A DNA stretch of 64,000 nucleotides from an uncultured Dongia sp. (GCF_936916975.1 NZ_CAKZGO010000025.1:1-64000), one strand, 5' to 3'; positions 1-64,000 are shown, counted from the first letter of the stretch. Numbers and translations are program-made. The notes: generated by a model from the sequence alone, not told the origin.

Positions 1-188
1 AAAGCTAAGGCAGGGCGACCAACGCCGCAGCCGATATCCAGCACCGTTTCAGGCCCGGTAGCGGTGACCGTCGCCATCACCTCTGCCTCCGGTTCCAGCC
101 AATCGACGCGGCCGGCGTCGATCGACCAGCGTCGATCCCATTCCGCGACTGCTGTCGCCAAGGGATGGAGGGCAGATTCCGACGTCAT
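1..188 (-). CDS. Class I SAM-dependent methyltransferase, N-terminal part (cut by window edge)
   Basis: Reading leftward from an ATG at 188 gives an uninterrupted frame of about 62 residues that runs off the window. It contains VLDIGCGVGRPAL near residue 50, the glycine-rich motif I that binds S-adenosylmethionine in class I methyltransferases. The ATG overlaps the TGA of the upstream phnE-like gene (ATGA at 185-188), so it is probably translated with the phosphonate transporter operon. Methyltransferases of unknown substrate are found beside phn transport genes in other alphaproteobacteria (general knowledge, not checked here). The substrate cannot be told from this fragment. Confidence 0.7.
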   Translation of the reverse strand, partial: MTSESALHPLATAVAEWDRRWSIDAGRVDWLEPEAEVMATVTATGPETVLDIGCGVGRPALA

Positions 189-1018
189 GTCGATTGCCTC
201 AGGATGCGCTGGCGCAGCATGGAGCTCAGCCGTTCCACCACCAAGACCAACAAGAAGACGCCGATGATGATGGTTGCCGCCTGATCGTATTGGAAAAGGT
301 CCATGGCAACCTTGAGCTCGATGCCAATGCCGCCGGCCCCCACCAGCCCCAGCACCACCGAGGCGCGCGTGGCCTTCTCCAGGGTGAAGAGCGCCGAATT
401 GATCATGGATGGCATAGCGGCGGGCAGTACCGCGGAGAAGACAATGCCGGACTTCCGGGCGCCGAGGGCCGTCAAGGCTTCCTGCGGCCCCTTATCGGTT
501 TCCTCCATCGCTTCGGCGAAGAAGCGGCCGCAGAAGCCGATCGCATCGACGACCAGGGTCAGCATGCCGGCAAAGGGGCCGAGACCTACCGTCACCACGA
601 AGAACAATGCCCAGACCAGATCCGGCACGGTGCGAAACAGGGCGATCAGCCAGCGCGCCATATAATAAAGACCGATATGCGGCGTCAGGCTGCGCGCCGC
701 AAGAATGGCCAGCGGCACGCTCAGGATGACGCCGATGACAGTGCCGGCAAAGGCCATCTGGAACGTCTCCAGCATGGAGACGCCAACCGATTGAATGCGG
801 GCGAGACTGGGCGGGAACATCTCGCCCACCAGCCGCGCCATATTGGGCAGGCCCTCAACGAACGACCGAACCGAAATGTCGCTACCCTGGAGCGAGAACA
901 GGAAGAAGCCGCCTGCCGCCACATAGAGCGCAAACATGCCAGCGCTAGGCCGCATGAGCCGCGGCGGCGGCGTCACGCCCGGCCGCAGGATCGGTGCCGC
1001 CAAGGTGGTATCACTCAT
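185..1018 (-). CDS. phnE: Phosphonate/phosphite ABC transporter permease PhnE
   Basis: Inner-membrane permease of a PhnCDE-type importer. The product has about 277 residues with several hydrophobic segments and the BPD_transp_1-type coupling region around EALTALGARKSGIVFSAVLP, followed by KATRASVVLGLVGAGGIGIEL, characteristic of PhnE proteins. I start it at the ATG at 1018 (MSDTTLAAP); longer frames upstream run into phnC and lack family similarity. It overlaps the end of phnC by 8 nt and is coupled by ATGA to the methyltransferase downstream. It would carry phosphonate, phosphite or a related compound delivered by PhnD using PhnC ATP hydrolysis; the exact ligand cannot be read from the sequence. 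Confidence 0.9.
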   Translation of the reverse strand: MSDTTLAAPILRPGVTPPPRLMRPSAGMFALYVAAGGFFLFSLQGSDISVRSFVEGLPNMARLVGEMFPPSLARIQSVGVSMLETFQMAFAGTVIGVILSVPLAILAARSLTPHIGLYYMARWLIALFRTVPDLVWALFFVVTVGLGPFAGMLTLVVDAIGFCGRFFAEAMEETDKGPQEALTALGARKSGIVFSAVLPAAMPSMINSALFTLEKATRASVVLGLVGAGGIGIELKVAMDLFQYDQAATIIIGVFLLVLVVERLSSMLRQRILRQST

Positions 1019-1865
1019 AGACGCCTCGCAGATCCCTGGCATCAAGTGACGCCGACATTGCATCGATCTCGATCCGCCCACCGCGCAACGCCACGACCCG
1101 GTCGGCAAAGCGCAGCGCGTGGTTGATATGATGCGAGGTGAACACCAGCGTCAGGCCCTGCTGGCGGATCAGCTCGGCAAAAAGCTCCATCACTTCTTCA
1201 CCGGCACTGGGATCAAGGCTTGCCACGGGTTCATCGGCGAACATCAGTCGGGGGCGCTGCATCAGCGTGCGTGCGATCGCCACGCGCTGCGACTGTCCAC
1301 CAGAGAGCTGGTCGGCCCGGCGACTGGCGAAATCGGCGAGACCCACCAGATCCAGGCAATGCATCGCCTCGTCGCGCAACGCGCTGGGCGCCATGAAATG
1401 AAACCAGCCGCGGGGACCGCTGATGCGCGATTGCGCGCCGTGGAGGACGTTGCTCAGCACCGAAAGCTGGCCGACCAGATTGTGGCGCTGGAAGACGAAG
1501 CCGATCTGGGCGCGCAGTCGCCGCAGGGCACCTTGATCAAGGGCGCAGACATCCTGCCCCAACAGGCGGATGCTCCCGCCATTGGGTTCGATAAGACGCA
1601 GGCAGCATCGCAGCAAGGTTGATTTGCCGGCACCGTTGCTGCCGATCAAGGCGACCGCCTGTCCGCTCGGCACCGCTAGCGACACGCCGTCCAGGATGGT
1701 TGTCGTCACGTGATATGATTTGCGAAGATTGTCGATGCTGAGCTCGATTGCCACCGTGGCGCTGCGAGCGTGAACGCCATCCAACGGGCGGCGAACCGCT
1801 GCGGCATAAGCCGCAGCGATCCGTGGTTTCCCCGTTCTGGCGACGGATGCGACCGTCATGGCCAA
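1011..1865 (-). CDS. phnC: Phosphonate ABC transporter ATP-binding protein PhnC
   Basis: Cytoplasmic ATPase of the PhnCDE importer. It has Walker A GSNGAGKST, signature LSGGQSQRVAIARTL and Walker B LMFADEPVASLDP, with the PhnC-like insertion GPRGWFHFM between them. The product carries about 37 residues before the usual start of the ABC fold (VAIELSIDNLRKSYH). The likely ribosome site AGGGG lies just after the phnD stop and fits the ATG at 1859 better than 1865. A GTG at 1754 would remove the extension but has no clear Shine-Dalgarno sequence. The gene sits 5 nt after phnD and overlaps phnE by 8 nt. Confidence 0.9.
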   Translation of the reverse strand: MAMTVASVARTGKPRIAAAYAAAVRRPLDGVHARSATVAIELSIDNLRKSYHVTTTILDGVSLAVPSGQAVALIGSNGAGKSTLLRCCLRLIEPNGGSIRLLGQDVCALDQGALRRLRAQIGFVFQRHNLVGQLSVLSNVLHGAQSRISGPRGWFHFMAPSALRDEAMHCLDLVGLADFASRRADQLSGGQSQRVAIARTLMQRPRLMFADEPVASLDPSAGEEVMELFAELIRQQGLTLVFTSHHINHALRFADRVVALRGGRIEIDAMSASLDARDLRGVYE

Positions 1866-1870
1866 TGCCC

Positions 1871-2767
1871 CTATTGGCCGACGAATTCAGCGTATTCAGG
1901 ATAGCCGATGGTCGCATACATGCGCCGGACATAGTCGTAGTCCTTGTCCTCGATTGAGGCCAGGAAGTGCATGCCCTTGTACTTCTGGGTGTCCTCACCC
2001 TTCAGCAGGGCCTCGATGAGCGCAGGCTGATTGTCGATGAAGGCCTTGCGCACCTTGTCGATCATGGCCGGATCGACATGCTTGCCGGCCAGCACCGGAT
2101 CGTTGGGCAGGTCGCGGCCACGGGCAATGACCTTGAATGCGGTATCGGGAAATTTCGCCCGCACGCTGGCAAGATGGGTCGCATTCATGCCGATCGCGGC
2201 AATATCACCCTTGATCAGGCTCTCGACGGCGACGTTGCGGCTGACATGAAGCGACTCGATATCCTTCATCGGGTCTACGCCGAAATCGGCCAGCACCTGC
2301 ATGGGGCCGATATGGGCCGAGGTAGAACCGATATCGCCAAAGGCCACTTTCTTGCCCTTGAGATCTTCGGGGCCAGCAATCGGGCTGTCGGCCAGAGTCA
2401 CGATCATGGCGAAATAGTCCGGGCGTTGGAAGCCAACCACCACCTGGGCGTCGGTGCGCTTCTTGAACACCACATATTCGGCCGGACCCGTGAGGACGAA
2501 ATCGACCTGCTCGGCTCGCATCGCTTCGACGGCAGCGGTGCGGCTGCTGACAGGGGTGAACTTGATCTCATAGCCCGTGGTCTGGGCGAGAGTCTCTGCT
2601 AAGGCGCCGTACTCGCGCTGCAGATCTTCGAGACCGGCGATGTCGGTCACGGCGAAGCGAATGGTGTCGACAGCTTGGGCGAAATTCGCCTGCAGCAGCA
2701 AAGGCAAGGCCGCAGCGGCGGCAAGCACGGCGCGGCGCGCATATTTGGTCCTGGCAAGACAGATCAT
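1871..2767 (-). CDS. phnD: Phosphate/phosphite/phosphonate ABC transporter periplasmic binding protein PhnD
   Basis: Periplasmic ligand-binding protein, 298 residues, beginning with a basic stretch and an Ala/Leu-rich hydrophobic core ending near NFAQA, a typical signal peptide. The mature part begins DTIRFAVTD and contains TGPAEYVVF and SADISTS-like loop GDIGSTSAH, which fit the PhnD/phosphonate-bd family. First gene of the leftward operon phnD-phnC-phnE-methyltransferase. The 240 bp between it and the divergent phnM must hold both promoters. Ligand range in this family includes phosphonates, phosphite and hypophosphite, so the substrate here is open. Confidence 0.9.
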   Translation of the reverse strand: MICLARTKYARRAVLAAAAALPLLLQANFAQAVDTIRFAVTDIAGLEDLQREYGALAETLAQTTGYEIKFTPVSSRTAAVEAMRAEQVDFVLTGPAEYVVFKKRTDAQVVVGFQRPDYFAMIVTLADSPIAGPEDLKGKKVAFGDIGSTSAHIGPMQVLADFGVDPMKDIESLHVSRNVAVESLIKGDIAAIGMNATHLASVRAKFPDTAFKVIARGRDLPNDPVLAGKHVDPAMIDKVRKAFIDNQPALIEALLKGEDTQKYKGMHFLASIEDKDYDYVRRMYATIGYPEYAEFVGQ

Positions 2768-3007
2768 AGCGGCTCCCTTTCAAAACATCCCAGCGGCACA
2801 ATTCCGTGCCCCGCCGGAGCATGGGAGCGACACGTGACTCCTTTAAGACTCCCATGTTTCAACAATGTGACGACCGGTAGACAAGCCGGAACCCAGTCCA
2901 AGAAATCGCGCCAGTCGTCGATTCTTCTCGATCCTTTCGCTGGATCATCCCGGGGAAAGTCCCGATCATCCCGACATCAGATGGGATCGATGATGGAGTT
3001 GAGTGTG

Positions 3008-4168
3008 ATGGACTTTGTGATTGCCGGCGGCAGTGCCTTGATGCCCGACGGAACGATCGAACAGGCCGATCTGCGTGTTTCGGCCGGAAAGATCGTCGCC
3101 GTGGGCGAATCGGGCAGCGCATCGGCGCGTCGCTGGCGTGCAGACGGTCTCATGGTGTTGCCCGGCATGATCGATTTGCACGGCGATGCCTTCGAGCGTC
3201 AGCTCATGCCGCGCCCCGGGGTTCGCTTTGCCGATGACATGGCGTTGCTCGATACCGACCGGCAACTTGTCGCCAACGGCATCACCACGGCCTACCATGG
3301 TCTGACCTATAGTTGGGAACCCGGCCTGCGTGATGCCGACTCAGCCCGGCGCTTTGTCACGGGCTTGCGGCAATTGCGCCCCCGCCTCTCCTGCGACACC
3401 CGCCTTCATCTTCGCTTCGAAACATTCAACCTTGATGCGATCGATGAGGTTATCGGGTGGATCGAGGCCGGCCTGATCGACCTTCTGGCCTTCAACGACC
3501 ATACCGACGATATCGCCGAGAAGCTCTCAGACCGCCACAAGCTGGCGACCTATGCGTCGCGGACGGGCCTTACCGGCGACGACTTCGCGGAGATGCTGCG
3601 ACAAACCAAGGCACGGGCCCCGGAGGTTCCGGCGGCCATGCTACGCCTGTCGAATGCTGCGCGTGCGGCCTCCCTGCCGATGGCATCTCATGACGATATC
3701 TCGCCAGAGATGCGTGCCGACTATCTGGCACTCGGCTGCCGCATCTGCGAATTCCCGCTGGATCGGCGCACGGCGCGGGCAGCACTCGATCACGGCGGCA
3801 TTACCATTCTGGGCGCTCCCAATGTGGTCCGTGGCGGGAGTCATGCAGCACGGCTCGGGGGTCGGGAAGCGGTCGCCGAGGGCCTCTGCAGCGTCTTGAC
3901 CTCTGACTACTATTACCCCGCCCTGATGAACGCGGCGTTTACGCTGGTCAATCTGGGCCTGGCGGATGTCGGCACGGCCTGGAACCTGGTTTCAGCGAAT
4001 GCCGCCGATGCGGTCGGCCTGTCAGATCGCGGTCGCGTGGCTGCCGATCAACGCGCCGATCTTTTGCTGGTTTCTTGGGAGGCGGGCAGCCTCCCTCGAC
4101 TCATCGCCACCTTCGTCAACGGCGAAGCCGTGTTCACCGCGGACAACCCGCTGCGGATGATTGCTTGA
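3008..4168 (+). CDS. phnM: PhnM-like alpha-D-ribose 1-methylphosphonate 5-triphosphate diphosphatase (amidohydrolase)
   Basis: Amidohydrolase-superfamily enzyme of about 386 residues. PhnM removes pyrophosphate from ribosyl-phosphonate triphosphate in the C-P lyase pathway. The dihydroorotase-like N-terminus MDFVIAGGSALMPDG, the metal motif LHGDAFERQ, FNDHTDD and SHDD, and the C-terminal ADLLLV strand all match PhnM. The ATG at 3008 aligns with the start of known PhnM proteins and has GGAG 9 nt upstream; in-frame ATGs at 2981, 2990 and 2993 are alternatives. It is divergent from phnDCE. None of phnGHIJKL is in the window, so the C-P lyase core must be elsewhere or absent. Confidence 0.88.
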   Translation: MDFVIAGGSALMPDGTIEQADLRVSAGKIVAVGESGSASARRWRADGLMVLPGMIDLHGDAFERQLMPRPGVRFADDMALLDTDRQLVANGITTAYHGLTYSWEPGLRDADSARRFVTGLRQLRPRLSCDTRLHLRFETFNLDAIDEVIGWIEAGLIDLLAFNDHTDDIAEKLSDRHKLATYASRTGLTGDDFAEMLRQTKARAPEVPAAMLRLSNAARAASLPMASHDDISPEMRADYLALGCRICEFPLDRRTARAALDHGGITILGAPNVVRGGSHAARLGGREAVAEGLCSVLTSDYYYPALMNAAFTLVNLGLADVGTAWNLVSANAADAVGLSDRGRVAADQRADLLLVSWEAGSLPRLIATFVNGEAVFTADNPLRMIA

Positions 4169-4565
4169 TCTTGGATTAGCCGATGGGTCGACTACTGTGC
4201 AGCTGGGTTTGTGGAGTCATTTCATCAAGCTGGAGTACTGCAAACCTGTGGGTGGTGTCGGACGCCAAACGATACCGACGAGACAGTCGTTTGCGCTAGA
4301 ATGGCTTCGCGCAAAATAGGCTGATCAAGCTGGTACGAAAGTGTTTTCGCCAGATGATGAGCCGCTTGGAGATTTCAAATGGTTAGACAAAGCTGGCTTG
4401 GGGCGCCAGGGATTGTCACCAGACTCTCTGCGGCCCTTACCCACCGCAATTATATATACACAAATCGTCGCTAGGCGCGAACGCGTCAAATGTTTGTAGT
4501 TGTAAAGGGTATTCCCGCTGCCCTTTGGGTAACACACGACACGGGCCGCTCACCACAAGTTTTTC
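4169..4565. other. Intergenic stretch without a convincing gene
   Basis: About 400 bp between phnM and the PepSY remnant. A 70-codon leftward open frame at 4325-4537 has no recognisable domain, no ribosome site and unusual composition, so I do not call it. The segment is less GC-rich than its surroundings (for example 4441-4510). No clear hairpin terminator follows phnM. Confidence 0.5.
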
Positions 4566-5200
4566 CTAGCGAACGTTGCGCGCCAGCTGGTTGATGAGCG
4601 GCTTCAGAAAGTAATTCAACACGCCATATTTTTCAGCTTGAACATAGGCCTCGGCCACGTGCCAAGCACGAGACGATTTCTGAAATCGATAGGCAGCGCA
4701 TCACGGCCGAATTGCGGCCGGGAAAGGCGTCATGCCGGGTGCAGCGGCATGCGCTGTGGCAAGGCCTTTTTTCAGGCGACGCAAAATGCCCGGCCGGTGG
4801 CTCGTCTTGATAGGACTCCACCATTTCGGCCAGTTGGTCGAAGCGCCAGAGCTGGGGGACGAGATCGGCCCAAATATTGATCACCCAAGTGAAGCCGACC
4901 ACCAATATCCAGATGATCGTCACCGCGCCCAATAGGTTATGAAGATCGAGCCATTTGACCTTTGATGAGCTTTGCCGCCGCACCATGCTTAAATCGAGTC
5001 GGCGCATGAAAGACGCGTAGAGCACGACGCCGGAGACCGTCGCGATGACAGACGGCAGTCCCAAGAACCCGAGGAACACCTTTCCTGGCAGGCCGGCGAA
5101 CATATCGACATGCAGCGTCAACATGACATAGGCGCCATACTCCATCCAGAAATATTGTCGACAATAATGATAATACGACGCCGATTTTTCTTGCGAATTT
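4566..5200 (-). pseudogene. Decayed PepSY-associated transmembrane protein gene
   Basis: The leftward frame encodes EYGAYVMLTLHVDMFAGLPG, then VSGVVLYASFMRRLD, VKWLDLHNLLGAVTIIWILV and WADLVPQLWRFDQLAEMV, clearly the middle of a PepSY-associated TM protein (iron or peptidase-regulation type membrane proteins). The N-terminal PepSY part is missing: upstream codons are unrelated. Near 4773 a run of A residues marks a frameshift; the family continues as KKGLATAHAAAPGMTPFPAA in the next frame and then stops. A further open piece ending at a TAG at 4566-4568 reads LNYFLKPLINQLARNVR, loosely like the tail of HlyD-type membrane fusion proteins, suggesting a chimera of deleted genes. Not expected to be functional. 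Confidence 0.75.
5153..5166. promoter_or_regulatory. Perfect 14-bp palindrome upstream of prpD (site 1)
   Basis: TATTGTCGACAATA is a perfect inverted repeat about 90 bp before the prpD start. A second palindrome with the same GTCGAC core lies 63 bp downstream, centre to centre, close to six helical turns. Palindromes of this kind are typical operators of FCD-type GntR regulators, and such a gene lies at the other end of this gene cluster (10800-11516). Regulator assignment is inference. Confidence 0.55.
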
Positions 5201-5215
5201 GCAGATGGAAAGCAA

Positions 5216-5229
5216 ATATGTCGACATAT
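5216..5229. promoter_or_regulatory. Perfect 14-bp palindrome upstream of prpD (site 2)
   Basis: ATATGTCGACATAT, a perfect inverted repeat ending 25 bp before the prpD ATG. It shares the TGTCGACA core with the site at 5153-5166. Its position would block transcription or initiation of the prpDB-tct genes when bound. Confidence 0.55.
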
Positions 5230-5254
5230 ACTTCTTTGAGGGACTTGCACGTTA

Positions 5255-6706
5255 ATGGCCAGCCTTATCAGCAACGAGCGTCCGGCGCCGGATAGAGTTC
5301 TCGCCGACATCGCGGAATATGTTCACAACTATCAAATCAAAAGCCCCCTCGCCTACGACACGGCGCGGAGCTGCCTTCTGGATACGCTGGGCTGTGGCCT
5401 TGAGGCTCTGGAATACCCGGCCTGCCTCAAATTGCTGGGGCCGATCGTTCCAGGCACGGTGGTTCCAAATGGCGCCCGGGTACCCGGCACGTCCTATCAG
5501 CTCGATCCCGTCCATGCGGCCTTCAACATCGGCACGCTGATCCGTTGGCTGGACTTCAACGACTGCTGGCTCGCCGCGGAATGGGGCCATCCATCCGACA
5601 ACCTCGGCGGCATCCTCGCTGTCGCCGACTGGCTGTCGCGCACCAATCTCGCCAATGGCAAGAAGCCGCTGCTGATGCGCGACGTTCTCACCGCCATGAT
5701 CAAGGCACACGAAATCCAAGGGTGCCTGGCCCTCGAGAATTCATTCAACAAAGTCGGCCTCGATCACGTCATCCTGGTCAAGGTCGCTTCGACTGCGGTT
5801 GTCTCTGGGCTTCTTGGCCTGACCCGTGATGAAACCATCAATGCACTGTCGCTGGCCTTCGTCGATGGGCAGGCGCTGCGCACCTATCGCCATGCGCCTA
5901 ATGCCGGGTCGCGCAAAAGCTGGGCGGCGGGGGATGCCACCAGCCGCGCCGTGCGCCTGGCACTCATCGCCCAGACCGGCGAGATGGGCTATCCATCTGC
6001 TCTGTCGGCCAAGACCTGGGGCTTTTACGACGTCTCGTTCCGTGGCGAGCCGTTCCGCTTCCAGCGGCCATACGGTTCCTATGTCATGGAACATGTGCTG
6101 TTCAAGATTTCCTATCCGGCGGAATTCCACGCCCAGACCGCCGTCGAAGCCGCCATGACGACCCATGCGAAACTCAAGGAGCTGGGCAAATCGAGCGACG
6201 ACATCGCCTCGATTCGCATCCGGACCCATGAAGCCTGCATCCGCATTATTGACAAGAAGGGCCCGCTGCATAATCCGGCCGATCGCGACCACACCATTCA
6301 ATACATGGTGGCGGTGCCGCTGATTTTCGGACGCCTGACGGCTGCCGATTACGAGAACGATGTGGCAGAGGATCCGCGCATCGATGCGCTCCGCGCCAAG
6401 ATCGACTGCGTCGAAGATCCTGCCTTCACCCGCGATTATCACGATCCGGAAAAGCGCTCGATCGCCAACGCCATGGTCGTCACCTTGAAGGACGGTACTG
6501 TGTTGCCGGAACTGGTGGTCGAGTACCCGATCGGCCACAAGCGTCGTCGCGACGACGGTATTCCGCTCCTTGAACACAAATTCCGCGTCAACCTCAACCG
6601 CCGTTTCGTCGAAAAACGGCAGCAGCAGATTCTCGACGTCTCCCTGGACCAGGCCAAGCTCGAAGCCATGCCGGTTCACGAATATGTCGACCTCTACGTG
6701 CAGTAA
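5255..6706 (+). CDS. prpD: 2-methylcitrate dehydratase PrpD
   Basis: Dehydrates 2-methylcitrate to 2-methyl-cis-aconitate in the methylcitrate cycle of propionate use; cytoplasmic. At 483 residues it matches enterobacterial PrpD in length and nearly throughout in sequence: [59 protein letters not shown]. This makes it a true PrpD rather than one of the looser MmgE/PrpD paralogues such as the gene at 32.5 kb. It is first of the run prpD-prpB-tctCBA, and the two GTCGAC palindromes sit in its promoter. The start is the ATG at 5255, preceded by GAGGG. No prpC (methylcitrate synthase) is present in the window. Confidence 0.95.
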
Positions 6707-6718
6707 GGAGAGGTCCGC

Positions 6719-7633
6719 ATGCCGTATCTCGTCAGCGCCGACCTTGCCACCGACCCTGCCGGCGAGCGCTTTCGCGCTCTCGTCGAAGCGGGCGGCATTC
6801 TCGCCATCCCCGGCGCCCATAACGGCATGGCGTCGCTGCAGGCGAAGGCAGCCGGCTTTTCAGCACTTTATCTGTCGGGTGCGGCGATGTCGGCCTCCAT
6901 GGGCCTGCCCGATCTCGGCATCATCACGCTGGAAGATGTGTCGTTCTTCGTCCGCCAGATATCGCGGGCGAGCGGTCTGCCCGTGCTGGTCGACAGTGAC
7001 ACCGGTTATGGTGAAGCGCTCAACGTAATGAACATGGTGCGCACCTTCGAAGATGCGGGTGCCGGCGCCATCCATCTTGAAGACCAGCTGCTGCCAAAGA
7101 AGTGCGGCCATCTCAACGACAAGAAGCTGGCGACCCCGCACGATATGGCTGCCAAAGTGGCCGCCGCGGTAAAAGCACGCCGGCACCTCTATATCATCGC
7201 TCGCACCGCTGCGGCAGCGGGCGAGGGCATCGATGGGGCGGTCGCTCGCGCCCAGCTCTATCTGCAGGCCGGCGCCGACGCCATCTTCCCCGAAGCATTG
7301 ACCAGTGCGGACATGTTCCGCGAATTCGCTCGCCGCATGCCGGGTGTGCCCTTGTTAGCGAATATGACGGAATTCGGTCGTACGCCGTTCTTTACGGCCA
7401 GCGAATTCGCCGAGATGGGCTACCGCATGGTGATCTGGCCCGTGTCGTCGCTGCGCGTCGCCAACAAGGCCCAGGAAAAACTCTATGCGGCTCTGAAGCG
7501 CGATGGCGGCACGCATAATCAGATCGATGCCATGCAAACGCGCAAGGAACTCTACGATCTCATCGGCCTTGCCGAATACGAGGCGTTGGACGTCTCGATA
7601 GTAGCGACGATCGTGCCGACTACCGTTCCGTAA
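6719..7633 (+). CDS. prpB: Methylisocitrate lyase PrpB
   Basis: Cleaves 2-methylisocitrate into pyruvate and succinate. The 304-residue product has the isocitrate-lyase/PEP-mutase barrel motifs YLSGAAMSASMGLPD, VDSDTGYGEA (Mg2+ site) and EDQLLPKKCGH, with catalytic Cys129 in the KKCGH loop that marks PrpB-type lyases. It starts 12 nt after prpD with a good AAGGAGAGG ribosome site and is surely cotranscribed. Together with PrpD it gives two of the methylcitrate-cycle steps; hydration of 2-methyl-cis-aconitate would need an aconitase from elsewhere. Confidence 0.95.
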   Translation: MPYLVSADLATDPAGERFRALVEAGGILAIPGAHNGMASLQAKAAGFSALYLSGAAMSASMGLPDLGIITLEDVSFFVRQISRASGLPVLVDSDTGYGEALNVMNMVRTFEDAGAGAIHLEDQLLPKKCGHLNDKKLATPHDMAAKVAAAVKARRHLYIIARTAAAAGEGIDGAVARAQLYLQAGADAIFPEALTSADMFREFARRMPGVPLLANMTEFGRTPFFTASEFAEMGYRMVIWPVSSLRVANKAQEKLYAALKRDGGTHNQIDAMQTRKELYDLIGLAEYEALDVSIVATIVPTTVP

Positions 7634-7756
7634 CGCGATCAAGGCTGCAGGCGTCGCGGCCAGGACCACCACTGCGCAGAATGCGCAGCAATCAAAAACG
7701 ACCAGCCAAGGGAAAACCCAAAGGCGGCATCTCAACAATGGAGAGGAGAGAATACC

Positions 7757-8710
7757 ATGAGGCGATTTCTGATAGCGGGCGGCCTGGTTGCCACCCTGGC
7801 TATGATGAGCAGTGCTGCCCTGGCGGATCCGGCCAAAGTGATGATCCCCGCCAATCCCGGCGGTGGTTGGGACGGCGCCGGCCGCCAGACCATGGCAGCG
7901 CTCGAACAGGCCGGAATTTTCACCGAGGGCGTATCCTTCACCAATAAGGGCGGCGCTGCCGGCACCATCGGCCTTGCGGAATTTGTCCGCACCGCCAAGG
8001 GTGACGATAATGCGCTGCTGGTCACCGGTGTCATCATGGTCGGTGGCATCATCAGCAACAACACGCCGGTCTCACTGAAAGACACCACGCCCCTGGCGCG
8101 GCTTACCAACGAATACAACGCGATCGCCGTACCGGCGGATTCGCCGATCAAAACGCCGCAAGATTTCCTTGCCGCGTTGAAGGCAGATCCCGGCGCCCTG
8201 TCCGTGGGCGGCGGTTCCGCGGGTGGCGCCGATCACGTCATGCTGGCTCAACTGGCGAAAGCCGCCGGCGCGCCGGTCGACAAGATCAACTTCGTTTCCT
8301 TCTCCGGTGGCGAAATCCTGGCGGCTCTCGGTGGCGGCAAGATCAAGGCTGCGATTTCCGGCGCGTCGGAATTCCGGCCGTTTGCGGAAACCGGCCGCAT
8401 TCGCATCATCGCCGTCTCCGGTCCCAATCGGCTTGAGGGGCTTGATGCGCCCACACTGACGGAGTCGGGCATCCCGATCGAGATGGGAAATTGGCGTGGT
8501 TTCGTCGGCGGTCCGGATATGACCGATGCCGGCCGCACAGCCTGGCTGGAGCGGTTCGAAAAATTGCACACGGCAGACGCTTGGAAAGAAACGCTGAAGG
8601 CCCAGGGGTGGGAAGATGCCTATCTTGCCGGTGATGACTTCGTAAAGTTCATCGACGCCGAGAATGAGAAATGGTCGGCGTCGCTGAAGGAAGTCGGCAT
8701 CCTCAACTGA
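7757..8710 (+). CDS. tctC: Tripartite tricarboxylate transporter substrate-binding protein (TctC/Bug family)
   Basis: Periplasmic binding protein of 317 residues with a clear signal peptide (MRRFLIAGGLVATLAMMSSA, cleavage after LAD/ALA region). The mature part starts KVMIPANPGGGWDGAGR, the usual Bug/TctC ligand-loop motif, and has TNKGGAAGTIGLAEF and VGGGSAGGADHVM. A GGAGAGAG ribosome site precedes the ATG. It follows prpB after 123 bp and leads tctB and tctA, so I infer that the transported acid feeds the PrpD/PrpB steps: citrate, methylcitrate or a related tricarboxylate. TctC-type proteins bind many carboxylates, so this is context-based. Confidence 0.9.
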   Translation: MRRFLIAGGLVATLAMMSSAALADPAKVMIPANPGGGWDGAGRQTMAALEQAGIFTEGVSFTNKGGAAGTIGLAEFVRTAKGDDNALLVTGVIMVGGIISNNTPVSLKDTTPLARLTNEYNAIAVPADSPIKTPQDFLAALKADPGALSVGGGSAGGADHVMLAQLAKAAGAPVDKINFVSFSGGEILAALGGGKIKAAISGASEFRPFAETGRIRIIAVSGPNRLEGLDAPTLTESGIPIEMGNWRGFVGGPDMTDAGRTAWLERFEKLHTADAWKETLKAQGWEDAYLAGDDFVKFIDAENEKWSASLKEVGILN

Positions 8711-8781
8711 TCGGAACGACTGTGAACCGCCGCTGCGCCGGGCTGGGCCGGCAGCGGTTCACGCATTGTGAAGGCTACCCC

Positions 8782-9291
8782 ATGACCGAGATCAACCCGA
8801 CAGTTGCGGGAAGAGTATCGACCGCAAATCGGCCCTGGTGGGTCGGCCTTCCGATCATCGTGATGGGCGCCATTTGGCTATATGGCGGGGGTTCAATCCG
8901 TGCCACCACCGGCTTCATCGGCATCGGCCCGGCAGCCATCGTCGACACGGTGGGTGCCGCGCTCGTCGTGCTCGGTATCCTGCTCGTCATCCAGGCTCTT
9001 CGCGGCGTGCCGTTCACGCCGGAAGACGAAGAAGGCGCCAACGCCGCAGCACCACCATCCCGCAAGGCTTTCTGTCTGGCGCTCGGCGGTATCGTGCTGC
9101 CATTGGGCACGATCCAATGGCTGGGCTTTCCTTTGACGGCGATGCTCGTTTTTACACTCGTTACCCATGCCTTCGGATCGCGCCGCACAGTTCTGGACCT
9201 CGCCATCGGCTTGGCCTTGAGTTCTTTCTCCTGGTACGGCTTTTCCAAGCTTGGCATCGGCCTCGGCCATTTCCTGCCGCTCATCGGGTGA
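8782..9291 (+). CDS. tctB: Tripartite tricarboxylate transporter small membrane subunit TctB
   Basis: Small membrane subunit of the TTT transporter, 169 residues with four hydrophobic segments: near residues 16-38 ([19 protein letters not shown]), 50-72, 96-118 and 124-160. TctB proteins are poorly conserved, and the call rests on size, topology and position between tctC and tctA. I start at the ATG at 8782 ([10 protein letters not shown]); an upstream in-frame start would run through the spacer. The gene ends 4 nt before tctA. Confidence 0.85.
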
Positions 9292-9295
9292 TCAC

Positions 9296-10780
9296 ATGGA
9301 TATTCTCGATCAACTGATCAGCGGATTTTCCGTGGCCCTCCAGCCGATCAACCTGTTCTGGGCGCTGATCGGCTGTGCTCTCGGCACGGCGGTAGGCGTT
9401 CTTCCAGGTATCGGCCCCGCCCTCACCATCGCCTTGCTGTTGCCCGTCACAGCACAGATCGCGCCGGAATCAGCCTTCATCATGTTCGCCGGCATACTCT
9501 ATGGCGCGCTCTACGGCGGCTCGACCACGTCGATCCTTCTCAACACGCCAGGCGAAAGCGGATCCGTCATGACCGCGATCGAAGGCAATCTGATGGCACG
9601 CAAGGGACGCGGCGCGGCCGCATTGGCCACGGCCGCCATCGGCTCCTTCGTCGCCGGCACGATCGGTACCGCGGCACTCACGTTTCTGGCGCCTGCCATT
9701 GCAGAACTCGCCTTCATTTTCGGGCCGGAAGACTATTTCGCCCTGATGATCCTCTCCTTCACCTCCGTGGCCGTCGTAATGGGGAGGTCCCGCGTGCGCG
9801 GCTTCACCTCGCTCTTTTTTGGCTTGGCGTTGGGCACGATCGGTATCGACACGCAGACCGGTCAGGCGCGCATGGTTTTTGGCTCGCTCGAGCTGCTGGA
9901 TGGCATCCAGTTTACGGTCGTGCTGGTCTCGCTCTTTGCGATCGGCGAGACGCTTTATGTCGCCAGCCGCCAGGCAGCGGTGCCGAAGGTCATCAACCCG
10001 CTCTCCGGCGGCACCTGGATGACGCGGGACGATTGGAAGCGCTCGTGGAAGCCCTGGCTGCGCGGCAGCCTCATCGGTTTTCCGATCGGCTCCTTGCCGG
10101 CCGGGGGAACCGAGGTACCGACTTTTCTCTCCTATACATTGGAACGCCGGCTGACCAAACATCCGGAAGAATTTGGCAAAGGTGCTATCGAGGGCGTCGC
10201 CGGCCCTGAAGCCGCGAACAACGCCGCCGCTGCCGGTATTCTGGTGCCGCTCTTGACCCTTGGCCTGCCCTCGACAGCGACGGCAGCGGTGCTGCTGGCA
10301 GCTTTCCAGAATTATGGATTGCAGCCGGGGCCAATGCTTTTCACCACCAACCCGACTCTGCTCTGGGGCATGATCGCGTCGCTCTATGTCGGCAACGTCA
10401 TACTGTTGATCCTGAACTTGCCGCTGGTGGGGCTGTGGGTCCGTCTGCTGATGATTCCACGGCCCTACATTTATGGTGGCATCGTCATGTTTGCCATGGT
10501 TGGCGTCTGGGGCATCTCGACATCGTGGATCGACTTATTGCTGGTGGCCGGGCTGGGTCTCATCGGCTATCTGGCACGCGTCTACAGTTTTCCGGTGGCG
10601 CCAGCGTTGATCGGTCTGATCCTCGGGCCGCAGGCAGAAATCCAGCTACGCCGGGCCCTTGCCGTCAGCCAGGGCGATTGGAGCGTGCTCGTCGGGACGC
10701 CGATCGCCATCACGTTACTAGTTCTGGCTGCGGCCACATTTTTGCTGCCCATGCTGATCCGGCGGCTGAGCAGGATATAA
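9296..10780 (+). CDS. tctA: Tripartite tricarboxylate transporter large permease TctA
   Basis: Large membrane subunit, 494 residues, about 12 hydrophobic segments. It carries the two conserved TctA regions: [19 protein letters not shown] with [19 protein letters not shown] in the first half, and [18 protein letters not shown] with [21 protein letters not shown] in the second. It uses the ion gradient to import the carboxylate supplied by TctC. The start at 9296 ([10 protein letters not shown]) follows the tctB stop by 4 nt. Convergent with the GntR regulator, whose stop lies 19 bp away. Confidence 0.93.
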
Positions 10781-10799
10781 GAAGGCAGGGTACCGGAAT

Positions 10800-11516
10800 T
10801 CAGGCGGGTAAATTGCGGCGCGCGGGCTTCGCCGGTGGATTGGTCGCGAACGCCGCCTGCAGAGCGACCCGGGCCGCGCGGACATGCCGCCGCATCAGGA
10901 TCTCAGCGAGTTCGCCGTCATGCATCGCGATCGCCTCCGTGATACGCAGATGCTCTTTCCAGGCTTCGTGGCCGCGGCCGGGCACTGTGCGATGCAGGCG
11001 GCGGCAAAGTCGGAGCCGCGGATAAAATTGCTCGCATAGCAGTTCGGCGAGGATCGGGTTGCCGCTGCCATGGGCAATCCGCATATGGAAGTCTGTCTCC
11101 GGGTCGTCCTGCAAATAGGCACCCTGCGGATCGCGTTCAATCTCGCTGCGATGACCGGTCATCAGGTTTTCCAGGGCGGCAATCTCCTCTTTTGCCATAT
11201 GGTTGGCGGCGAGCCGGGCTGCCATCCCTTCCATCGCTTCGCGGACATCGAGCAGTGCCAGAAATTCTTCAGCACTCGGCTGTGCGACCCTCGCACCCTG
11301 GTTGACGACGTAAGTGACCAGGCCGCGTTCTTGCAAACGGCGAATTGCCTCGCGTACCGGGGCACGACTGGCACCATACTTCTTGGCGATGACTGGCTCG
11401 CTGAGTTTCTCGCCTGGGGCAAGTTCGCCGGTGAGAATCGCGCGCGTGAGATCCCTGTACAAGCGGGCCGTCAGCCCCTGCATCAACTCGATCTCGACAA
11501 CACCATCGTTCGGCAT
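10800..11516 (-). CDS. GntR-family transcriptional regulator, FCD (FadR C-terminal) subfamily
   Basis: 238-residue regulator. Residues about 15-80 form the GntR winged helix (LYRDLTRAILTGELAPGEKL, YGASRAPVREAIRRLQERGL), followed by an all-helical FCD ligand domain with the metal-binding pattern DPETDFH, EHLRITEAI and RRH. Such regulators usually bind a small carboxylate, often with Zn2+ or Ni2+, and leave palindromic operators when it is bound. Start at 11516 (MPNDGVVE) chosen because the fold begins there; longer frames have no family support. Likely controls prpDB-tctCBA through the palindromes at 5153 and 5216. Confidence 0.88.
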   Translation of the reverse strand: MPNDGVVEIELMQGLTARLYRDLTRAILTGELAPGEKLSEPVIAKKYGASRAPVREAIRRLQERGLVTYVVNQGARVAQPSAEEFLALLDVREAMEGMAARLAANHMAKEEIAALENLMTGHRSEIERDPQGAYLQDDPETDFHMRIAHGSGNPILAELLCEQFYPRLRLCRRLHRTVPGRGHEAWKEHLRITEAIAMHDGELAEILMRRHVRAARVALQAAFATNPPAKPARRNLPA

Positions 11517-11645
11517 CTCGGGTCCACCCTCGCTGGGTAACAAGCATAGCGGTTTCCGCCCGCATCGCGAAGGGACAATGATTCGGAATCTCCGCAATGC
11601 TACAGCACAAATTCGCCAAAGCTCTTGCCACATCAGGAGTCGGAA

Positions 11646-11762
11646 ATGCTCGATTTAGCCAGCCGCAAGGACATGGCGATTACCGAGATCGAGCGGTGGC
11701 CGGCGCCGATCCTAAGCTATGAACCCAAAAATAGTCGGCGTGCGAGCAATGAAACGCAGTGA
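11646..11762 (+). other. Short open frame with strong ribosome site, possible truncated gene
   Basis: A 38-codon frame begins at an ATG preceded by AGGAG with 6-nt spacing, unusually good for chance. Its product (starting MLDLASRKDMAITEIERWPA) has no function I can name. It lies between the GntR gene and the tRNA-like repeat at 11947, so it may be the 5' end of a gene cut off when foreign DNA entered or left. It could equally be a genuine small protein. Confidence 0.3.
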
Positions 11763-11946
11763 AGTATACCATACGGCATCGCACCGCTACCAACGGTCCG
11801 GTCCTGACTGAACCATGATGAAATCCAGTCGTTTTAGATCAGACGAGTTGTGTCCGGTTGCAATTAGCTCAGTCTGATTGATTCTGGCCGCGTGCCCAAA
11901 TTTCCCAAGAACCGGGACAAATCTGCAAAATTTCTTCGCAATCCTA

Positions 11947-12002
11947 TGAAAAGATTGGTGGGCCCGGAGGGACTTGCCCCCCGACAACACCGTTATGAGC
12001 GG
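11947..12002 (-). repeat. Truncated copy of tRNA(CAU) 3' half: candidate attachment-site remnant
   Basis: 56 bp matching 62557-62613 except for one missing base and two substitutions. The copy runs from 9 bp outside the CCA end through the T arm and variable loop into the anticodon loop, in the same (leftward) orientation as the intact tRNA. It then stops matching, so it cannot make a tRNA. An orphan 3' tRNA fragment is what the distal end (attR) of an element integrated in a tRNA gene looks like. Confidence 0.7.
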
Positions 12003-12627
12003 GCCGAAAAGACCCAGAACCCGGCAAAAATCCTAGGGACAGCGCTGAGTCTGGTCGGTTCCAGATGTGTTTCGTTTCAACCGCTTAAATCTGGTTGCGT
12101 GCCCATTGCGTGCCCAACTCCGTGCGGCATCCGGGAAGTTCCTGAGTGCCCTTTTTTTCAGCCTTCTCTTACAGTGATGGCCTACCAAACGGCGGTACTG
12201 TCGTCGCCGACGGCAGTGGTGAGCCGGCGGCGTGTGCCAGTCTGAACTAGCTTCACATCGGACCCAGCGGATGGACCGAAACGACAAGCGGTTCAATCCA
12301 TTTGAACTGACCACGTGCCCGAACTTGAATTCCATGTGAGACAGCGCGCCAGCGAGCCTGGGGCGACCAACCTGTTTTGTGAGACATGAACTCGAGACAG
12401 GCCAATCTCATCGCGCCATGCCGGCGCAGCCCAGATCAGCGGCTTTAATCCACCGGCGACACTTAAGTACGCGCTGCAAAAGGTGACAACCATGGCGCCG
12501 TTGAAGGTTCATCAAGCGATTGCGGAAGGCCGTTTACCATCCAATGCGACTCATTTTCGACTTAGGTCATTAGTTGTTATTGACTTCACATTCTGCCCGC
12601 CCTAATTGTAGAGATGCAGGGGGATAC
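12003..12627. other. Gene-free scar region next to the tRNA fragment
   Basis: About 620 bp without a believable gene. It contains the tandem 11-bp repeat at 12095-12116 and another GTGCCC-type sequence near 12314. A leftward open frame at 12033-12335 translates to a basic, low-complexity sequence with no domain and is probably chance. The stretch looks like degraded end DNA of a mobile element. Confidence 0.45.
12095..12116. repeat. Tandem 11-bp direct repeat (TTGCGTGCCCA x2)
   Basis: Two perfect head-to-tail copies of TTGCGTGCCCA. Related sequences (CGTGCCCA) lie at 11891-11898 and at 62513-62520, in each case just left of a copy of the tRNA repeat. Short repeated sequences flanking a tRNA attachment site resemble arm-type binding sites of tyrosine integrases. 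No integrase gene was found, so this is inference. Confidence 0.5.
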
Positions 12628-14298
12628 ATGAAGCAGACGACGCTGTCTGTAGTTCTGGAGGTTCAACCGCAGAGCGCCGACAATCTTTCGGCCCTCATAG
12701 GAGAACTGCGCCACCGGGAGGACAAACCACCACCTGGATCTAGCGAGCAATATGGCAGGCTTAAGAACGGCGTGCCGGTGCTGCATTTCATGTCCCTCAG
12801 CGTCTTTCCAAGTGCCGACTATGACCCAATCTTTGTCATCGAAGCCAATTTCGACGGACCCGCCGGCGTGTTCTGGGGTCAGTTGGAGGCAACGCTGGGG
12901 ATTGAGCTCCGTGCCATGCTGCGGTGCTGCAAGAAACCGGCAGACCAGGACGGCCCGCTCTATCTTGCTGTGACAAGCCCAGACTCCCGCGTTCCTTTGG
13001 CACCTTATCTCGAGGCGCGGACGCTCCGCCCCAGCGTGTTCCATCACGGAACGCGCGGAATGGACCGGGATCGAATTCTCCGCGAGGGCGAGCTCTTCTT
13101 GGCCACGAGACGCGTGCTGACGCAATCAAGCCCGACGCTTGCCAATCCATATCGAGCCATGACGGCCGAGCAGATCCATGCAAATTTGCGTGCAGCCTTG
13201 CAACCTGACTTCCCCTGGCTTGATATACCGGCGCCCATTCGCATCTCCCGGATCGAGCGTGCCGGCGATCTGGCTCGGCTCATTATTTTCCTGTTTCTGC
13301 TCCTGGCCTGCCTCTCTATTCCGGGCGCAGTCATCGCGTTCATATCTCCGTGGCAGCGCTTCCTCGTCATATTTGCTGTTCTGGGCTGCGTAGTGGCATT
13401 CGCCCTGTACCTTATGCGAGCCCCGCTGGAGGGTCTCGGCGCGCCCTCGCGCTCGGGCGGGTTGACGGCGAGCAGCCTGTCCCGGCGGAACAAGCTCACC
13501 TCCTTGGCGCATCCGGCCACCCTTGCAATAGCCGTGATGGTTCTCCTCGCGCTGTACATTGCCGTCGCGTCGGCCATTGGTACCGCGCTGGCCGTGCTGT
13601 TTACCGGCCTCCCCGTTGAAACCCTATGGTGCCCAACGATCCGGGTTGTTGCTCTCGGGCTCGTCAGTGTCTTTCTCTTCACGATTCCAGCGCTTGTGTT
13701 TTGGCTTCGCCGGTTGGAGCGACGGGACGCCTCCCACGATGCACCGCCAATCGATTCGGATATGATGCTCAAAATGGGGCAACGGGAAGACCGGATCGCG
13801 CAGAACCACATGGGCAGCGTCGTTCTGGTAAAGCCCGGCGTCCTGCGGACATTGTTGTTCCGGACGGGGCACCGGGGTCTCGGCCTCGTTCTGCGCGTTG
13901 TCGCCACCGACGGCTATTTGGGCAGCATGCGGACCATCCATTTTGCGCATTGGGCCTTCGTCAACAATGGCAGTCGGCTGATGTTCTTCAGCAATTTCGA
14001 CCACAGCTGGGAAAGCTATCTTGATGACTTTATCGAGAAGGCGCATGGCGGCCTGACGCTTGCGTGGGGCAGTTGCATCGGCTTTCCCCCCACGCGATTT
14101 CTTGTGCTGGACGGCGCCAGCCACGGCCGCAAATTCAAGGCCTGGGCGCGTCACTCGATGGCCGTCAGCCGATTCTGGTTCGCCGCCTATAAGGACTACA
14201 CGGTAGATCAAATCGAGCGGCATGCCCGGATCGCAAACGGGCTACGCCAAATTGCGCTGACGAAGAAGGAGGCCGACGCATGGGTAAGGGATCTATGA
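12628..14298 (+). CDS. Four-helix membrane protein with two similar soluble halves, partner of DyP peroxidase
   Basis: 556 residues; I do not recognise a named family. Residues about 1-200 are soluble and include LHFMSLSVFPSAD and FVIEANFDGPAGVFWGQLE. Four hydrophobic segments follow (about 213-240, 245-265, 290-325, 335-365). The soluble C-terminal part, about 390-556, contains IHFAHWAFVNN and LMFFSNFDHSWESYLDDF. The two soluble parts share an HF...NFD pattern, suggesting a duplicated ferredoxin-like (dimeric alpha/beta barrel) fold, the fold type also used by DyP peroxidases. Start at 12628 has GGGGG upstream. It overlaps the DyP gene by 19 nt, so the two are cotranslated and likely work together at the membrane. 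Confidence 0.75.
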   Translation: MKQTTLSVVLEVQPQSADNLSALIGELRHREDKPPPGSSEQYGRLKNGVPVLHFMSLSVFPSADYDPIFVIEANFDGPAGVFWGQLEATLGIELRAMLRCCKKPADQDGPLYLAVTSPDSRVPLAPYLEARTLRPSVFHHGTRGMDRDRILREGELFLATRRVLTQSSPTLANPYRAMTAEQIHANLRAALQPDFPWLDIPAPIRISRIERAGDLARLIIFLFLLLACLSIPGAVIAFISPWQRFLVIFAVLGCVVAFALYLMRAPLEGLGAPSRSGGLTASSLSRRNKLTSLAHPATLAIAVMVLLALYIAVASAIGTALAVLFTGLPVETLWCPTIRVVALGLVSVFLFTIPALVFWLRRLERRDASHDAPPIDSDMMLKMGQREDRIAQNHMGSVVLVKPGVLRTLLFRTGHRGLGLVLRVVATDGYLGSMRTIHFAHWAFVNNGSRLMFFSNFDHSWESYLDDFIEKAHGGLTLAWGSCIGFPPTRFLVLDGASHGRKFKAWARHSMAVSRFWFAAYKDYTVDQIERHARIANGLRQIALTKKEADAWVRDL

Positions 14299-15821
14299 CG
14301 CCGCCGGCCTCTCTAAGCTCGGCAGGATGGAAACTGAAGGCACCGCATGACGCGCAGGCGCAAGGCATCGTAGTCAGCGGATTCAGTGATCTTTACTGGG
14401 CAGAAGCCCTGTTCCTTGAGGCGGATCAACCCGGCTCCGGATGGATCGCCGCCCTCCGCACTGTGGCTCCCATAACTGACGCCACAGCAAAACAGGTGCG
14501 ATCTGCGGTCCTGGCTTTCACCTGTCCCGGGCTCGCGAAGCTCGGACTCGACGAGCACGATTTAGGTACCTTCGCGACGCCGTTTCGCGAAGGCATGTAC
14601 CAAGAAGATCGGCTGCGTCGACTGGGAGACAAGATCGACGGAAAATGGGAACCCACAGTGATTCCCGGCGGCCCCGTCTGGGGCGGCAATAATAACGCCC
14701 AAACGTCTGGCCCCTTCAAAACGGTCCACGCATTGCTGCTGCTTTATGACAAGACCGAAGCAGGTGTCCAGAACTGGGCCGACCAATTGGCCAAGACGCT
14801 TGCCCCATTTGGCGTCAACATCGTCCACAAGCTGTCGCTCAATCTGCAGCCAGGCGAAAACAAGATCGCACGCGAGCATTTCGGGTTTGCCGATGGCATG
14901 TCGCAACCGATTCCTTACGGCGATTCCGTCGTAGTGAGTAACAATCCATCGTCCAACAATCGGCCCTCCGAGAGAAATCCTTGGCATGGCGTGCCACTCG
15001 GCGAAATCCTGCTTGGCCACGCCAACGCACATCACGAGAAGGCGCCTGGACCGTATGTGAGAAGCAAGACAAATCGCGTTGCCGACCTGACGCGCGAGGG
15101 TGCGCCCGAAGGTTTTCTCAATCTCGGTCTGAACGGTAGTTATATGATCGTGCGGGAACTCCGCCAAGATGTCGCGGCTTTCTGGAATTCGCTGAAGGCC
15201 AACGCAGAGAGAATTCAACACCATGACCCGAGCGCAACCCCGGTAACAGCTGACTGGATCGCGGAGCGTATTATCGGCCGCACGCGGGACGGCCATCTGC
15301 TCTGCCCCGCCGGCGCCGTCCCGCCTGCGCCGGATGGACAACCCGAGAACGACGTCGGCTTCCTGCAGAAAGACCCATATGGCCATGGCTGCCCACTTGG
15401 CTCGCATGTCCGCCGCTCCAATCCTCGTGATGGGCTGGCGCCAGACCTCGCGGCCGCACAGACCATTCTCGATGCGGCGAACAATCATCGGATTCTACGG
15501 CGTGGCCGCAAATTTGGCCTGCCGGCGAGTGATCCCTACCACGATGACGGCCAGGAACGGGGCTTGCTTTTTATCTGTCTCAATTCCGATATCGCCCGGC
15601 AGTTCGAGTTCATTCAGCAAACCTGGGTTCTCAACCAGAATTTCGCCACCCTGTTCGACGAAACCGATCCTCTGGTCGGGCCGAAGGGCCGCTTCACCAT
15701 CCACGAAGAGGGAAAGCCGTTGCGACGAATCGTCGAGGTTGAGACCTTCATCCGAATGGCGGGCGGCGAGTATTTCTTCCTGCCCAGCATTCCCGCTCTC
15801 GATTATCTGGCGAGCTTGTGA
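14280..15821 (+). CDS. DyP-type haem peroxidase
   Basis: 513-residue dye-decolorising-type peroxidase. The catalytic Asp205 lies in FGFADGMSQP (the GxxDG signature), and the proximal haem ligand is His376 in GSHVRRSNPRDG; the C-terminal part has FICLNSDIARQFEFIQQ, typical of the long DyP class. No signal peptide is visible, so it is probably cytoplasmic or attached to the membrane protein encoded just upstream. The start at 14280 is set by a perfect AAGGAGG seven nt upstream, although an ATGA-type start at 14295 also exists. It overlaps the P450 gene by 4 nt (GTGA). Confidence 0.92.
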   Translation: MGKGSMTPPASLSSAGWKLKAPHDAQAQGIVVSGFSDLYWAEALFLEADQPGSGWIAALRTVAPITDATAKQVRSAVLAFTCPGLAKLGLDEHDLGTFATPFREGMYQEDRLRRLGDKIDGKWEPTVIPGGPVWGGNNNAQTSGPFKTVHALLLLYDKTEAGVQNWADQLAKTLAPFGVNIVHKLSLNLQPGENKIAREHFGFADGMSQPIPYGDSVVVSNNPSSNNRPSERNPWHGVPLGEILLGHANAHHEKAPGPYVRSKTNRVADLTREGAPEGFLNLGLNGSYMIVRELRQDVAAFWNSLKANAERIQHHDPSATPVTADWIAERIIGRTRDGHLLCPAGAVPPAPDGQPENDVGFLQKDPYGHGCPLGSHVRRSNPRDGLAPDLAAAQTILDAANNHRILRRGRKFGLPASDPYHDDGQERGLLFICLNSDIARQFEFIQQTWVLNQNFATLFDETDPLVGPKGRFTIHEEGKPLRRIVEVETFIRMAGGEYFFLPSIPALDYLASL

Positions 15822-17047
15822 CCGTGCCACGGGACGAGAATATCCTGCGGCAGAAGGCGGGTGGCCCGATGGTCTGGTTGATGGCACTGGCACCGCTTGT
15901 CTTTCGCTTGTTGCGCGCCGTCTGGCCGATTCCACACTTCGGCAAAACCTTTGTCGTGACCCGCTACGATGACGTGCGTGCGGTGTTTTTGGACGATCGA
16001 ACGTATCGGGTTCCCTATCGCGAGAAACTCGACGTCATCATGGGCGGTCAACCGTTCTTCCTCGGCATGGACGACACGGCGGACTATCGGCGAGATACGG
16101 GTGCCATGCGGCAGGTGGTATTGAGATCGGATGTTCCCACTCTCCTTGCGCCGGACGTCGAGCGACTCGCACAAGACGCCGTCGACAAGGGAAACGGCCA
16201 ACTCGAAGTGGTGGACTCGCTCGTGCGTCATGTCACCTTCAAGGTGTTCGGGAAGTATTTCGGCATAACCGATCCGCCGGGAGAAGATTTGCGCGTTTGG
16301 GCGACAAGATTGTTCGAGTTCCAGTTTGCCGATGCGGGCAACGACCCTGCGCTGAGATCGGAGGTTGACCATATTGCCCCGGCGCTCTGCGCGCATGTTC
16401 TGGCGCTGATCGAGGCACGCCTGCAATCCGGGATGTTCGGCGACGATGTCTTGGGTCGATGCTTGACGATGCAGGCCAAAGGCGAAATCGGATTCAGCGA
16501 CGATCAGATTCGCACTGCCCTGATCGGCTTCATGGTGGGCGGCCCACCGCAGCCGCCAATGGTGCTCCCGCAGGCGCTTGAACAATTGCTGCGCCGTCCC
16601 GACGCTTTGGCGCAGGCGCAACAGGCCGCCCGCGATGGCGACGATGCCCTACTTGCCGGTTTTGTCTTCGAGGCGATGCGCTTTGATCCTCTTGCGCCGG
16701 CTCTCCCCCGAGTAGCCACGCAGAAGAGCGTCATTGCAGTCGGTACACGCCATATGACGACTATTCCAAGCGGCGCCAACGTCTACGCAGCCTTCAGTTC
16801 GGCGATGATGGACGAAAGGCGGATACCGTCCCCGTTGCAATTCAATCCGCGACGGCAGCCGCACGAATACATCCATTTCGGCCATGGACTGCACACCTGT
16901 TTCGGCATTCACATGAATCAAGCTCTGCTGCCTTTGATGCTGAAGCCTCTTCTGAAGCGCAGCGGATTGCGCCGCGCGCCGGGCCGACCCGGCCACCTCA
17001 GCAAAAGCGGCGCGTTCTCCAATGCGATCAATGTTCTCTATGACTGA
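15818..17047 (+). CDS. Atypical cytochrome P450
   Basis: 409 residues. The haem-thiolate loop is HFGHGLHTCFG with Cys361, and the K-helix ExxR is EAMR at 285-288, so the P450 fold is clear. The I-helix around 236-250 reads GFMVGGPPQPPMV: the usual acid-alcohol pair (D/E-T) that delivers protons for O2 activation is absent. P450s without this pair often act on peroxides or isomerise them instead of using O2 and electrons from a redox partner. No ferredoxin or reductase gene is adjacent. GTG start at 15818 overlaps the DyP stop (GTGA), so peroxidase and P450 are translationally coupled. Confidence 0.9.
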   Translation: MTVPRDENILRQKAGGPMVWLMALAPLVFRLLRAVWPIPHFGKTFVVTRYDDVRAVFLDDRTYRVPYREKLDVIMGGQPFFLGMDDTADYRRDTGAMRQVVLRSDVPTLLAPDVERLAQDAVDKGNGQLEVVDSLVRHVTFKVFGKYFGITDPPGEDLRVWATRLFEFQFADAGNDPALRSEVDHIAPALCAHVLALIEARLQSGMFGDDVLGRCLTMQAKGEIGFSDDQIRTALIGFMVGGPPQPPMVLPQALEQLLRRPDALAQAQQAARDGDDALLAGFVFEAMRFDPLAPALPRVATQKSVIAVGTRHMTTIPSGANVYAAFSSAMMDERRIPSPLQFNPRRQPHEYIHFGHGLHTCFGIHMNQALLPLMLKPLLKRSGLRRAPGRPGHLSKSGAFSNAINVLYD

Positions 17048-17110
17048 TGCGCCAGCATTACCGGATCACGTTGCCTGCATACGATCGTAATACAGCGGAC
17101 ATTCTGTCGT

Positions 17111-19603
17111 TCAGGAGACGATTGCAGGCGCCATTGTGCGGGAAGATCGCATGTGATCTAGACTACGGCTAAGCGCCGCAGACACCTCTGCTGAATTGAG
17201 CGGAGCATGGACAATCTCGGTAATGCCCGCGGTCGCCAATACCCGCGCCGCATATTCGCTGCTCGATGGCATCGCAAAAACAATCGGGCGGGCAGTCGGC
17301 AGACGTTTCAGTGCGCAAGCCAGGTCGAATGCGACGTCCGAGCCTGGTTGATGACAGAGGAGCAGTGCTTGGAAACGTGTCGGGTCTTCACGGCAAGCGT
17401 TATAGGCCGTATCGGCTAGAGCATAGCCAACCGGCTCGAAACCGAGGGCGGCTACAATTTCTTCATTGCGCTGCAGCCGTGCTCGATCCGGATCGAACAG
17501 CAGAATGGTTTCTCCGCCAGCACGCGGTACCGGGGAATGCATCGGCCTTCCGACCAGGTATCGCGCGCCCTCGCGGCAAGGCAGCCAAATTTCGAAACGC
17601 GTGCCCTCGCCCGGCGCACTTTGCACGTGGAGCGCTCCAGCATGGCCGCGCACGATTTCCAGGACCGAAGCCAAGCCGAGGCCGTTACCTTCTGCCCGGG
17701 TGGTGAAGAAGGGGTCGAATATCTGCTTCAACGTCACCTCGTCCATGCCACGACCCGAGTCGATGACAGTGATGACAGCGTAATTGCCCGCGCAGCAGGG
17801 GCCATGCGACAGCTGTCGCGGGACATCGATTGTCTGCCTGTCGATCTCGATAAGAACACGACCGACGTTGTCCATGGCCTGAGCGGCATTGTTGCACACG
17901 TTGAGAACAACCTGCTGGAGTTGCTCAGCTAGGCCAGAGACGATGATATGGCTCTTCTCCGTCTTGACAACGATTGTGAAATCGCACGGTGACGCTGCAC
18001 CGAGCAGCGAGACGGTCTCTTCAAGCAAGGGAACAAGCGGGATGTCGTTCGCTTCACCGCCGACGCCGCGGCCAAAAGTAAGGATCTGGCTCACCAGATC
18101 CCGGGCGCGTTCGCCGGCGCGCCGTATTTCGGCCAACGTCTCGGTCGGCTCACGGCCGCTTTCCAGATAGCTGGCCGCGATTTCGGTATAGCCAAGGATA
18201 GCGCCAATGATGTTGTTGAAGTTATGCGCGATGCCACTTGCGAACGCGCCGATGGTCTCCATACGGCGCGCCTGCTGCATGGCCTGTTCCAGCCGCTGGA
18301 CAACCTGCGCCAGGGCATCGCGCTCGACGGCATGGGTAAGCGCGTCGCGCGCCATGCGGAAAAGGCCAAACTCGGCCGGCGCCACTCGGAAATCACCGTC
18401 GATCGAATCGAATGCCAGCAAGCCATCAACACAACGATCGGTACAGCTGGGGATACAAAACCAGCTTTCGAGATCTCCGGGCGCGCCCTTCTTCTGTAAT
18501 ATCCGGGCGTCGCGGCTTCTGACCATGATCTCGGCGTGATCGTGGGAATGCAGCTGCCTGGCCAGCGAAATTGCCCGGGCCGGCCAGCTTGGCGAATTTC
18601 GCACGCTCAACCGCCGCCACTGATAGCAGCGCTCCCCATTGGCCAGAATGAAATAGGCCCGGTCGGCACCGATGGTCCGGCCGAGTTCTTCAAGGGCCCG
18701 CTCAATTTCATGATCGATCGTATCCGGACGAACATCGATGAGGCGGGTGGAAATCGTGGCGATGACGTGCTCGACTTGCGCCGCATGCTGTGCCGCCGCA
18801 GCCCGACCTTGCAAGCGCAGCGCCAGGAACGCGATCAACACGACCAGCGCCAGAGATATGCTGTAAAGGAGGAACCGGTAGACTTCCGCCTTGTTCTCGC
18901 TGACGTCGATATATCCATCGAGAAGAGTGCGCAATTCGGCCACCTGCGCTTCCGTCGGCACAGCGAAGATATCACGCAGATAGCCGTTCGTCGCCGGTAG
19001 CAGGTTTCGCAGCATCAGCGCATGCGCCACTGCGGCCTGCATATCCGCACTCTCCGGCGCCGCGAGTTTGACAGCACGCATTTTGGCAAGACGGCGGTCG
19101 AACTCATCAAGCGCGTCAGGCGACGTATCGATGGTGAGGCGCAGGAGCGCCGTGGCAACACCGCTGATGACATGCGCCCGTTCCGACTCTCCCTCTTTTT
19201 CCTGGAACCGCGACGTGAAGATATTGAAGTTGGAGAGCGAATTCCTGAAAATTGCATTGCGGCTCTTGAAATCCTCGGTGAGGGTCTCCTGCCGGCGTAC
19301 CATCACTTCGAGTTCCGACAGTTCCAAACGGTAAGCATTTTCTCGGGGGCCGAGTGCGCCGAGGCGGTCGAGGGTCGTGTAGAGAGTGTCGATTTCCTGA
19401 ACCAGCGAATCGTAGTTCCGCAGCATGCCTGCGCGCGCCAGCAATACGTCCCGATGCAGCGCGCTTTCCGTGGCCGCAAATCGATCCAATTCGTTGACCG
19501 CAAAACGCATGCGATTGGTATCGGCATTTGTTCCGGAAAGCATCAACCAGGTCAACAGCGCCAACAGCACGACGGAGAGCGTCAATGTGCGGGACATGTT
19601 CAT
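17111..19603 (-). CDS. Membrane sensor histidine kinase with degenerate C-terminal receiver
   Basis: 830 residues. A first membrane segment (about 7-24) and a second (246-264) bracket a helical periplasmic sensor that resembles the DAHL domain (ALHRDVLLARAGMLRNYD). A GAF-like region (about 280-430) follows, then the dimerisation helix with phospho-acceptor His460 (IAHNFNNIIGAI), an ATPase domain with GRGMDEVTLKQIFDPFFTT and GLGLASVLEIV, and a receiver-like end (about 705-825). The expected phosphate-accepting Asp in the receiver is replaced (ALLLCHQPG), so it is a pseudo-receiver. ATGA overlap with the dihaem peroxidase gene upstream. The OmpR-type gene at 21230 is its likely partner. Confidence 0.9.
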   Translation of the reverse strand: MNMSRTLTLSVVLLALLTWLMLSGTNADTNRMRFAVNELDRFAATESALHRDVLLARAGMLRNYDSLVQEIDTLYTTLDRLGALGPRENAYRLELSELEVMVRRQETLTEDFKSRNAIFRNSLSNFNIFTSRFQEKEGESERAHVISGVATALLRLTIDTSPDALDEFDRRLAKMRAVKLAAPESADMQAAVAHALMLRNLLPATNGYLRDIFAVPTEAQVAELRTLLDGYIDVSENKAEVYRFLLYSISLALVVLIAFLALRLQGRAAAAQHAAQVEHVIATISTRLIDVRPDTIDHEIERALEELGRTIGADRAYFILANGERCYQWRRLSVRNSPSWPARAISLARQLHSHDHAEIMVRSRDARILQKKGAPGDLESWFCIPSCTDRCVDGLLAFDSIDGDFRVAPAEFGLFRMARDALTHAVERDALAQVVQRLEQAMQQARRMETIGAFASGIAHNFNNIIGAILGYTEIAASYLESGREPTETLAEIRRAGERARDLVSQILTFGRGVGGEANDIPLVPLLEETVSLLGAASPCDFTIVVKTEKSHIIVSGLAEQLQQVVLNVCNNAAQAMDNVGRVLIEIDRQTIDVPRQLSHGPCCAGNYAVITVIDSGRGMDEVTLKQIFDPFFTTRAEGNGLGLASVLEIVRGHAGALHVQSAPGEGTRFEIWLPCREGARYLVGRPMHSPVPRAGGETILLFDPDRARLQRNEEIVAALGFEPVGYALADTAYNACREDPTRFQALLLCHQPGSDVAFDLACALKRLPTARPIVFAMPSSSEYAARVLATAGITEIVHAPLNSAEVSAALSRSLDHMRSSRTMAPAIVS

Positions 19604-20553
19604 GGTTGGAGTCCCCCGGTCAGCCCGCTTCGCTCGCCGGTCAGGGTTCGCAAAAAGGTAGCGATCGAGGCGATTTCCGCAGCATTGATGCCGGCATTCA
19701 ATTGCGACGCGGCCATGCGACGGATCGCATCTTCCAGCGTGGGCGCGCTGCCGTCATGGAAGTAAGGTGGCGTAATGGCGATATTGCGTAGGCTGGGAAC
19801 GCGCAGCAGGAGCGGTTTGGGCGATGCCAGGGGCTTGAACAGGCCATGCCTGGAAAACAGATTTCCGCCAATGTTGACGCCTTGATGGCAGGAGGCGCAA
19901 CCCACTGACTTGAACAGCTGATATCCTCGGACCTCGGAGGGCGTCAGAGCGGTTGTCTCGCCGGCCAGCCAACGATCAAAGCGGCTGTTCGGCGTGATCA
20001 GGCTGCGCTCGAAGCTGGCCACGGCATCCAGGAGGTTCTCAACATCCGGTTGATGATTGTAGACAGCCTTGAAACGACCGACCATGGCCGAATCTGTCAT
20101 CAATCTGGCAACCGCCACCTCCGGCGACGAGCCCATGATCTGCGGATTGCGAAGGGAGGCCGCAGCCTGCTCCTCCAGCGTGCGGAATTGACCTTCCCAG
20201 TTGAAACGGAAATTAAGAGCCGCATTGAATACGGTCGGCGTGTTGAGTGGCAAAAGTTTCCCGTCCATTCCTGTATCAAGCGCCCGCACACTGGCGCCGT
20301 TGGTCGCCAGATCATGGCAGGTCGAACAGCTGCGCGAGCCGTCCGCCGAGAGCCGTGGGTCGCGGAACAGCCGGCCGCCAAGTTCCACGCGCGCCGCCTG
20401 CTGTACGCCAACCGAGAGCAGCGGGGCAATCGGCTCTTCGCTGATATGGCGGGATTGAAGCCGAGGCGGCGGCACCGCGTTGCCCATCGTTAGCCAGAGG
20501 ACGAATGTGCACAGCGGCGCCACAATCCAGCCTTTGTAGTGTCTTCGGCGCAA
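19600..20553 (-). CDS. Dihaem cytochrome c peroxidase family protein
   Basis: 317 residues with an N-terminal membrane or export segment (GWIVAPLCTFVLWLTMG). Two c-type haem sites are visible: CSTCH at 76-80 and CASCH near 215; PSLRNIAITPPYFHDGSAPTL near the C-terminus is typical of CcpA/MauG-type proteins. It would reduce H2O2 or oxidise a partner in the periplasm. Its stop overlaps the kinase start (ATGA). Co-expression with a membrane kinase that has a periplasmic sensor suggests that the peroxidase product or redox state is sensed; this is inference. Confidence 0.9.
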   Translation of the reverse strand: MRRRHYKGWIVAPLCTFVLWLTMGNAVPPPRLQSRHISEEPIAPLLSVGVQQAARVELGGRLFRDPRLSADGSRSCSTCHDLATNGASVRALDTGMDGKLLPLNTPTVFNAALNFRFNWEGQFRTLEEQAAASLRNPQIMGSSPEVAVARLMTDSAMVGRFKAVYNHQPDVENLLDAVASFERSLITPNSRFDRWLAGETTALTPSEVRGYQLFKSVGCASCHQGVNIGGNLFSRHGLFKPLASPKPLLLRVPSLRNIAITPPYFHDGSAPTLEDAIRRMAASQLNAGINAAEIASIATFLRTLTGERSGLTGGLQP

Positions 20554-20638
20554 AGTATTTTACTGCCTCAACCAGCGGTTCGTCGGCAGCACCCAACGGC
20601 TGGCTCGGAGTCGGTATGTCGCATCATGGCGTCCTCGC

Positions 20639-21127
20639 TCATTCGTCGTCTTTGCCGTATCGGACCGTATGTGCGATCTGCGAGCGATGCAGGCCGATAT
20701 CACGCAGCGACCGGTCATCCATCGCCGAAAGCAAGTTAATGGCCTGCGTGATTTCACGTTCACGCTGCATGAAGCGAAACGGCGCCAGCAGCAGAAATCC
20801 CAGGTATCCGAGAAAACTCATCTCCGCAGATTTCTGGTCACTTGGCTCTCGTTCGACCGCTGAGGCGGTCTGATCGCCTTCCTCAATTGCGGTCATGGCC
20901 TGCCCCGCACGTTGTTCGTTGGCGGCAAGGCGGAACAAGGTCACGTCACTCTGGCGAGGACTCTCCCTTTCGAGGAACAGCGGTGGGTAGACCGTCGCTG
21001 CGTAAAGCGCATAGCCTTCGGCCAATGAGTTTATGAAACTGGATCCGGTGGTGGGACGCGACTCTCTGTTGTCCGCACCAGTCGCGCCGGCCTCATTAAA
21101 ACGGTGGAACTTCTTTTCTTTCGTCAT
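20639..21127 (-). CDS. DUF1127-domain protein
   Basis: 162 residues; the C-terminal third (INLLSAMDDRSLRDIGLHRSQI) is the DUF1127 motif common in small alphaproteobacterial proteins, some of which bind RNA and affect phosphate or carbon metabolism. The N-terminal 100 residues are low-similarity. Start at 21127 (MTKEKKFHRF) is supported by AGGAG about 8 nt upstream. A GGTTAC-CTC-type palindrome lies 76 bp upstream at 21203-21218. Function unknown. Confidence 0.8.
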   Translation of the reverse strand: MTKEKKFHRFNEAGATGADNRESRPTTGSSFINSLAEGYALYAATVYPPLFLERESPRQSDVTLFRLAANEQRAGQAMTAIEEGDQTASAVEREPSDQKSAEMSFLGYLGFLLLAPFRFMQREREITQAINLLSAMDDRSLRDIGLHRSQIAHTVRYGKDDE

Positions 21128-21202
21128 TGTCACTTCTCCTACAGTTAGTGTCTTAAACATGGAGCACACCAGCTACTCGCTGATTACACACCCGGCAGAG
21201 TG

Positions 21203-21218
21203 GGTTACGCTCGTAACC
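21203..21218. promoter_or_regulatory. Short inverted repeat upstream of the DUF1127 gene
   Basis: GGTTACGCTCGTAACC, arms of 6 bp around a 4-bp centre, in the 102-bp gap between the response regulator and the DUF1127 gene. It could be an operator or a short hairpin at the end of the regulator mRNA. No poly-U run follows it on the leftward strand. Confidence 0.3.
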
Positions 21219-21229
21219 TCGGCTCTGGG

Positions 21230-22021
21230 TCAGAACGGCAGCACGTCCGGGGTAAAGACATATCCAACACCCCGCTCAGTCCGGATAACGCGGGGCGCGG
21301 TAAGATCGGCTTCCAGCTTGCGCCGCAGGCGCAGAACCTGAACATCGATGCTGCGGTCGAAGATATCCTCGTGCACCCGGGTCGCCTGCAGTAGTTGTTC
21401 CCGTGTCAGCGGTCTTTTCGGCGCCTCCAGGAAGGCAAGAAGCAAAGCGAATTCGCCTTTGGTCAGCGTCACGACTTCGCCATCCGGGTCGGTCAGGCGC
21501 CGTGCGCGCCGCTCCAACTGCCAACCCATGAAGCGATACCCACCGCGTTCGGGATCCTTTTCACGAGCCGCGCGGCCAAGTTCCTGACGCCGCAACACCG
21601 CTCGGGCACGGGCCAACAACTCACGCAGGCCAAAGGGCTTCGTCAGATAATCGTCCGCCCCCAACTCAAGCCCGACCACCCGGTCGATCTCGTCCGGCCG
21701 ATGCCCGGTGATAATGATGATGGGCACGTCGGAGCGCGCTCGTATGTCCCGCAGGATGTCGAGACCGTCATCCGATCCCAGGCGCAGATCGAGAATGATG
21801 AGGCCCGGCCGAGCCCCGGACAGATACCGCGTCATCTCCTGGCGGGAGGAAGCGCACCGTGCCGGCAGATTGTTGTCGCTAAAGTAGCTGGTGACCATGC
21901 GACGGATGGTCGGATCATCATCGACCACCAAGACATAGCCGGCACCCTGCGGCAAATCGCCGCCTTCGGTCGGCGGCAATGATCCCGCCTGCTTTCGACC
22001 CGGCCAGGGTTGCAGAGACAT
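21230..22021 (-). CDS. OmpR/PhoB-type response regulator
   Basis: 263 residues. The receiver begins YVLVVDDDPTIRRMV, with phospho-acceptor Asp in LIILDLRLGSDDG, the Thr in IIITGH and the Lys in LTKPFG. The winged-helix DNA-binding domain follows (LTKGEFALLLAFLEAPKRPLT, DRSIDVQVLRLRRKLE, IRTERGVGYVF). It precedes the DUF1127, dihaem peroxidase and kinase genes on the same strand and is the obvious partner of the kinase at 17111-19603. Confidence 0.92.
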   Translation of the reverse strand: MSLQPWPGRKQAGSLPPTEGGDLPQGAGYVLVVDDDPTIRRMVTSYFSDNNLPARCASSRQEMTRYLSGARPGLIILDLRLGSDDGLDILRDIRARSDVPIIIITGHRPDEIDRVVGLELGADDYLTKPFGLRELLARARAVLRRQELGRAAREKDPERGGYRFMGWQLERRARRLTDPDGEVVTLTKGEFALLLAFLEAPKRPLTREQLLQATRVHEDIFDRSIDVQVLRLRRKLEADLTAPRVIRTERGVGYVFTPDVLPF

Positions 22022-22437
22022 TACGCCGCTCCGCCGTTGAAGGCGGTGCCGGGCCGCCGCGAGATGCTGCTCTTGCCTGATCTGCTGTTCATGATGATTC
22101 GTCCCTCGATGCTGTCTTCCTCAAATCTAAGCATCGGGAGCATCGCAACAGTGATCCCGTTCACTTGCGCATCGGGAACTTGAGAGGTGTTCGCTCTGTT
22201 TGGCACTTTCAGCGAAGTCGTGATGGGTGAAGCAGGTCGGCCTGCCCGGCGTTGGCATGTCCGGCCCTGCCAAGCTCTCTTGTGTCATGGGCGGTGGCCG
22301 ATACGAGCGCCTACCCCTGCCGGATAGGCGCCATTGGCAGTGCTTTTTCAATGGGAAGTCATCCTGCGCGCCGTCGGGCCGGACTGTTATCCGGCCTCAG
22401 TTCCGTCTTCGCGGCCCTGCCTTCAATTACACCCTCG
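22022..22437. other. Intergenic stretch upstream of the response regulator
   Basis: About 415 bp with only short open frames that overlap each other and have no family character. It presumably contains the promoter of the leftward response-regulator operon. I saw no clear terminator, RNA gene or repeat. Confidence 0.45.
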
Positions 22438-22884
22438 TCACCAGTCCCGCGTATCATGGAGTTGCGGCGAGAAGACCAGCATGACGACGATGGCAAGAAA
22501 AGTAACGACGCTGGCCAACCAGCAGAAAGCGGAAACAATTGCGAGCAATGGATTCTGGTGCATGAGCGCTAGATAGATGCCAATCGGAAAAGTGATGGCA
22601 CCTGGCGCGGCCAACCAGAAATGAAAGCGCGCCAGCGTCAAATGCGCCGCGCGCGGATAGAGACGATAGACAACACCAAACAAGGCAAGTGAGGTCCAAC
22701 CCAGAAGATAGATGTGGGCGTGCACGGGCAATAGTTGAAAGTTTTGGACGATCACCATATGGGTGCCAAGGCATACGCCGGCGAGAAGACATATCACGCT
22801 CAGTAATAGAAATGCGGTATCCAGTCGCCACAAGGAGTCTCTCCTTCTTTTTCGGATCAAAGTCTTTTCTCGCCTGGCACCCAT
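22438..22884 (-). CDS. Small membrane protein resembling haem-copper oxidase subunit I
   Basis: 148 residues with four hydrophobic segments. LLPVHAHIYLLGWTSLALFGVVYRLYP is typical of short proteins related to cytochrome oxidase/NO reductase subunit I, retaining a HAH pair on one helix. It is far too short for a working oxidase, so a haem-binding or assembly role is more likely. The start overlaps the YgjV-like gene by 28 nt, so the two are probably cotranslated. Confidence 0.7.
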   Translation of the reverse strand: MGARREKTLIRKRRRDSLWRLDTAFLLLSVICLLAGVCLGTHMVIVQNFQLLPVHAHIYLLGWTSLALFGVVYRLYPRAAHLTLARFHFWLAAPGAITFPIGIYLALMHQNPLLAIVSAFCWLASVVTFLAIVVMLVFSPQLHDTRDW

Positions 22885-23405
22885 GACTGCAACGCATTAG
22901 GTGCCGCGGGCCGCATAAGCGACCACAGGCCAATGAGCAGGCAGGCCGCATCCGCGATGACGATTGGCGAAGCGATCAGCACATCGTGGACCAGCCAGAA
23001 TGGTCCGCCGGCGAGGACGAGAATCCGCATCGCCTGCGCGCCCACCTGTGCGCGCCCGATGGCGACAAGCGCCATGCCGACGGCAGCAAAGGCCGAGGGC
23101 ATACCTTGCCAGGTCGCAAGACTCGCCGCCACGATCAGCAGGGCGAGCACATAGCCTACCCAATGCCAGCGTGGTCGCGTGCCGGCCAGCAAGCTGACCA
23201 CAATCTGAATCGCTCCCAGCAGATTGACAATCGCGGCACTCATCGCGCCAACCAACGCATAGTGGATGATCAACCATCCAAGTGCCGCCAATTGCGCCAG
23301 CAGCATCGCCTGCCGGGATCGAAACAATGGCCAGACACTCAGACAAAGGATGGCCAGGAACGCGCTCGCCAGAGCCAAAGGGTCGGTCGCAGGTACAAAC
23401 GACAT
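22857..23405 (-). CDS. YgjV-family inner membrane protein
   Basis: 182 residues, five or six hydrophobic segments. WPLFRSRQAMLLAQLAALGWLIIHYALVGAMSAAIVN matches the YgjV/Imp inner-membrane protein family, whose role is unknown. Upstream member of a two-gene leftward unit with the oxidase-like protein. Confidence 0.7.
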   Translation of the reverse strand: MSFVPATDPLALASAFLAILCLSVWPLFRSRQAMLLAQLAALGWLIIHYALVGAMSAAIVNLLGAIQIVVSLLAGTRPRWHWVGYVLALLIVAASLATWQGMPSAFAAVGMALVAIGRAQVGAQAMRILVLAGGPFWLVHDVLIASPIVIADAACLLIGLWSLMRPAAPNALQSWVPGEKRL

Positions 23406-23494
23406 GATCTTCTTCCCTGCCAGGAGTCATGTATGTCGGCGGTGGGGCTTCTATTGGCTGATTGCGCCGACGTCGGATGCGAGAATGAGCGGCC

Positions 23495-24865
23495 TCAGGC
23501 CAGCCAATCCACGTGCCCCCGGTCGATGCTGGCGCGCTGGGGAACAACCGTGTTCATCAGATGCATGCGTTCGTAGAGATCACGATGGATGTCGGCATTG
23601 TCCATGGCATCGCGATATGCTGTTGCTTGCCGCTGCAGCTCATCCGCCAAATTTTTCGGGCGCGCGCCGGTCGTCTCCGGATAAACAAAATCCGGGATCG
23701 CCGACATGCCCCAAGGACCCTCGATCAAGGCTTCGGCCTGCGAAGCGAAGTCGGTAGCGAGGTATGCCAGCGGCGACACACTGGCCGCATGTTCGATGAG
23801 GACCCGGCGCAGCAGGACCGCCTCCAAGGCCGCGACGCTCATTCCCTGGCCGTAGACCGGGTTGAATCTGCAGAACGTGTCGCCAATCGGCACCAGACCT
23901 TTCGGCAGATGCGACAACTCGCCAAAATGCCGGCAGATGCTCTCACGGAACCTGAAGCGGGCGATTTCACTCCGAGGATCAGCGTGTCGCAACGCGTTGG
24001 CGATCGTCGAGCTGGGCAACGTCGCTGCGAAGTCGTGAAAGGCACTGAGGTCGCTCGGCGGCCGATCCTGGCCACGCCCCACCAGAAGAACCTGCCACAA
24101 TGCATCACCGACGCGCAGCATGTAACCGGACCGGCTGCTTTCCGGTGCGGTCGGCAGAGTCACCATGGCGGTGAAATCCGGCGCCACCGCGCTTGGCAGT
24201 TCGAAGAGCCCGGTGGCGTAGCCAAGATCGACACCGATAGCATCGACGTGGGGGAGTTGATAACCGCTGGCCTGCAAACAACCCATCGATAGTATTGCGT
24301 GGCCGCTCGCATCGACGACGAGGTCGGCGCCCACCACCACTTCCCGGCCGTCACCTTGTTCGTATTTGACGCCGATCACCCTGGCGCCGTGAATCGCGGT
24401 CATAATCTCTATGGCGCGGCTATTCTCCCGCCATTCGATATTGCGCATTGCCTTAACCCGCCGACGCAGCACCAGCTCGAGAACCGGCCGCGTCATCGCG
24501 AAGCTCTGAATGCCGAAATCGCGTTTCGGCAGGAAGCCGAGGCCCGGAATCTCGCAGCCGATATCGCGGCCTGCGGCCAACGGAATAGCACCCGCAAATT
24601 CAAAATCGCGACCAATTTCCGGGAACAGTTCCGATAAAGCGGCGTAACCGCCACCTAAAAGCAGGTGCGGATGACGTCCTTGCGGTGCGCCGGCACGGGG
24701 TCGGTCCTGCGACGGCAGGTCATCGCGTTCCAACACGATCACGCGATCATAGAAGTCAGTCAGCACGCGGGCTGCGGAAATACCGGCGATACCGGCGCCA
24801 ATAACGACGGCCTGCTTGCCTATGATGTTCGGCGTATTGGTATTGGCTTTGACGGGATTTGTCAC
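23495..24865 (-). CDS. FAD-dependent monooxygenase/oxidoreductase
   Basis: 456 residues. The FAD-binding dinucleotide fold is at the N-terminus (AVVIGAGIAGISAARVL), followed by VIVLERDDLPSQDRPRAGAPQ, a polar loop seen in tryptophan-halogenase- and squalene-epoxidase-like flavoproteins. The second FAD motif is GLVPIGDTFCRFNPVYGQGMSVAALE in shape. It has no N-terminal export signal. The HTH-GAF regulator 130 bp upstream on the same strand may control it. Substrate unknown. Confidence 0.85.
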   Translation of the reverse strand: MTNPVKANTNTPNIIGKQAVVIGAGIAGISAARVLTDFYDRVIVLERDDLPSQDRPRAGAPQGRHPHLLLGGGYAALSELFPEIGRDFEFAGAIPLAAGRDIGCEIPGLGFLPKRDFGIQSFAMTRPVLELVLRRRVKAMRNIEWRENSRAIEIMTAIHGARVIGVKYEQGDGREVVVGADLVVDASGHAILSMGCLQASGYQLPHVDAIGVDLGYATGLFELPSAVAPDFTAMVTLPTAPESSRSGYMLRVGDALWQVLLVGRGQDRPPSDLSAFHDFAATLPSSTIANALRHADPRSEIARFRFRESICRHFGELSHLPKGLVPIGDTFCRFNPVYGQGMSVAALEAVLLRRVLIEHAASVSPLAYLATDFASQAEALIEGPWGMSAIPDFVYPETTGARPKNLADELQRQATAYRDAMDNADIHRDLYERMHLMNTVVPQRASIDRGHVDWLA

Positions 24866-24995
24866 ATTGACCTCACAGCATTGTTGATGAGGTCATTCTG
24901 GGGTAGCTACGCTACTCGTAAGTTTCGATCTGCAATAGCGTGGCTACGACCGTAACACGTTGCTTAGTACGAACACGTTCGACGCCCGGCAGCGC

Positions 24996-26108
24996 TCAGC
25001 GCGGCTCCTGCCGTCGGTTGAGGGCTTCCAGGGCCCATCGCAGATGACGATTGGTGGCGCGCAATCGAACTTCGTCGGATGCAAGCGCGGCCAAGGCGAG
25101 CAACGTTTGCTCTTGGCCGGCGTCAAGTACGCGCGGTTCATAATCCATCACGCACAGCGCCCCCAATGCGAACCCATCGGGATCGATGACAGGGGCGCCG
25201 GCATAAAACCGGAAGTGAGGATCACCGGCGACGGCGGGGTTGGCGTCGAATGGGGCCTTGTGCGCCAAATCGCCTACGGCAAAAATGCCTTTCTGCAGGA
25301 TCGTGTGATTGCAGAAGGACCAACTCCGTGGGGTTTCGGTCATCTCCAATCCGACACGCGATTTGAACCATTGGCGTGTTGTGGTCAGCAGTGTCAGCAG
25401 AGCGACAGGCGCCTTCAAACTGCGGCTGGCGAGCCAGGTCAGGCGGTCGAACGATTCTTCGGGCACCGTATCCACGAGGCCGGAGCGTTCCAAGGCGGCG
25501 AGACGTTGGCCCTCATTCTCCGCAAACGGGAAGGACGGGTCGTCCAGAAGGAACTCGATAGAATCCGTCGCATCGCGAAGAGCGGTACGGATCGCATCCG
25601 GCAGTTTCTCGGGAAGCACAGCGAGGACGCGTTTCATCTGGGCGAAGCGTGTCTCATTTGAGATATCGGCGGCACTGCCTGTGGCAATGAGCGTGGTCTG
25701 ACCTATCGCCGGATGAGCCGCCAGATGTTGCAGGAAAGCCAGTCGCTCCGGATAGTCGTCATCCAGATCCACGATCACCACCGCCGGCAACCGCGAGCCG
25801 ATCGCGAAGGCGGCCGTGTGCGTGTCGCTGTAGGCATCGACCCTGCATTCGCTCACCGTGGCCAGCAATGCATCGTAAAGCGGTCGGTGTGCTGGCGAGA
25901 CCAGGAGGATGGCGAGGGCTGATGCAATAACCGGCGCCGGATTCGTTCGCGCAATCATCGCCAGGACATCATCCCGGTAGACGCGCCGGTGTCCCCCGGG
26001 GGTCTTCCATGTGGTCAAGGAACCACCTTCGATCAGCAGCTGCGCGGTGCGTACTGAGATTCCCAGCAATTTCGCGGCCTGGGAGGTGGTTAGAACGTCT
26101 TTATCCAT
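24996..26108 (-). CDS. Regulator with excisionase-type HTH, receiver-like middle and GAF domain
   Basis: 370 residues. Residues 1-55 are a MerR/excisionase-type helix-turn-helix (LTTSQAAKLLGISVRTAQLLIEGGSLTTWKTPGGHRRV). Residues about 62-170 look like a response-regulator receiver (VVIVDLDDDYPERLAFLQHL) without an obvious full active site. Residues about 200-360 are a GAF sensor (RLAALERSGLVDT, FCNHTILQ, FYAGAPVIDPDGFALGALCVMD). This combination suggests a one-component transcription factor that senses a small molecule or redox state. Leftward, same strand as the FAD monooxygenase, divergent from the GMC oxidoreductase. Confidence 0.8.
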   Translation of the reverse strand: MDKDVLTTSQAAKLLGISVRTAQLLIEGGSLTTWKTPGGHRRVYRDDVLAMIARTNPAPVIASALAILLVSPAHRPLYDALLATVSECRVDAYSDTHTAAFAIGSRLPAVVIVDLDDDYPERLAFLQHLAAHPAIGQTTLIATGSAADISNETRFAQMKRVLAVLPEKLPDAIRTALRDATDSIEFLLDDPSFPFAENEGQRLAALERSGLVDTVPEESFDRLTWLASRSLKAPVALLTLLTTTRQWFKSRVGLEMTETPRSWSFCNHTILQKGIFAVGDLAHKAPFDANPAVAGDPHFRFYAGAPVIDPDGFALGALCVMDYEPRVLDAGQEQTLLALAALASDEVRLRATNRHLRWALEALNRRQEPR

Positions 26109-26271
26109 CTACCCCACACCGTGTTGACCGCAATGTCGTTATTGCGGCGTTCAATTCATGGCGCACCCGACTCAGGCGCGAAACGCCACCGGCACGACCC
26201 ATTCGCATTTACCCCTGCCAAGTTAAAGCACTCAACCCGGCAATGCCGCCCAGGCCGCCGGTTTGACATTT

Positions 26272-26313
26272 ATCATATTTGATAATATTGATATATTCGA
26301 TATATTTGATATA
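26272..26313. promoter_or_regulatory. AT-rich repeated segment upstream of the GMC oxidoreductase gene
   Basis: An unusually AT-rich 42 bp in GC-rich DNA, built of repeated TATTTGATA/ATTGATATAT/TCGATATAT units. It sits between the divergent HTH-GAF regulator and GMC genes, about 75 bp before the latter. The 10-mer ATTGATATAT recurs at 32392-32401 before the MmgE/PrpD gene, so it may be a shared operator. Confidence 0.4.
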
Positions 26314-26385
26314 CCAGCGCCTGTTTGAAAGGACTCTTGCCCTATTCCATGGCCCACAAGGCCGATTATTCGCTCAGTTAAGACG

Positions 26386-27978
26386 GTGAAATTCATGACG
26401 AAAGCGCGTTCAGAGGTGTCGAGATCCGATCATGGAGATGTGGCGGCAAGATATGACTTTATCGTCTGCGGCGCCGGATCTTCCGGCTCGGTGGTTGCGG
26501 GTCGCTTGGCGGCAGATCCGGGCGTACGCGTGCTCCTGATCGAGGCCGGCGGCAGCGACGATGTGGTCGAGGTGATGACCCCGGCACAATGGCCCCTGAA
26601 CCTGGGATCGGACCGCGATTGGGCTTTCAAAGCAGAACCTAATCCGCACCTCAATGGTCGAACAATTCCACTCAGTATGGGCAAAGTTCTCGGCGGTGGA
26701 TCGAGTATCAATGTCATGGTATGGGCGCGCGGTCACCAGAACGACTGGGAGCACTTCGCCGCAGAGGCACAGGACCCGGCCTGGAACTACGAGTCAATCC
26801 TCGAGATCTATCGCCGCATCGAGAATTGGCAGGGCGCTCCCGATCCACGACGGCGTGGCGAAGGCGGCCCGGTTCACGTGCAGCCTGCCGTGAATCCCCA
26901 GCCGATTGCATCCGCCATGGTCGAGGCGGCAAAGTCGCTGGGCTTGCCGACCTTTGACAGTCCGAACGGCGCGATGATGGAAGGACGCGGTGGCGCTGCG
27001 ATCAACGACTTGATCGTGCGAGGCGGAAGGCGCTCATCCATCTTCCGGGCATATGTGCACCCAAAGTTGGGGCAGCCCAACCTGACCGCGCTGACGAATA
27101 CCACAGTCAGCAGGTTGATTTTCGACGGCACGACTGTCATCGGGGTGGAAGCATTCCGTGGATCGGCGCGCCATCTTTACATGGCCGACCGCGAGGTCGT
27201 TCTGTCTCTGGGCGCAATCAACACACCTAAGGTGCTCATGCAGTCCGGCATCGGCCCGGAAGCCGAACTCCGGCGGCACGGTGTTCCGGTGATCCAGCAT
27301 CTGCCAGGCGTTGGCCAGAATCATCAGGACCACGTCTCGTTCGGTTGCGTCTTCGAATATCGCGAACCACAGCCGGTCGGATATGGCGGCTCCGAGGCCA
27401 CCTTGTACTGGAAGAGCGATGCGAGCCTGGCACTGCCCGATATGTTCCATTGCCAGCTTGAGTTCCCGGTGGCGAGTCCCGAAACTGCCGTCCTCGGCGT
27501 TCCGGCGCATGGGTGGACGATGTTCGCTGGTCTCGCTCATCCCAAGAGCCGAGGCTCGCTTCATCTTTCCGGGCCCAACTTCGATGATCCCATCCGCATA
27601 AACGCGAACACGCTGGCACACCCGGATGATCTCAAGACGGCGTTTGCAAACATCGAACTGTGCCGCGAACTCGGCAGCAATGCTGCTTTCAATGCCCTGG
27701 TCAAGCGAGAGGCGTTGCCCGGCAAGCTTGATGCCCGCGCAATGGAGAGCTTCGCGCGCAATGCGGCCGTGACTTACTGGCATCAGTCCTGCACAGCCAA
27801 AATGGGCTGCGACGCGATGTCCGTGGTTGACAGCAGACTGAAGGTCTACGGTATCGACAGGTTGCGCATAGCCGACTCTTCCATCATGCCGGATATCACC
27901 AGCGGTAATACGATGGCGCCGTGCGTTGTCATTGGAGAGAGGGCGGCCGACATGATTAAGTCATCTCACGGCATCTAG
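26386..27978 (+). CDS. GMC-family oxidoreductase (choline dehydrogenase-like)
   Basis: FAD enzyme of 530 residues that oxidises an alcohol. FAD motif FIVCGAGSSGSVVAGRLA lies near residue 26, then KVLGGGSSINVMVWARG and GAINTPKVLMQSGIGP; the C-terminal catalytic region is YWHQSCTAKMG (active-site His) with IADSSIMPDITSGNTMAPCV. The frame opens at a GTG at 26386; an ATG at 26395 is equally possible. First gene of the rightward catabolic run toward the lactonase at 34.7 kb, with an aldehyde dehydrogenase downstream that could take its product. Electron acceptor and substrate unknown. Confidence 0.9.
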   Translation: MKFMTKARSEVSRSDHGDVAARYDFIVCGAGSSGSVVAGRLAADPGVRVLLIEAGGSDDVVEVMTPAQWPLNLGSDRDWAFKAEPNPHLNGRTIPLSMGKVLGGGSSINVMVWARGHQNDWEHFAAEAQDPAWNYESILEIYRRIENWQGAPDPRRRGEGGPVHVQPAVNPQPIASAMVEAAKSLGLPTFDSPNGAMMEGRGGAAINDLIVRGGRRSSIFRAYVHPKLGQPNLTALTNTTVSRLIFDGTTVIGVEAFRGSARHLYMADREVVLSLGAINTPKVLMQSGIGPEAELRRHGVPVIQHLPGVGQNHQDHVSFGCVFEYREPQPVGYGGSEATLYWKSDASLALPDMFHCQLEFPVASPETAVLGVPAHGWTMFAGLAHPKSRGSLHLSGPNFDDPIRINANTLAHPDDLKTAFANIELCRELGSNAAFNALVKREALPGKLDARAMESFARNAAVTYWHQSCTAKMGCDAMSVVDSRLKVYGIDRLRIADSSIMPDITSGNTMAPCVVIGERAADMIKSSHGI

Positions 27979-28290
27979 GCGAGAGGCCGGTCTCTACCCC
28001 TGCATCATGAGCGAGCTGAGGGAACCCAAGCCCGAGGGCGCGGCGATCTGCTCGCTGTCCAGGCTTGCTGTAGCGAGGTACGCCTATTTTCACAGTTGCC
28101 GATGGATGTCCGACGGGCTTCTTCCTGATTAATCGCGGTTGTCAACGCCGATCACCGTTGACTTCGCTATTTCTGTTATGACCGCAACCGGTGATGTGCA
28201 TAGCGACATACTAAGTTAGTAGTGATTAAGGCCTTGTGCGGCGTTCGCTCGCACTTTCTCAAAATGCATCAAATTCCGGAGTAAAACGGT
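27979..28290. other. Intergenic stretch with an inverted repeat
   Basis: 312 bp between the GMC and dehydrogenase genes. It holds a 7-bp inverted repeat (GTCAACG/CGTTGAC at 28141-28162), which may be an operator for the genes downstream. A 41-codon rightward frame at 28007-28132 has no support. The length of the gap suggests a separate promoter for the operon beginning at 28291. Confidence 0.45.
28141..28162. promoter_or_regulatory. Inverted repeat upstream of the dehydrogenase operon
   Basis: GTCAACG and CGTTGAC arms separated by 8 bp, about 130 bp before the start at 28291. Size and spacing suit a dimeric repressor or activator site. The regulator is unknown; the LysR gene at 31423 is one candidate. 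Confidence 0.35.
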
Positions 28291-29184
28291 ATGTCGGGTT
28301 CGGTCATTGGCTTTGTCGGCATTGGCCGAATGGGTGCGCATATGGCAGCTCGCCTCCATGCGGCGGGTCATAAATTGTGCGTTTTCGACACCAACGCGGC
28401 AGCGGTTGCGGAACTTCAGAAAAATGGCGCCAAGATCGCCGCCTCGGCACAGGAGGTGGGTGACCACGCCGAGACCGTGTTCATCAGCCTGCCGACACCC
28501 GATATCGTTCATTCGGTCGTCATCGGTGAGAAGGGGATTGCACGCGGGTCCCAGGTCAAGACCGTGATCGACCTGTCGACGACCGGGCCGGGTATGGCCA
28601 CGCGCGTGTCAATCGCCCTTAAGGAAAAGGGGATCGCCTGGCTGGATGCACCCGTCAGCGGCGGCCTCGCCGGTGCACGAGATGGCAAGCTGGCCGTGAT
28701 GGTCTCTGGCCCCAAAGCCAGTTTCGATCTGCTCGAGCCCATTCTGCTGAATTTCGGTAAGCTGTTCTTCGTCGGCGAAAAGGCCGGTCTTGCGCAGGTG
28801 GCAAAGCTCGCCAACAATCTCCTCGCAGCATCAGCCATGGTGATCTCCTCCGAAGCGCTCGTCATGGGCGTCAAGGCCGGGATCGACCCCAAGGTCCTTC
28901 TCGACATTATCAATGCGGGCAGCGGCCGCAACAGTGCGACGCAGGACAAATTCCCTCGTTCGGTGTTGACGCGCACATTTGATTTCGGCTTTGCCACCGG
29001 GCTATCCTACAAGGATGTTCGCCTGTGCATCGATGAAGCGGAAGCAATGGGCGTCCCCATGGTCGCGGGTGCCGCAGTTCGCCAGATGCTCGCCGTCACC
29101 AATGCCAAGTTCGGGCCGAATTCCGATTTTACCTCCATCACCCGGGTCGTCGAGGAATGGGCCGGCGTCGAAGTCAAAGGCTGA
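28291..29184 (+). CDS. NAD(P)-dependent 3-hydroxyacid dehydrogenase (3-hydroxyisobutyrate dehydrogenase family)
   Basis: 297 residues. Rossmann motif FVGIGRMGAHMAARL at the N-terminus, substrate loop DAPVSGGLAGARDGKLAVMVSG, catalytic Lys in KLANNLLAASAMV and the C-terminal KDVRLCIDEAEAMGVPMV are those of the beta-hydroxyacid dehydrogenase family. It would oxidise a 3-hydroxy acid to a semialdehyde or keto acid, or run in reverse. First of a probable operon with the CMD-like and aldehyde dehydrogenase genes. The start at 28291 has CCGGAG upstream. Confidence 0.9.
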   Translation: MSGSVIGFVGIGRMGAHMAARLHAAGHKLCVFDTNAAAVAELQKNGAKIAASAQEVGDHAETVFISLPTPDIVHSVVIGEKGIARGSQVKTVIDLSTTGPGMATRVSIALKEKGIAWLDAPVSGGLAGARDGKLAVMVSGPKASFDLLEPILLNFGKLFFVGEKAGLAQVAKLANNLLAASAMVISSEALVMGVKAGIDPKVLLDIINAGSGRNSATQDKFPRSVLTRTFDFGFATGLSYKDVRLCIDEAEAMGVPMVAGAAVRQMLAVTNAKFGPNSDFTSITRVVEEWAGVEVKG

Positions 29185-29243
29185 CCTCGCACACTGATCT
29201 GGCCATCTCCGCACCACCCTCCCCTTCTTCAAAGGAAAGAATC

Positions 29244-29633
29244 ATGAGCAAAGAAATTTTCGATCGCGGCCTCAATATCCGCAAAAGCGTGCTGGGCGCC
29301 GAATTCGTGGAAAAATCCTTCGCCGCGGCGGACAGCTTCAATCGCCCGATGCAGGAACTCGTCACGGAATATTGCTGGGGCGCCGTCTGGGGTCGCGAGG
29401 AACTGCCGTTCAAGACGCGCAGCATGCTGAACCTGGCAATGATCAGCGCGCTCAATCGCCCGCATGAGCTGAAAATGCATGTCAAGGGCGCCTTGAAAAA
29501 CGGCGTGACGCGCGACGAGATTCGCGAAATATTCATGCAGGTTGCGATTTATTGCGGCGTACCTGCTGGTGTCGATTCCTTCCGCATCGCGCGGGAAGTC
29601 TTCGATGAGATCGACGGTCCGGCCAAGGCATGA
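29244..29633 (+). CDS. Carboxymuconolactone decarboxylase (CMD) family protein
   Basis: 129 residues; WGREELPFKTRSMLNLAMIS, NRPHELKMHVKGALKNGVT and MQVAIYCGVPAGVDSFR match the CMD/PcaC family. In protocatechuate breakdown PcaC decarboxylates a muconolactone; CMD-like proteins elsewhere have redox or unknown functions. The start at 29244 has AAAGGAAAG upstream. Its stop overlaps the aldehyde dehydrogenase start (ATGA). In a region rich in lactone-related enzymes, a lactone acid is a reasonable substrate guess, but only a guess. Confidence 0.85.
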   Translation: MSKEIFDRGLNIRKSVLGAEFVEKSFAAADSFNRPMQELVTEYCWGAVWGREELPFKTRSMLNLAMISALNRPHELKMHVKGALKNGVTRDEIREIFMQVAIYCGVPAGVDSFRIAREVFDEIDGPAKA

Positions 29634-31141
29634 CGTCGCGCGAGGCTCGTAAGGACGGCGGCATGCAAAGCTACAAGATGCTCATTGGCGGCGAGCGCCT
29701 GGATGCAGAGGGCGGCGCCACATTCGAAACCGAAAACCCCTTCTCCGGCGCGCCCTGGGCCCTCGTGCCGCGTGCCGGTGTCGCCGATGTGGATAAGGCA
29801 GTCGCCGCGGCGCGGACCGCTTTCAACAATCCGGACTGGCGCAAGATCAGCGCGTCGGCGCGTGGTGCACTGCTTCATCGCCTCGGCGATCTCATTGCCC
29901 GGGAAGCGGAACGGCTGGCGCAGATCGAGACGCGCGACAACGGCAAGCTGATCACCGAGATGCGGGGACAGCTCAAATATATCCCGCAGTGGTACTACTA
30001 TTTTGGCGGCCTCGCCGACAAGATAGAGGGCCGCGTCATTCCGATCGACAAGCCCGGCATGTTCAATTTCACCCGTGAGGAGCCGCTTGGCGTCGTCGCG
30101 GCGATCACGCCGTGGAATTCGCCGCTGATGCTGGCGACGTGGAAGTTGGCGCCGGCTCTTGCCGCCGGCAACACGATCGTCTGGAAACCGTCGGAATTCT
30201 CCTCCGCCTCGGCGCTGGAGCTGGCGCCGCTCTTCGAGGAGGCGGGTTTCCCGCCCGGCGTCGTCAATATTCTGACCGGCTTTGGCGCCGATATCGGCGA
30301 ACGCCTGGTTTCGCATCCGGATGTGGCAAAGGTCGCCTTCACCGGTGGCGATCGAACGGGCCAAAGCGTCTACGAACTTGCCGCGCGTAGCATCAAGCCA
30401 GTGACGCTGGAACTAGGTGGCAAGTCAGCGAATATCGTCTTTGGCGACGCCCTTATCGACAATGCCGTCAAAGGGACCATCTCCGGCATCTTCGCAGCGA
30501 CCGGACAGACTTGCATTGCCGGCTCGCGGGCGCTCGTCCATCGCTCGATCCATGACGAATTCGTCGACAAGCTGGTCAGTCTAGGTAAGACCGCCCGCAT
30601 GGGCGATCCGGCGCTTGATACAACGCAGGTCGGCCCGATCACCACACGCCCTCAGCGGGCCAAGGTGCTCGACTATATCGGCATCGCCAAGAACGAGGGC
30701 GCCCAGTGCGTGCTGGGTGGCGCAGCAGCGACACGGCCCGAATGCGGCAATGGCTGGTTTGTCGAACCGACCATCTTCACCGGTGTCAAAGCCGACATGC
30801 GCATCGCCCAGGAAGAGGTTTTTGGGCCGGTCCTTTCCGTCATCACGTTCGATGATGCCGACGAGGCCGTCGCAATCGCCAACGGCACGCAATACGGCCT
30901 CGCGGCCGGTGTGTGGACGCAGAACATCGGCACGGCCCTCACCATGTCGGAAAGGTTGGAAGCCGGCACTATCTGGGTCAATACCTATCGCGCCGTCAGC
31001 TACATGTCGCCGTTTGGCGGATATAAGCGTTCGGGTATCGGCCGCGAAAGCGGACTCAACGCCATTCGCGAATACCTGCAGGAAAAGAGTGTTTGGATTG
31101 ACATGATCGGTGAAGTCGCTAATCCATTCGTGCAGCGTTGA
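29630..31141 (+). CDS. NAD(P)-dependent aldehyde dehydrogenase
   Basis: 503 residues of the aldehyde dehydrogenase superfamily. AITPWNSPLML (cofactor region), KPSEFSS, LELGGKSANIVF (general-base Glu) and ATGQTCIAGSR (nucleophilic Cys) are present, with QEEVFGPVLSVI and SPFGGYKRSGIGRE in the C-terminal part. The ATGA start at 29630 couples it to the CMD-like gene; an internal ATG at 29663 is better placed by similarity. It probably oxidises the aldehyde formed by the GMC oxidoreductase or the hydroxyacid dehydrogenase. A strong terminator follows. Confidence 0.93.
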   Translation: MTSREARKDGGMQSYKMLIGGERLDAEGGATFETENPFSGAPWALVPRAGVADVDKAVAAARTAFNNPDWRKISASARGALLHRLGDLIAREAERLAQIETRDNGKLITEMRGQLKYIPQWYYYFGGLADKIEGRVIPIDKPGMFNFTREEPLGVVAAITPWNSPLMLATWKLAPALAAGNTIVWKPSEFSSASALELAPLFEEAGFPPGVVNILTGFGADIGERLVSHPDVAKVAFTGGDRTGQSVYELAARSIKPVTLELGGKSANIVFGDALIDNAVKGTISGIFAATGQTCIAGSRALVHRSIHDEFVDKLVSLGKTARMGDPALDTTQVGPITTRPQRAKVLDYIGIAKNEGAQCVLGGAAATRPECGNGWFVEPTIFTGVKADMRIAQEEVFGPVLSVITFDDADEAVAIANGTQYGLAAGVWTQNIGTALTMSERLEAGTIWVNTYRAVSYMSPFGGYKRSGIGRESGLNAIREYLQEKSVWIDMIGEVANPFVQR

Positions 31142-31173
31142 CATAGCTGCCGGGTCGGTATGCCCCGCCTCTC

Positions 31174-31211
31174 ATCGCCCGCCTGGCCCTGGCGCCCAGG
31201 CGGGCGATTTT
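31174..31211 (+). terminator. Rho-independent terminator after the aldehyde dehydrogenase gene
   Basis: A 13-bp perfect stem (31174-31186 pairing with 31196-31208) around a 9-nt loop, followed by TTT, 33 bp after the aldehyde dehydrogenase stop. It closes the dehydrogenase-CMD-ALDH operon before the LysR gene. Confidence 0.8.
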
Positions 31212-31422
31212 CATTCTCGGTCGTTATCGTCAGCGAACCGACGCCGCTCATTGGCGCCGAAACCTGCCCACTTATTGAAAAAATCAAGCCAATCCAGCCA
31301 GATAGGAGCCTGATCGCCGAACGCCCCATAATTTGCACGGTGGCGGGCAAATCGGTAAGTTAACGGACTTATTTTCCCAACTTAGCGAAACTAGCGATCT
31401 CGCCATCCGGTTTAGATTGAAC

Positions 31423-32352
31423 ATGGAACTCAAGCAGCTTTCCTACTTTCTCTCGGTCGCAGAAGCCGGGAGCTTTTCCAAGGCTGCTGTGCTTGTCTCG
31501 GTTGCCCAGCCGGTCCTCAGCCGTCAGATGAAGCTTCTGGAAGCCGAGCTTGGCGTGGAGCTCTTTTACCGGAATGGCCGCGGTATCGTTCTCTCCGAAG
31601 CAGGCAAACTCCTCGAAACACATGCGCGCACGATCATGGATTCGCTGCAGCAAGCGTCCGCTGAACTCACCGCCACGCGTTCAGCACCGCAGGGTCGTGT
31701 CGTGATTGCCATGCCACCCTCCATTGGCTGGGTGTTGACGACCGCACTCGTCCGTCGCTGCCGCGCTGAATTTCCCGATATCAAGCTTCACGTCGTCGAA
31801 GGCTTCAGCGGCCACGTTACCGAATGGTTGTCGACGGGCCGGATCGACGTCGGCATCGTCTACAATGCCGTGCGCCGCCCGACACTGAATACGGAGCCGC
31901 TTTTTGCCGATGAATTGGTACTGCTCGGCCCTGCGAGTGATCCCGCTGGTATTGGCGGCGAGGCCGTTGCCGCCGCCCGGCTGGGCACGCTGCCCTTGAT
32001 CCTCCCGGCGCGGCCACATGGCCTGCGTGTTCTCGTCGACGATATGCTGGACAAACTTAACCTCGTCGCCACCATCGAGCTCGAAGTGGACGCGATGACC
32101 ACCACGCTCAGTCTCGTCGAACAGGGTGCCGGCTATACCATTCTCTCAGAAACGGCAGCACAGCATCTGCTCGGCGCTGGGCGCATTCGGTCCTGGCCGA
32201 TTGTCGACCCGGTGATTACCCGCCAAGTGGTCCTCGCCACCTCGACCCAGCGGCCGATGAGCGTCGCGACCCGCATCGTTACGCGCATGATCCGCGAACA
32301 GGCCAAAACGGCCTTTCCCCGGGCCGCCCAATCCATGGCCGAGACGGAATAA
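31423..32352 (+). CDS. LysR-family transcriptional regulator
   Basis: 309 residues. The winged HTH occupies the first 60 (MELKQLSYFLSVAEAGSFSK, AQPVLSRQMKLLEAELGVELF), followed by a periplasmic-binding-type effector domain (VVIAMPPSIGWVLTTALVRR). The start at 31423 matches the usual LysR beginning; longer frames upstream cross the terminator region. It sits between two blocks of the catabolic run and transcribes the same way; a local activator role is likely. Confidence 0.9.
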   Translation: MELKQLSYFLSVAEAGSFSKAAVLVSVAQPVLSRQMKLLEAELGVELFYRNGRGIVLSEAGKLLETHARTIMDSLQQASAELTATRSAPQGRVVIAMPPSIGWVLTTALVRRCRAEFPDIKLHVVEGFSGHVTEWLSTGRIDVGIVYNAVRRPTLNTEPLFADELVLLGPASDPAGIGGEAVAAARLGTLPLILPARPHGLRVLVDDMLDKLNLVATIELEVDAMTTTLSLVEQGAGYTILSETAAQHLLGAGRIRSWPIVDPVITRQVVLATSTQRPMSVATRIVTRMIREQAKTAFPRAAQSMAETE

Positions 32353-32380
32353 AGCCTCCCGATAGCCGAACTGTGTAGCT

Positions 32381-32402
32381 GATATAATCGAATTGATATA
32401 TC
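32381..32402. promoter_or_regulatory. AT-rich inverted repeat before the MmgE/PrpD gene
   Basis: GATATA and TATATC arms separated by 10 bp, in an otherwise GC-rich gap after the LysR gene. It contains ATTGATATAT, also found in the AT-rich segment at 26272-26313. It could be a binding site shared by the two transcription units. Confidence 0.4.
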
Positions 32403-32512
32403 TGCTAGGCGCTTTTTAGGCGATAGTTGTAGGCTCTTCCATCGCGCCTCATCAGCGCACAGAACCATTGCTGTTGGAGGCTCGCCTGCCGAATATCGCC
32501 GCAAGGTCCGCC

Positions 32513-33886
32513 GTGTCGGTGGAAGCCAGCGCGCCACTGGCCGTTCGCCTCGCCCGCACCATCGTTCATGGCCGTCAGCCCGCTTTCTCTGCCGAGGTGC
32601 GGGGGAAGCTGCGCCTATGCGTGTTGGATTTTCTTGCCTGCACCCTTGAAGCTTATTCCCTGCCCTGGGCGCGCCAGGCCGCGGCCCTGGCCGAGAAGGG
32701 CGACGGGCGTTGCACGATTATAGGCTCGACCAGCCACGCATTTGTTGGCGATGCAGCCTTCGCCAATGCAGTTGCCGCCCACGGTCTGGTGCGGGAAGAT
32801 ATGCATACCGGCAGCGTCAGTCACCTTGGTGTTGTAGTTCTCCCTGCGCTGTTCGCCGTGGCGCAAGATCAGCGCCTGCCTGGCACAGCCTTCGTCGAAG
32901 CGGCGATCGTCGGCTACGAGGTCGGTGCCAAGGTCGGGCGGGCTTTGGTGACACCGCAATTTGCGCGCACATTCCGGCCGACCGGTTTCACCGGGCCGAT
33001 TGCGGCCGCAGCCGCCCTCTGCCACCTTCTCCGTCTTGATGAGGCCGAAACGACGAGCGCCTTGGCATTCGCCGCCAACATGACAGGCGGTCTCAACCAG
33101 TGGCCGCATACCGGCTCCGACGAAATGTATTTCCATGCCGGACAGGCGGCAGCCGGCGCCATTCGCGCGGTTCGGCTCGCCATGTCCGGTGCACGTGGCT
33201 CGGCCCGAGCACTGGACGGTGAAGCCGGCTTGCTCCGTGCCTATCGCCCGGACCGCAGCGCACCCGACATCACGCTGTTCGACGGCGCCGAGCCGGAAAT
33301 CATGTCCGTCTATTTCAAGGCGGCACCTGTCTGCAACTTTGCCCAGACTCCATGCCAGGCGGCCATCAAGCTCGCCAGCGAAGAGCAGATCGATCCGGCA
33401 CGAGTGGCAGCGATCAAGGTGCGCGTCTCGGCGGCAGCGCAGGCTTATCCAGGCTGCGACTATGTTGGTCCATTCGAACGCGTTCTTCAGGCGAAAATGA
33501 GCATCCAGTTCGCCGTGGCAAGTGCCTTGCTGCGCAGGTCGGTCGATGAGGACTCATATCGCGTGCTCAATGATCCGGCCATCATGCGACTTGCCGAACT
33601 CGTTAATATCGATGTGGCACCGGATCTGACCGCCGCCTTCCCCATGGCGCAAGGTGCGGAGATCATCGTCTCGCTCGACGATGGTCGCAATCTTACCCGG
33701 CACTTGCGCGACGTCGTGCCGGCCGATCAAGGCCTGATCCGCCGGCGTTTCATGACCGCAGCGTCCAAGTTTGCCGGTGAGGTGCGGGCGCATGCCCTGG
33801 AAGGTGCCGTGGATATGCTGGACACGCTCCCCGATATCAGCATCATCCTGCAGTCCATCGGCGCGCCGGCAAACCAACCGGCCTGA
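32513..33886 (+). CDS. MmgE/PrpD family protein (second paralogue)
   Basis: About 457 residues of the MmgE/PrpD fold, which includes 2-methylcitrate dehydratase, cis-aconitate decarboxylase-like enzymes and many uncharacterised members. CVLDFLACTLEA and VHG-type SHAFVGDAAFANAVAAHGLVREDMHTGSVS match the family N-terminal half. It is clearly different from PrpD at 5255 and lacks its conserved WLDFND region. A GTG start at 32513 with AAGG upstream is preferred; the frame is open back to a TTG at 32468. It lies 33 nt before the lactonase-fold gene and is probably cotranscribed. Confidence 0.8.
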   Translation: MSVEASAPLAVRLARTIVHGRQPAFSAEVRGKLRLCVLDFLACTLEAYSLPWARQAAALAEKGDGRCTIIGSTSHAFVGDAAFANAVAAHGLVREDMHTGSVSHLGVVVLPALFAVAQDQRLPGTAFVEAAIVGYEVGAKVGRALVTPQFARTFRPTGFTGPIAAAAALCHLLRLDEAETTSALAFAANMTGGLNQWPHTGSDEMYFHAGQAAAGAIRAVRLAMSGARGSARALDGEAGLLRAYRPDRSAPDITLFDGAEPEIMSVYFKAAPVCNFAQTPCQAAIKLASEEQIDPARVAAIKVRVSAAAQAYPGCDYVGPFERVLQAKMSIQFAVASALLRRSVDEDSYRVLNDPAIMRLAELVNIDVAPDLTAAFPMAQGAEIIVSLDDGRNLTRHLRDVVPADQGLIRRRFMTAASKFAGEVRAHALEGAVDMLDTLPDISIILQSIGAPANQPA

Positions 33887-33919
33887 CCCCCTCTTTCACC
33901 CATCCTGATCAGAGTTCCC

Positions 33920-34729
33920 ATGACCGACGCCCTACCGGAATATCAAGTCTATGCCCTGCGCTACGCAACGCGGGAGGGGCGCCGCAGTGCCCATTTCATT
34001 GGTGGCGACCCGCATGACGGGCCGATGCGGATGGACTATTTTCTATGGGCGATTGTCGGCGGCGGCCGCACTTATGTCGTCGATTGCGGCTTCACCGACG
34101 AGGTCGCCGTTCAGCGCAAGCGTGAATTTATCCGCACTGCCGTCGACGCCTTGGCGCTGATCGACATCGATGCAGCGATGGTCGAGGACCTCATCATCAC
34201 CCATCTCCACTACGATCACGTCGGCAATTTCGCCTGTTTCCCGAAAGCCAACATTCATCTGCAGGAACCCGAGCTCGCCTACGCAACGGGCCGCTATATG
34301 CGTCATCCCTTCATGTCGCATGCTTTCGAGGTGGAGGACGTGGTCGGCATTGTGCGCCTGAACTATGCCGGTCGCGTTGTGTTCCACAACGGTGTTGCCA
34401 ATCTGGCGCCCGGCCTGTCGCTGCACCTTGCAGGTGGACATACGGCCGGGCTGCAATTCGTGCGCGTCCATACGCAGCGGGGCTGGGTCGTGCTCGCCTC
34501 CGACGTCGTTCATTATTATGAGAACATTGAAACGCGGCGCCCGTTCACGACGGCCTTCAATGTCGGCGATATGCTCGAAGGCTTCGACATGGTCAGGTCG
34601 CTGGCGTCGAGCGCCGATCACGTCATTCCGGGGCATGACCCAAAGGTGATCGAGCTATATCCGGCGCCCCGGCCTGAGCTTGCCGGCATCGCGGTACGCC
34701 TCGACATGGCGCCCAAAAAGCTCGGCTGA
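33920..34729 (+). CDS. Metallo-beta-lactamase-fold hydrolase, N-acyl-homoserine-lactonase-like
   Basis: 269 residues. The zinc-binding motif HLHYDH occupies residues 95-100, followed by further ligands in AGGHTAGLQFV and SDVVHYYEN and a final GHDP. Similarity is to the AHL lactonase family (AiiA/AttM-like), which opens lactone rings; some relatives, such as AttM, act in gamma-butyrolactone catabolism instead of quorum quenching. The surrounding catabolic genes favour the second role. It converges on the ATPase of cassette 3 with a 22-bp gap. Confidence 0.87.
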   Translation: MTDALPEYQVYALRYATREGRRSAHFIGGDPHDGPMRMDYFLWAIVGGGRTYVVDCGFTDEVAVQRKREFIRTAVDALALIDIDAAMVEDLIITHLHYDHVGNFACFPKANIHLQEPELAYATGRYMRHPFMSHAFEVEDVVGIVRLNYAGRVVFHNGVANLAPGLSLHLAGGHTAGLQFVRVHTQRGWVVLASDVVHYYENIETRRPFTTAFNVGDMLEGFDMVRSLASSADHVIPGHDPKVIELYPAPRPELAGIAVRLDMAPKKLG

Positions 34730-34751
34730 GACGGCGGCGCGGCGGCGCCTC

Positions 34752-36248
34752 TTAGTGCACCGCCGCATACATGATTTTCTCTTCGCTGGCCTCCTCGACC
34801 GCGAATTCCTCGACAATCCGACCCTGCCTTGCGACCAGGATGCGGTCGGACAGGTTCAGTATCTCCGGCAGATAGGACGAGATCACAACCACTGCCAGGC
34901 CCTTGTCGGCGAGGCCGTTGATGATCTGATGGATTTCAGCGATCGCGCCGACATCAACACCGCGTGTCGGTTCGTCGAAAATGATGACGCGCGGCTCCTG
35001 CACGAGCGCCTTGGCGATCACAACCTTCTGCTGGTTGCCACCCGACAGTTCGAGCACCCGGGCATTGCTGTTGATCGCCCGGATGGAGAGCGCGCCAATC
35101 CACCGCGTGGCGAGGTCACGCATCTCGCGGCGGTTGACGAGCCATGACCGGCTCTTGCTGGCCGCCAGAGCGCCGATATGGATGCTTTCGGCGATCGACA
35201 TCGTTTCGAAAATACCCTCGACCTTGCGATCCTCGGTAACATAGGCAATGCCCTCGCGCACGCCAGGCCGCGGCGTGCGAAAGCGGATGGCCCGACCCAG
35301 AAGGCGGACAATGCCACCATGGAAAAAATTGCGCTTCACAACGCCGGCGACGACCTTGGCCGATTCCGTCCGGCCCGACCCGATCAACCCGAATACGCCG
35401 GTGATCTGTCCCGCATAGACGGAGAATGAGGTGTTGCGCACCATCCTGCCCATCGACAGGTTCTGGACACTGAGCATCTTGCGGCCATAGAACCGAGAGC
35501 GTTGCGCCGGGTCGCGGTTATAGAGCTGATCGGACAGCGTGCGCCCCACCATCGAGCGGATGATCTTGTCGCGGTCGAAATTGGCGGTATCGTCCGTGAT
35601 CACGTGCTGGCCATCGCGCAGCACGGTGATCGTGTCGGAGATCGTGAGGGCTTCTTCCAATGCATGCGAGATGAAGACGATGGCGACGCCCCGCCCCTTC
35701 AAACGCACAATCAGCTCGAAGAAATGATGCTTTTCTTCCGGTGTCAGGGTCGCCGTCGGTTCGTCAAAGATGATGACCCGCGCATTCTTGCGGACAGCGC
35801 GGGCGATCTCGACCATCTGGCGTTGGGCGGCGCCCAGCGTCGAGACGTTGGCGGCCGGATCGACCGGGAAGTTGAGGGACTGAAGGAATTGTTGCGCCCC
35901 GATATAGAGGCCGCGCAGGCGATTGAACGGCTTCTCGTCACCAAGGTAAAGATTCTGCGCCACGGTCAGCGACGGCACCAGGCTGGTTTCCTGGAACACC
36001 ATGGCAATACCGTTGCGCAACGCCTCGCCGGGCGATGAGAATATGGCTGGCTTGCCATCGAGCAGGATTTCGCCACGCGTCGGCATGACCGCGCCGGCGA
36101 TCATCTTTGTCAGCGTCGACTTGCCGGCCCCATTCTCGCCCAGAATGGCGTGGATCCGCCCAGCTTCCAATGTCAGCGATACATCGCTGATCGCCGGCAC
36201 ACCGCGATATTCCTTGGTAACATTCTTGACTTCGATCAGCGCGGTCAT
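34752..36248 (-). CDS. Cassette 3: double ABC ATPase (RbsA/MglA type)
   Basis: 498-residue sugar-type ATPase with two nucleotide-binding domains. First: Walker [11 protein letters not shown], signature region [15 protein letters not shown], Walker [12 protein letters not shown]. Second: degenerate Walker [10 protein letters not shown], then [15 protein letters not shown] and [14 protein letters not shown], the RbsA/MglA pattern. The tail EKIMYAAVH is nearly identical in all three cassette ATPases. Start at 36248 overlaps the stop of the propeller gene (ATGA). It powers the importer encoded at 36245-41696. Confidence 0.93.
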
Positions 36249-37348
36249 TTGGCCCGTTCCTGCAAGTTGGATTGCGGAACCGGCAAGGCGCAAATGACGC
36301 CGTTGCCGCGGCTCGCGAACGCAACCTCATTGCCCCATTCGCAGACACTGACGATGCCGTGGCGGTCGCCATCGGCGCGGCTATGAAATGAGCGTACCGG
36401 CGCAAAACTGGCATCGAGTTCCATCGCCAGACCATAGGATCGCGTCGGCGCCCATGGCTTGAAGATGCCGTGGACCTTGACGGCGCCACCCTGCATCGGC
36501 TCCTTGAACGACACGCCGGCGCGCAGCGTGGGTGCGATCCACAGCGATTGCGGCACCTCGCGCATCATACGTGTGCAATAGGCGCGTTCGCGCAGCACGA
36601 ACTCGATCAGCTGGCTTCTGGGCGCAAAAACCGCCAGCCAGGCGCCACCACTCGCCGCCCGCATCAGCCTGCCGGGATAGCCGGGGAGGTCTTCGAGGAT
36701 GACCTCAGGGCGGCCGCGACCACCGGTGGCGGTGACCCGCAAAAGCCGATGACTCCAGCTTTCCGAGACGATCAACGCATCGCCCTCAATCAGAATTCCG
36801 TTCGGATAGGCGAGACGATCGGCGACACAAATCGCCGCTTTGCTGCGCAAATCGATGCGCCAGATCGAGCCAGATGCCCGCATTTCCATAAGATCGCGCT
36901 GCCAGTTCCCCGGCCCATTCTGCGCTGAGCCGATGCAGGCAAAGACAGTATCGGCATCCGCAAAGACCATGGCGGTTATGCATCTGACCGGGCGCCCATC
37001 GAATGTCGCTAATGTCAGGCCATCATATGGGCCACCGATGAACCGCAATCCAATGTCGTCGATCGCAATCGCCAGCGCGCTGTCCCAGGCCGCCAGAGCA
37101 GTGATCTCGCCCTCCAGATGATGGAGGAGAGCGCCTGGGCCGCCGCGCGAGGCGGCTGGGAGGCCAAGGACGTCCGCCCCGCTGGAGAAAACAAGCATCG
37201 TGCCGAGTTTTGCGAGATTGTCCGACGCCGGGGCCGACGCCAGCACATGTGCATGATCCAGCGCCTCATTTGGACGCAGCACACCGTCCATGGACGGCAC
37301 GGTCGCAGCCTGACGCCGAGACAATAGGCGATCGAGAATGCCGCTCAT
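36245..37348 (-). CDS. Cassette 3: stand-alone strictosidine-synthase/SMP-30-like propeller protein
   Basis: 367 residues without a signal peptide, so cytoplasmic. Segments such as LAYPNGILIEG, VSESWSHRLLRV and LPGYPGRLM align it with the fused propeller encoded just upstream, so the two are paralogues. The Asp of the metal motif PDN is replaced (PGR) and no GPED motif is seen; only Asn183 of the SMP-30-type site remains. KPWAPTRSYGLAM and SFHSRADGDRHGI near the C-terminus are shared with the equivalent proteins of cassettes 1 and 2. Overlaps both neighbours by 4 nt. Role unknown; perhaps a binding or regulatory partner. Confidence 0.8.
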   Translation of the reverse strand: MSGILDRLLSRRQAATVPSMDGVLRPNEALDHAHVLASAPASDNLAKLGTMLVFSSGADVLGLPAASRGGPGALLHHLEGEITALAAWDSALAIAIDDIGLRFIGGPYDGLTLATFDGRPVRCITAMVFADADTVFACIGSAQNGPGNWQRDLMEMRASGSIWRIDLRSKAAICVADRLAYPNGILIEGDALIVSESWSHRLLRVTATGGRGRPEVILEDLPGYPGRLMRAASGGAWLAVFAPRSQLIEFVLRERAYCTRMMREVPQSLWIAPTLRAGVSFKEPMQGGAVKVHGIFKPWAPTRSYGLAMELDASFAPVRSFHSRADGDRHGIVSVCEWGNEVAFASRGNGVICALPVPQSNLQERAK

Positions 37349-39543
37349 TTGCCGCCCCAATAGCTCTTCGGCCCAGTCCAGTCGCTGTCGACGCCAGCAA
37401 GCTTAAGCCTGCCGATGCGGTTATTGAAGATGCCGCCGATATAGAGCTGGCCCTTATGTTCGCGCATCGACGTGATCATCGGATGATTGGTGCCGGCCCG
37501 GTCCCACAGGCTTTCGACGATCACACCGCTTTCGTTGAAACGGACGATGCAACCCGTATTAATATTAGGATAGAGCCATTCATCGATCGCCACTTCCTGC
37601 GCCATACGCTTGCGGAAGCCCGGCACGCGGAGCGCCAGATCCAGCGCCGGTGAGCGCATGCCCATCAAGGCCATCCAATAGGTCCCGTCACTGGCACGGT
37701 TGATGTTGTCCGGATAGCCGGGCAAATTGTCGATCACGGTGTCGATCTGGCCCACTTTCGGGCCATCGAACCAGTAGCGCCTGACACGGCACGCCCAGCT
37801 TTCCGAAAACAGGATCGACTTACCGTCGAAACTGAGCGTGATGCCGTTCGGGAAGGTCAGATCGCGGGCGACGGTCCTGGTCGTCTTCTTGGCAGGATCG
37901 TAGCAGACGATCCGGCCACTGCCGCGGCATTCGAGGGCATCGGATGGCCAGGTCGCCATGTCGAAGCGGATCGTGGCCTCGCTGAAGAAGATGCGTCCGT
38001 CCGGGGCGATATCGCAATCGTCCGTGAGCCGCAGGCGGGAATCATCGATGATCGAGAAAGGCGACCTGTTTGTTTCGTCGGTCAGTTTCTCGACCGAGGC
38101 GTCGTGGCGAACGCGATAGAGACCCATACCGCCGACACACACCACGATGTTGTCGTCGCGATCGATCGCCATGCCGAGCGGATGCCCGCCGATATGCGCG
38201 AAGATGCGGGCCTGCTGGTGATCCGGTCCGTCGAATCGCATGATGTTACCGAGCCGGTCACCGCAATAGAGATTGCCGGCGCTGTCGAACACCACGTCCT
38301 CGGGTCCATCGACCTGATTGAGACCGATCACCTCGACATCATGCAGGCGATCGTTGGCCGCATAGGGTGACGCGGAGCCGGCATCGGTTGATGGCGAGGG
38401 CGGTAGCTCAAAATAGGTCGGCGAGATATAGACACGCGCCAGGATCTTGTCCCGGTTCTTGACCCAGCGCACATCGAAGCCGATGGCGGCAAGCAGGATC
38501 AGGCCGAGCACAAGCTGGCCGGCGCCACTCTGCAGGCCGAGCTGGACGACAGCAAGATTGATGATCTGCACGATCATGGCGCCGATGACGGCTTTGACGA
38601 CCGACCCGCGTCCACCCCCCAGGCTGATGCCACCGACGATCACGGCCGTCAGCGCCAGGACTTCCAATCCGACCCCGGGATAGGAACCGCCATTGCCAAG
38701 ACGTGCTGCATAGAAGAATGCCGAGACACCGCAGAATGCGCCGCAGATCACATATGTGCTGCACACCGTCCGCCGCAAGGAGATGCCGGCATTGTGGGCG
38801 GAACGCCGTGACCCGCCCACCGCCATCACATGCCAGCCAAAACGGGTGCGGCTGATGACAATATGCATGCCGATCGCCGCAACGATGAAGAGGATGAGGC
38901 TGCTGGGAATGCCGAATAGATCGCCACCACCCATGAAGTCCCATACTGCGTTGTCGTAGTAGCCGGCTGAAATGACCAACGCGTATTTCAGGAGCAGAGT
39001 GTCGACCAGTGCCCGCAAACCGATCAGCATGACCAGAGTGGTGAGGAAGGCGCGCAGCCTGAGGACGCCGATCAGAAGCCCATTGATCAATCCGACAAAC
39101 GAGCAGGTGAAGACGACCGCGACGAATACGATTTCGACCGGGAGATTGAACACATTCGTCAGAGCGAGGGCCAGCAGATTGCCAAGCGCAAAGTTGGATC
39201 CGACGCTGAGGTCGATGCCGCCGCCGAGTACGACAAACATCATGCCCAGGACGACGAAGCCAAGCTCGCCGATCTGGCGCGCGCCGTCCGATACGTTCGC
39301 TGGCAGGAAGAAGTTCGGGACGATGCTGCCAAAGACGGCGACGATCAAGACCAGGATGACGGCCGGCACGACATTATCGATCCAGTTCTTGGACAGAACC
39401 TCGCCGATCATATGGGTCGGTATCCAACGGTGGCGAAACCGGACAAGCCTGTCCGACAGGCTACCGCTGGATATATTCGACTGTGCGTTCATCGACGCAT
39501 TGGTATTGCCACCCGACATTCCGAAAGCCCGTCTCTTGATCAC
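37345..39543 (-). CDS. Cassette 3: ABC permease fused to a strictosidine-synthase/SMP-30-like propeller
   Basis: 732 residues. Residues about 50-365 are an RbsC-type sugar permease (GGGIDLSVGS near 108-116, GLINGLLIGVLRLRAFLTTL, GGISLGGGRGSV). Residues about 395-732 form a six-bladed propeller of the strictosidine-synthase/SMP-30 superfamily. The lactonase-type metal residues are present: Glu415 in GPED, Asn566 in FPNG and Asp612 in GYPDN. RbsC-type permeases usually end in the cytoplasm, so the propeller should face inward. GTG at 39543 is the longest start; ATGs at 39519 or 39492 would fit better with the shorter cassette 1 and 2 versions. Coupled by ATGA to the next gene. Confidence 0.9.
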   Translation of the reverse strand: MIKRRAFGMSGGNTNASMNAQSNISSGSLSDRLVRFRHRWIPTHMIGEVLSKNWIDNVVPAVILVLIVAVFGSIVPNFFLPANVSDGARQIGELGFVVLGMMFVVLGGGIDLSVGSNFALGNLLALALTNVFNLPVEIVFVAVVFTCSFVGLINGLLIGVLRLRAFLTTLVMLIGLRALVDTLLLKYALVISAGYYDNAVWDFMGGGDLFGIPSSLILFIVAAIGMHIVISRTRFGWHVMAVGGSRRSAHNAGISLRRTVCSTYVICGAFCGVSAFFYAARLGNGGSYPGVGLEVLALTAVIVGGISLGGGRGSVVKAVIGAMIVQIINLAVVQLGLQSGAGQLVLGLILLAAIGFDVRWVKNRDKILARVYISPTYFELPPSPSTDAGSASPYAANDRLHDVEVIGLNQVDGPEDVVFDSAGNLYCGDRLGNIMRFDGPDHQQARIFAHIGGHPLGMAIDRDDNIVVCVGGMGLYRVRHDASVEKLTDETNRSPFSIIDDSRLRLTDDCDIAPDGRIFFSEATIRFDMATWPSDALECRGSGRIVCYDPAKKTTRTVARDLTFPNGITLSFDGKSILFSESWACRVRRYWFDGPKVGQIDTVIDNLPGYPDNINRASDGTYWMALMGMRSPALDLALRVPGFRKRMAQEVAIDEWLYPNINTGCIVRFNESGVIVESLWDRAGTNHPMITSMREHKGQLYIGGIFNNRIGRLKLAGVDSDWTGPKSYWGGK

Positions 39544-39558
39544 GTATCTGAAAATAGA

Positions 39559-39585
39559 GAAGCCGGCGCCCCGCGCGCCGGCTTC
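39559..39585 (-). terminator. Intercistronic hairpin between binding protein and fused permease (cassette 3)
   Basis: An 11-bp perfect GC-rich stem (39559-39569 with 39575-39585) and 5-nt loop in the 59-bp gap. On the leftward transcript it is followed by a short U-containing stretch (TCTATTTTC). It probably attenuates transcription or protects the binding-protein mRNA so that this subunit is made in excess. Cassettes 1 and 2 lack it. Confidence 0.65.
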
Positions 39586-39602
39586 CTGACAACAGCAATA
39601 AC

Positions 39603-40652
39603 TTACTTGAAGTCATCCATCGTCCAGCAGGACGACGGCGTCAGATTTTCCTTCGTCAGCAACTGCATGGTGGTCGGCAGACTGAAGGTCTTCATGTCCG
39701 CTGGAAGATCCGATTGCAGGAGGATCTTGATCACCGTGTTGATGTCGTGCGCCATCGTGCGAACGTCATAGTTCATATAGGCGGCATAGGTCCCGTCATT
39801 GAGCTTGTCGCAGGCCGCTTCCTTTGCGCCGCCACCGGAGGTGACGACATAGACGGGGTCTTTCAGATTGGCTTCCTTGACGGCTGCACCAGCTCCGATA
39901 TCCATGCCGTCCCAGAACCCGATGACGCCGCAGAGATCGGGATTCTGTTGCAACACGGTCTGGGTGATTTCATGCGCTTTGCCCGCGTCCCAATTGGCCG
40001 ATTGGTTGGAGACGACCTGAATTTCGGGATGTTGGGCGAAGACGTCCATGACACCCTTCAACTGATAGGCGCTGGCTGCCGAAGTCAGGATACCCTGAAC
40101 GATCGACACTTTGCCGGACCGGCCCGTGCCGGCGCCGCATTTGGAGACAATATACTTCGCCTCTTCCGCGCCGTTCAGCTGCCAATCTTCGCCGATATAA
40201 TGCGTGGGAAAGACGGATTTCAGGTTCACCGCGACGAGATGGATACCGGCCGCCTGGGCTTTCTTCAGGATCTTGGCATAAGACTGCAGATCCGGATTCA
40301 TATAGACGATGATGTCAGGTTTCTCATTGATCAGCTGACTCATTGCCTGCGATCCGACATCCGTGTTCCAGTTCGGATCGCGCACAATGATCTTGTAGCC
40401 AAGCTCGTCCGCCTGCTTCTGCATACCGGCAAGCCAGCCTTTGGCAAGATCGAAGCTCATCGAAAAGGGTACGTAGCCGATCGTCTTGCCCTTGAACGCC
40501 TCGAGATACGGCGCCAGCGTCGGATCATCAAGACCATCGGCATGCGCTGGCTTTGCGGGCAGCATAGCGGTGAGGCCCATGACGGCGCCAACGACGCCGA
40601 CCGCAAGTGTACGGCGACAGAAGTGGCCCAGTTTGATATTGGCGAATGACAT
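39603..40652 (-). CDS. Cassette 3: periplasmic sugar-type binding protein
   Basis: 349 residues with a signal peptide (LAVGVVGAVMGLTAMLPAKPAHA) and an RbsB-like fold: FKGKTIGYVPFSMSFDLAKG, GYKIIVRDPNWNTD, INEKPDIIVYMNPD. Four cysteines are conserved with the other two cassette proteins (SKCGAG, DLCGVIG, ACDKL, SSCWTMDDFK), which suggests two disulfides. The SD GGAGG stands 8 nt before the ATG. It is the most divergent of the three, so its ligand probably differs from those of cassettes 1 and 2. Confidence 0.9.
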   Translation of the reverse strand: MSFANIKLGHFCRRTLAVGVVGAVMGLTAMLPAKPAHADGLDDPTLAPYLEAFKGKTIGYVPFSMSFDLAKGWLAGMQKQADELGYKIIVRDPNWNTDVGSQAMSQLINEKPDIIVYMNPDLQSYAKILKKAQAAGIHLVAVNLKSVFPTHYIGEDWQLNGAEEAKYIVSKCGAGTGRSGKVSIVQGILTSAASAYQLKGVMDVFAQHPEIQVVSNQSANWDAGKAHEITQTVLQQNPDLCGVIGFWDGMDIGAGAAVKEANLKDPVYVVTSGGGAKEAACDKLNDGTYAAYMNYDVRTMAHDINTVIKILLQSDLPADMKTFSLPTTMQLLTKENLTPSSCWTMDDFK

Positions 40653-40718
40653 TATAGTTCCTCCTGAGTGTTGCTGTGGATTCTTGTGTCCATAGTCTGC
40701 GAATTCTTACCGGGCTTG

Positions 40719-41696
40719 TTAAATGTCCCCGTGCTGTGAGGTCTGTTCGTCGCGAGGATTGATCATCGTGTCGATCACGATCGCGGCGAGAAGGATCACG
40801 CTCTTGATGGCATTCTGCATGGTGTACTGAACGTCCATGATCGTCATGCCGTTGAGGAATGTGCCGATCAGCAACGTGCCAACGACGACGTTGCGGACGC
40901 TGCCCCGCCCCCCAGTCAGTCCGACGCCGCCCAGCACGACAACGAGAATGACGTCGTAGATTAGAAGCGTGTCGGAGATGCGCGTGTTCATACTGCTGAT
41001 CGTCATCGCCTGGGTGAGGCCGGCGATGAACGCAATGATGCTTGTCAGCATGTATTGGCCGACAAGCACATGACGTACCGGCACGCCGGTGACACGCGCG
41101 GTGCTGTAATTGTCACCGACGGCGTAGGTAAACCGGCCGAACTTGGTGAAGTGCAGAACAAAAGCGATGATCGCCGCGACAACGCCGAACACGATGACCG
41201 GCATGGGAATGCCAAGCAGCCGTCCTTGGCCAAGTTCCACGAGGCGGCCGACGGCCGGTGTCACATAGACAAGATCAGAATGGATGAGCTGGAAGCGCCC
41301 GAAACCGTAAACGCAGGCGCCCGTCGCGAGTGTTGCGAAGAGCGGCGGGATTTCAGCATAGGCGATCAGAAGACCATTGATCAAGCCGACCAGCAACGCC
41401 CCGGCGATCCCAATGGCGAGCGCCAAGGGCAGATTCATGCCTTCGCCATTCAGCTGCAGCGCCCAGGCCACCGAGAGCGCCATGGTTGCCACCATCGACA
41501 GATCGATGCCACGCCCGATGACCACGATGCACATGCCCGCCCCGAGAATGCCGAGCACCGACACGCCCTGCATCAGCAACACCAGGTTGCTCGCGTTGAG
41601 GAACCCTTTGAGGAGTACGGAAAAGATCGTGAAGATCAACACGAACAGGAGAAATACAACCATCTCCTGATTGAGGTTTTTGACGATCGATTTCAT
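40719..41696 (-). CDS. Cassette 3: unfused ABC permease (RbsC type)
   Basis: 325 residues, about ten hydrophobic segments, with VIGRGIDLSMVATMALSVAW, GLINGLLIAYAEIPPLFATL and LGGVGLTGGRGSVRNVV. It would pair with the permease half of the fused protein to form the channel. First gene of cassette 3; the 354-bp gap upstream should carry the promoter. It ends NPRDEQTSQHGDI, a tail shared with the cassette 1 and 2 permeases. Confidence 0.92.
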   Translation of the reverse strand: MKSIVKNLNQEMVVFLLFVLIFTIFSVLLKGFLNASNLVLLMQGVSVLGILGAGMCIVVIGRGIDLSMVATMALSVAWALQLNGEGMNLPLALAIGIAGALLVGLINGLLIAYAEIPPLFATLATGACVYGFGRFQLIHSDLVYVTPAVGRLVELGQGRLLGIPMPVIVFGVVAAIIAFVLHFTKFGRFTYAVGDNYSTARVTGVPVRHVLVGQYMLTSIIAFIAGLTQAMTISSMNTRISDTLLIYDVILVVVLGGVGLTGGRGSVRNVVVGTLLIGTFLNGMTIMDVQYTMQNAIKSVILLAAIVIDTMINPRDEQTSQHGDI

Positions 41697-42050
41697 AGGG
41701 GCTTCAATACCGACCGCAAGATCGTGGCGAGGCGGGCATTTCTACCGCAAGGCAAGATCCTCGACATCGCGCAACGTCCAGCAAGATTCTGTTGGTCAAC
41801 GCCCATTGGCCCCCCGATTTATTTTCCCGGCCGTCTTACGCGGCGCTTTAGTTTGGCATCAGGAACAAACCAAAAATGGTTTTTCGCGGGCCAACTGCAT
41901 TATGGTCGTTTCCAGGGAGGCCGCGGGATGAAAATCTGCTCTTGGCGCGCATACCAGTTATACCGACTTGATCTAACTGCGCATTATCAATGAGTTTCCG
42001 TGAGCGTCCTGTTCAGCGAGCTCGATGACGGCATGGGACGCAAGGTGGCG
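41697..42050. other. Intergenic region between cassettes 2 and 3
   Basis: 354 bp between the stop of the cassette 2 ATPase and the start of the cassette 3 permease. No gene is convincing. A small inverted repeat (AACCA-AAAA-TGGTT near 41869) is present. The region is the likely promoter and control region of cassette 3 and the end of the cassette 2 transcript; no strong terminator is evident. Confidence 0.5.
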
Positions 42051-43550
42051 TTAATGCACGGCGGCGTACATAATTCGCTGCTCGGTCGCCGTTCTGCTAT
42101 CCATTTCCTCGACAATCCGACCTTGGCGCGCGACGAGAATGCGATCTGAGAGTGCCAGGATTTCCGGCAAGTAGGACGAGATCACGATGACGGCGATTCC
42201 GGTGTTGGCGAGTTCATTGATGAAGCGATGAATTTCAACAATGGAGCCGACATCGACGCCGCGCGTCGGCTCATCGAAGATGATCATCTTCGGTTTCTGG
42301 ACTGCGGACTTCGCAATCACGACTTTTTGTTGATTGCCACCGGAGAGCTCAATTACCTTTGCGTCCGGGTCAATGGCCTTGATCGCCAACCGATCGGTCC
42401 ATTGTTTGGCGAGCTGCCGGGCTTCCGCGAGCGAAACCACCGAGAACGGATTGACACCGATTGCTAAGGTGCCGAGCTGAATGTTCTCCGAAATTGACAT
42501 GGTCTCGAAGAATCCTTCGACTTTGCGATCCTCGGTCACATAGACGATGCCGTCGATGACTGCAGGCCGCGGCGTCCGGTACCGGACCTGCTTCTCATAG
42601 AAACGAATTGTTCCCCCGTGAAAAAAGTCCCGCTTCAAGACACCGCTGACAATCTTCATGGTTTCGGTGCGCCCGGAGCCGACCAGCCCGAACAACCCAG
42701 TGATCTGGCCCGCGAACACGGAGAAGGAGGTGTTGCGGACCACGGTACCCATCGAGAGGTTCTGGATACTCAGGACCTTCTCGCCATAGCCACGCGGCAC
42801 GCGGTTCTTGGCCTCGGCGCCGTAGAGCTCTCCAGATAGGCTGCGCCCAACCATCGCCTGGATGATCCGGTCGCGGTCAAAATTACTCGTCAGGTCGCTG
42901 GCTGCGACCTTTCCATCGCGCAACACGGTAATACGGTCGGACAGCTCAAGGGCCTCTTCAAGCGCATGACTGATGAAGATGATGGAAATGCCATCGCGCT
43001 TCAGGCGCCGGATCAGGTTAAAAAAATGAAACTTTTCCTCCGGTGTCAACGTCGCCGTCGGCTCGTCGAAAATCATCAGCCGCGCCTTGTGATGGACGGC
43101 GCGCGCGATTTCCACCATCTGCTTCTTGCCGGCCCCGAGCGACGACACCAAAGCCATCGGGTCGACGTAGAAGTTCAACGAGAGCAGGAACCGCTGCGCC
43201 TGGATATAAAGGCCGCGCAGACGGTTGAACAATTTCTCGTCGCCGAGATAGATATTCTGTGCCACCGTCATCGCGGGAACGAGATTGGTCTCCTGGAATA
43301 CCATGGCGATGCCCTGGCGCAAGGCGTCCGCCGGCGACGCCAGCAGGGCCGGCTTGCCATCGAACAGCAACTCGCCGGCGCTCAGCTGATAGACACCCGC
43401 CAGTATCTTGGTCAGCGTAGACTTGCCCGCGCCGTTCTCACCGAGAATGGCGTGGATCTCGCCATATTCCAGCGTGAAATCCACGTCCTTGATCGCCGGC
43501 ACGCCGCGAAAATCCTTGGTCGCCTTCTTCAGCTCCAACAGGATGGTCAT
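42051..43550 (-). CDS. Cassette 2: double ABC ATPase (RbsA/MglA type)
   Basis: 499 residues, same architecture as the cassette 3 ATPase: [25 protein letters not shown] and [11 protein letters not shown] in the first domain, [25 protein letters not shown] and [14 protein letters not shown] in the second. Ends EQRIMYAAVH. Start overlaps the cassette 2 propeller stop (ATGA). Similar across its length to the cassette 1 ATPase but with many substitutions, so this is an old duplication, not an assembly copy. Confidence 0.93.
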   Translation of the reverse strand: MTILLELKKATKDFRGVPAIKDVDFTLEYGEIHAILGENGAGKSTLTKILAGVYQLSAGELLFDGKPALLASPADALRQGIAMVFQETNLVPAMTVAQNIYLGDEKLFNRLRGLYIQAQRFLLSLNFYVDPMALVSSLGAGKKQMVEIARAVHHKARLMIFDEPTATLTPEEKFHFFNLIRRLKRDGISIIFISHALEEALELSDRITVLRDGKVAASDLTSNFDRDRIIQAMVGRSLSGELYGAEAKNRVPRGYGEKVLSIQNLSMGTVVRNTSFSVFAGQITGLFGLVGSGRTETMKIVSGVLKRDFFHGGTIRFYEKQVRYRTPRPAVIDGIVYVTEDRKVEGFFETMSISENIQLGTLAIGVNPFSVVSLAEARQLAKQWTDRLAIKAIDPDAKVIELSGGNQQKVVIAKSAVQKPKMIIFDEPTRGVDVGSIVEIHRFINELANTGIAVIVISSYLPEILALSDRILVARQGRIVEEMDSRTATEQRIMYAAVH

Positions 43551-44668
43551 TGGCCCAATATCTCCAATCGAGTATCCAGTGCCACAACCACGCCAGAACC
43601 CTTTGCCCCGACGAAGAGGCTGCCGCCCTGCTCGGCCAGCGACGTCACCCCATGAATACGGCCATCGGCGCGGCTGTGAAAGCTGGTGAGTGGCCGCATC
43701 AGTCGATCACACCGCACGACCAGTCCATAGGACCAGCTTGGTGACCAGGGCTTCAGCATATTGAGCTTCTTGCGGGCGCCACCCTGAATTGGCTCAAGGA
43801 AGCTCGCCCCGGTAGCAAGGGCCGGCGCGATCCAATAAGCCGGATCAATATCGGCAACCATGCGCCGCCGATAGGCATCCTCACTCAGGACGAACTCGAC
43901 CAACTGGTTTCGAGGGGCAAAAAGGGCCAGCCAGTAACCGTCATCCGCAGGTACGATCCGTGCTGGATAGGCAGGAAGATCGGCGAGCAACACGCGGGAT
44001 GGCTTTGCGGAACCCGGATCGATCGCGATCACACGATGACGCCAGGCTTCGGTCACGACCAGGCTTCCGTCTGGGGCGGAAGCCAGACCGTACGGAAAGG
44101 CGAGGTTCCGCGTCAACGGCACTGCCTGCTGGTCCTTGGCGGCGAGGGACAGGCGCCAGATACTGCCGCTGCTTCCGCGCGTCATCAAGTCGCGCTTCCA
44201 GTCCACGACCAGATTGTCAGCTGACCCCACCGCCACAACCAGCGTATCGGGATCCAGAAACAAAGCTGCCGTCGGCGCTCGCAACAACTCGCCGTTCGGC
44301 GTGCTGATCTGACGCCCATCGTGGCGGCCGCCCTCCACCACAATGCCTTGGCCATCGACGCCGATCGCAAGCCCTTGGGCGCCGTCACTGGCGAGGCAGG
44401 TCACATCCGCCGAGAACGAGCGCAGGTGGGTCATCGTGAGTGCCGGAGAAGCACCATCGACCGCGAGGCGCATAACGTCGCCGCCATGCGAGCATATCAA
44501 TCCGTCCCCGGTCGCGAGCAAATTGTCGACATCGGGGAGATGCAGCGCGACCGGCGCCGCGTCTAGCGCCATGTTTGGCTTCAGCGGGCCGTCCATCATC
44601 GGAACGGCGCTGCCGGTCTCGTCGAAGCCGCGGAAATCCGCATAGATCTTTTTCAGGGCATGAATCAC
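43547..44668 (-). CDS. Cassette 2: stand-alone strictosidine-synthase/SMP-30-like propeller protein
   Basis: 373 residues, no signal peptide. LAFPYGLASAPDG, VVTEAWRHRVIAI and LPAYPARIV align with the fused propeller, but the metal-site Asn (PNG) is Tyr (PYG) and the Asp (PDN) is Ala (PAR). It is thus unlikely to be a metal-dependent hydrolase of the usual kind. It shares KPWSPSWSYGL and SFHSRADGRIHGVTS with its counterparts. Coupled by ATGA overlaps to the fused permease before it and the ATPase after it. Confidence 0.8.
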   Translation of the reverse strand: MIHALKKIYADFRGFDETGSAVPMMDGPLKPNMALDAAPVALHLPDVDNLLATGDGLICSHGGDVMRLAVDGASPALTMTHLRSFSADVTCLASDGAQGLAIGVDGQGIVVEGGRHDGRQISTPNGELLRAPTAALFLDPDTLVVAVGSADNLVVDWKRDLMTRGSSGSIWRLSLAAKDQQAVPLTRNLAFPYGLASAPDGSLVVTEAWRHRVIAIDPGSAKPSRVLLADLPAYPARIVPADDGYWLALFAPRNQLVEFVLSEDAYRRRMVADIDPAYWIAPALATGASFLEPIQGGARKKLNMLKPWSPSWSYGLVVRCDRLMRPLTSFHSRADGRIHGVTSLAEQGGSLFVGAKGSGVVVALDTRLEILGQ

Positions 44669-46785
44669 GTCGGTTCACCCCAATAGGAGTCCTGGGCACG
44701 CCACGCGGGGTCCGCATCTGGCAAGCGATAGCGGCCGATCCGGTTGTTTGAGACGCCCCCCAGATAGAGATGGCCCTTATGCTCGCGCATCGAGGTGATC
44801 ATCGGATGGTTGACGCCACCCAGATCCCACAGCACGTCCAGAATCTCGCCATTCTCGTCGAACTTCACAATGCAACCAGTATTGATGTTCGGATAAAGCC
44901 AGAGATCCGGTGCGACGCGCCGCGCCATGCGACGGCGAAATCCGGGCATGGTGAGCGCAAGATCAAGCGCCGGCGTTCGCATACCGAGAAGCGCCACCCA
45001 GTAATTACCGTCCGAGGCGCGATTGATATTGTCAGGATAGCCCGGCAGGTTTGCGAGTACCCGCTCGATCGTTCCTTTTTTCGGTCCATCGAACCAATAG
45101 CGGCTGATCGTGGCAATCCAGCTTTCGGCAAAGAAAAACGAGCAGCCGTCATTGGCCATGCAGATGCCGTTCGGGAAGACCAGCCGGTGAATTTCCGTCT
45201 GCGTCACACCGGTGCGCGGGTCGTAGCAGATGATGCGGCCATTTCCCCGGCACTCCAACGCATCGGTTGCCCATTCCTCCTGTTCATAGCGCACGGTGGC
45301 TTCACTGAAATAGATCCGGCCATCCGGTGCAACGTCGAGATCGTCGGCAAGGCGCAGGCGGGAATCGTCGACCACCGAGAGATAGCTGCGATTGGTCTCG
45401 TCAGTGAGCTTGATGACTTCCTGGGTCGGCGTGACCTTGTAGAGCCCCATGCCACCGATGCACACGAGCAGGTTGCCTTCGCGGTCGAAAGCCATGCCGA
45501 GCGGATGCCCGCCGATATGCGCAAAGATTTCGTGCCGCTGATGGTCTGGACCGAAGAATCGCACGATATCGCCGTGCCGGGTTCCGCAATAAAGATTGTC
45601 GTCCCGATCCAGAATGACGTCCTCCGGCCCGTCGATTGCCCCGAGGCCGATGATGTCGACGGAGCGGAGGCGGTCGTTGAGGGCGAAGGGCGAATTGGGA
45701 TCGGTCGCCTTGGGTGGTGCCGGCAACGACAGATAGGCCGGCGACACATAAATCTTCGATAGCCATTTCTGCCGGTTTCGCAACCAGCGCATATCCACGA
45801 AGACGGCCGTAATCAGGACGCAGCCAAGGATCGTCGAATTGACCGGTCCCGACACCCCGAAATTTGTGAGGCTGTTGCCGAGGATCAGCACGAACAGCGC
45901 GCCCATGGCCGCCTTGGCGACCGAGCCGCGCCCACCTCCCAGGGAATTGCCCCCCAGCACGGCGGCGGTCAGTGCGGAAACCTCCAGCCCGACGCCGGTA
46001 TCGGCCCCGGTGCTGCCGATCCGTGCGGCAAAAAGGAAACCGGCCAGCGCGCAGAGCGCACCCGACCAGACATAGGCGAAGAACACCGTGCGGCGGACGC
46101 TGATACCGGCATTATAGGCCGACCGACGCGCGCCGCCGACGGCGGTCAGCCGCCAGCCCGGCCGCATCCGGGAGAGAACGATGTGCCAGCCGATCGCGAT
46201 CGCCGCCGTCAACCAGAGCGAGACCGGCACATAGAGTATGGTGCCGTCCCCGATATAGAAAAGCAGTTCCGAGTCCGAAAAACCGGCGACAATTGCCGTC
46301 GACATGCGCAGGAACAGAATGTCGTAGATCGACCGAAAGATGATGAGCGTCACCAGCGTCGTCAGGAACGCACGCAGCCTCAGATAGCCGATCAGGTAGC
46401 CGTTGATCGCACCGCAGGCGACCCCCAGTGCAATCACCATCACAAAGGTCACCGGCACCGATAAATTCTCGACATTGGTGCCGATCAGCGAAGCGAGCAC
46501 CGCAAGCGTGAAGATAGAGGCGACCGAGAGATCAATGCCTCCTGACATCAGCACGATCGACAGGCCCAGCACGACCAGACCGAATTCGGCAACCTGGCGC
46601 CCGAGGTCGCCGAGGCCCGAGGCTGAGAAGAAATTCGGCACGACGGCCCCGCATACCGCCACCAGGACGGCCAAGGCGAGGAACGGCACCGCATTGTCGA
46701 TCCAACGCTTCGCGAGTACCTCCCCGATCAGATGATCGGGGAGGTACTTGTACCGGATACGAGTGATCGTATCGCTACTCAACAT
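44665..46785 (-). CDS. Cassette 2: ABC permease fused to a strictosidine-synthase/SMP-30-like propeller
   Basis: 706 residues. Permease part about 20-340 (LMSGGIDLSVASIFTLAVLA, GAINGYLIGYLRLRAFLTTL, LGGNSLGGGRGSV); propeller from about 370 to the end. Metal-site pattern intact: IDGPEDVILD, LVFPNGICMA, LPGYPDNIN. FFAESWIATISRYWFDGPKKG is typical of strictosidine-synthase-like proteins (APMAP group). The product is predicted to be a membrane protein with a cytoplasmic enzyme domain at the exit of the transport channel. Starts MLSSDTITRIRYKYLPDHLIG. Confidence 0.9.
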   Translation of the reverse strand: MLSSDTITRIRYKYLPDHLIGEVLAKRWIDNAVPFLALAVLVAVCGAVVPNFFSASGLGDLGRQVAEFGLVVLGLSIVLMSGGIDLSVASIFTLAVLASLIGTNVENLSVPVTFVMVIALGVACGAINGYLIGYLRLRAFLTTLVTLIIFRSIYDILFLRMSTAIVAGFSDSELLFYIGDGTILYVPVSLWLTAAIAIGWHIVLSRMRPGWRLTAVGGARRSAYNAGISVRRTVFFAYVWSGALCALAGFLFAARIGSTGADTGVGLEVSALTAAVLGGNSLGGGRGSVAKAAMGALFVLILGNSLTNFGVSGPVNSTILGCVLITAVFVDMRWLRNRQKWLSKIYVSPAYLSLPAPPKATDPNSPFALNDRLRSVDIIGLGAIDGPEDVILDRDDNLYCGTRHGDIVRFFGPDHQRHEIFAHIGGHPLGMAFDREGNLLVCIGGMGLYKVTPTQEVIKLTDETNRSYLSVVDDSRLRLADDLDVAPDGRIYFSEATVRYEQEEWATDALECRGNGRIICYDPRTGVTQTEIHRLVFPNGICMANDGCSFFFAESWIATISRYWFDGPKKGTIERVLANLPGYPDNINRASDGNYWVALLGMRTPALDLALTMPGFRRRMARRVAPDLWLYPNINTGCIVKFDENGEILDVLWDLGGVNHPMITSMREHKGHLYLGGVSNNRIGRYRLPDADPAWRAQDSYWGEPT

Positions 46786-46822
46786 CGCAGTCGTTCCTTA
46801 TCGGCTCTGGCATTGGATGCAG

Positions 46823-47842
46823 CTACTTCAGCTGATCCAATGTCCAGCAGTTCCGCGATGAGATCGTCTCTTTGGTCTGGATCGTCAGCGGCGTAAAATA
46901 GGTGCTCTTGACTTCACCTGCCTTGGCCGGGGAAAGCAGAAGCTCGACGATGGCTTGATTGAGCGAGTCAGCCTGCAGCGGCACGTCATAGCTGACGATC
47001 ATGTCGAGCAGGCCCTTCTTGATGTTGTCACAGCCGGTCTGGCTACCGCCACCCGACGTGACGATGAACACCTGGTCCGACTTGCCGGCTGCCTCCACGG
47101 CGGCGCCGGCGCCGACATCCTGATTGTCCCAGTTGCCGACAATGCCGCAGAGATCCGGATGCTGCTGGAGCACCGTCTCGGTGATCGCCCGTGCCTTCGC
47201 GGGATCGTAGGTCGCCGCCTGGTCAGCGACCACCTTGATCTCCGGGTGTTCGCCGAAAACTTTGTAGTAGGCGTAAAGCTCGTAGAGATTCGAGGCAGCG
47301 GTCGGCTGTCCTTCCAGGATCGCGACCTTGCCGGAGGTCCCGGAGCCGGCCCCGCATTTGTCGACCAGGGCCTGTGCCTCAATCAATCCGACTTTCACCC
47401 AGTCGGCGCCCACATAGTAGTCGGTGGGGTTCGTGCTCTCGAGGTTGACCTGCAGCACCTTGATGCCTGCCTGCACCATGCGCTGTGCGAGCCGCGCATA
47501 AGATTGCAGATCCGGATTGTGGATGATCGCGAGGTCCGGCTTCTCGGCAATGATTGCGGTGATCGCGCGCGTGCCGGCGTCGGTACTCCAATTCGGGTCG
47601 CGGATCTCGAAGCTGTATCCGAGATCTGCGGCCTGCTTGCGCATGATCGCCGCCCAACCTTCGGTCAGATCGAAGCCCATCGCCAAAGGCACGAAGACGA
47701 CTTTCTTGCCTTTCAAGCCGCTATAGTACGGATCGAGCTTGGCGTGGTTATCGAGCCCCTTCTCTTGCGCCTGCGCTCCCGAGACGGGGAAGGCGCTGAC
47801 CACCAGTGACAATGCCAGTGCGAGTATTCCTGCGGTTCTCAT
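46823..47842 (-). CDS. Cassette 2: periplasmic sugar-type binding protein
   Basis: 339 residues with signal peptide MRTAGILALALSLVVSAFPV and processing near GAQA. The start at 47842 is decided by GGAGG 7 nt upstream; a longer frame would need a TTG inside the ribosome site. LKGKKVVFVPLAMGFDLTEG, GYSFEIRDPNWSTDAG and EKPDLAIIHNPDLQSYARL are very close to the cassette 1 protein, so the ligands may be similar. The four conserved cysteines (DKCGAG, DLCGIVG, TGCDN, RNCWTLDQLK) are present. Confidence 0.92.
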   Translation of the reverse strand: MRTAGILALALSLVVSAFPVSGAQAQEKGLDNHAKLDPYYSGLKGKKVVFVPLAMGFDLTEGWAAIMRKQAADLGYSFEIRDPNWSTDAGTRAITAIIAEKPDLAIIHNPDLQSYARLAQRMVQAGIKVLQVNLESTNPTDYYVGADWVKVGLIEAQALVDKCGAGSGTSGKVAILEGQPTAASNLYELYAYYKVFGEHPEIKVVADQAATYDPAKARAITETVLQQHPDLCGIVGNWDNQDVGAGAAVEAAGKSDQVFIVTSGGGSQTGCDNIKKGLLDMIVSYDVPLQADSLNQAIVELLLSPAKAGEVKSTYFTPLTIQTKETISSRNCWTLDQLK

Positions 47843-47878
47843 GGTATCCCTCCAATTCAAAGTTTCTAAGGTTTCTAC

Positions 47879-48859
47879 CTAGATATCGCCCTGCTCCTGC
47901 TGGGCGGTCTGCTCGTCACGTGGGTTGATGATGCTGTCGACGATGATTGCGCAGAGCAGGATGATGGCCTTGATGAGGTTCTGCTCGATGTAGGGCACGT
48001 CCATGATCGTCATGCCGTTCAGCAGCACGCCGACCAGCAATGTGCCGACCAGGATATTGCGGACGCCGCCCCGGCCACCGCTCAGCCCAATGCCGCCGAG
48101 TACGACCACCAGCAGCACGTCGTAGATCATTGTGGAATTGAAAACCCTGGTACTCATGCCAGACGAGGTCGCCGCCATGATCAGTCCGGCAACAAAGGCG
48201 ATCAGGCCGGTGATGACGTGCTGCGCCACAATCATCGGGCGAACGGGCAAGCCGGCAATGCGTGAGGCCGCCGGGTTGTCCCCCATCGCATAGACAAACC
48301 GCCCGAAGCGCGTCCAGCGGAGCGCCGCCCAGACGACCCCCGCCAGTGCGAGGAAAGCGACAATCAGCATCGGCACGCCGAAGATCGTGGCTCGGCCGAG
48401 GAATTCGAACAGGGCCGAGCCCTCTGGCGTATTCTGCACATCGACCTGAAACAGCCAGCCGCGGCCAATACCATAGACGACCAATCCCATCGCCAGCGTG
48501 GTAAAGATCGCGGGAATGGTTGCATAGGCGATCAGGATGCCGTTCACCAACCCGATGACGACCACCAGTGCCAGGCCCAACAGCAATGCCGGGAAGAGGC
48601 CCATGCCGGCATTCGTCGTCAGCGAGAGCACCCACGACACAGAGACCACCATGGTCGCGATCATCGTCAGATCGATACCGCGCGCGATCACGACGAGGCC
48701 CATGCCAAGCCCGAGAATGCCGAGGATGGAAACGCTGCGAACCAACGCGACGATGTTGCCGGTGGTGAGAAAATTCGGCAGCGCCACCGAAAAGACCACG
48801 CACATGACGACGGCCAAAAGCAGCACGACGCCTTCCTGTGTGAGTCTGATCCTGGACAC
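47879..48859 (-). CDS. Cassette 2: unfused ABC permease (RbsC type)
   Basis: 326 residues with about ten membrane segments; VIARGIDLTMIATMVVSVSW, GLVNGILIAYATIPAIFTTL and LGGIGLSGGRGGVRNILVG identify an RbsC-type subunit. A GTG start at 48859 is preceded by GGGGAG. First gene of cassette 2, divergent from the SDR gene at 49161. Ends NPRDEQTAQQEQGDI, like the other two. Confidence 0.92.
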   Translation of the reverse strand: MSRIRLTQEGVVLLLAVVMCVVFSVALPNFLTTGNIVALVRSVSILGILGLGMGLVVIARGIDLTMIATMVVSVSWVLSLTTNAGMGLFPALLLGLALVVVIGLVNGILIAYATIPAIFTTLAMGLVVYGIGRGWLFQVDVQNTPEGSALFEFLGRATIFGVPMLIVAFLALAGVVWAALRWTRFGRFVYAMGDNPAASRIAGLPVRPMIVAQHVITGLIAFVAGLIMAATSSGMSTRVFNSTMIYDVLLVVVLGGIGLSGGRGGVRNILVGTLLVGVLLNGMTIMDVPYIEQNLIKAIILLCAIIVDSIINPRDEQTAQQEQGDI

Positions 48860-49160
48860 TTGGCTCTCCCCATAGCCGAATTGGCGTTTCGCGCATGCGA
48901 TGATTGTTCATCGCGCCTTGGCGGCTAAGTTTTGCGCGTGTGTGCCCCAGGTGCATGGACTCGTGATGACGAACCCATCCGCCTGCATACCTCTCACCAT
49001 CGTGAATTTGACGCCTGCCGCAAAGCCCTGGCTTTGAATAACAGTTATGATGTTCACGGCAGTGCATTGGATGCGGCTGCGATGTCCTGTACATGGTAGG
49101 GCTAGCTTTGTCGTCGCGACGCCGGCTGTGAAACCGGATCGTCTCTCGGGGTGCACCGCA
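48860..49160. other. Divergent promoter region between cassette 2 and the SDR gene
   Basis: 301 bp without a gene. It must contain the start signals of the leftward cassette 2 and the rightward SDR. No palindrome strong enough to name as an operator was found by eye. A shared promoter region suggests that the SDR may act on what cassette 2 imports. Confidence 0.45.
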
Positions 49161-49901
49161 ATGAATGCTTCAAAACCGGGAAATGTCCTCATAACGGGGG
49201 CTGCCAGTGGCATCGGCCGCGCGATTGCGTCCCAACTGGCGACGGAAGGATGGCGCGTGATCCTGGCCGATCTCGACGGCGCCAGTGTCGCGGAATTCGC
49301 GCGTGAGCTTGGTGCGTCTGCGGTGGCACTCCAGCTCGATGTCACCGACCGCGCCCAGGTTGACCGCCTGCCGGAGCGCATCCCGGCGGCATTCCGACCG
49401 ATCGACGTGCTGATCAACAATGCCGGCCATGACATTGGTGGCCGAACCCGCTTCGATCAGGGCCAGGCTGACGATTGGTCAAGCATCATCGACACCAATC
49501 TCAACGGATTGATGCGGGTCACCCGTGCCATCGTACCGGAAATGGTGCGGCGCAATATTGGCGACATCGTGAACATCAGCTCGATCAGCGCGATCCGTCA
49601 GGTCCCCGACATGGCCGCCTATACCGCCAGCAAAGCCGGCGTCCGGGCCTTCACCGATATTCTGCGCGCCGATCTGGCGGAGACCGGGATTCGCGTGACC
49701 GAGATCCTGCCCGGACTGACGCGTACCAACATCATTCTGAAGCGCCATCGGGGCGACAAGGAGGCGGAGCGGGAATACTTCGAGCGCTTCAAGATAGCGC
49801 TTGATCCCGACGACATCGCCCGCACCGTTCTGTTCGCACTCAATCAGCCGCCTCACGTCCAGATCGCACAGCTGTTCATCCTGCCGGTCAATCGCTGGTA
49901 G
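49161..49901 (+). CDS. Short-chain dehydrogenase/reductase (SDR)
   Basis: 246 residues, classical SDR. Cofactor motif TGAASGIGRAIA, LADLDG after the second strand (an Asp pointing to NAD(H) preference), NNAGHD, catalytic Ser in NISSISAI and YTASKAG. The start at 49161 has GGGGTG upstream; longer frames have no similarity. The only rightward gene between cassettes 1 and 2, divergent from cassette 2. Probably oxidises a hydroxyl group of a catabolic substrate. Confidence 0.9.
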   Translation: MNASKPGNVLITGAASGIGRAIASQLATEGWRVILADLDGASVAEFARELGASAVALQLDVTDRAQVDRLPERIPAAFRPIDVLINNAGHDIGGRTRFDQGQADDWSSIIDTNLNGLMRVTRAIVPEMVRRNIGDIVNISSISAIRQVPDMAAYTASKAGVRAFTDILRADLAETGIRVTEILPGLTRTNIILKRHRGDKEAEREYFERFKIALDPDDIARTVLFALNQPPHVQIAQLFILPVNRW

Positions 49902-50004
49902 GCGGGACACCGAGTTCCGCCGTCAGCAACCAAACGCCGGCGGCAACGACAGCCTGCGTGTGGTTGTTTGGGGGCAGGTCAACTAGCGGCGCACCATTTG
50001 CGGA

Positions 50005-50880
50005 CTAGGGCCGTTGCCAAGATTGCGCCATCGCATTTACCTCGCATAACGCTTCCAGGTTGACACCCGTAGAAATACCCCTACCCTCAAAGTATTCAGC
50101 GAGCTTCATCGTGTTGATGTTTCCGGCGGCGCCAGGCGCATACGGACAGCCACCGAGACCACCAATCGAACCGTCAAAGATGCGAATTCCGAGATCCCAG
50201 GCCACCGCGACGTTTTCGATGGCCTTTCCGCCCGTATCGTGAAAATGCGCGGCGATTTGTGTCGTGCCGGCTAGCGCCTCCAGCACCGCAGCTATGACAC
50301 GCACCGCACGATCGGGGGTCGCCATGCCGATCGTATCGGAGACGACGATTTCCATATCGCCCATCTGGCAAAGCTTCGCCGCCAACGAAGCGACGGCCGT
50401 GGGGTCGATCGCACCTTCGTAGGGACAGTCGCAAGCACAGGAAATATAGGCGCGCAGCGGCAGGCCGGCGGCATGCGCCAGCTCAATGATGGGCACAAAA
50501 CGCGCCAGACTTTCGTCGATCGTGCAATTCGTGTTTTTAGCGGAGAAGGTCTCGGAGGCGCTGGTAAAAATGGCGAGCTCCTGTGCGCCAGCCGCAATGG
50601 CCGCCAAGGCACCTTTTTCATTTGGCACCAGTGCGGAGAGCCGCAGCCCCGGATGCCGTATTGCGCCCCTCATCACAACGTCATGGTCCGCCATCTGCGG
50701 GACCCATTTGGGAGACACGAAGGCCGTTGCCTCGATCCGCGCGAGGCCCGAGCGCGCCAACTTCTCTATCAAGTCGAGTTTATCTGCGGTCGAAACATGA
50801 CGTTTTTCGTTCTGCAGTCCATCGCGCGGGCCGACCTCGACCAGTGTCACGTCCCGGCGCAATTTAATGGACGGCAGCAT
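50005..50880 (-). CDS. mvaB: Hydroxymethylglutaryl-CoA lyase
   Basis: 291 residues. Cleaves HMG-CoA to acetyl-CoA and acetoacetate. The N-terminal VEVGPRDGLQNEKR, the metal-binding HFHDTGGKA and the active-site loop GGLGGCPYAPGAAGN with its Cys are the hallmarks of the family. The ATG lies inside the end of the cassette 1 ATPase (17-nt overlap), so it is translated as the last gene of the cassette 1 operon. With the HMG-CoA reductase at the other end of the same operon it forms the mevalonate breakdown route known from Pseudomonas mevalonii (mvaAB). Confidence 0.95.
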   Translation of the reverse strand: MLPSIKLRRDVTLVEVGPRDGLQNEKRHVSTADKLDLIEKLARSGLARIEATAFVSPKWVPQMADHDVVMRGAIRHPGLRLSALVPNEKGALAAIAAGAQELAIFTSASETFSAKNTNCTIDESLARFVPIIELAHAAGLPLRAYISCACDCPYEGAIDPTAVASLAAKLCQMGDMEIVVSDTIGMATPDRAVRVIAAVLEALAGTTQIAAHFHDTGGKAIENVAVAWDLGIRIFDGSIGGLGGCPYAPGAAGNINTMKLAEYFEGRGISTGVNLEALCEVNAMAQSWQRP

Positions 50881-52363
50881 ACATGATCCTCTCTTCCGTC
50901 GCCTCGTCGACCGTCAGCTCTTCAACAATCCTGCCCTGCCGCGCCACCAGAATACGGTCCGAAAGGCTGAGAATTTCAGGCAAGTACGACGAGATAACGA
51001 CCACGGCAGCGCCTGCGTCCGCCAACTTTGCGATCATCTGATGAATCTCGCCGATTGCACCGACATCGACGCCGCGGGTTGGCTCATCAAAGATAATCAG
51101 CGAGGGATTTTGAATGAGAGACTTTGCAATCACGACTTTCTGCTGGTTGCCACCTGACAGCTCGACGACCCGTGCATTCTCGCTGATCGAACGGACCTTC
51201 AGCATCTCGATCCATTCGGCAGAGCATTCACGGGCCTCGCGCATCGTGATGATAGAGGCTGGGTTGGTGTGTTTCATCAGTGCGCCCATGAAGATGTTCT
51301 GGGCGATACCCATGGCCTCAAAGATACCATCGAGCTTGCGGTCCTCGGTGATGTAGGCGACGCCGTGCTTCACCGCGTCGCGCGGCACGCGGAAGCGTAC
51401 AGCTTTGCCTCCCAGGCGAATGCTGCCGCCATCGAAGAAATCCCGTTTCAGGATACCGGCAGCAATCTTCATCATTTCGGTGCGTCCGGCACCGACCAGC
51501 CCGAAGATACCTGCGATCTGCCCTGCGAAGACCGTGAGTGACGCGCTGCGGACTGCCTTGCCCATCGAGACGTTGCGCAGCGAAAGGACTGCCGATCCGG
51601 GAGATCGAGCGGTGCGGGCGCCACGTGCCTGGCCGTAGAGCTCCCCGGTCAGCTGCCGACCCACCATCGCCTGGATGATGCTCTGACGCGTGAACGTCCT
51701 GGCATCGTCGGTCACGATGAGAGCACCGTCCCGGAGGATGCTGATGCGGTCAGCAACGGCGAGCGCTTCTTCCAAGGCGTGGGAGATGAAGATGATGGAA
51801 GCGCCCTCCGCCTTCAGCCGCTTCATCAGTTCGAAGAAATGGTGCTTCTCCTCCGGCGTCAGTGTTGCCGTTGGTTCGTCGAAGATAAAGACACGGGCAC
51901 TGTGATGGACCGCGCGGGCGATCTCGACCATCTGCTTTTTGGCAGCACCCAAGGTTGAGACGAGGGTTGTAGGTTCAACATGGAAATTCAGCCTCTGGAG
52001 ATGCTGCTGTGCCAGGATGTTGATGCCCCGCAGACGGTTGAAGAAGCGCTCCTCCCCCAGAAAAATATTCTGCGCAACCGTCATTGATGGCACGAGGTTG
52101 GTCTCCTGGAACACCATGGCTATGCCGGCCTTCAGCGCATCCGCCGGCGAGGCCAGCGTCCGCACCTCACCTTCGATCAGGAGTTCGCCGGATGTCAGCG
52201 AATAGAGCCCGGCGATAACCTTGGTAAGCGTCGATTTTCCGGCACCATTCTCGCCGAGCAAGGCATGAATCTCGCCCTTCCGCAGAGAGAAATCCACGTC
52301 CTTGAATGCTGGATTTCCCCGGAACTCCTTCGTCGCGCGGCGGAAGGTGATGATATCCGTCAT
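50864..52363 (-). CDS. Cassette 1: double ABC ATPase (RbsA/MglA type)
   Basis: 499 residues: [25 protein letters not shown] and [11 protein letters not shown] in the first domain, [24 protein letters not shown] and [14 protein letters not shown] in the second. Ends EERIMYAAVH. ATGA overlap with the propeller gene upstream and 17-nt overlap with HMG-CoA lyase downstream. By position it drives uptake of the substrate of the mevalonate route. Confidence 0.93.
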   Translation of the reverse strand: MTDIITFRRATKEFRGNPAFKDVDFSLRKGEIHALLGENGAGKSTLTKVIAGLYSLTSGELLIEGEVRTLASPADALKAGIAMVFQETNLVPSMTVAQNIFLGEERFFNRLRGINILAQQHLQRLNFHVEPTTLVSTLGAAKKQMVEIARAVHHSARVFIFDEPTATLTPEEKHHFFELMKRLKAEGASIIFISHALEEALAVADRISILRDGALIVTDDARTFTRQSIIQAMVGRQLTGELYGQARGARTARSPGSAVLSLRNVSMGKAVRSASLTVFAGQIAGIFGLVGAGRTEMMKIAAGILKRDFFDGGSIRLGGKAVRFRVPRDAVKHGVAYITEDRKLDGIFEAMGIAQNIFMGALMKHTNPASIITMREARECSAEWIEMLKVRSISENARVVELSGGNQQKVVIAKSLIQNPSLIIFDEPTRGVDVGAIGEIHQMIAKLADAGAAVVVISSYLPEILSLSDRILVARQGRIVEELTVDEATEERIMYAAVH

Positions 52364-53463
52364 GGACGGCTCTCCACCGGTGCGCCCGACGTGCCCAGGT
52401 TCAGCAGCGTTCCCGAGCCCCGGGAAGTCGCCAGCACGATGCCCTGAAACTCTATCACCGAGGTAATGCCGTGCATTGTGCCGTCGGCACGGCTATGCCA
52501 GCTTTCGAGCGGCCGCCCTTCCGCATCGCATTTGATGACGAGTCCGTAAGAGTGCGATGGCGCCCAGGGTTTGATAACACCCATCTGCCGGACCGAGCCA
52601 GCCTGCAGCGGCTGATCGGGCCGACTTTCGCCACTCAGGTCAGGCCCGACCCACTCCGACGGGTCGATCGTCGCCATCATCTCGCGGCGATAGTCATCCT
52701 CGCGCAGCACCATCTCGAACAACTGCCTGCGGGGTGCAAAGGCCGTCAACCAGAATCCGCCCTCCGCGCTGCGCGCAAGCCGGGCCGGATAGGCCGGCAA
52801 GTCAGACAGCAGGTCACTTATGTCATGCGGGCTTCCGATGGCTCGCCTCACCAGGCAATGCCGCCAGCTTTCGCTGTAGACGAAGCGTCCGTCGCCAAGC
52901 GCCGCAATGCCATAGGGAAACGCCAGCCCTTCGACGAGCGTCACGATATCGCCAGCTTGATCGACCGACAGGATGGTGCCGCTGCGGCCATGCTGCATCA
53001 GGTCACGCTTCCAATCGGCCGCCGCGACCTCACGCGAGCCAATGCAGACCAGCAGCGACCCGTCCGGCGTGAAGTCAGCCGCCACCGCACACCGGGCGAG
53101 GTCTGGTGCGAGAGCTACCTGGTTCCATGACCCTTCCGGCGACGCAAAACGGATACCCTCGTCGGCGACGCCGACCGCCAGCCGGCCAGCCGAGTCTGCC
53201 GCGAGAAACGTGATCGCCCCCGGGAAACTGCCAGCGAGATCGGCCCGCAAAGAGCCTGCTTCTGCCCGCAGGCTATAGAGGTTGTTCCCGCCGCTGCAGT
53301 AGGCCGTTGAACCAGCGGCGACAAGATTGTCGATCGACGGCAGTGTGAGCACCCGCGTCGCCTGTTCCAGCCGGTTGTTGGGTTTCAGGACGCCATCCAT
53401 CGGCGGCACGCTGATGCCAGCGTCTTCGCCGCGGAGCCAGCGTGAAAGAGATCTGAATATCAC
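52360..53463 (-). CDS. Cassette 1: stand-alone strictosidine-synthase/SMP-30-like propeller protein
   Basis: 367 residues, no signal peptide. LAFPYGIAALGDG, VYSESWRHCLVR and LPAYPARLA match the fused propeller, but Asn of PNG is Tyr and Asp of PDN is Ala, as in cassette 2. Conserved motifs KPWAPSHSYGLV and SWHSRADGTMHGITS are kept. Overlaps the fused permease gene and the ATPase gene by 4 nt each. Persistence of this apparently inactive paralogue in all three cassettes argues for a structural or regulatory job. Confidence 0.8.
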   Translation of the reverse strand: MIFRSLSRWLRGEDAGISVPPMDGVLKPNNRLEQATRVLTLPSIDNLVAAGSTAYCSGGNNLYSLRAEAGSLRADLAGSFPGAITFLAADSAGRLAVGVADEGIRFASPEGSWNQVALAPDLARCAVAADFTPDGSLLVCIGSREVAAADWKRDLMQHGRSGTILSVDQAGDIVTLVEGLAFPYGIAALGDGRFVYSESWRHCLVRRAIGSPHDISDLLSDLPAYPARLARSAEGGFWLTAFAPRRQLFEMVLREDDYRREMMATIDPSEWVGPDLSGESRPDQPLQAGSVRQMGVIKPWAPSHSYGLVIKCDAEGRPLESWHSRADGTMHGITSVIEFQGIVLATSRGSGTLLNLGTSGAPVESRP

Positions 53464-55571
53464 GAGACACCCCAGTAATCAGCCTGAGCGGTCCAGTTTG
53501 GATCAGAACCAGCGAGCTTCACGCGGCCGATCCGATTATTCGAGACGCCGCCCAAATAGAGATAACCCTTGTGCTCACAGGTCGACGTGATCGATGGATG
53601 GTTGGCGCCCTCTTGATCCCACAGGACATCCAGGATGGCACCTTCGGCCGAGACATGCAGCACACAGCCACGATTGATGTTGGGAAACAACCATTCGTCT
53701 GACGCGATCTGGCGTGCCATACGGCGACGGAAAGCGGGCTTGCGCATTGCAAGATCAAAGGTCTTGGTGCGCATCCCCAGTATGGCGATCCAATAGCTGC
53801 CGTTTGACCCCCGATTGATGTTGTCGGGATAGCCTGGCAGGTTGTCGAGAAAGACCTCCCGCTGGCCCTTCCGCGGCCCGTCAAACCAATAGCGGTTGAT
53901 CCGGCAAGCCCAGGTTTCCGCAAAGAGCAAGGACTGGCCGTCGCGGCAGATGGTGATGCCATTGGGGAAGATCAGGCCGCGCAGAATGGTCCGCGTCACC
54001 CCCGTGCGCGGATCGTGGCAAATCAGGCGGCCGTTGCCGCGACCTTCCAGCGCGTCGGTCGCCCATTCCGACATGCCGTAGCGGATGGTTGCCTCGCTGA
54101 AGAAGATCCGCCCATCTGGGGCAATATCGAGATCGTCCGGCAGGCGCAGGCGAGAATCGTCGATGATTGAGAGGAGACTGCGATTGGTCTCGTCGGTAAC
54201 CTTGCTCGCCTTCCCCTCCGGCGAGACCTGATAGACACCCATCCCGCCAACGCAGGTCAGCAAATTTCCTGCCCGATCGAAGGTCAAGCCAAGGGGATGG
54301 CCGCCGATTGTCGCAAAGGTCTCGCGGCTCTTGTAATCAGGCGCCAGGAACCGCTCGATCGTCCCGTGGCGCGTGCCGGTATAGAGGTGATCATGGCGAT
54401 CGAGGATCACATCCTCCGGACCTTCTACCTCACCCAGTCCGATAAGTTCGGTTGCCCCCAGGCGATCGTTGAGGGCATAGGGATCAGGCTCTGTCTTGGC
54501 TCGTGCCGGCAGCAGCAGATAGGTCGGCGATACATAGAGTTTGTTCAGCACCTTGTCACGATTCTTGACCCACTTCGCATCGAACAGCACAGCAAGGATC
54601 AGCACCAGGCCAAGGATCAGCTGATTGACCGAACCCGGCATCGCCAGGCGGATTAGGCTGTTGGTCAGAATGAGGACCAGAACGGCGCCGATGATGGCGT
54701 TGCCGACGGAACCGCGACCACCGCCGAGAGAAACGCCGCCCAGCACCACCGCCGTCAGCACCGAAATCTCCACGCCAATGCCCGTATCGGCGCCGGTGCT
54801 GCCAAGGCGCGCCGAGAACAGGAAAGCCGCAATTGCCGTGAGAACGCCGGACGCAACATAAGCGAGGCACACCGTCAGCTTCACATTAATACCGGCATTG
54901 TGGGCTGAGCGCCGCGCGCCACCGACGGCACGCAGCCGCCAACCGGGGCGTAAGCGCGAAAGGCATATATGCAGTGACAATGCCAACACGACGAAGATGA
55001 CGAAGGAAATCGGCATACCGTAGAAATTACCGAAGCCTATCGCGTCCCAAAGCGGCGAGTCCGGCGTGTTGCCGACGATGGCGCTGGCAAGGCGCGGAAA
55101 CAGGATGTCATAAAGTGCACGGTAGATCACCAGCGTCACGAGTGTCGTGATGAACGCACGCAGCCGTAAATAACCGATCAGCACGCCGTTCAAGAGGCCG
55201 CAGGCAATCCCCGTGGCAAGCGTGGCGAGCAACGCGACACCGATCGGCAGCCCCAGCACATTCATGCAGACGAGTGCAGCCAGCACGCAGAGTGCGAACA
55301 TCGACCCGATCGACAGATCGATGCCGCCCGACATTAGGACGATGGTAAGGCCGATCCCCAGCAGTCCGAACTCAGCGACCTGGCGACCGAGATCTCCCAG
55401 CGTCCCCATCGACAGGAAATCCGGGATGATAAGGCTGGCTGCCACGACGACGATTAGCAGGACGCTGGCCGGGATCGCGCTATCGATCCAGCTCTTGGAA
55501 AGAAGTTCTCCGACCATGCGGTCGGAGAACACCCGGTAGCGCAAGCGCGTGACTGTTTCGCTGAAGGCCAT
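53460..55571 (-). CDS. Cassette 1: ABC permease fused to a strictosidine-synthase/SMP-30-like propeller
   Basis: 703 residues. Permease about 20-340 (LMSGGIDLSIGSMFALCVLA, GLLNGVLIGYLRLRAFITTL, LGGVSLGGGRGSV) followed by a propeller with the intact metal-site pattern VEGPEDVILD, LIFPNGITIC, LPGYPDNIN. The adjacent mevalonate genes suggest that the propeller opens mevalonolactone as it enters, giving mevalonate for the reductase; this is inference. Starts 14 nt after the binding-protein gene. Confidence 0.9.
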   Translation of the reverse strand: MAFSETVTRLRYRVFSDRMVGELLSKSWIDSAIPASVLLIVVVAASLIIPDFLSMGTLGDLGRQVAEFGLLGIGLTIVLMSGGIDLSIGSMFALCVLAALVCMNVLGLPIGVALLATLATGIACGLLNGVLIGYLRLRAFITTLVTLVIYRALYDILFPRLASAIVGNTPDSPLWDAIGFGNFYGMPISFVIFVVLALSLHICLSRLRPGWRLRAVGGARRSAHNAGINVKLTVCLAYVASGVLTAIAAFLFSARLGSTGADTGIGVEISVLTAVVLGGVSLGGGRGSVGNAIIGAVLVLILTNSLIRLAMPGSVNQLILGLVLILAVLFDAKWVKNRDKVLNKLYVSPTYLLLPARAKTEPDPYALNDRLGATELIGLGEVEGPEDVILDRHDHLYTGTRHGTIERFLAPDYKSRETFATIGGHPLGLTFDRAGNLLTCVGGMGVYQVSPEGKASKVTDETNRSLLSIIDDSRLRLPDDLDIAPDGRIFFSEATIRYGMSEWATDALEGRGNGRLICHDPRTGVTRTILRGLIFPNGITICRDGQSLLFAETWACRINRYWFDGPRKGQREVFLDNLPGYPDNINRGSNGSYWIAILGMRTKTFDLAMRKPAFRRRMARQIASDEWLFPNINRGCVLHVSAEGAILDVLWDQEGANHPSITSTCEHKGYLYLGGVSNNRIGRVKLAGSDPNWTAQADYWGVS

Positions 55572-55585
55572 GAGAACCGGCGGCC

Positions 55586-56602
55586 TTACTTGAGATCGTC
55601 AAGCGTCCAGCAATTCCGCTGATTGACGTTGGCCTTCGTGATTTGGGTCAAGGGTGTGAAGTACATGGTCTTGACTTCGCCCGCAGCCGTTTTGATCTGC
55701 AACAGGCGGGCGATCTCCGCGTTCAGGATGTCGCCCTGAAGCGGCACGTTGTAGCTGATATAGAGATTGAACAGACCCTTTTCGACGTTCTCACAGCCCA
55801 CTTTATTGCCGCCGCCGCTGGTGACCAGGAACACCTGATTGCCTTTGCCGGCCTGCTGGATCGCCGAGGCGGTGCCGGTATCCTGATTGTCCCAGATGCC
55901 GATGGCACCGCAAAGATCGGTATGCTGCTGCAATACCGTGTCCATGATGGAACGCGCCTTCTCGGCATTGTATTCGGTTGCCTGCTGCGAGACGACCTGA
56001 ATGGCCGGATGCTGTTTCAGAACTTTATAGATGCCATCGAGCTGAAAAACGTCCGACGCCGCTGTAGGGACACCGGTGTCGATCGCAATCTTGGTCGATA
56101 TGCCCTTGCCGGTATCGCATTTCTCGGCAACGGCCTCGGCCGCCTGGATACCAATCTCCGTCCAGTCGGCACCGACATAGGAATCGCTGGTTGAATTCGA
56201 TTCGAGGTTGATCTGGACGATCTTGATGCCCGCGGACTGGGCCTGCTTGATCAAGCGCGCATAGGATTGGATATCCGGATTATGCAGAACAATGACGTCG
56301 GGCTTCTCGGTGATCAGCGAGGAAAGGGCTCGCGTGCCGGCATCCGTGCTCCAGGCTGGGTCGCGGATTTCAAAACTGTAGCCCAGACGTGCCGCCTGCT
56401 TGCGCATCACCGCGGCCCAGCCCTCGGTCAAGTCGAACCCCATGGAGAGCGGCAGGAAGACAACCTTCTTATCCTTGAGCTCCTGGTGGAACAACGTGCT
56501 GCGCGGATTTTCAAGGCCCTGATCCTGTGCGCTGGCAGCCGTCACGGCGGTCACGACAAATGCAGCCGTCAGCAGCAATTTTCTCAATATGGATGTGCTC
56601 AT
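55586..56602 (-). CDS. Cassette 1: periplasmic sugar-type binding protein
   Basis: 338 residues with signal peptide LRKLLLTAAFVVTAVTAASA. RbsB-like: KDKKVVFLPLSMGFDLTEG, GYSFEIRDPAWSTDAG, EKPDVIVLHNPDIQSYARL. Conserved cysteines in EKCDTG, DLCGAIG, VGCEN and RNCWTLDDLK. Very close to the cassette 2 protein. Candidate receptor for mevalonate or mevalonolactone by context, although sugar-type binding proteins for such ligands are not something I can confirm. Confidence 0.92.
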   Translation of the reverse strand: MSTSILRKLLLTAAFVVTAVTAASAQDQGLENPRSTLFHQELKDKKVVFLPLSMGFDLTEGWAAVMRKQAARLGYSFEIRDPAWSTDAGTRALSSLITEKPDVIVLHNPDIQSYARLIKQAQSAGIKIVQINLESNSTSDSYVGADWTEIGIQAAEAVAEKCDTGKGISTKIAIDTGVPTAASDVFQLDGIYKVLKQHPAIQVVSQQATEYNAEKARSIMDTVLQQHTDLCGAIGIWDNQDTGTASAIQQAGKGNQVFLVTSGGGNKVGCENVEKGLFNLYISYNVPLQGDILNAEIARLLQIKTAAGEVKTMYFTPLTQITKANVNQRNCWTLDDLK

Positions 56603-56652
56603 GCTATCCTCCCAAAGGACTGTAGTTATTATTGTTGTTACGCGTCGAAGAC

Positions 56653-57672
56653 TTAGAGATCCCCCTGCTGAGACGTCTGCTCATCGCGGGGATTGACAAC
56701 TGAATCGGCGATAATCGCCAGCAGCAGAACCAGACCTTTCACCAGATTCTGCACCGTGTAGTCGATGTTCAAGATCGTCATACCGTTGAGCAGTATGCCG
56801 ACGAAGACGGTGCCCAGGATGACGTTTCGCACGCGGCCATTTCCGCCATTGAGGCCAATCCCGCCAAGGACGACGACCAGGAGGATGTCGTAGATCATCG
56901 TCGAATTGAACAACCGCGCATTGATGGCGGAAGCCGATGACGCAAGGATCAATCCAGCGAGATACGCGACAACCGCGCTGATCATGTATTGCGCAATGAT
57001 CATCGGCCGCATGGGTGCACCAGTGGTTCGCGCTGCCGCCGGATTGCTGCCCATGGCATAGAGCTGCCAGCCGAACCGCGTGCGAGTTAGGACCCCGTGG
57101 AGCAGAAGGCATAGAATGGCGAATGCCACGATCGTGATCGGGAGTCCCAGGAACGATGCTCGGCCAATCTCCGCGAACCACTCATTGCCGGGCGGCACGT
57201 TTTGCATCTCAAGCTGAAAGAAGAACGTCCGGCCCAGGCCATAGATCACCGAGCCGGCGGCCAGCGTCGCAAAAATCGGCGCGACCTCGCCATAGGCGAT
57301 GAGGAGACCTATTCCCAGGCCTGCCGTCAGGGCGAAGAGGCAGCCAATCAGCAGCGCTGCATTGAAAGAATACCCTGTCCGCGCCAGGACAAATGCCCAC
57401 GCCACGGAAACGACCATGGTCGCAATCATCGAGACATCGATGCCGCGCGCAATCACAACAAGTGCCATGCCCAAGGCGAGGATGCCCAGGATTGAAACGC
57501 TTCGCACCAATGCAATGAGGTTTCCGGCACTGAGAAAGGATGGCAGCAAAAATGAGAAGACCGTGAAGGCAGCCGCAGCAAGAATCAACACAATGCCTTC
57601 CTGACTGCGAAGCGACCGCTGCGCCGCCAAGAAGAACCGACTTGATCCCGTTGAGATGCCGCCCTGGCTCAT
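56653..57672 (-). CDS. Cassette 1: unfused ABC permease (RbsC type)
   Basis: 339 residues; VIARGIDVSMIATMVVSVAW, GLGIGLLIAYGEVAPIFATL and LGGIGLNGGNGRVRNVILG, about ten membrane segments. Starts 2 nt after the HMG-CoA reductase stop, so it is cotranscribed with that gene. The N-terminus is about 15 residues longer than in cassettes 2 and 3. Tail NPRDEQTSQQGDL matches its paralogues. Confidence 0.92.
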   Translation of the reverse strand: MSQGGISTGSSRFFLAAQRSLRSQEGIVLILAAAAFTVFSFLLPSFLSAGNLIALVRSVSILGILALGMALVVIARGIDVSMIATMVVSVAWAFVLARTGYSFNAALLIGCLFALTAGLGIGLLIAYGEVAPIFATLAAGSVIYGLGRTFFFQLEMQNVPPGNEWFAEIGRASFLGLPITIVAFAILCLLLHGVLTRTRFGWQLYAMGSNPAAARTTGAPMRPMIIAQYMISAVVAYLAGLILASSASAINARLFNSTMIYDILLVVVLGGIGLNGGNGRVRNVILGTVFVGILLNGMTILNIDYTVQNLVKGLVLLLAIIADSVVNPRDEQTSQQGDL

Positions 57673-57674
57673 TT

Positions 57675-59009
57675 TCAGGCCTTCTCTGCCCGCAACCGTG
57701 CGAGAATTTCCTGAGCACGATCCATGCGCACGTCGTGGTGCGACGCAAGTTCCTGCGCCACCAGCTCGATCTCCGCACCACTTGCGCCGGCAACAATCGC
57801 GATATTGCGCGCATGCAACGCCATATGCCCTCGCTGAATACCTTCGGTCGCCAGCGCGCGCAAAGCAGCCATGTTCTGGGCCAGGCCGACAGCCACGGCA
57901 ACCTCAGCAAGTTCTTGCGCAGAGCCCACGGCGAGCAACTGAAGGGCGGCCCGCGCTGCCGGATGAGTTTTGGTGGCACCGCCGACGAGGCCGAGGGCCA
58001 TTGGCATTTCCAGCGTGCCGACCAGGTTGCCGTCGGGAGCGATCTCCCAGCGACTGAGAGCCGTGTAGCGCCCGTTCCGGGCCGCATAGGCATGTGCGCC
58101 GGCTTCGATGGCCCGCCAATCGTTGCCCGTCGCAACCACAATCGGATCGATGCCGTTCATGATCCCCTTGTTATGCGTAGCGGCGCGGTAGGGATCGACG
58201 ATGGCCAGCGCGCAGGCTTCGACAATGCCGCGCGCCATGCGCTCTCCCGAGAAATCTCCCGTGGCGAGCGCCTGCGGAGTCAGTCTGACCGTGGCGCGGG
58301 CAAGGCGAAGGTCGGCCAGGTTTGACAGAATCCGCAGCCTGACGGTGCCGCCGGTGATGCGCTCGACGATCGGCGCCACGGCCTCGGCCATCGTATTGAC
58401 CGTGTTGGCGCCCATCGCATCACGGACATCGACCAGCAGATGCAGAACCAACATCGTCCCGACCGGACTGCTATCGAACACCTGTACCTCGATATCACGG
58501 CAACCACCGCCGAGCCCAACCAGAACCTTGTCCTTGGCATTGCAGGCTTCGATAATCTCATCACGTCCCGAGAACAGCCGGGCGCGCGCGCCATAGGGGT
58601 CGGTCAGCGCCAGGACCTGGACCTGCGCACGCATGATCGGCGCGCTGCTCGAGGTGATGAACCCGCCGCAGCCCCGCGCGATCCGCGCCATATAGGATGC
58701 CGCGGCGACCACGGATGGCTCCTCGACCGCCATCGGGATGAGGTAGTCACGGCCGTTGATGGTAAAGTTCGTAGCAACGCCCAGCGGGAGCTCGAATACG
58801 CCAACGACGTTTTCGATCATGCCGTTGGCGAGCTGCATCGGAAGCGCCGCGCCCGCCAGAGCATCTCGACTCTCTGGCGTCAGCCCAGCAGCCATAGTGG
58901 CGCGCGCGAGCCGCTCCGACGGCGACAGGTCGCGGAAGTTCTCAAGTCGCGAATTGATGCTGGATCGACCCTTACCCAGGGCGACCTTGTCTGTTGTCCG
59001 CTCGGCCAA
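57675..59009 (-). CDS. mvaA: Class II (degradative) 3-hydroxy-3-methylglutaryl-CoA reductase
   Basis: 444 residues. In the catabolic direction it oxidises mevalonate with CoA and NAD+ to HMG-CoA. Catalytic residues are all visible: Glu in [11 protein letters not shown], Lys in [11 protein letters not shown], Asp in GNDWRA and His at about 395 in GHMALHARN. The length and the C-terminal [18 protein letters not shown] match the Pseudomonas mevalonii enzyme, not the biosynthetic class I. First gene of the operon running through cassette 1 to HMG-CoA lyase. No mevalonate kinase or other isoprenoid genes are nearby, which supports catabolism. Confidence 0.95.
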
Positions 59010-59105
59010 AGCCGCCTCCCATGGATATTATTCAGGTTTCTTTTGCCTAGCTTTGGGTCAACTGATACCCTAATTCAAGGTACGGTTTTAGGAAACAGTC
59101 TGTAA

Positions 59106-59132
59106 CTGTACCCATCGCGGCAAGGGGTACAG
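59106..59132. promoter_or_regulatory. Inverted-repeat operator overlapping the MocR ribosome site
   Basis: CTGTACCC and GGGTACAG arms, 8 bp each, separated by 11 bp and ending immediately before the MocR ATG. The AAGGGG ribosome site lies within it. It sits in the 123-bp divergent promoter to HMG-CoA reductase, so binding could control both directions, including autoregulation. Confidence 0.6.
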
Positions 59133-60596
59133 ATGGCGCGGAAGTCGCATTGGGGGTTAGAGCGCACCACTCAAGAAACGTCCGGGCAAGAGCTTGCATC
59201 GCCGGGCAGGCGCGCAGGAGCATCGCGTGCCGAGAAGGTCGCTGCAGAGATCATGCGACTTATCGAAACAGATGCCTTCAAGGTCGGCGCGAAGCTCCCG
59301 TCGATCCGGCGTGCTGCTGAGGACTATGACGTCTCGAAGAACACCGTCATTGAGGCCTATGAGCGCCTCGTAGCAGCTGGCTGGATCGTCTCCCGGCCAG
59401 GTTCCGGCTTCAGCGTTAAGCAGCGAGATCGGATACCGACCAGCGCGCGACCGCTCCATGTCGCAGAGGCGATCGACATCGCGTCTCTGCTGAACGCGCA
59501 GTTGGAAGAGACCTTTTCAATTCGTGTCGGCGACGGTCGGCCACCGGCCTCGTGGACGGAGGAATCAGAGGTCCGAAGGCATCTTCGTGTGCAGTCTATC
59601 CGTCAACCGAGCAGTGAGGACGGCTACGGCTCGGCACTGGGGTATCCCGGTCTGCGCGCCCGGCTTGCTGCCGATCTTGGGGCAAGCGATTTGCACGTGT
59701 CGCCAGATCAGATTCTCCTCACATTCGGCGCCAATCACGCGCTGGATCTCGTGATCCGTCGGTTCCTGGCGCCGGGCGATACCGTCCTCGTCGATGACCC
59801 CGGCTATTATCCTCTCTTTGCCAAACTCAAACTCGCACAGGCGCAAATCGTCGGCGTCCGACGTCTGCCAACCGGGCCCGATATCGCAGACCTCGCGACC
59901 AAGGCAATTGCGGTGCGGCCGAAACTCTTCTTCACGCAGTCGATCGGCCACAATCCAACCGGCAGCTCCATCAACTTGGCCACCGCTCATAGCGTCCTCA
60001 AACTCGCGTCGCGCCACAATATCTTGCTGGTGGAAGACGATCCATTTGTCGATCTTCCGACCGTGAGCTCGCTGCGCCTCTCGTCACTCGACCAGCTGGA
60101 ATCCGTGATCTCGGTCGGGACGTTCTCCAAGACCCTGTCCGCCAGTCTGCGTTGTGGTTATGTGGCGGCACGACCGGACATCATCGCCTCGCTCGCCGAA
60201 TTGAAGATGCTGACGACCGTCAATAGTTCCGGTCATGTCGAAAGGCTGGTCGAAAGCCTGATCGCGGGCGGGCACTATCGACGCCACCTCAAACGCCTTG
60301 CCGGCCGGATCCGGGCCGCGACGGAGCGTGTTGTCGACAATTTCCAACGCCGCGGCTTTGAATTGTTTACAGCGCCGACCGGCGGCTATTATCTCTATCT
60401 TCTTCTGCCGCCGGGGATTGACGACATCCAACTTGCGCGTGATGGCGCAACGGACGGAATCTTCATCGCCCCGGGCAGCGTATTTACGATCGACAAGGCA
60501 GCCAGCGCCAAGGGAATACGGATCAACGTCTCGCGTGCCGATGATGTCCGCTTCTACGATTTTCTGAGCCGCGCCTTCTCTCGACACCGTCCTTAA
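59133..60596 (+). CDS. MocR-family regulator (GntR HTH fused to aminotransferase-like PLP domain)
   Basis: 487 residues. Winged helix at about 35-105 (AAEIMRLIETDAFKVGAKLPSIRRAAEDYDVSKNTVIEAYERL), then a class I aminotransferase fold with DPGYYPLFAKLK, SIGHNPTGSS, DDPFVDLP and the PLP-binding Lys in GTFSKTLSASLRCGY. MocR regulators use PLP to sense amines, amino acids or related compounds. Divergent from the mevalonate operon and beside a clear palindrome, so it probably regulates that operon, an unusual ligand context for this family. Confidence 0.92.
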   Translation: MARKSHWGLERTTQETSGQELASPGRRAGASRAEKVAAEIMRLIETDAFKVGAKLPSIRRAAEDYDVSKNTVIEAYERLVAAGWIVSRPGSGFSVKQRDRIPTSARPLHVAEAIDIASLLNAQLEETFSIRVGDGRPPASWTEESEVRRHLRVQSIRQPSSEDGYGSALGYPGLRARLAADLGASDLHVSPDQILLTFGANHALDLVIRRFLAPGDTVLVDDPGYYPLFAKLKLAQAQIVGVRRLPTGPDIADLATKAIAVRPKLFFTQSIGHNPTGSSINLATAHSVLKLASRHNILLVEDDPFVDLPTVSSLRLSSLDQLESVISVGTFSKTLSASLRCGYVAARPDIIASLAELKMLTTVNSSGHVERLVESLIAGGHYRRHLKRLAGRIRAATERVVDNFQRRGFELFTAPTGGYYLYLLLPPGIDDIQLARDGATDGIFIAPGSVFTIDKAASAKGIRINVSRADDVRFYDFLSRAFSRHRP

Positions 60597-60638
60597 TCCC
60601 GATGCACGCGCAGTTGCCCATCACTACCCTGCGCCTGG

Positions 60639-61421
60639 TCAGGCCGTGGGCACCGTCCCACCGTCGATGATATACTCAGTGCCCGTGATCGACGCGGCGC
60701 GCGGCGACACCAGGAAGGTGATCAGATCCGCTACCTCTTGAGGTCGAGCCGGCCGACCTAGCGGAATGCCGCCCAAGGAATCCATAATGATCTTCTTGCC
60801 GCCCTCGTAATCAGTCCCGGCCTGATCCGCAAGACGCTCGGCGAGACGCTGGGCTGCCTCGGTTTCGACCCAACCCGGCGACACGCGCACGACGCGGATG
60901 CCTTTGGGCGTAACCTCCTTCGACAGGCTCTTGCTGTAGGTCGACAGCGCCGCCTTGGCCGCCGCGTAAGCAGTGGTGGATTCCGGCAGCGGAAGCTCGC
61001 TTTGGATGGAGGTGACGTGGATGATGACACCCGATCCCTGCGCGATCATCGACGGGAGCAGCGCTCTATCAACGCGCACGGCCGGCATCAGATTCTGATT
61101 GATCGCGGCTTCCCACTCATCATCGTTCAGGGCTGCAAAGCCACCGCCAGGTGCGCTCGATCCACCGAGAACGTTGATGATGATATCGACGCCGCCGAGA
61201 CGATCTAGAACAGCGTCCGCCACGGCCTTACACCCATTCGCCGTCATCAGATCCCCGGCGATATAACTCACACCTTCGGGATCCGTATCGGGAACCGAAC
61301 GTGCCACGGTAACAACCATCGCGCCGGCATTACGCAAAGATTCAACGACGGCCGCGCCAATACCTTTGGCGCCACCCGTGACGAGGGCGCGACGCCCGGC
61401 CAGCTCAAGATCGAAGGTCAT
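60639..61421 (-). CDS. Short-chain dehydrogenase/reductase (SDR)
   Basis: 260 residues. Cofactor motif [12 protein letters not shown], then TVARSV; the usual NNAG is changed to NVLGGSSAP. Catalytic Ser in TSIQSELP and Tyr/Lys in YAAAKAAL are intact, and the C-terminus ends [12 protein letters not shown], typical of the classical SDR group. Its start overlaps the SnoaL-like gene stop (ATGA). Substrate unknown. Confidence 0.9.
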
Positions 61422-61744
61422 AGTTTGATCTCCAGCGAGGCGATCTTGTCACCCTTGAGGCCGAAGAAGTAGCGCAGGTCGACGGGACTGCCGGGGAAAT
61501 CACCAACAAGGTGAGCCGTCACGATGGTCTTGCCCCCGGTTGCCGCGATCAAAAACGGCTCAACGGCATATTTGTATTTTCTGGACGATTCCGCCTTCCA
61601 GTCACGGATCGCATTGCGACCGGAATAGGTATTTCCCTCATCCATGACGATGGCATCTTCGGCGAAGCATTCGGAAACCGAAACAGCGTCACCTTGATCT
61701 GCCTGATAGTATGCCGAAATGGGCTGCGGCAATTGTAACGTCAT
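61418..61744 (-). CDS. SnoaL-like/NTF2-fold small protein
   Basis: 108 residues; [37 protein letters not shown] and [15 protein letters not shown] are the pattern of SnoaL-like (NTF2 superfamily) proteins, which bind or isomerise small molecules. The start at 61744 has AAAGGA 6 nt upstream. Upstream partner of the SDR in a two-gene operon divergent from the HxlR regulator. Confidence 0.85.
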
Positions 61745-61829
61745 GCGAATTCCTTTGCTGGTTCTCCAAGATGCAGACGATTTCTCGCGCCTGCTTGCTT
61801 GGCTCATAGAGTGGAGATAGGCTCTCCCA

Positions 61830-62231
61830 ATGACAAGTACGCACGAAAAAGTTAGGTACTTACCTGCGGGTAAGGAACCTCACACGCCGATCTCCGCCGC
61901 AAAGGGCGTCGAGCAGACCCTTAAAATTCTTGAGGGACGCTGGAAGCTACTGATCCTGTTCCATCTCTTTGGCGGCCATCTCCTGCGATTTTCCGAGCTG
62001 GAGCGTGCCATTCCTGCGATCTCGCAGAAGATGCTGATCCAGCAACTTCGGCAGATGGAGAATGACGGGATCGTTCGCCGCATCGTTCATCCTCAGGTCC
62101 CGCCCAAGGTCGAATACGGCTTGACCGATTGGGGGCAGGCGCTTTGTCCCGCCCTTGATGCCCTGCTGAAATGGGCAGCCCAACGCGATGATCACACAGC
62201 GCCCGACAAGAATAGATCGCCGGCGCTCTGA
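61830..62231 (+). CDS. HxlR-family transcriptional regulator
   Basis: 133 residues with the HxlR winged helix: TLKILEGRWKLLILFHLFGG, LRFSELERAIPAISQKML, QQLRQMENDGIVRRIV, PPKVEYGLTDWGQAL. HxlR proteins often repress a neighbouring enzyme gene and respond to aldehydes or quinones. The 85-bp divergent gap to the SnoaL-SDR operon makes that its likely target. Confidence 0.92.
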   Translation: MTSTHEKVRYLPAGKEPHTPISAAKGVEQTLKILEGRWKLLILFHLFGGHLLRFSELERAIPAISQKMLIQQLRQMENDGIVRRIVHPQVPPKVEYGLTDWGQALCPALDALLKWAAQRDDHTAPDKNRSPAL

Positions 62232-62556
62232 ACGTGACAGCGATGCCTCGAGCCCATGGCTGCGCGAAGCCCGCGCTAGCTATTCGTCTCATGCAAAGTG
62301 AATCCTGCAAGAGCACTATTGCATCACTGAAGGTATTTCATTGGTCGACAAAGAGGCAGCGGCAACACCCGCGTTGAAGGAAATCTTCAACGTGCAGCGC
62401 ATTCACCGAATTGCCGAAGAGGCGGACCTTGTTTCTCCGGCACTGTCAGCTGGATCCGCCAAGAATTGAGGGCTTCAATGCCGCTCTATCGCATCACGGA
62501 AACAGATATGTGCGTGCCCAACTGATGAAACAGGACCGATTTGGATGAAGAGCTTT
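62232..62556. other. Gene-free stretch before the tRNA
   Basis: About 325 bp at the 3' side of the tRNA, where an integrase gene would be expected if the tRNA were an attachment site. No integrase or other gene was found; an open stretch near 62320-62469 lacks a start codon. CGTGCCCA, as in the repeats around 12 kb, occurs at 62513-62520. Confidence 0.45.
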
Positions 62557-62613
62557 TGAAAAGATTGGTGGGCCCGGAGGGACTCGAACCCCCGACAACA
62601 CCGTTATGAGCGG
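62557..62613 (-). repeat. tRNA-derived direct repeat, intact end (candidate attL)
   Basis: Counterpart of 11947-12002. It covers 9 bp outside the tRNA 3' end and the 3' part of the tRNA as far as the anticodon loop. The flanking sequence differs completely beyond the repeat on both sides. The distance between copies is about 50.6 kb. Confidence 0.7.
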
Positions 62614-62641
62614 CGCGTTCTAACCGCTGAACTACGGGCCC
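62566..62641 (-). tRNA. tRNA with anticodon CAU, probably tRNA-Ile2
   Basis: A 76-nt cloverleaf including an encoded CCA: acceptor GGGCCCG/CGGGCCC, D stem GTTC/GAAC, anticodon loop CTCATAA, T loop TTCGAGT. The anticodon CAU fits either methionine tRNA or the isoleucine tRNA whose C34 is changed to lysidine. The 8-nt D loop and GGGCCC start favour isoleucine, and it lacks the initiator features. Identity between Ile2 and elongator Met is not certain. Confidence 0.85.
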
Positions 62642-62680
62642 CCGAGGCGCACTGCGACAGCGACGCCCCACACCACCTAA

Positions 62681-62776
62681 CGTCATCCCCGGGCGCAGAC
62701 CCGGGGATCCACTGTATCAGTTGAGAGTGTGGATGCCCGGCCATTCCTAATTCGAAGAGTGGGTCCGGGCATGACG
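62681..62776. repeat. Composite palindromic intergenic element
   Basis: Outer arms CGTCATCCCCGG (62681-62692) and CCGGGCATGACG (62765-62776) pair with one mismatch. An inner 8-bp hairpin (TCCCCGGG/CCCGGGGA) lies at the left, and a GGATCCAC/GTGGATGC pair lies further in. REP-like elements of this type are common between genes in alphaproteobacteria. It may end the leftward rpoD transcript. Confidence 0.6.
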
Positions 62777-62795
62777 GGATAGAGAAAATGCCAGA

Positions 62796-64000
<1,205 letters not shown>

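Follow-up and report, generated by a model that had tools for sequence, protein, structure and literature searches.

A membrane protein, a DyP-type peroxidase and a cytochrome P450 encoded by overlapping genes and, in other bacteria, by a single chain

Three overlapping genes of an uncultured Dongia sp. encode a membrane protein, a DyP-type haem peroxidase and a cytochrome P450, and in other bacteria the same three parts are joined in one polypeptide. The genes lie in the 64,000-nucleotide stretch of contig C25 (NZ_CAKZGO010000025.1, positions 1 to 64000) that was analysed here and is called the window. That they make up one functional unit is close to certain, and a physical complex of DyP, P450 and membrane protein, extrapolated to members in which the parts are not fused, is very probable; given the single-chain form, there is little doubt that the fused members are one physical enzyme, and the trio is likely to be one too. 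An initial annotation of the window had proposed a partnership of peroxidase and P450 located at the membrane, and the natural single-chain fusions, the conserved overlaps and the co-inheritance of the parts strongly support this proposal. The best explanation as a whole, to which we give a little less than an even chance, is a membrane-anchored two-haem enzyme that would act stepwise on a lipophilic substrate, with a P450 that is peroxide driven in the form found here.

The genes of the trio follow one another on the + strand in the order membrane protein, DyP peroxidase, P450. Their coordinates bear out the overlaps of 19 and 4 nt that had been reported across the three genes.

12628..14298, + strand: membrane protein gene (556 aa)
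14280..15821, + strand: DyP-type haem peroxidase gene (513 aa)
15818..17047, + strand: cytochrome P450 gene (409 aa)
14280..14298, + strand: 19-nt overlap of the membrane-protein and DyP genes, read from the sequence; start codon kept in 38/44 loci
15818..15821, + strand: 4-nt overlap GTGA of the DyP and P450 genes, read from the sequence; start codon kept in 34/36 loci

Both start-codon tallies refer to separate-gene loci, with the window entered once. If the DyP instead began at the ATG at 14295, its gene would overlap the membrane-protein gene by 4 nt (ATGA), but the start that yields the 19-nt overlap is better kept (38/44 separate-gene loci versus 28/44 for the ATG). Upstream, about 1 kb lies between the trio and a GntR-type regulator gene; the next gene downstream encodes a DAHL-domain histidine kinase. 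Since both of these neighbors are on the opposite strand, the trio looks like a self-contained operon; promoter and terminator scans returned nothing above chance.

The wider neighborhood includes, upstream, a gene judged by eye to encode a TctA-like tricarboxylate transporter (9251 to 10780, + strand) and the regulator gene, of GntR/FCD type (10800 to 11633, − strand). On the other side, the histidine kinase gene (17111 to 19603, − strand) and a gene for a MauG-type di-haem peroxidase (19600 to 20553, − strand) adjoin the trio. In a search at E 1e-10, the GntR, TctA-like, MauG and DUF1127 genes of the window had no relatives near other units, and the histidine kinase had just two weak ones.

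When the membrane protein was used as a tblastn query against plasmids, the same trio came up in Skermanella, and single-chain proteins came up in Pararhizobium (1,423 aa), Novosphingobium aromaticivorans pNL2 (1,443 aa) and Sulfitobacter (1,620 aa), in which the P450 comes first, the membrane protein is in the middle and the DyP is last. The genome-wide survey of the trio that had been suggested as a check was also run. Relatives of the membrane protein are encoded at 447 places in a species-level genome collection, and the best 80 of the 447 were analysed with HMMs of the parts. A P450 was present in 72 of these 80 loci, among which close relatives recur; because the loci had been picked by the membrane protein alone, this frequency is not an effect of search selection. 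The order of the window, with separate genes for membrane protein, DyP and P450, was found in 35/80 loci, and a single-chain P450-membrane protein-DyP fusion was found in 30/80 (29 plus L058, which is incomplete at a contig end); the three plasmid fusions are additional to the 80. In five loci a membrane protein-DyP fusion came after a separate P450 gene, and two had the P450 upstream of the other two genes. No P450 was found in the remaining 8/80. Membrane protein and DyP occurred without a detected P450 in L042, L046, L056, L062, L065 and L081, some on contigs that end early, and such loci indicate that the P450 is not always needed.

Most hosts of the 80 loci were Alphaproteobacteria, and the others included Acidobacteriota, Bacteroidota, an actinomycete MAG, Ramlibacter and a Citrobacter contig. 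Recurrence of the trio in many genera of several phyla means that the arrangement in the window is not due to chance. Within its own class the unit was patchy (11/289 genomes with any match, few of them full-length), and none was detected in the same-genus genomes searched. The initial annotation had named a rare and unconserved trio as evidence against its reading; the unit is patchy, as that would have it, but well conserved where present. Distances among the P450s and among the DyPs were correlated over 73 loci (r 0.95; 0/1000 permutations as high), which shows co-inheritance rather than contact and in large part reflects shared ancestry of the whole locus. Chance co-transcription of three unrelated genes would draw support only from how common gene overlaps are among bacteria at large. 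The recurrence across phyla, the conserved overlap starts and the co-inheritance all speak against such accidental neighbors, the natural fusions refute them in effect, and we give this explanation negligible weight.

More distantly related genomes show a four-gene version (L104:16-3352), with a small gene of its own for each half of the membrane protein between the P450 and DyP genes. A stop-split membrane-protein stretch of Methylocapsa acidiphila (L044:7644-8765), where no DyP or P450 was found, looks like a decayed remnant. The Citrobacter sp. FP75 contig (L045) carries a complete trio in an enterobacterium, an atypical host, as a result of either recent transfer or contamination. Rhizobium and Sinorhizobium plasmids encode membrane protein-DyP fusions without a P450 (L008:3289-11516, L010:7281-10205 and L011:6058-7746), and genes for a CHAT-domain protein (L008), an endonuclease/exonuclease/phosphatase and a non-specific nuclease lie near them. 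Just upstream of the fusion gene (L006, L049, L055, L069 and others), a neighbor cluster of 32 loci has a class III adenylate/guanylate cyclase-TPR or BTAD/TPR gene; downstream, 29 loci have a Crp/Fnr regulator gene on the opposite strand.

Pfam domains were assigned to the second protein (Dyp_perox_C) and the third (p450) but not to the membrane protein, which had no family in Pfam, NCBIfam, PHROGs or PADLOC. Relaxing the Pfam threshold to E 0.1 for the window protein and to E 5 for the relative at L046 gave no family either. The idea of a phage-defence or phage protein was dropped, as PADLOC and PHROGs were without a match. The AlphaFold model of the protein is confident (pLDDT 89.5) and has two ferredoxin-like halves with membrane helices between them.

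12628..13227, + strand: N-terminal ferredoxin-like half, residues about 1-200 (secondary structure of the model; hhalign to the C-terminal half)
13249..13725, + strand: membrane-helix region, with helices 208-229, 231-239, 242-262, 296-326 and 330-366 in the model and hydropathy windows of >1.6
13756..14295, + strand: C-terminal ferredoxin-like half, the most conserved part (TIHFAHW, SNFDHSWESYLDDF)

A loop in the membrane-helix region (residues 273-293) is modeled with low confidence. The C-terminal half contains five invariant columns among 47 sequences (H438, W442, N456, W461 and Y464), and the two halves are homologous to each other (hhalign E 1.3e-5 over 140 columns). In fold comparison, the membrane protein matched WhiE-ORFI (9lmn; Z 15.0, rmsd 3.7, 221 residues) and Abx(+)O (9ltx; Z 12.5). 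The Z of 15.0 for the ABM barrel exceeds the range that the tool gives for common arrangements and stands well above the other rows; Foldseek alone gave no match at <0.001. As modeled, the membrane protein is a duplicated ABM-like alpha+beta barrel around predicted membrane helices. A profile match to CSC1/ERD4 channels (E 5e-5) was set aside, as the fold match goes to ABM barrels. Some proteins with the ABM fold bind aromatic substrates or haem, and the haem-degrading enzymes IsdI and MhuD appear lower in the list of fold matches. By analogy, a substrate-holding role for the membrane barrel is possible. The N terminus of the DyP carries no twin-arginine motif, and the model and the charge pattern suggest that all domains are probably on the cytoplasmic side.

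The DyP of the window scored above the cut-off for PF20628 and just below that for TIGR01413 (93.2 bits, E 1.8e-26; cut-off, 100.5 bits). Despite the latter, its motifs and Pfam score place its membership of the DyP superfamily beyond doubt. The GxxDG aspartate, the proximal histidine and the distal arginine are present in it and kept in all 88 DyP sequences, and the nearest solved relatives belong to the class C/D group (PDB matches 8re3, 5c2i and 4g2c).

14883..14897, + strand: DyP GFADG motif with the catalytic Asp (invariant, 88/88)
15390..15407, + strand: DyP CPLGSH (in CPLGSHVRR) with the proximal haem-ligand His (invariant, 88/88)

The P450 of the window scored above the cut-off for PF00067 (E 2.3e-11), and its AlphaFold model (pLDDT 92.7) has the P450 fold. 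This fold is that of an ordinary bacterial P450, with the top rows, P450BioI and CYP134A1-like enzymes included, tied within 1 Z; CYP152 and CYP74 were absent among the best 50 to 60 P450 matches listed, and for CYP152 this held in comparisons of both sequence and fold. The enzyme had been described as lacking the acid/alcohol pair of the I-helix while keeping the Cys ligand and ExxR, and the residues agree with that description.

16538..16561, + strand: P450 I-helix segment GGPPQPPM, with P244 in place of the acid and Q245 in place of the alcohol; helix broken at 242-245 in the model
16670..16681, + strand: P450 ExxR motif EAMR (Glu and Arg invariant, 73/73)
16877..16906, + strand: P450 haem loop FGHGLHTCFG with the thiolate ligand Cys361 (invariant, 73/73)

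PDB and family alignments both place the acid and alcohol positions of canonical P450s at P244 and Q245. Of the 73 unit P450s, 33 have Pro-Gln at these two positions, 32 have Pro-Thr, 6 have Asp-Thr and 2 have Glu-Pro, which puts Pro at the acid position in 65/73 and Asp or Glu there in 8/73. Pro-Gln is the pair of separate trios, and Pro-Thr is that of 31 fusions and Reyranella. Aligned control P450s mostly had Asp or Glu at the acid position, with L129 (Val-Thr) and L137 (Ile-Ala) as exceptions. When 16 further P450s of the class were added as outgroups, the tree united all unit P450s in one clade (100/99), in which the Pro types clustered (82/99) separately from the acid-retaining ones; with this small outgroup, the grouping tentatively suggests that the acid was lost once within the unit P450s. 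Since 8/73, all distant members of the unit, retain the acid, six of them with Thr beside it as in an O2-type motif, the partnership does not require that O2 activation be lost, and the loss of the acid is, judged from these alignments, a trait of a lineage rather than a requirement of the DyP-P450 partnership.

Electron supply was addressed through five redox-partner families searched genome-wide (Fer2, NAD_binding_1, Flavodoxin_1, Fer4_15 and Pyr_redox_2). None had a match inside the window, in keeping with the earlier remark that no redox partner gene lies nearby, and the three fusion proteins contain no Pfam domain of a fused flavin or iron-sulfur reductase, unlike self-sufficient P450s. 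On contig C22 of the same genome, another P450 adjoins a ferredoxin and a reductase, so a redox partner is available in trans to the P450 of the window. In seven Sphingomonas loci (L015, L017, L019, L020, L021, L024 and L026), an adrenodoxin-type ferredoxin ORF lies on the same strand about 2 to 4 kb downstream of the P450, which probably represents local synteny and not a dedicated partner.

These observations bear on the reading that the P450 is an ordinary O2-dependent enzyme, reduced by a chromosomal ferredoxin in trans, and that the tethered DyP clears H2O2 from uncoupled turnover. The complete P450-ferredoxin-reductase set elsewhere in the genome, the Asp-Thr pair of six unit P450s and the control P450s that also lack the acid (Val-Thr and Ile-Ala) are consistent with it. 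We nevertheless consider it unlikely, if credible: the window P450 lacks both residues and its I-helix is broken there in the model, a guard would not need fusion in a fixed domain order, and DyP and membrane protein also occur without the P450, which argues that the DyP is not merely its guard. The alternative raised in the initial annotation, a P450 that works with peroxides or one that rearranges an oxygenated product, is plausible by analogy. The replaced acid/alcohol pair, the interruption of the I-helix in the model and the lack of a local redox partner point this way, and we put a peroxide-driven P450 at nearly an even chance.

A working scheme for the favored two-haem enzyme can be outlined. 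The membrane protein, an ABM-like barrel held at the bilayer by its membrane helices, would dock DyP and P450 side by side and might hold or present a substrate, presumed to be lipophilic. The DyP would oxidize this substrate with H2O2 or a lipid peroxide and hand its product on to the P450; trapping of a radical by O2 might make this product a hydroperoxide. Without the acid/alcohol proton relay, a P450 of the window lineage would work with the peroxide bond rather than with O2 and NADPH, acting on it as a peroxygenase or hydroperoxide isomerase. We lean slightly toward DyP and P450 acting in sequence on one substrate. No substrate or product gene was conserved near the units, and we know of no DyP that has lipid hydroperoxide formation as its physiological task. 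A more specific version is doubtful: the unit could be an independently evolved bacterial counterpart of the fungal and animal peroxidase-P450 oxylipin synthases, in which the DyP would make a membrane lipid or isoprenoid hydroperoxide, the relay-less P450 would isomerize it and the ABM-like barrel would join both.

Membrane anchoring and two peroxide-compatible haem sites would also suit a peroxide-stress enzyme that rids the bilayer of lipid hydroperoxides or quinone-derived peroxides, in which the P450 clears organic hydroperoxides and the DyP clears H2O2 under stress control. The cyclase-TPR or BTAD/TPR genes (32 loci) and Crp/Fnr genes (29 loci) beside fusions point to regulated expression, whereas the trio of the window has no such neighbors. 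The patchy distribution, in both the class and the genus, would be odd for a housekeeping detoxifier, and we regard this role as decidedly unlikely. P450nor also works without O2 activation, and a P450 that reduces or rearranges a small bound molecule such as NO without a proton relay, with the DyP handling reactive by-products, can be envisaged. The sequence comparison with the PDB did list P450nor (E about 8e-9), but under many monooxygenases, and no NO-metabolism gene was seen conserved near the units, which leaves this reading highly improbable.

The stepwise two-haem enzyme favored here combines catalytic parts from known superfamilies. Fungi and oomycetes are known to have peroxidase-P450 tandems built with a different peroxidase, and no description of a DyP-P450 pair or fusion was found in the literature searched, mainly open-access full text. 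A chain that holds both a DyP and a P450 would be a novel combination of two haem enzymes and would provide a natural peroxidase-P450 tandem for expression as a single protein. It would also give a physiological task to some DyPs, a group in which few natural roles are known. As members of one P450 clade occur with and without the acid/alcohol pair in the same setting, the need for the pair becomes directly testable.

Fungal P450s fused to COX-like linoleate dioxygenases (LDS, DOX-AOS and EAS) cleave or rearrange peroxides (PMC13049297), and peroxidase/dioxygenase-P450 fusions of oomycetes make up family CYP5619 (PMC5919972). Like these, the fused units (30/80 loci and three plasmids, with separate genes in the window) combine a peroxidase-type haem enzyme with a thiolate-haem P450 in a single polypeptide. 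The peroxidase part differs, being COX-like in fungi, a peroxidase/dioxygenase in oomycetes and a DyP here; only DyP and P450 domains scored above the cut-off in the trio and fusions, and no COX-like animal haem peroxidase domain did. The order P450, barrel with membrane helices, DyP, with a membrane barrel as third part, also sets the unit apart. The analogy to fungal oxylipin synthesis drawn in the initial annotation thus holds for the architecture but not for the peroxidase, which is a DyP rather than COX-like, and conserved lipid-pathway genes were not seen near the units. The CYP152 peroxygenases are marked by a replaced acid/alcohol pair in the I-helix (PMC5818669, PMC10988616), a trait that the window P450 shares with the fatty-acid peroxygenases of that family (BS-beta, SP-alpha and OleT). 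In CYP152 the replacement is Arg-Pro, with the Arg binding the substrate carboxylate; this motif is absent from the unit P450s, which have Pro-Gln in separate trios and mostly Pro-Thr in fusions. In ABM-type barrels (WhiE-ORFI, 9lmn; Abx(+)O, 9ltx), as in the membrane protein, two ferredoxin-like halves close one barrel, whereas the membrane protein has membrane helices inserted between the halves and is without a Pfam sequence match. Finally, the C-terminal half of the window DyP aligns with class C/D DyPs (Alr1585, 5c2i; 8re3; DyP2, 4g2c) over about 230 residues and shares their GxxDG motif, proximal His and distal Arg; the window DyP differs from them in its TIGR01413 score just under the cut-off and in a constant neighbor or fusion partner, the membrane barrel protein.
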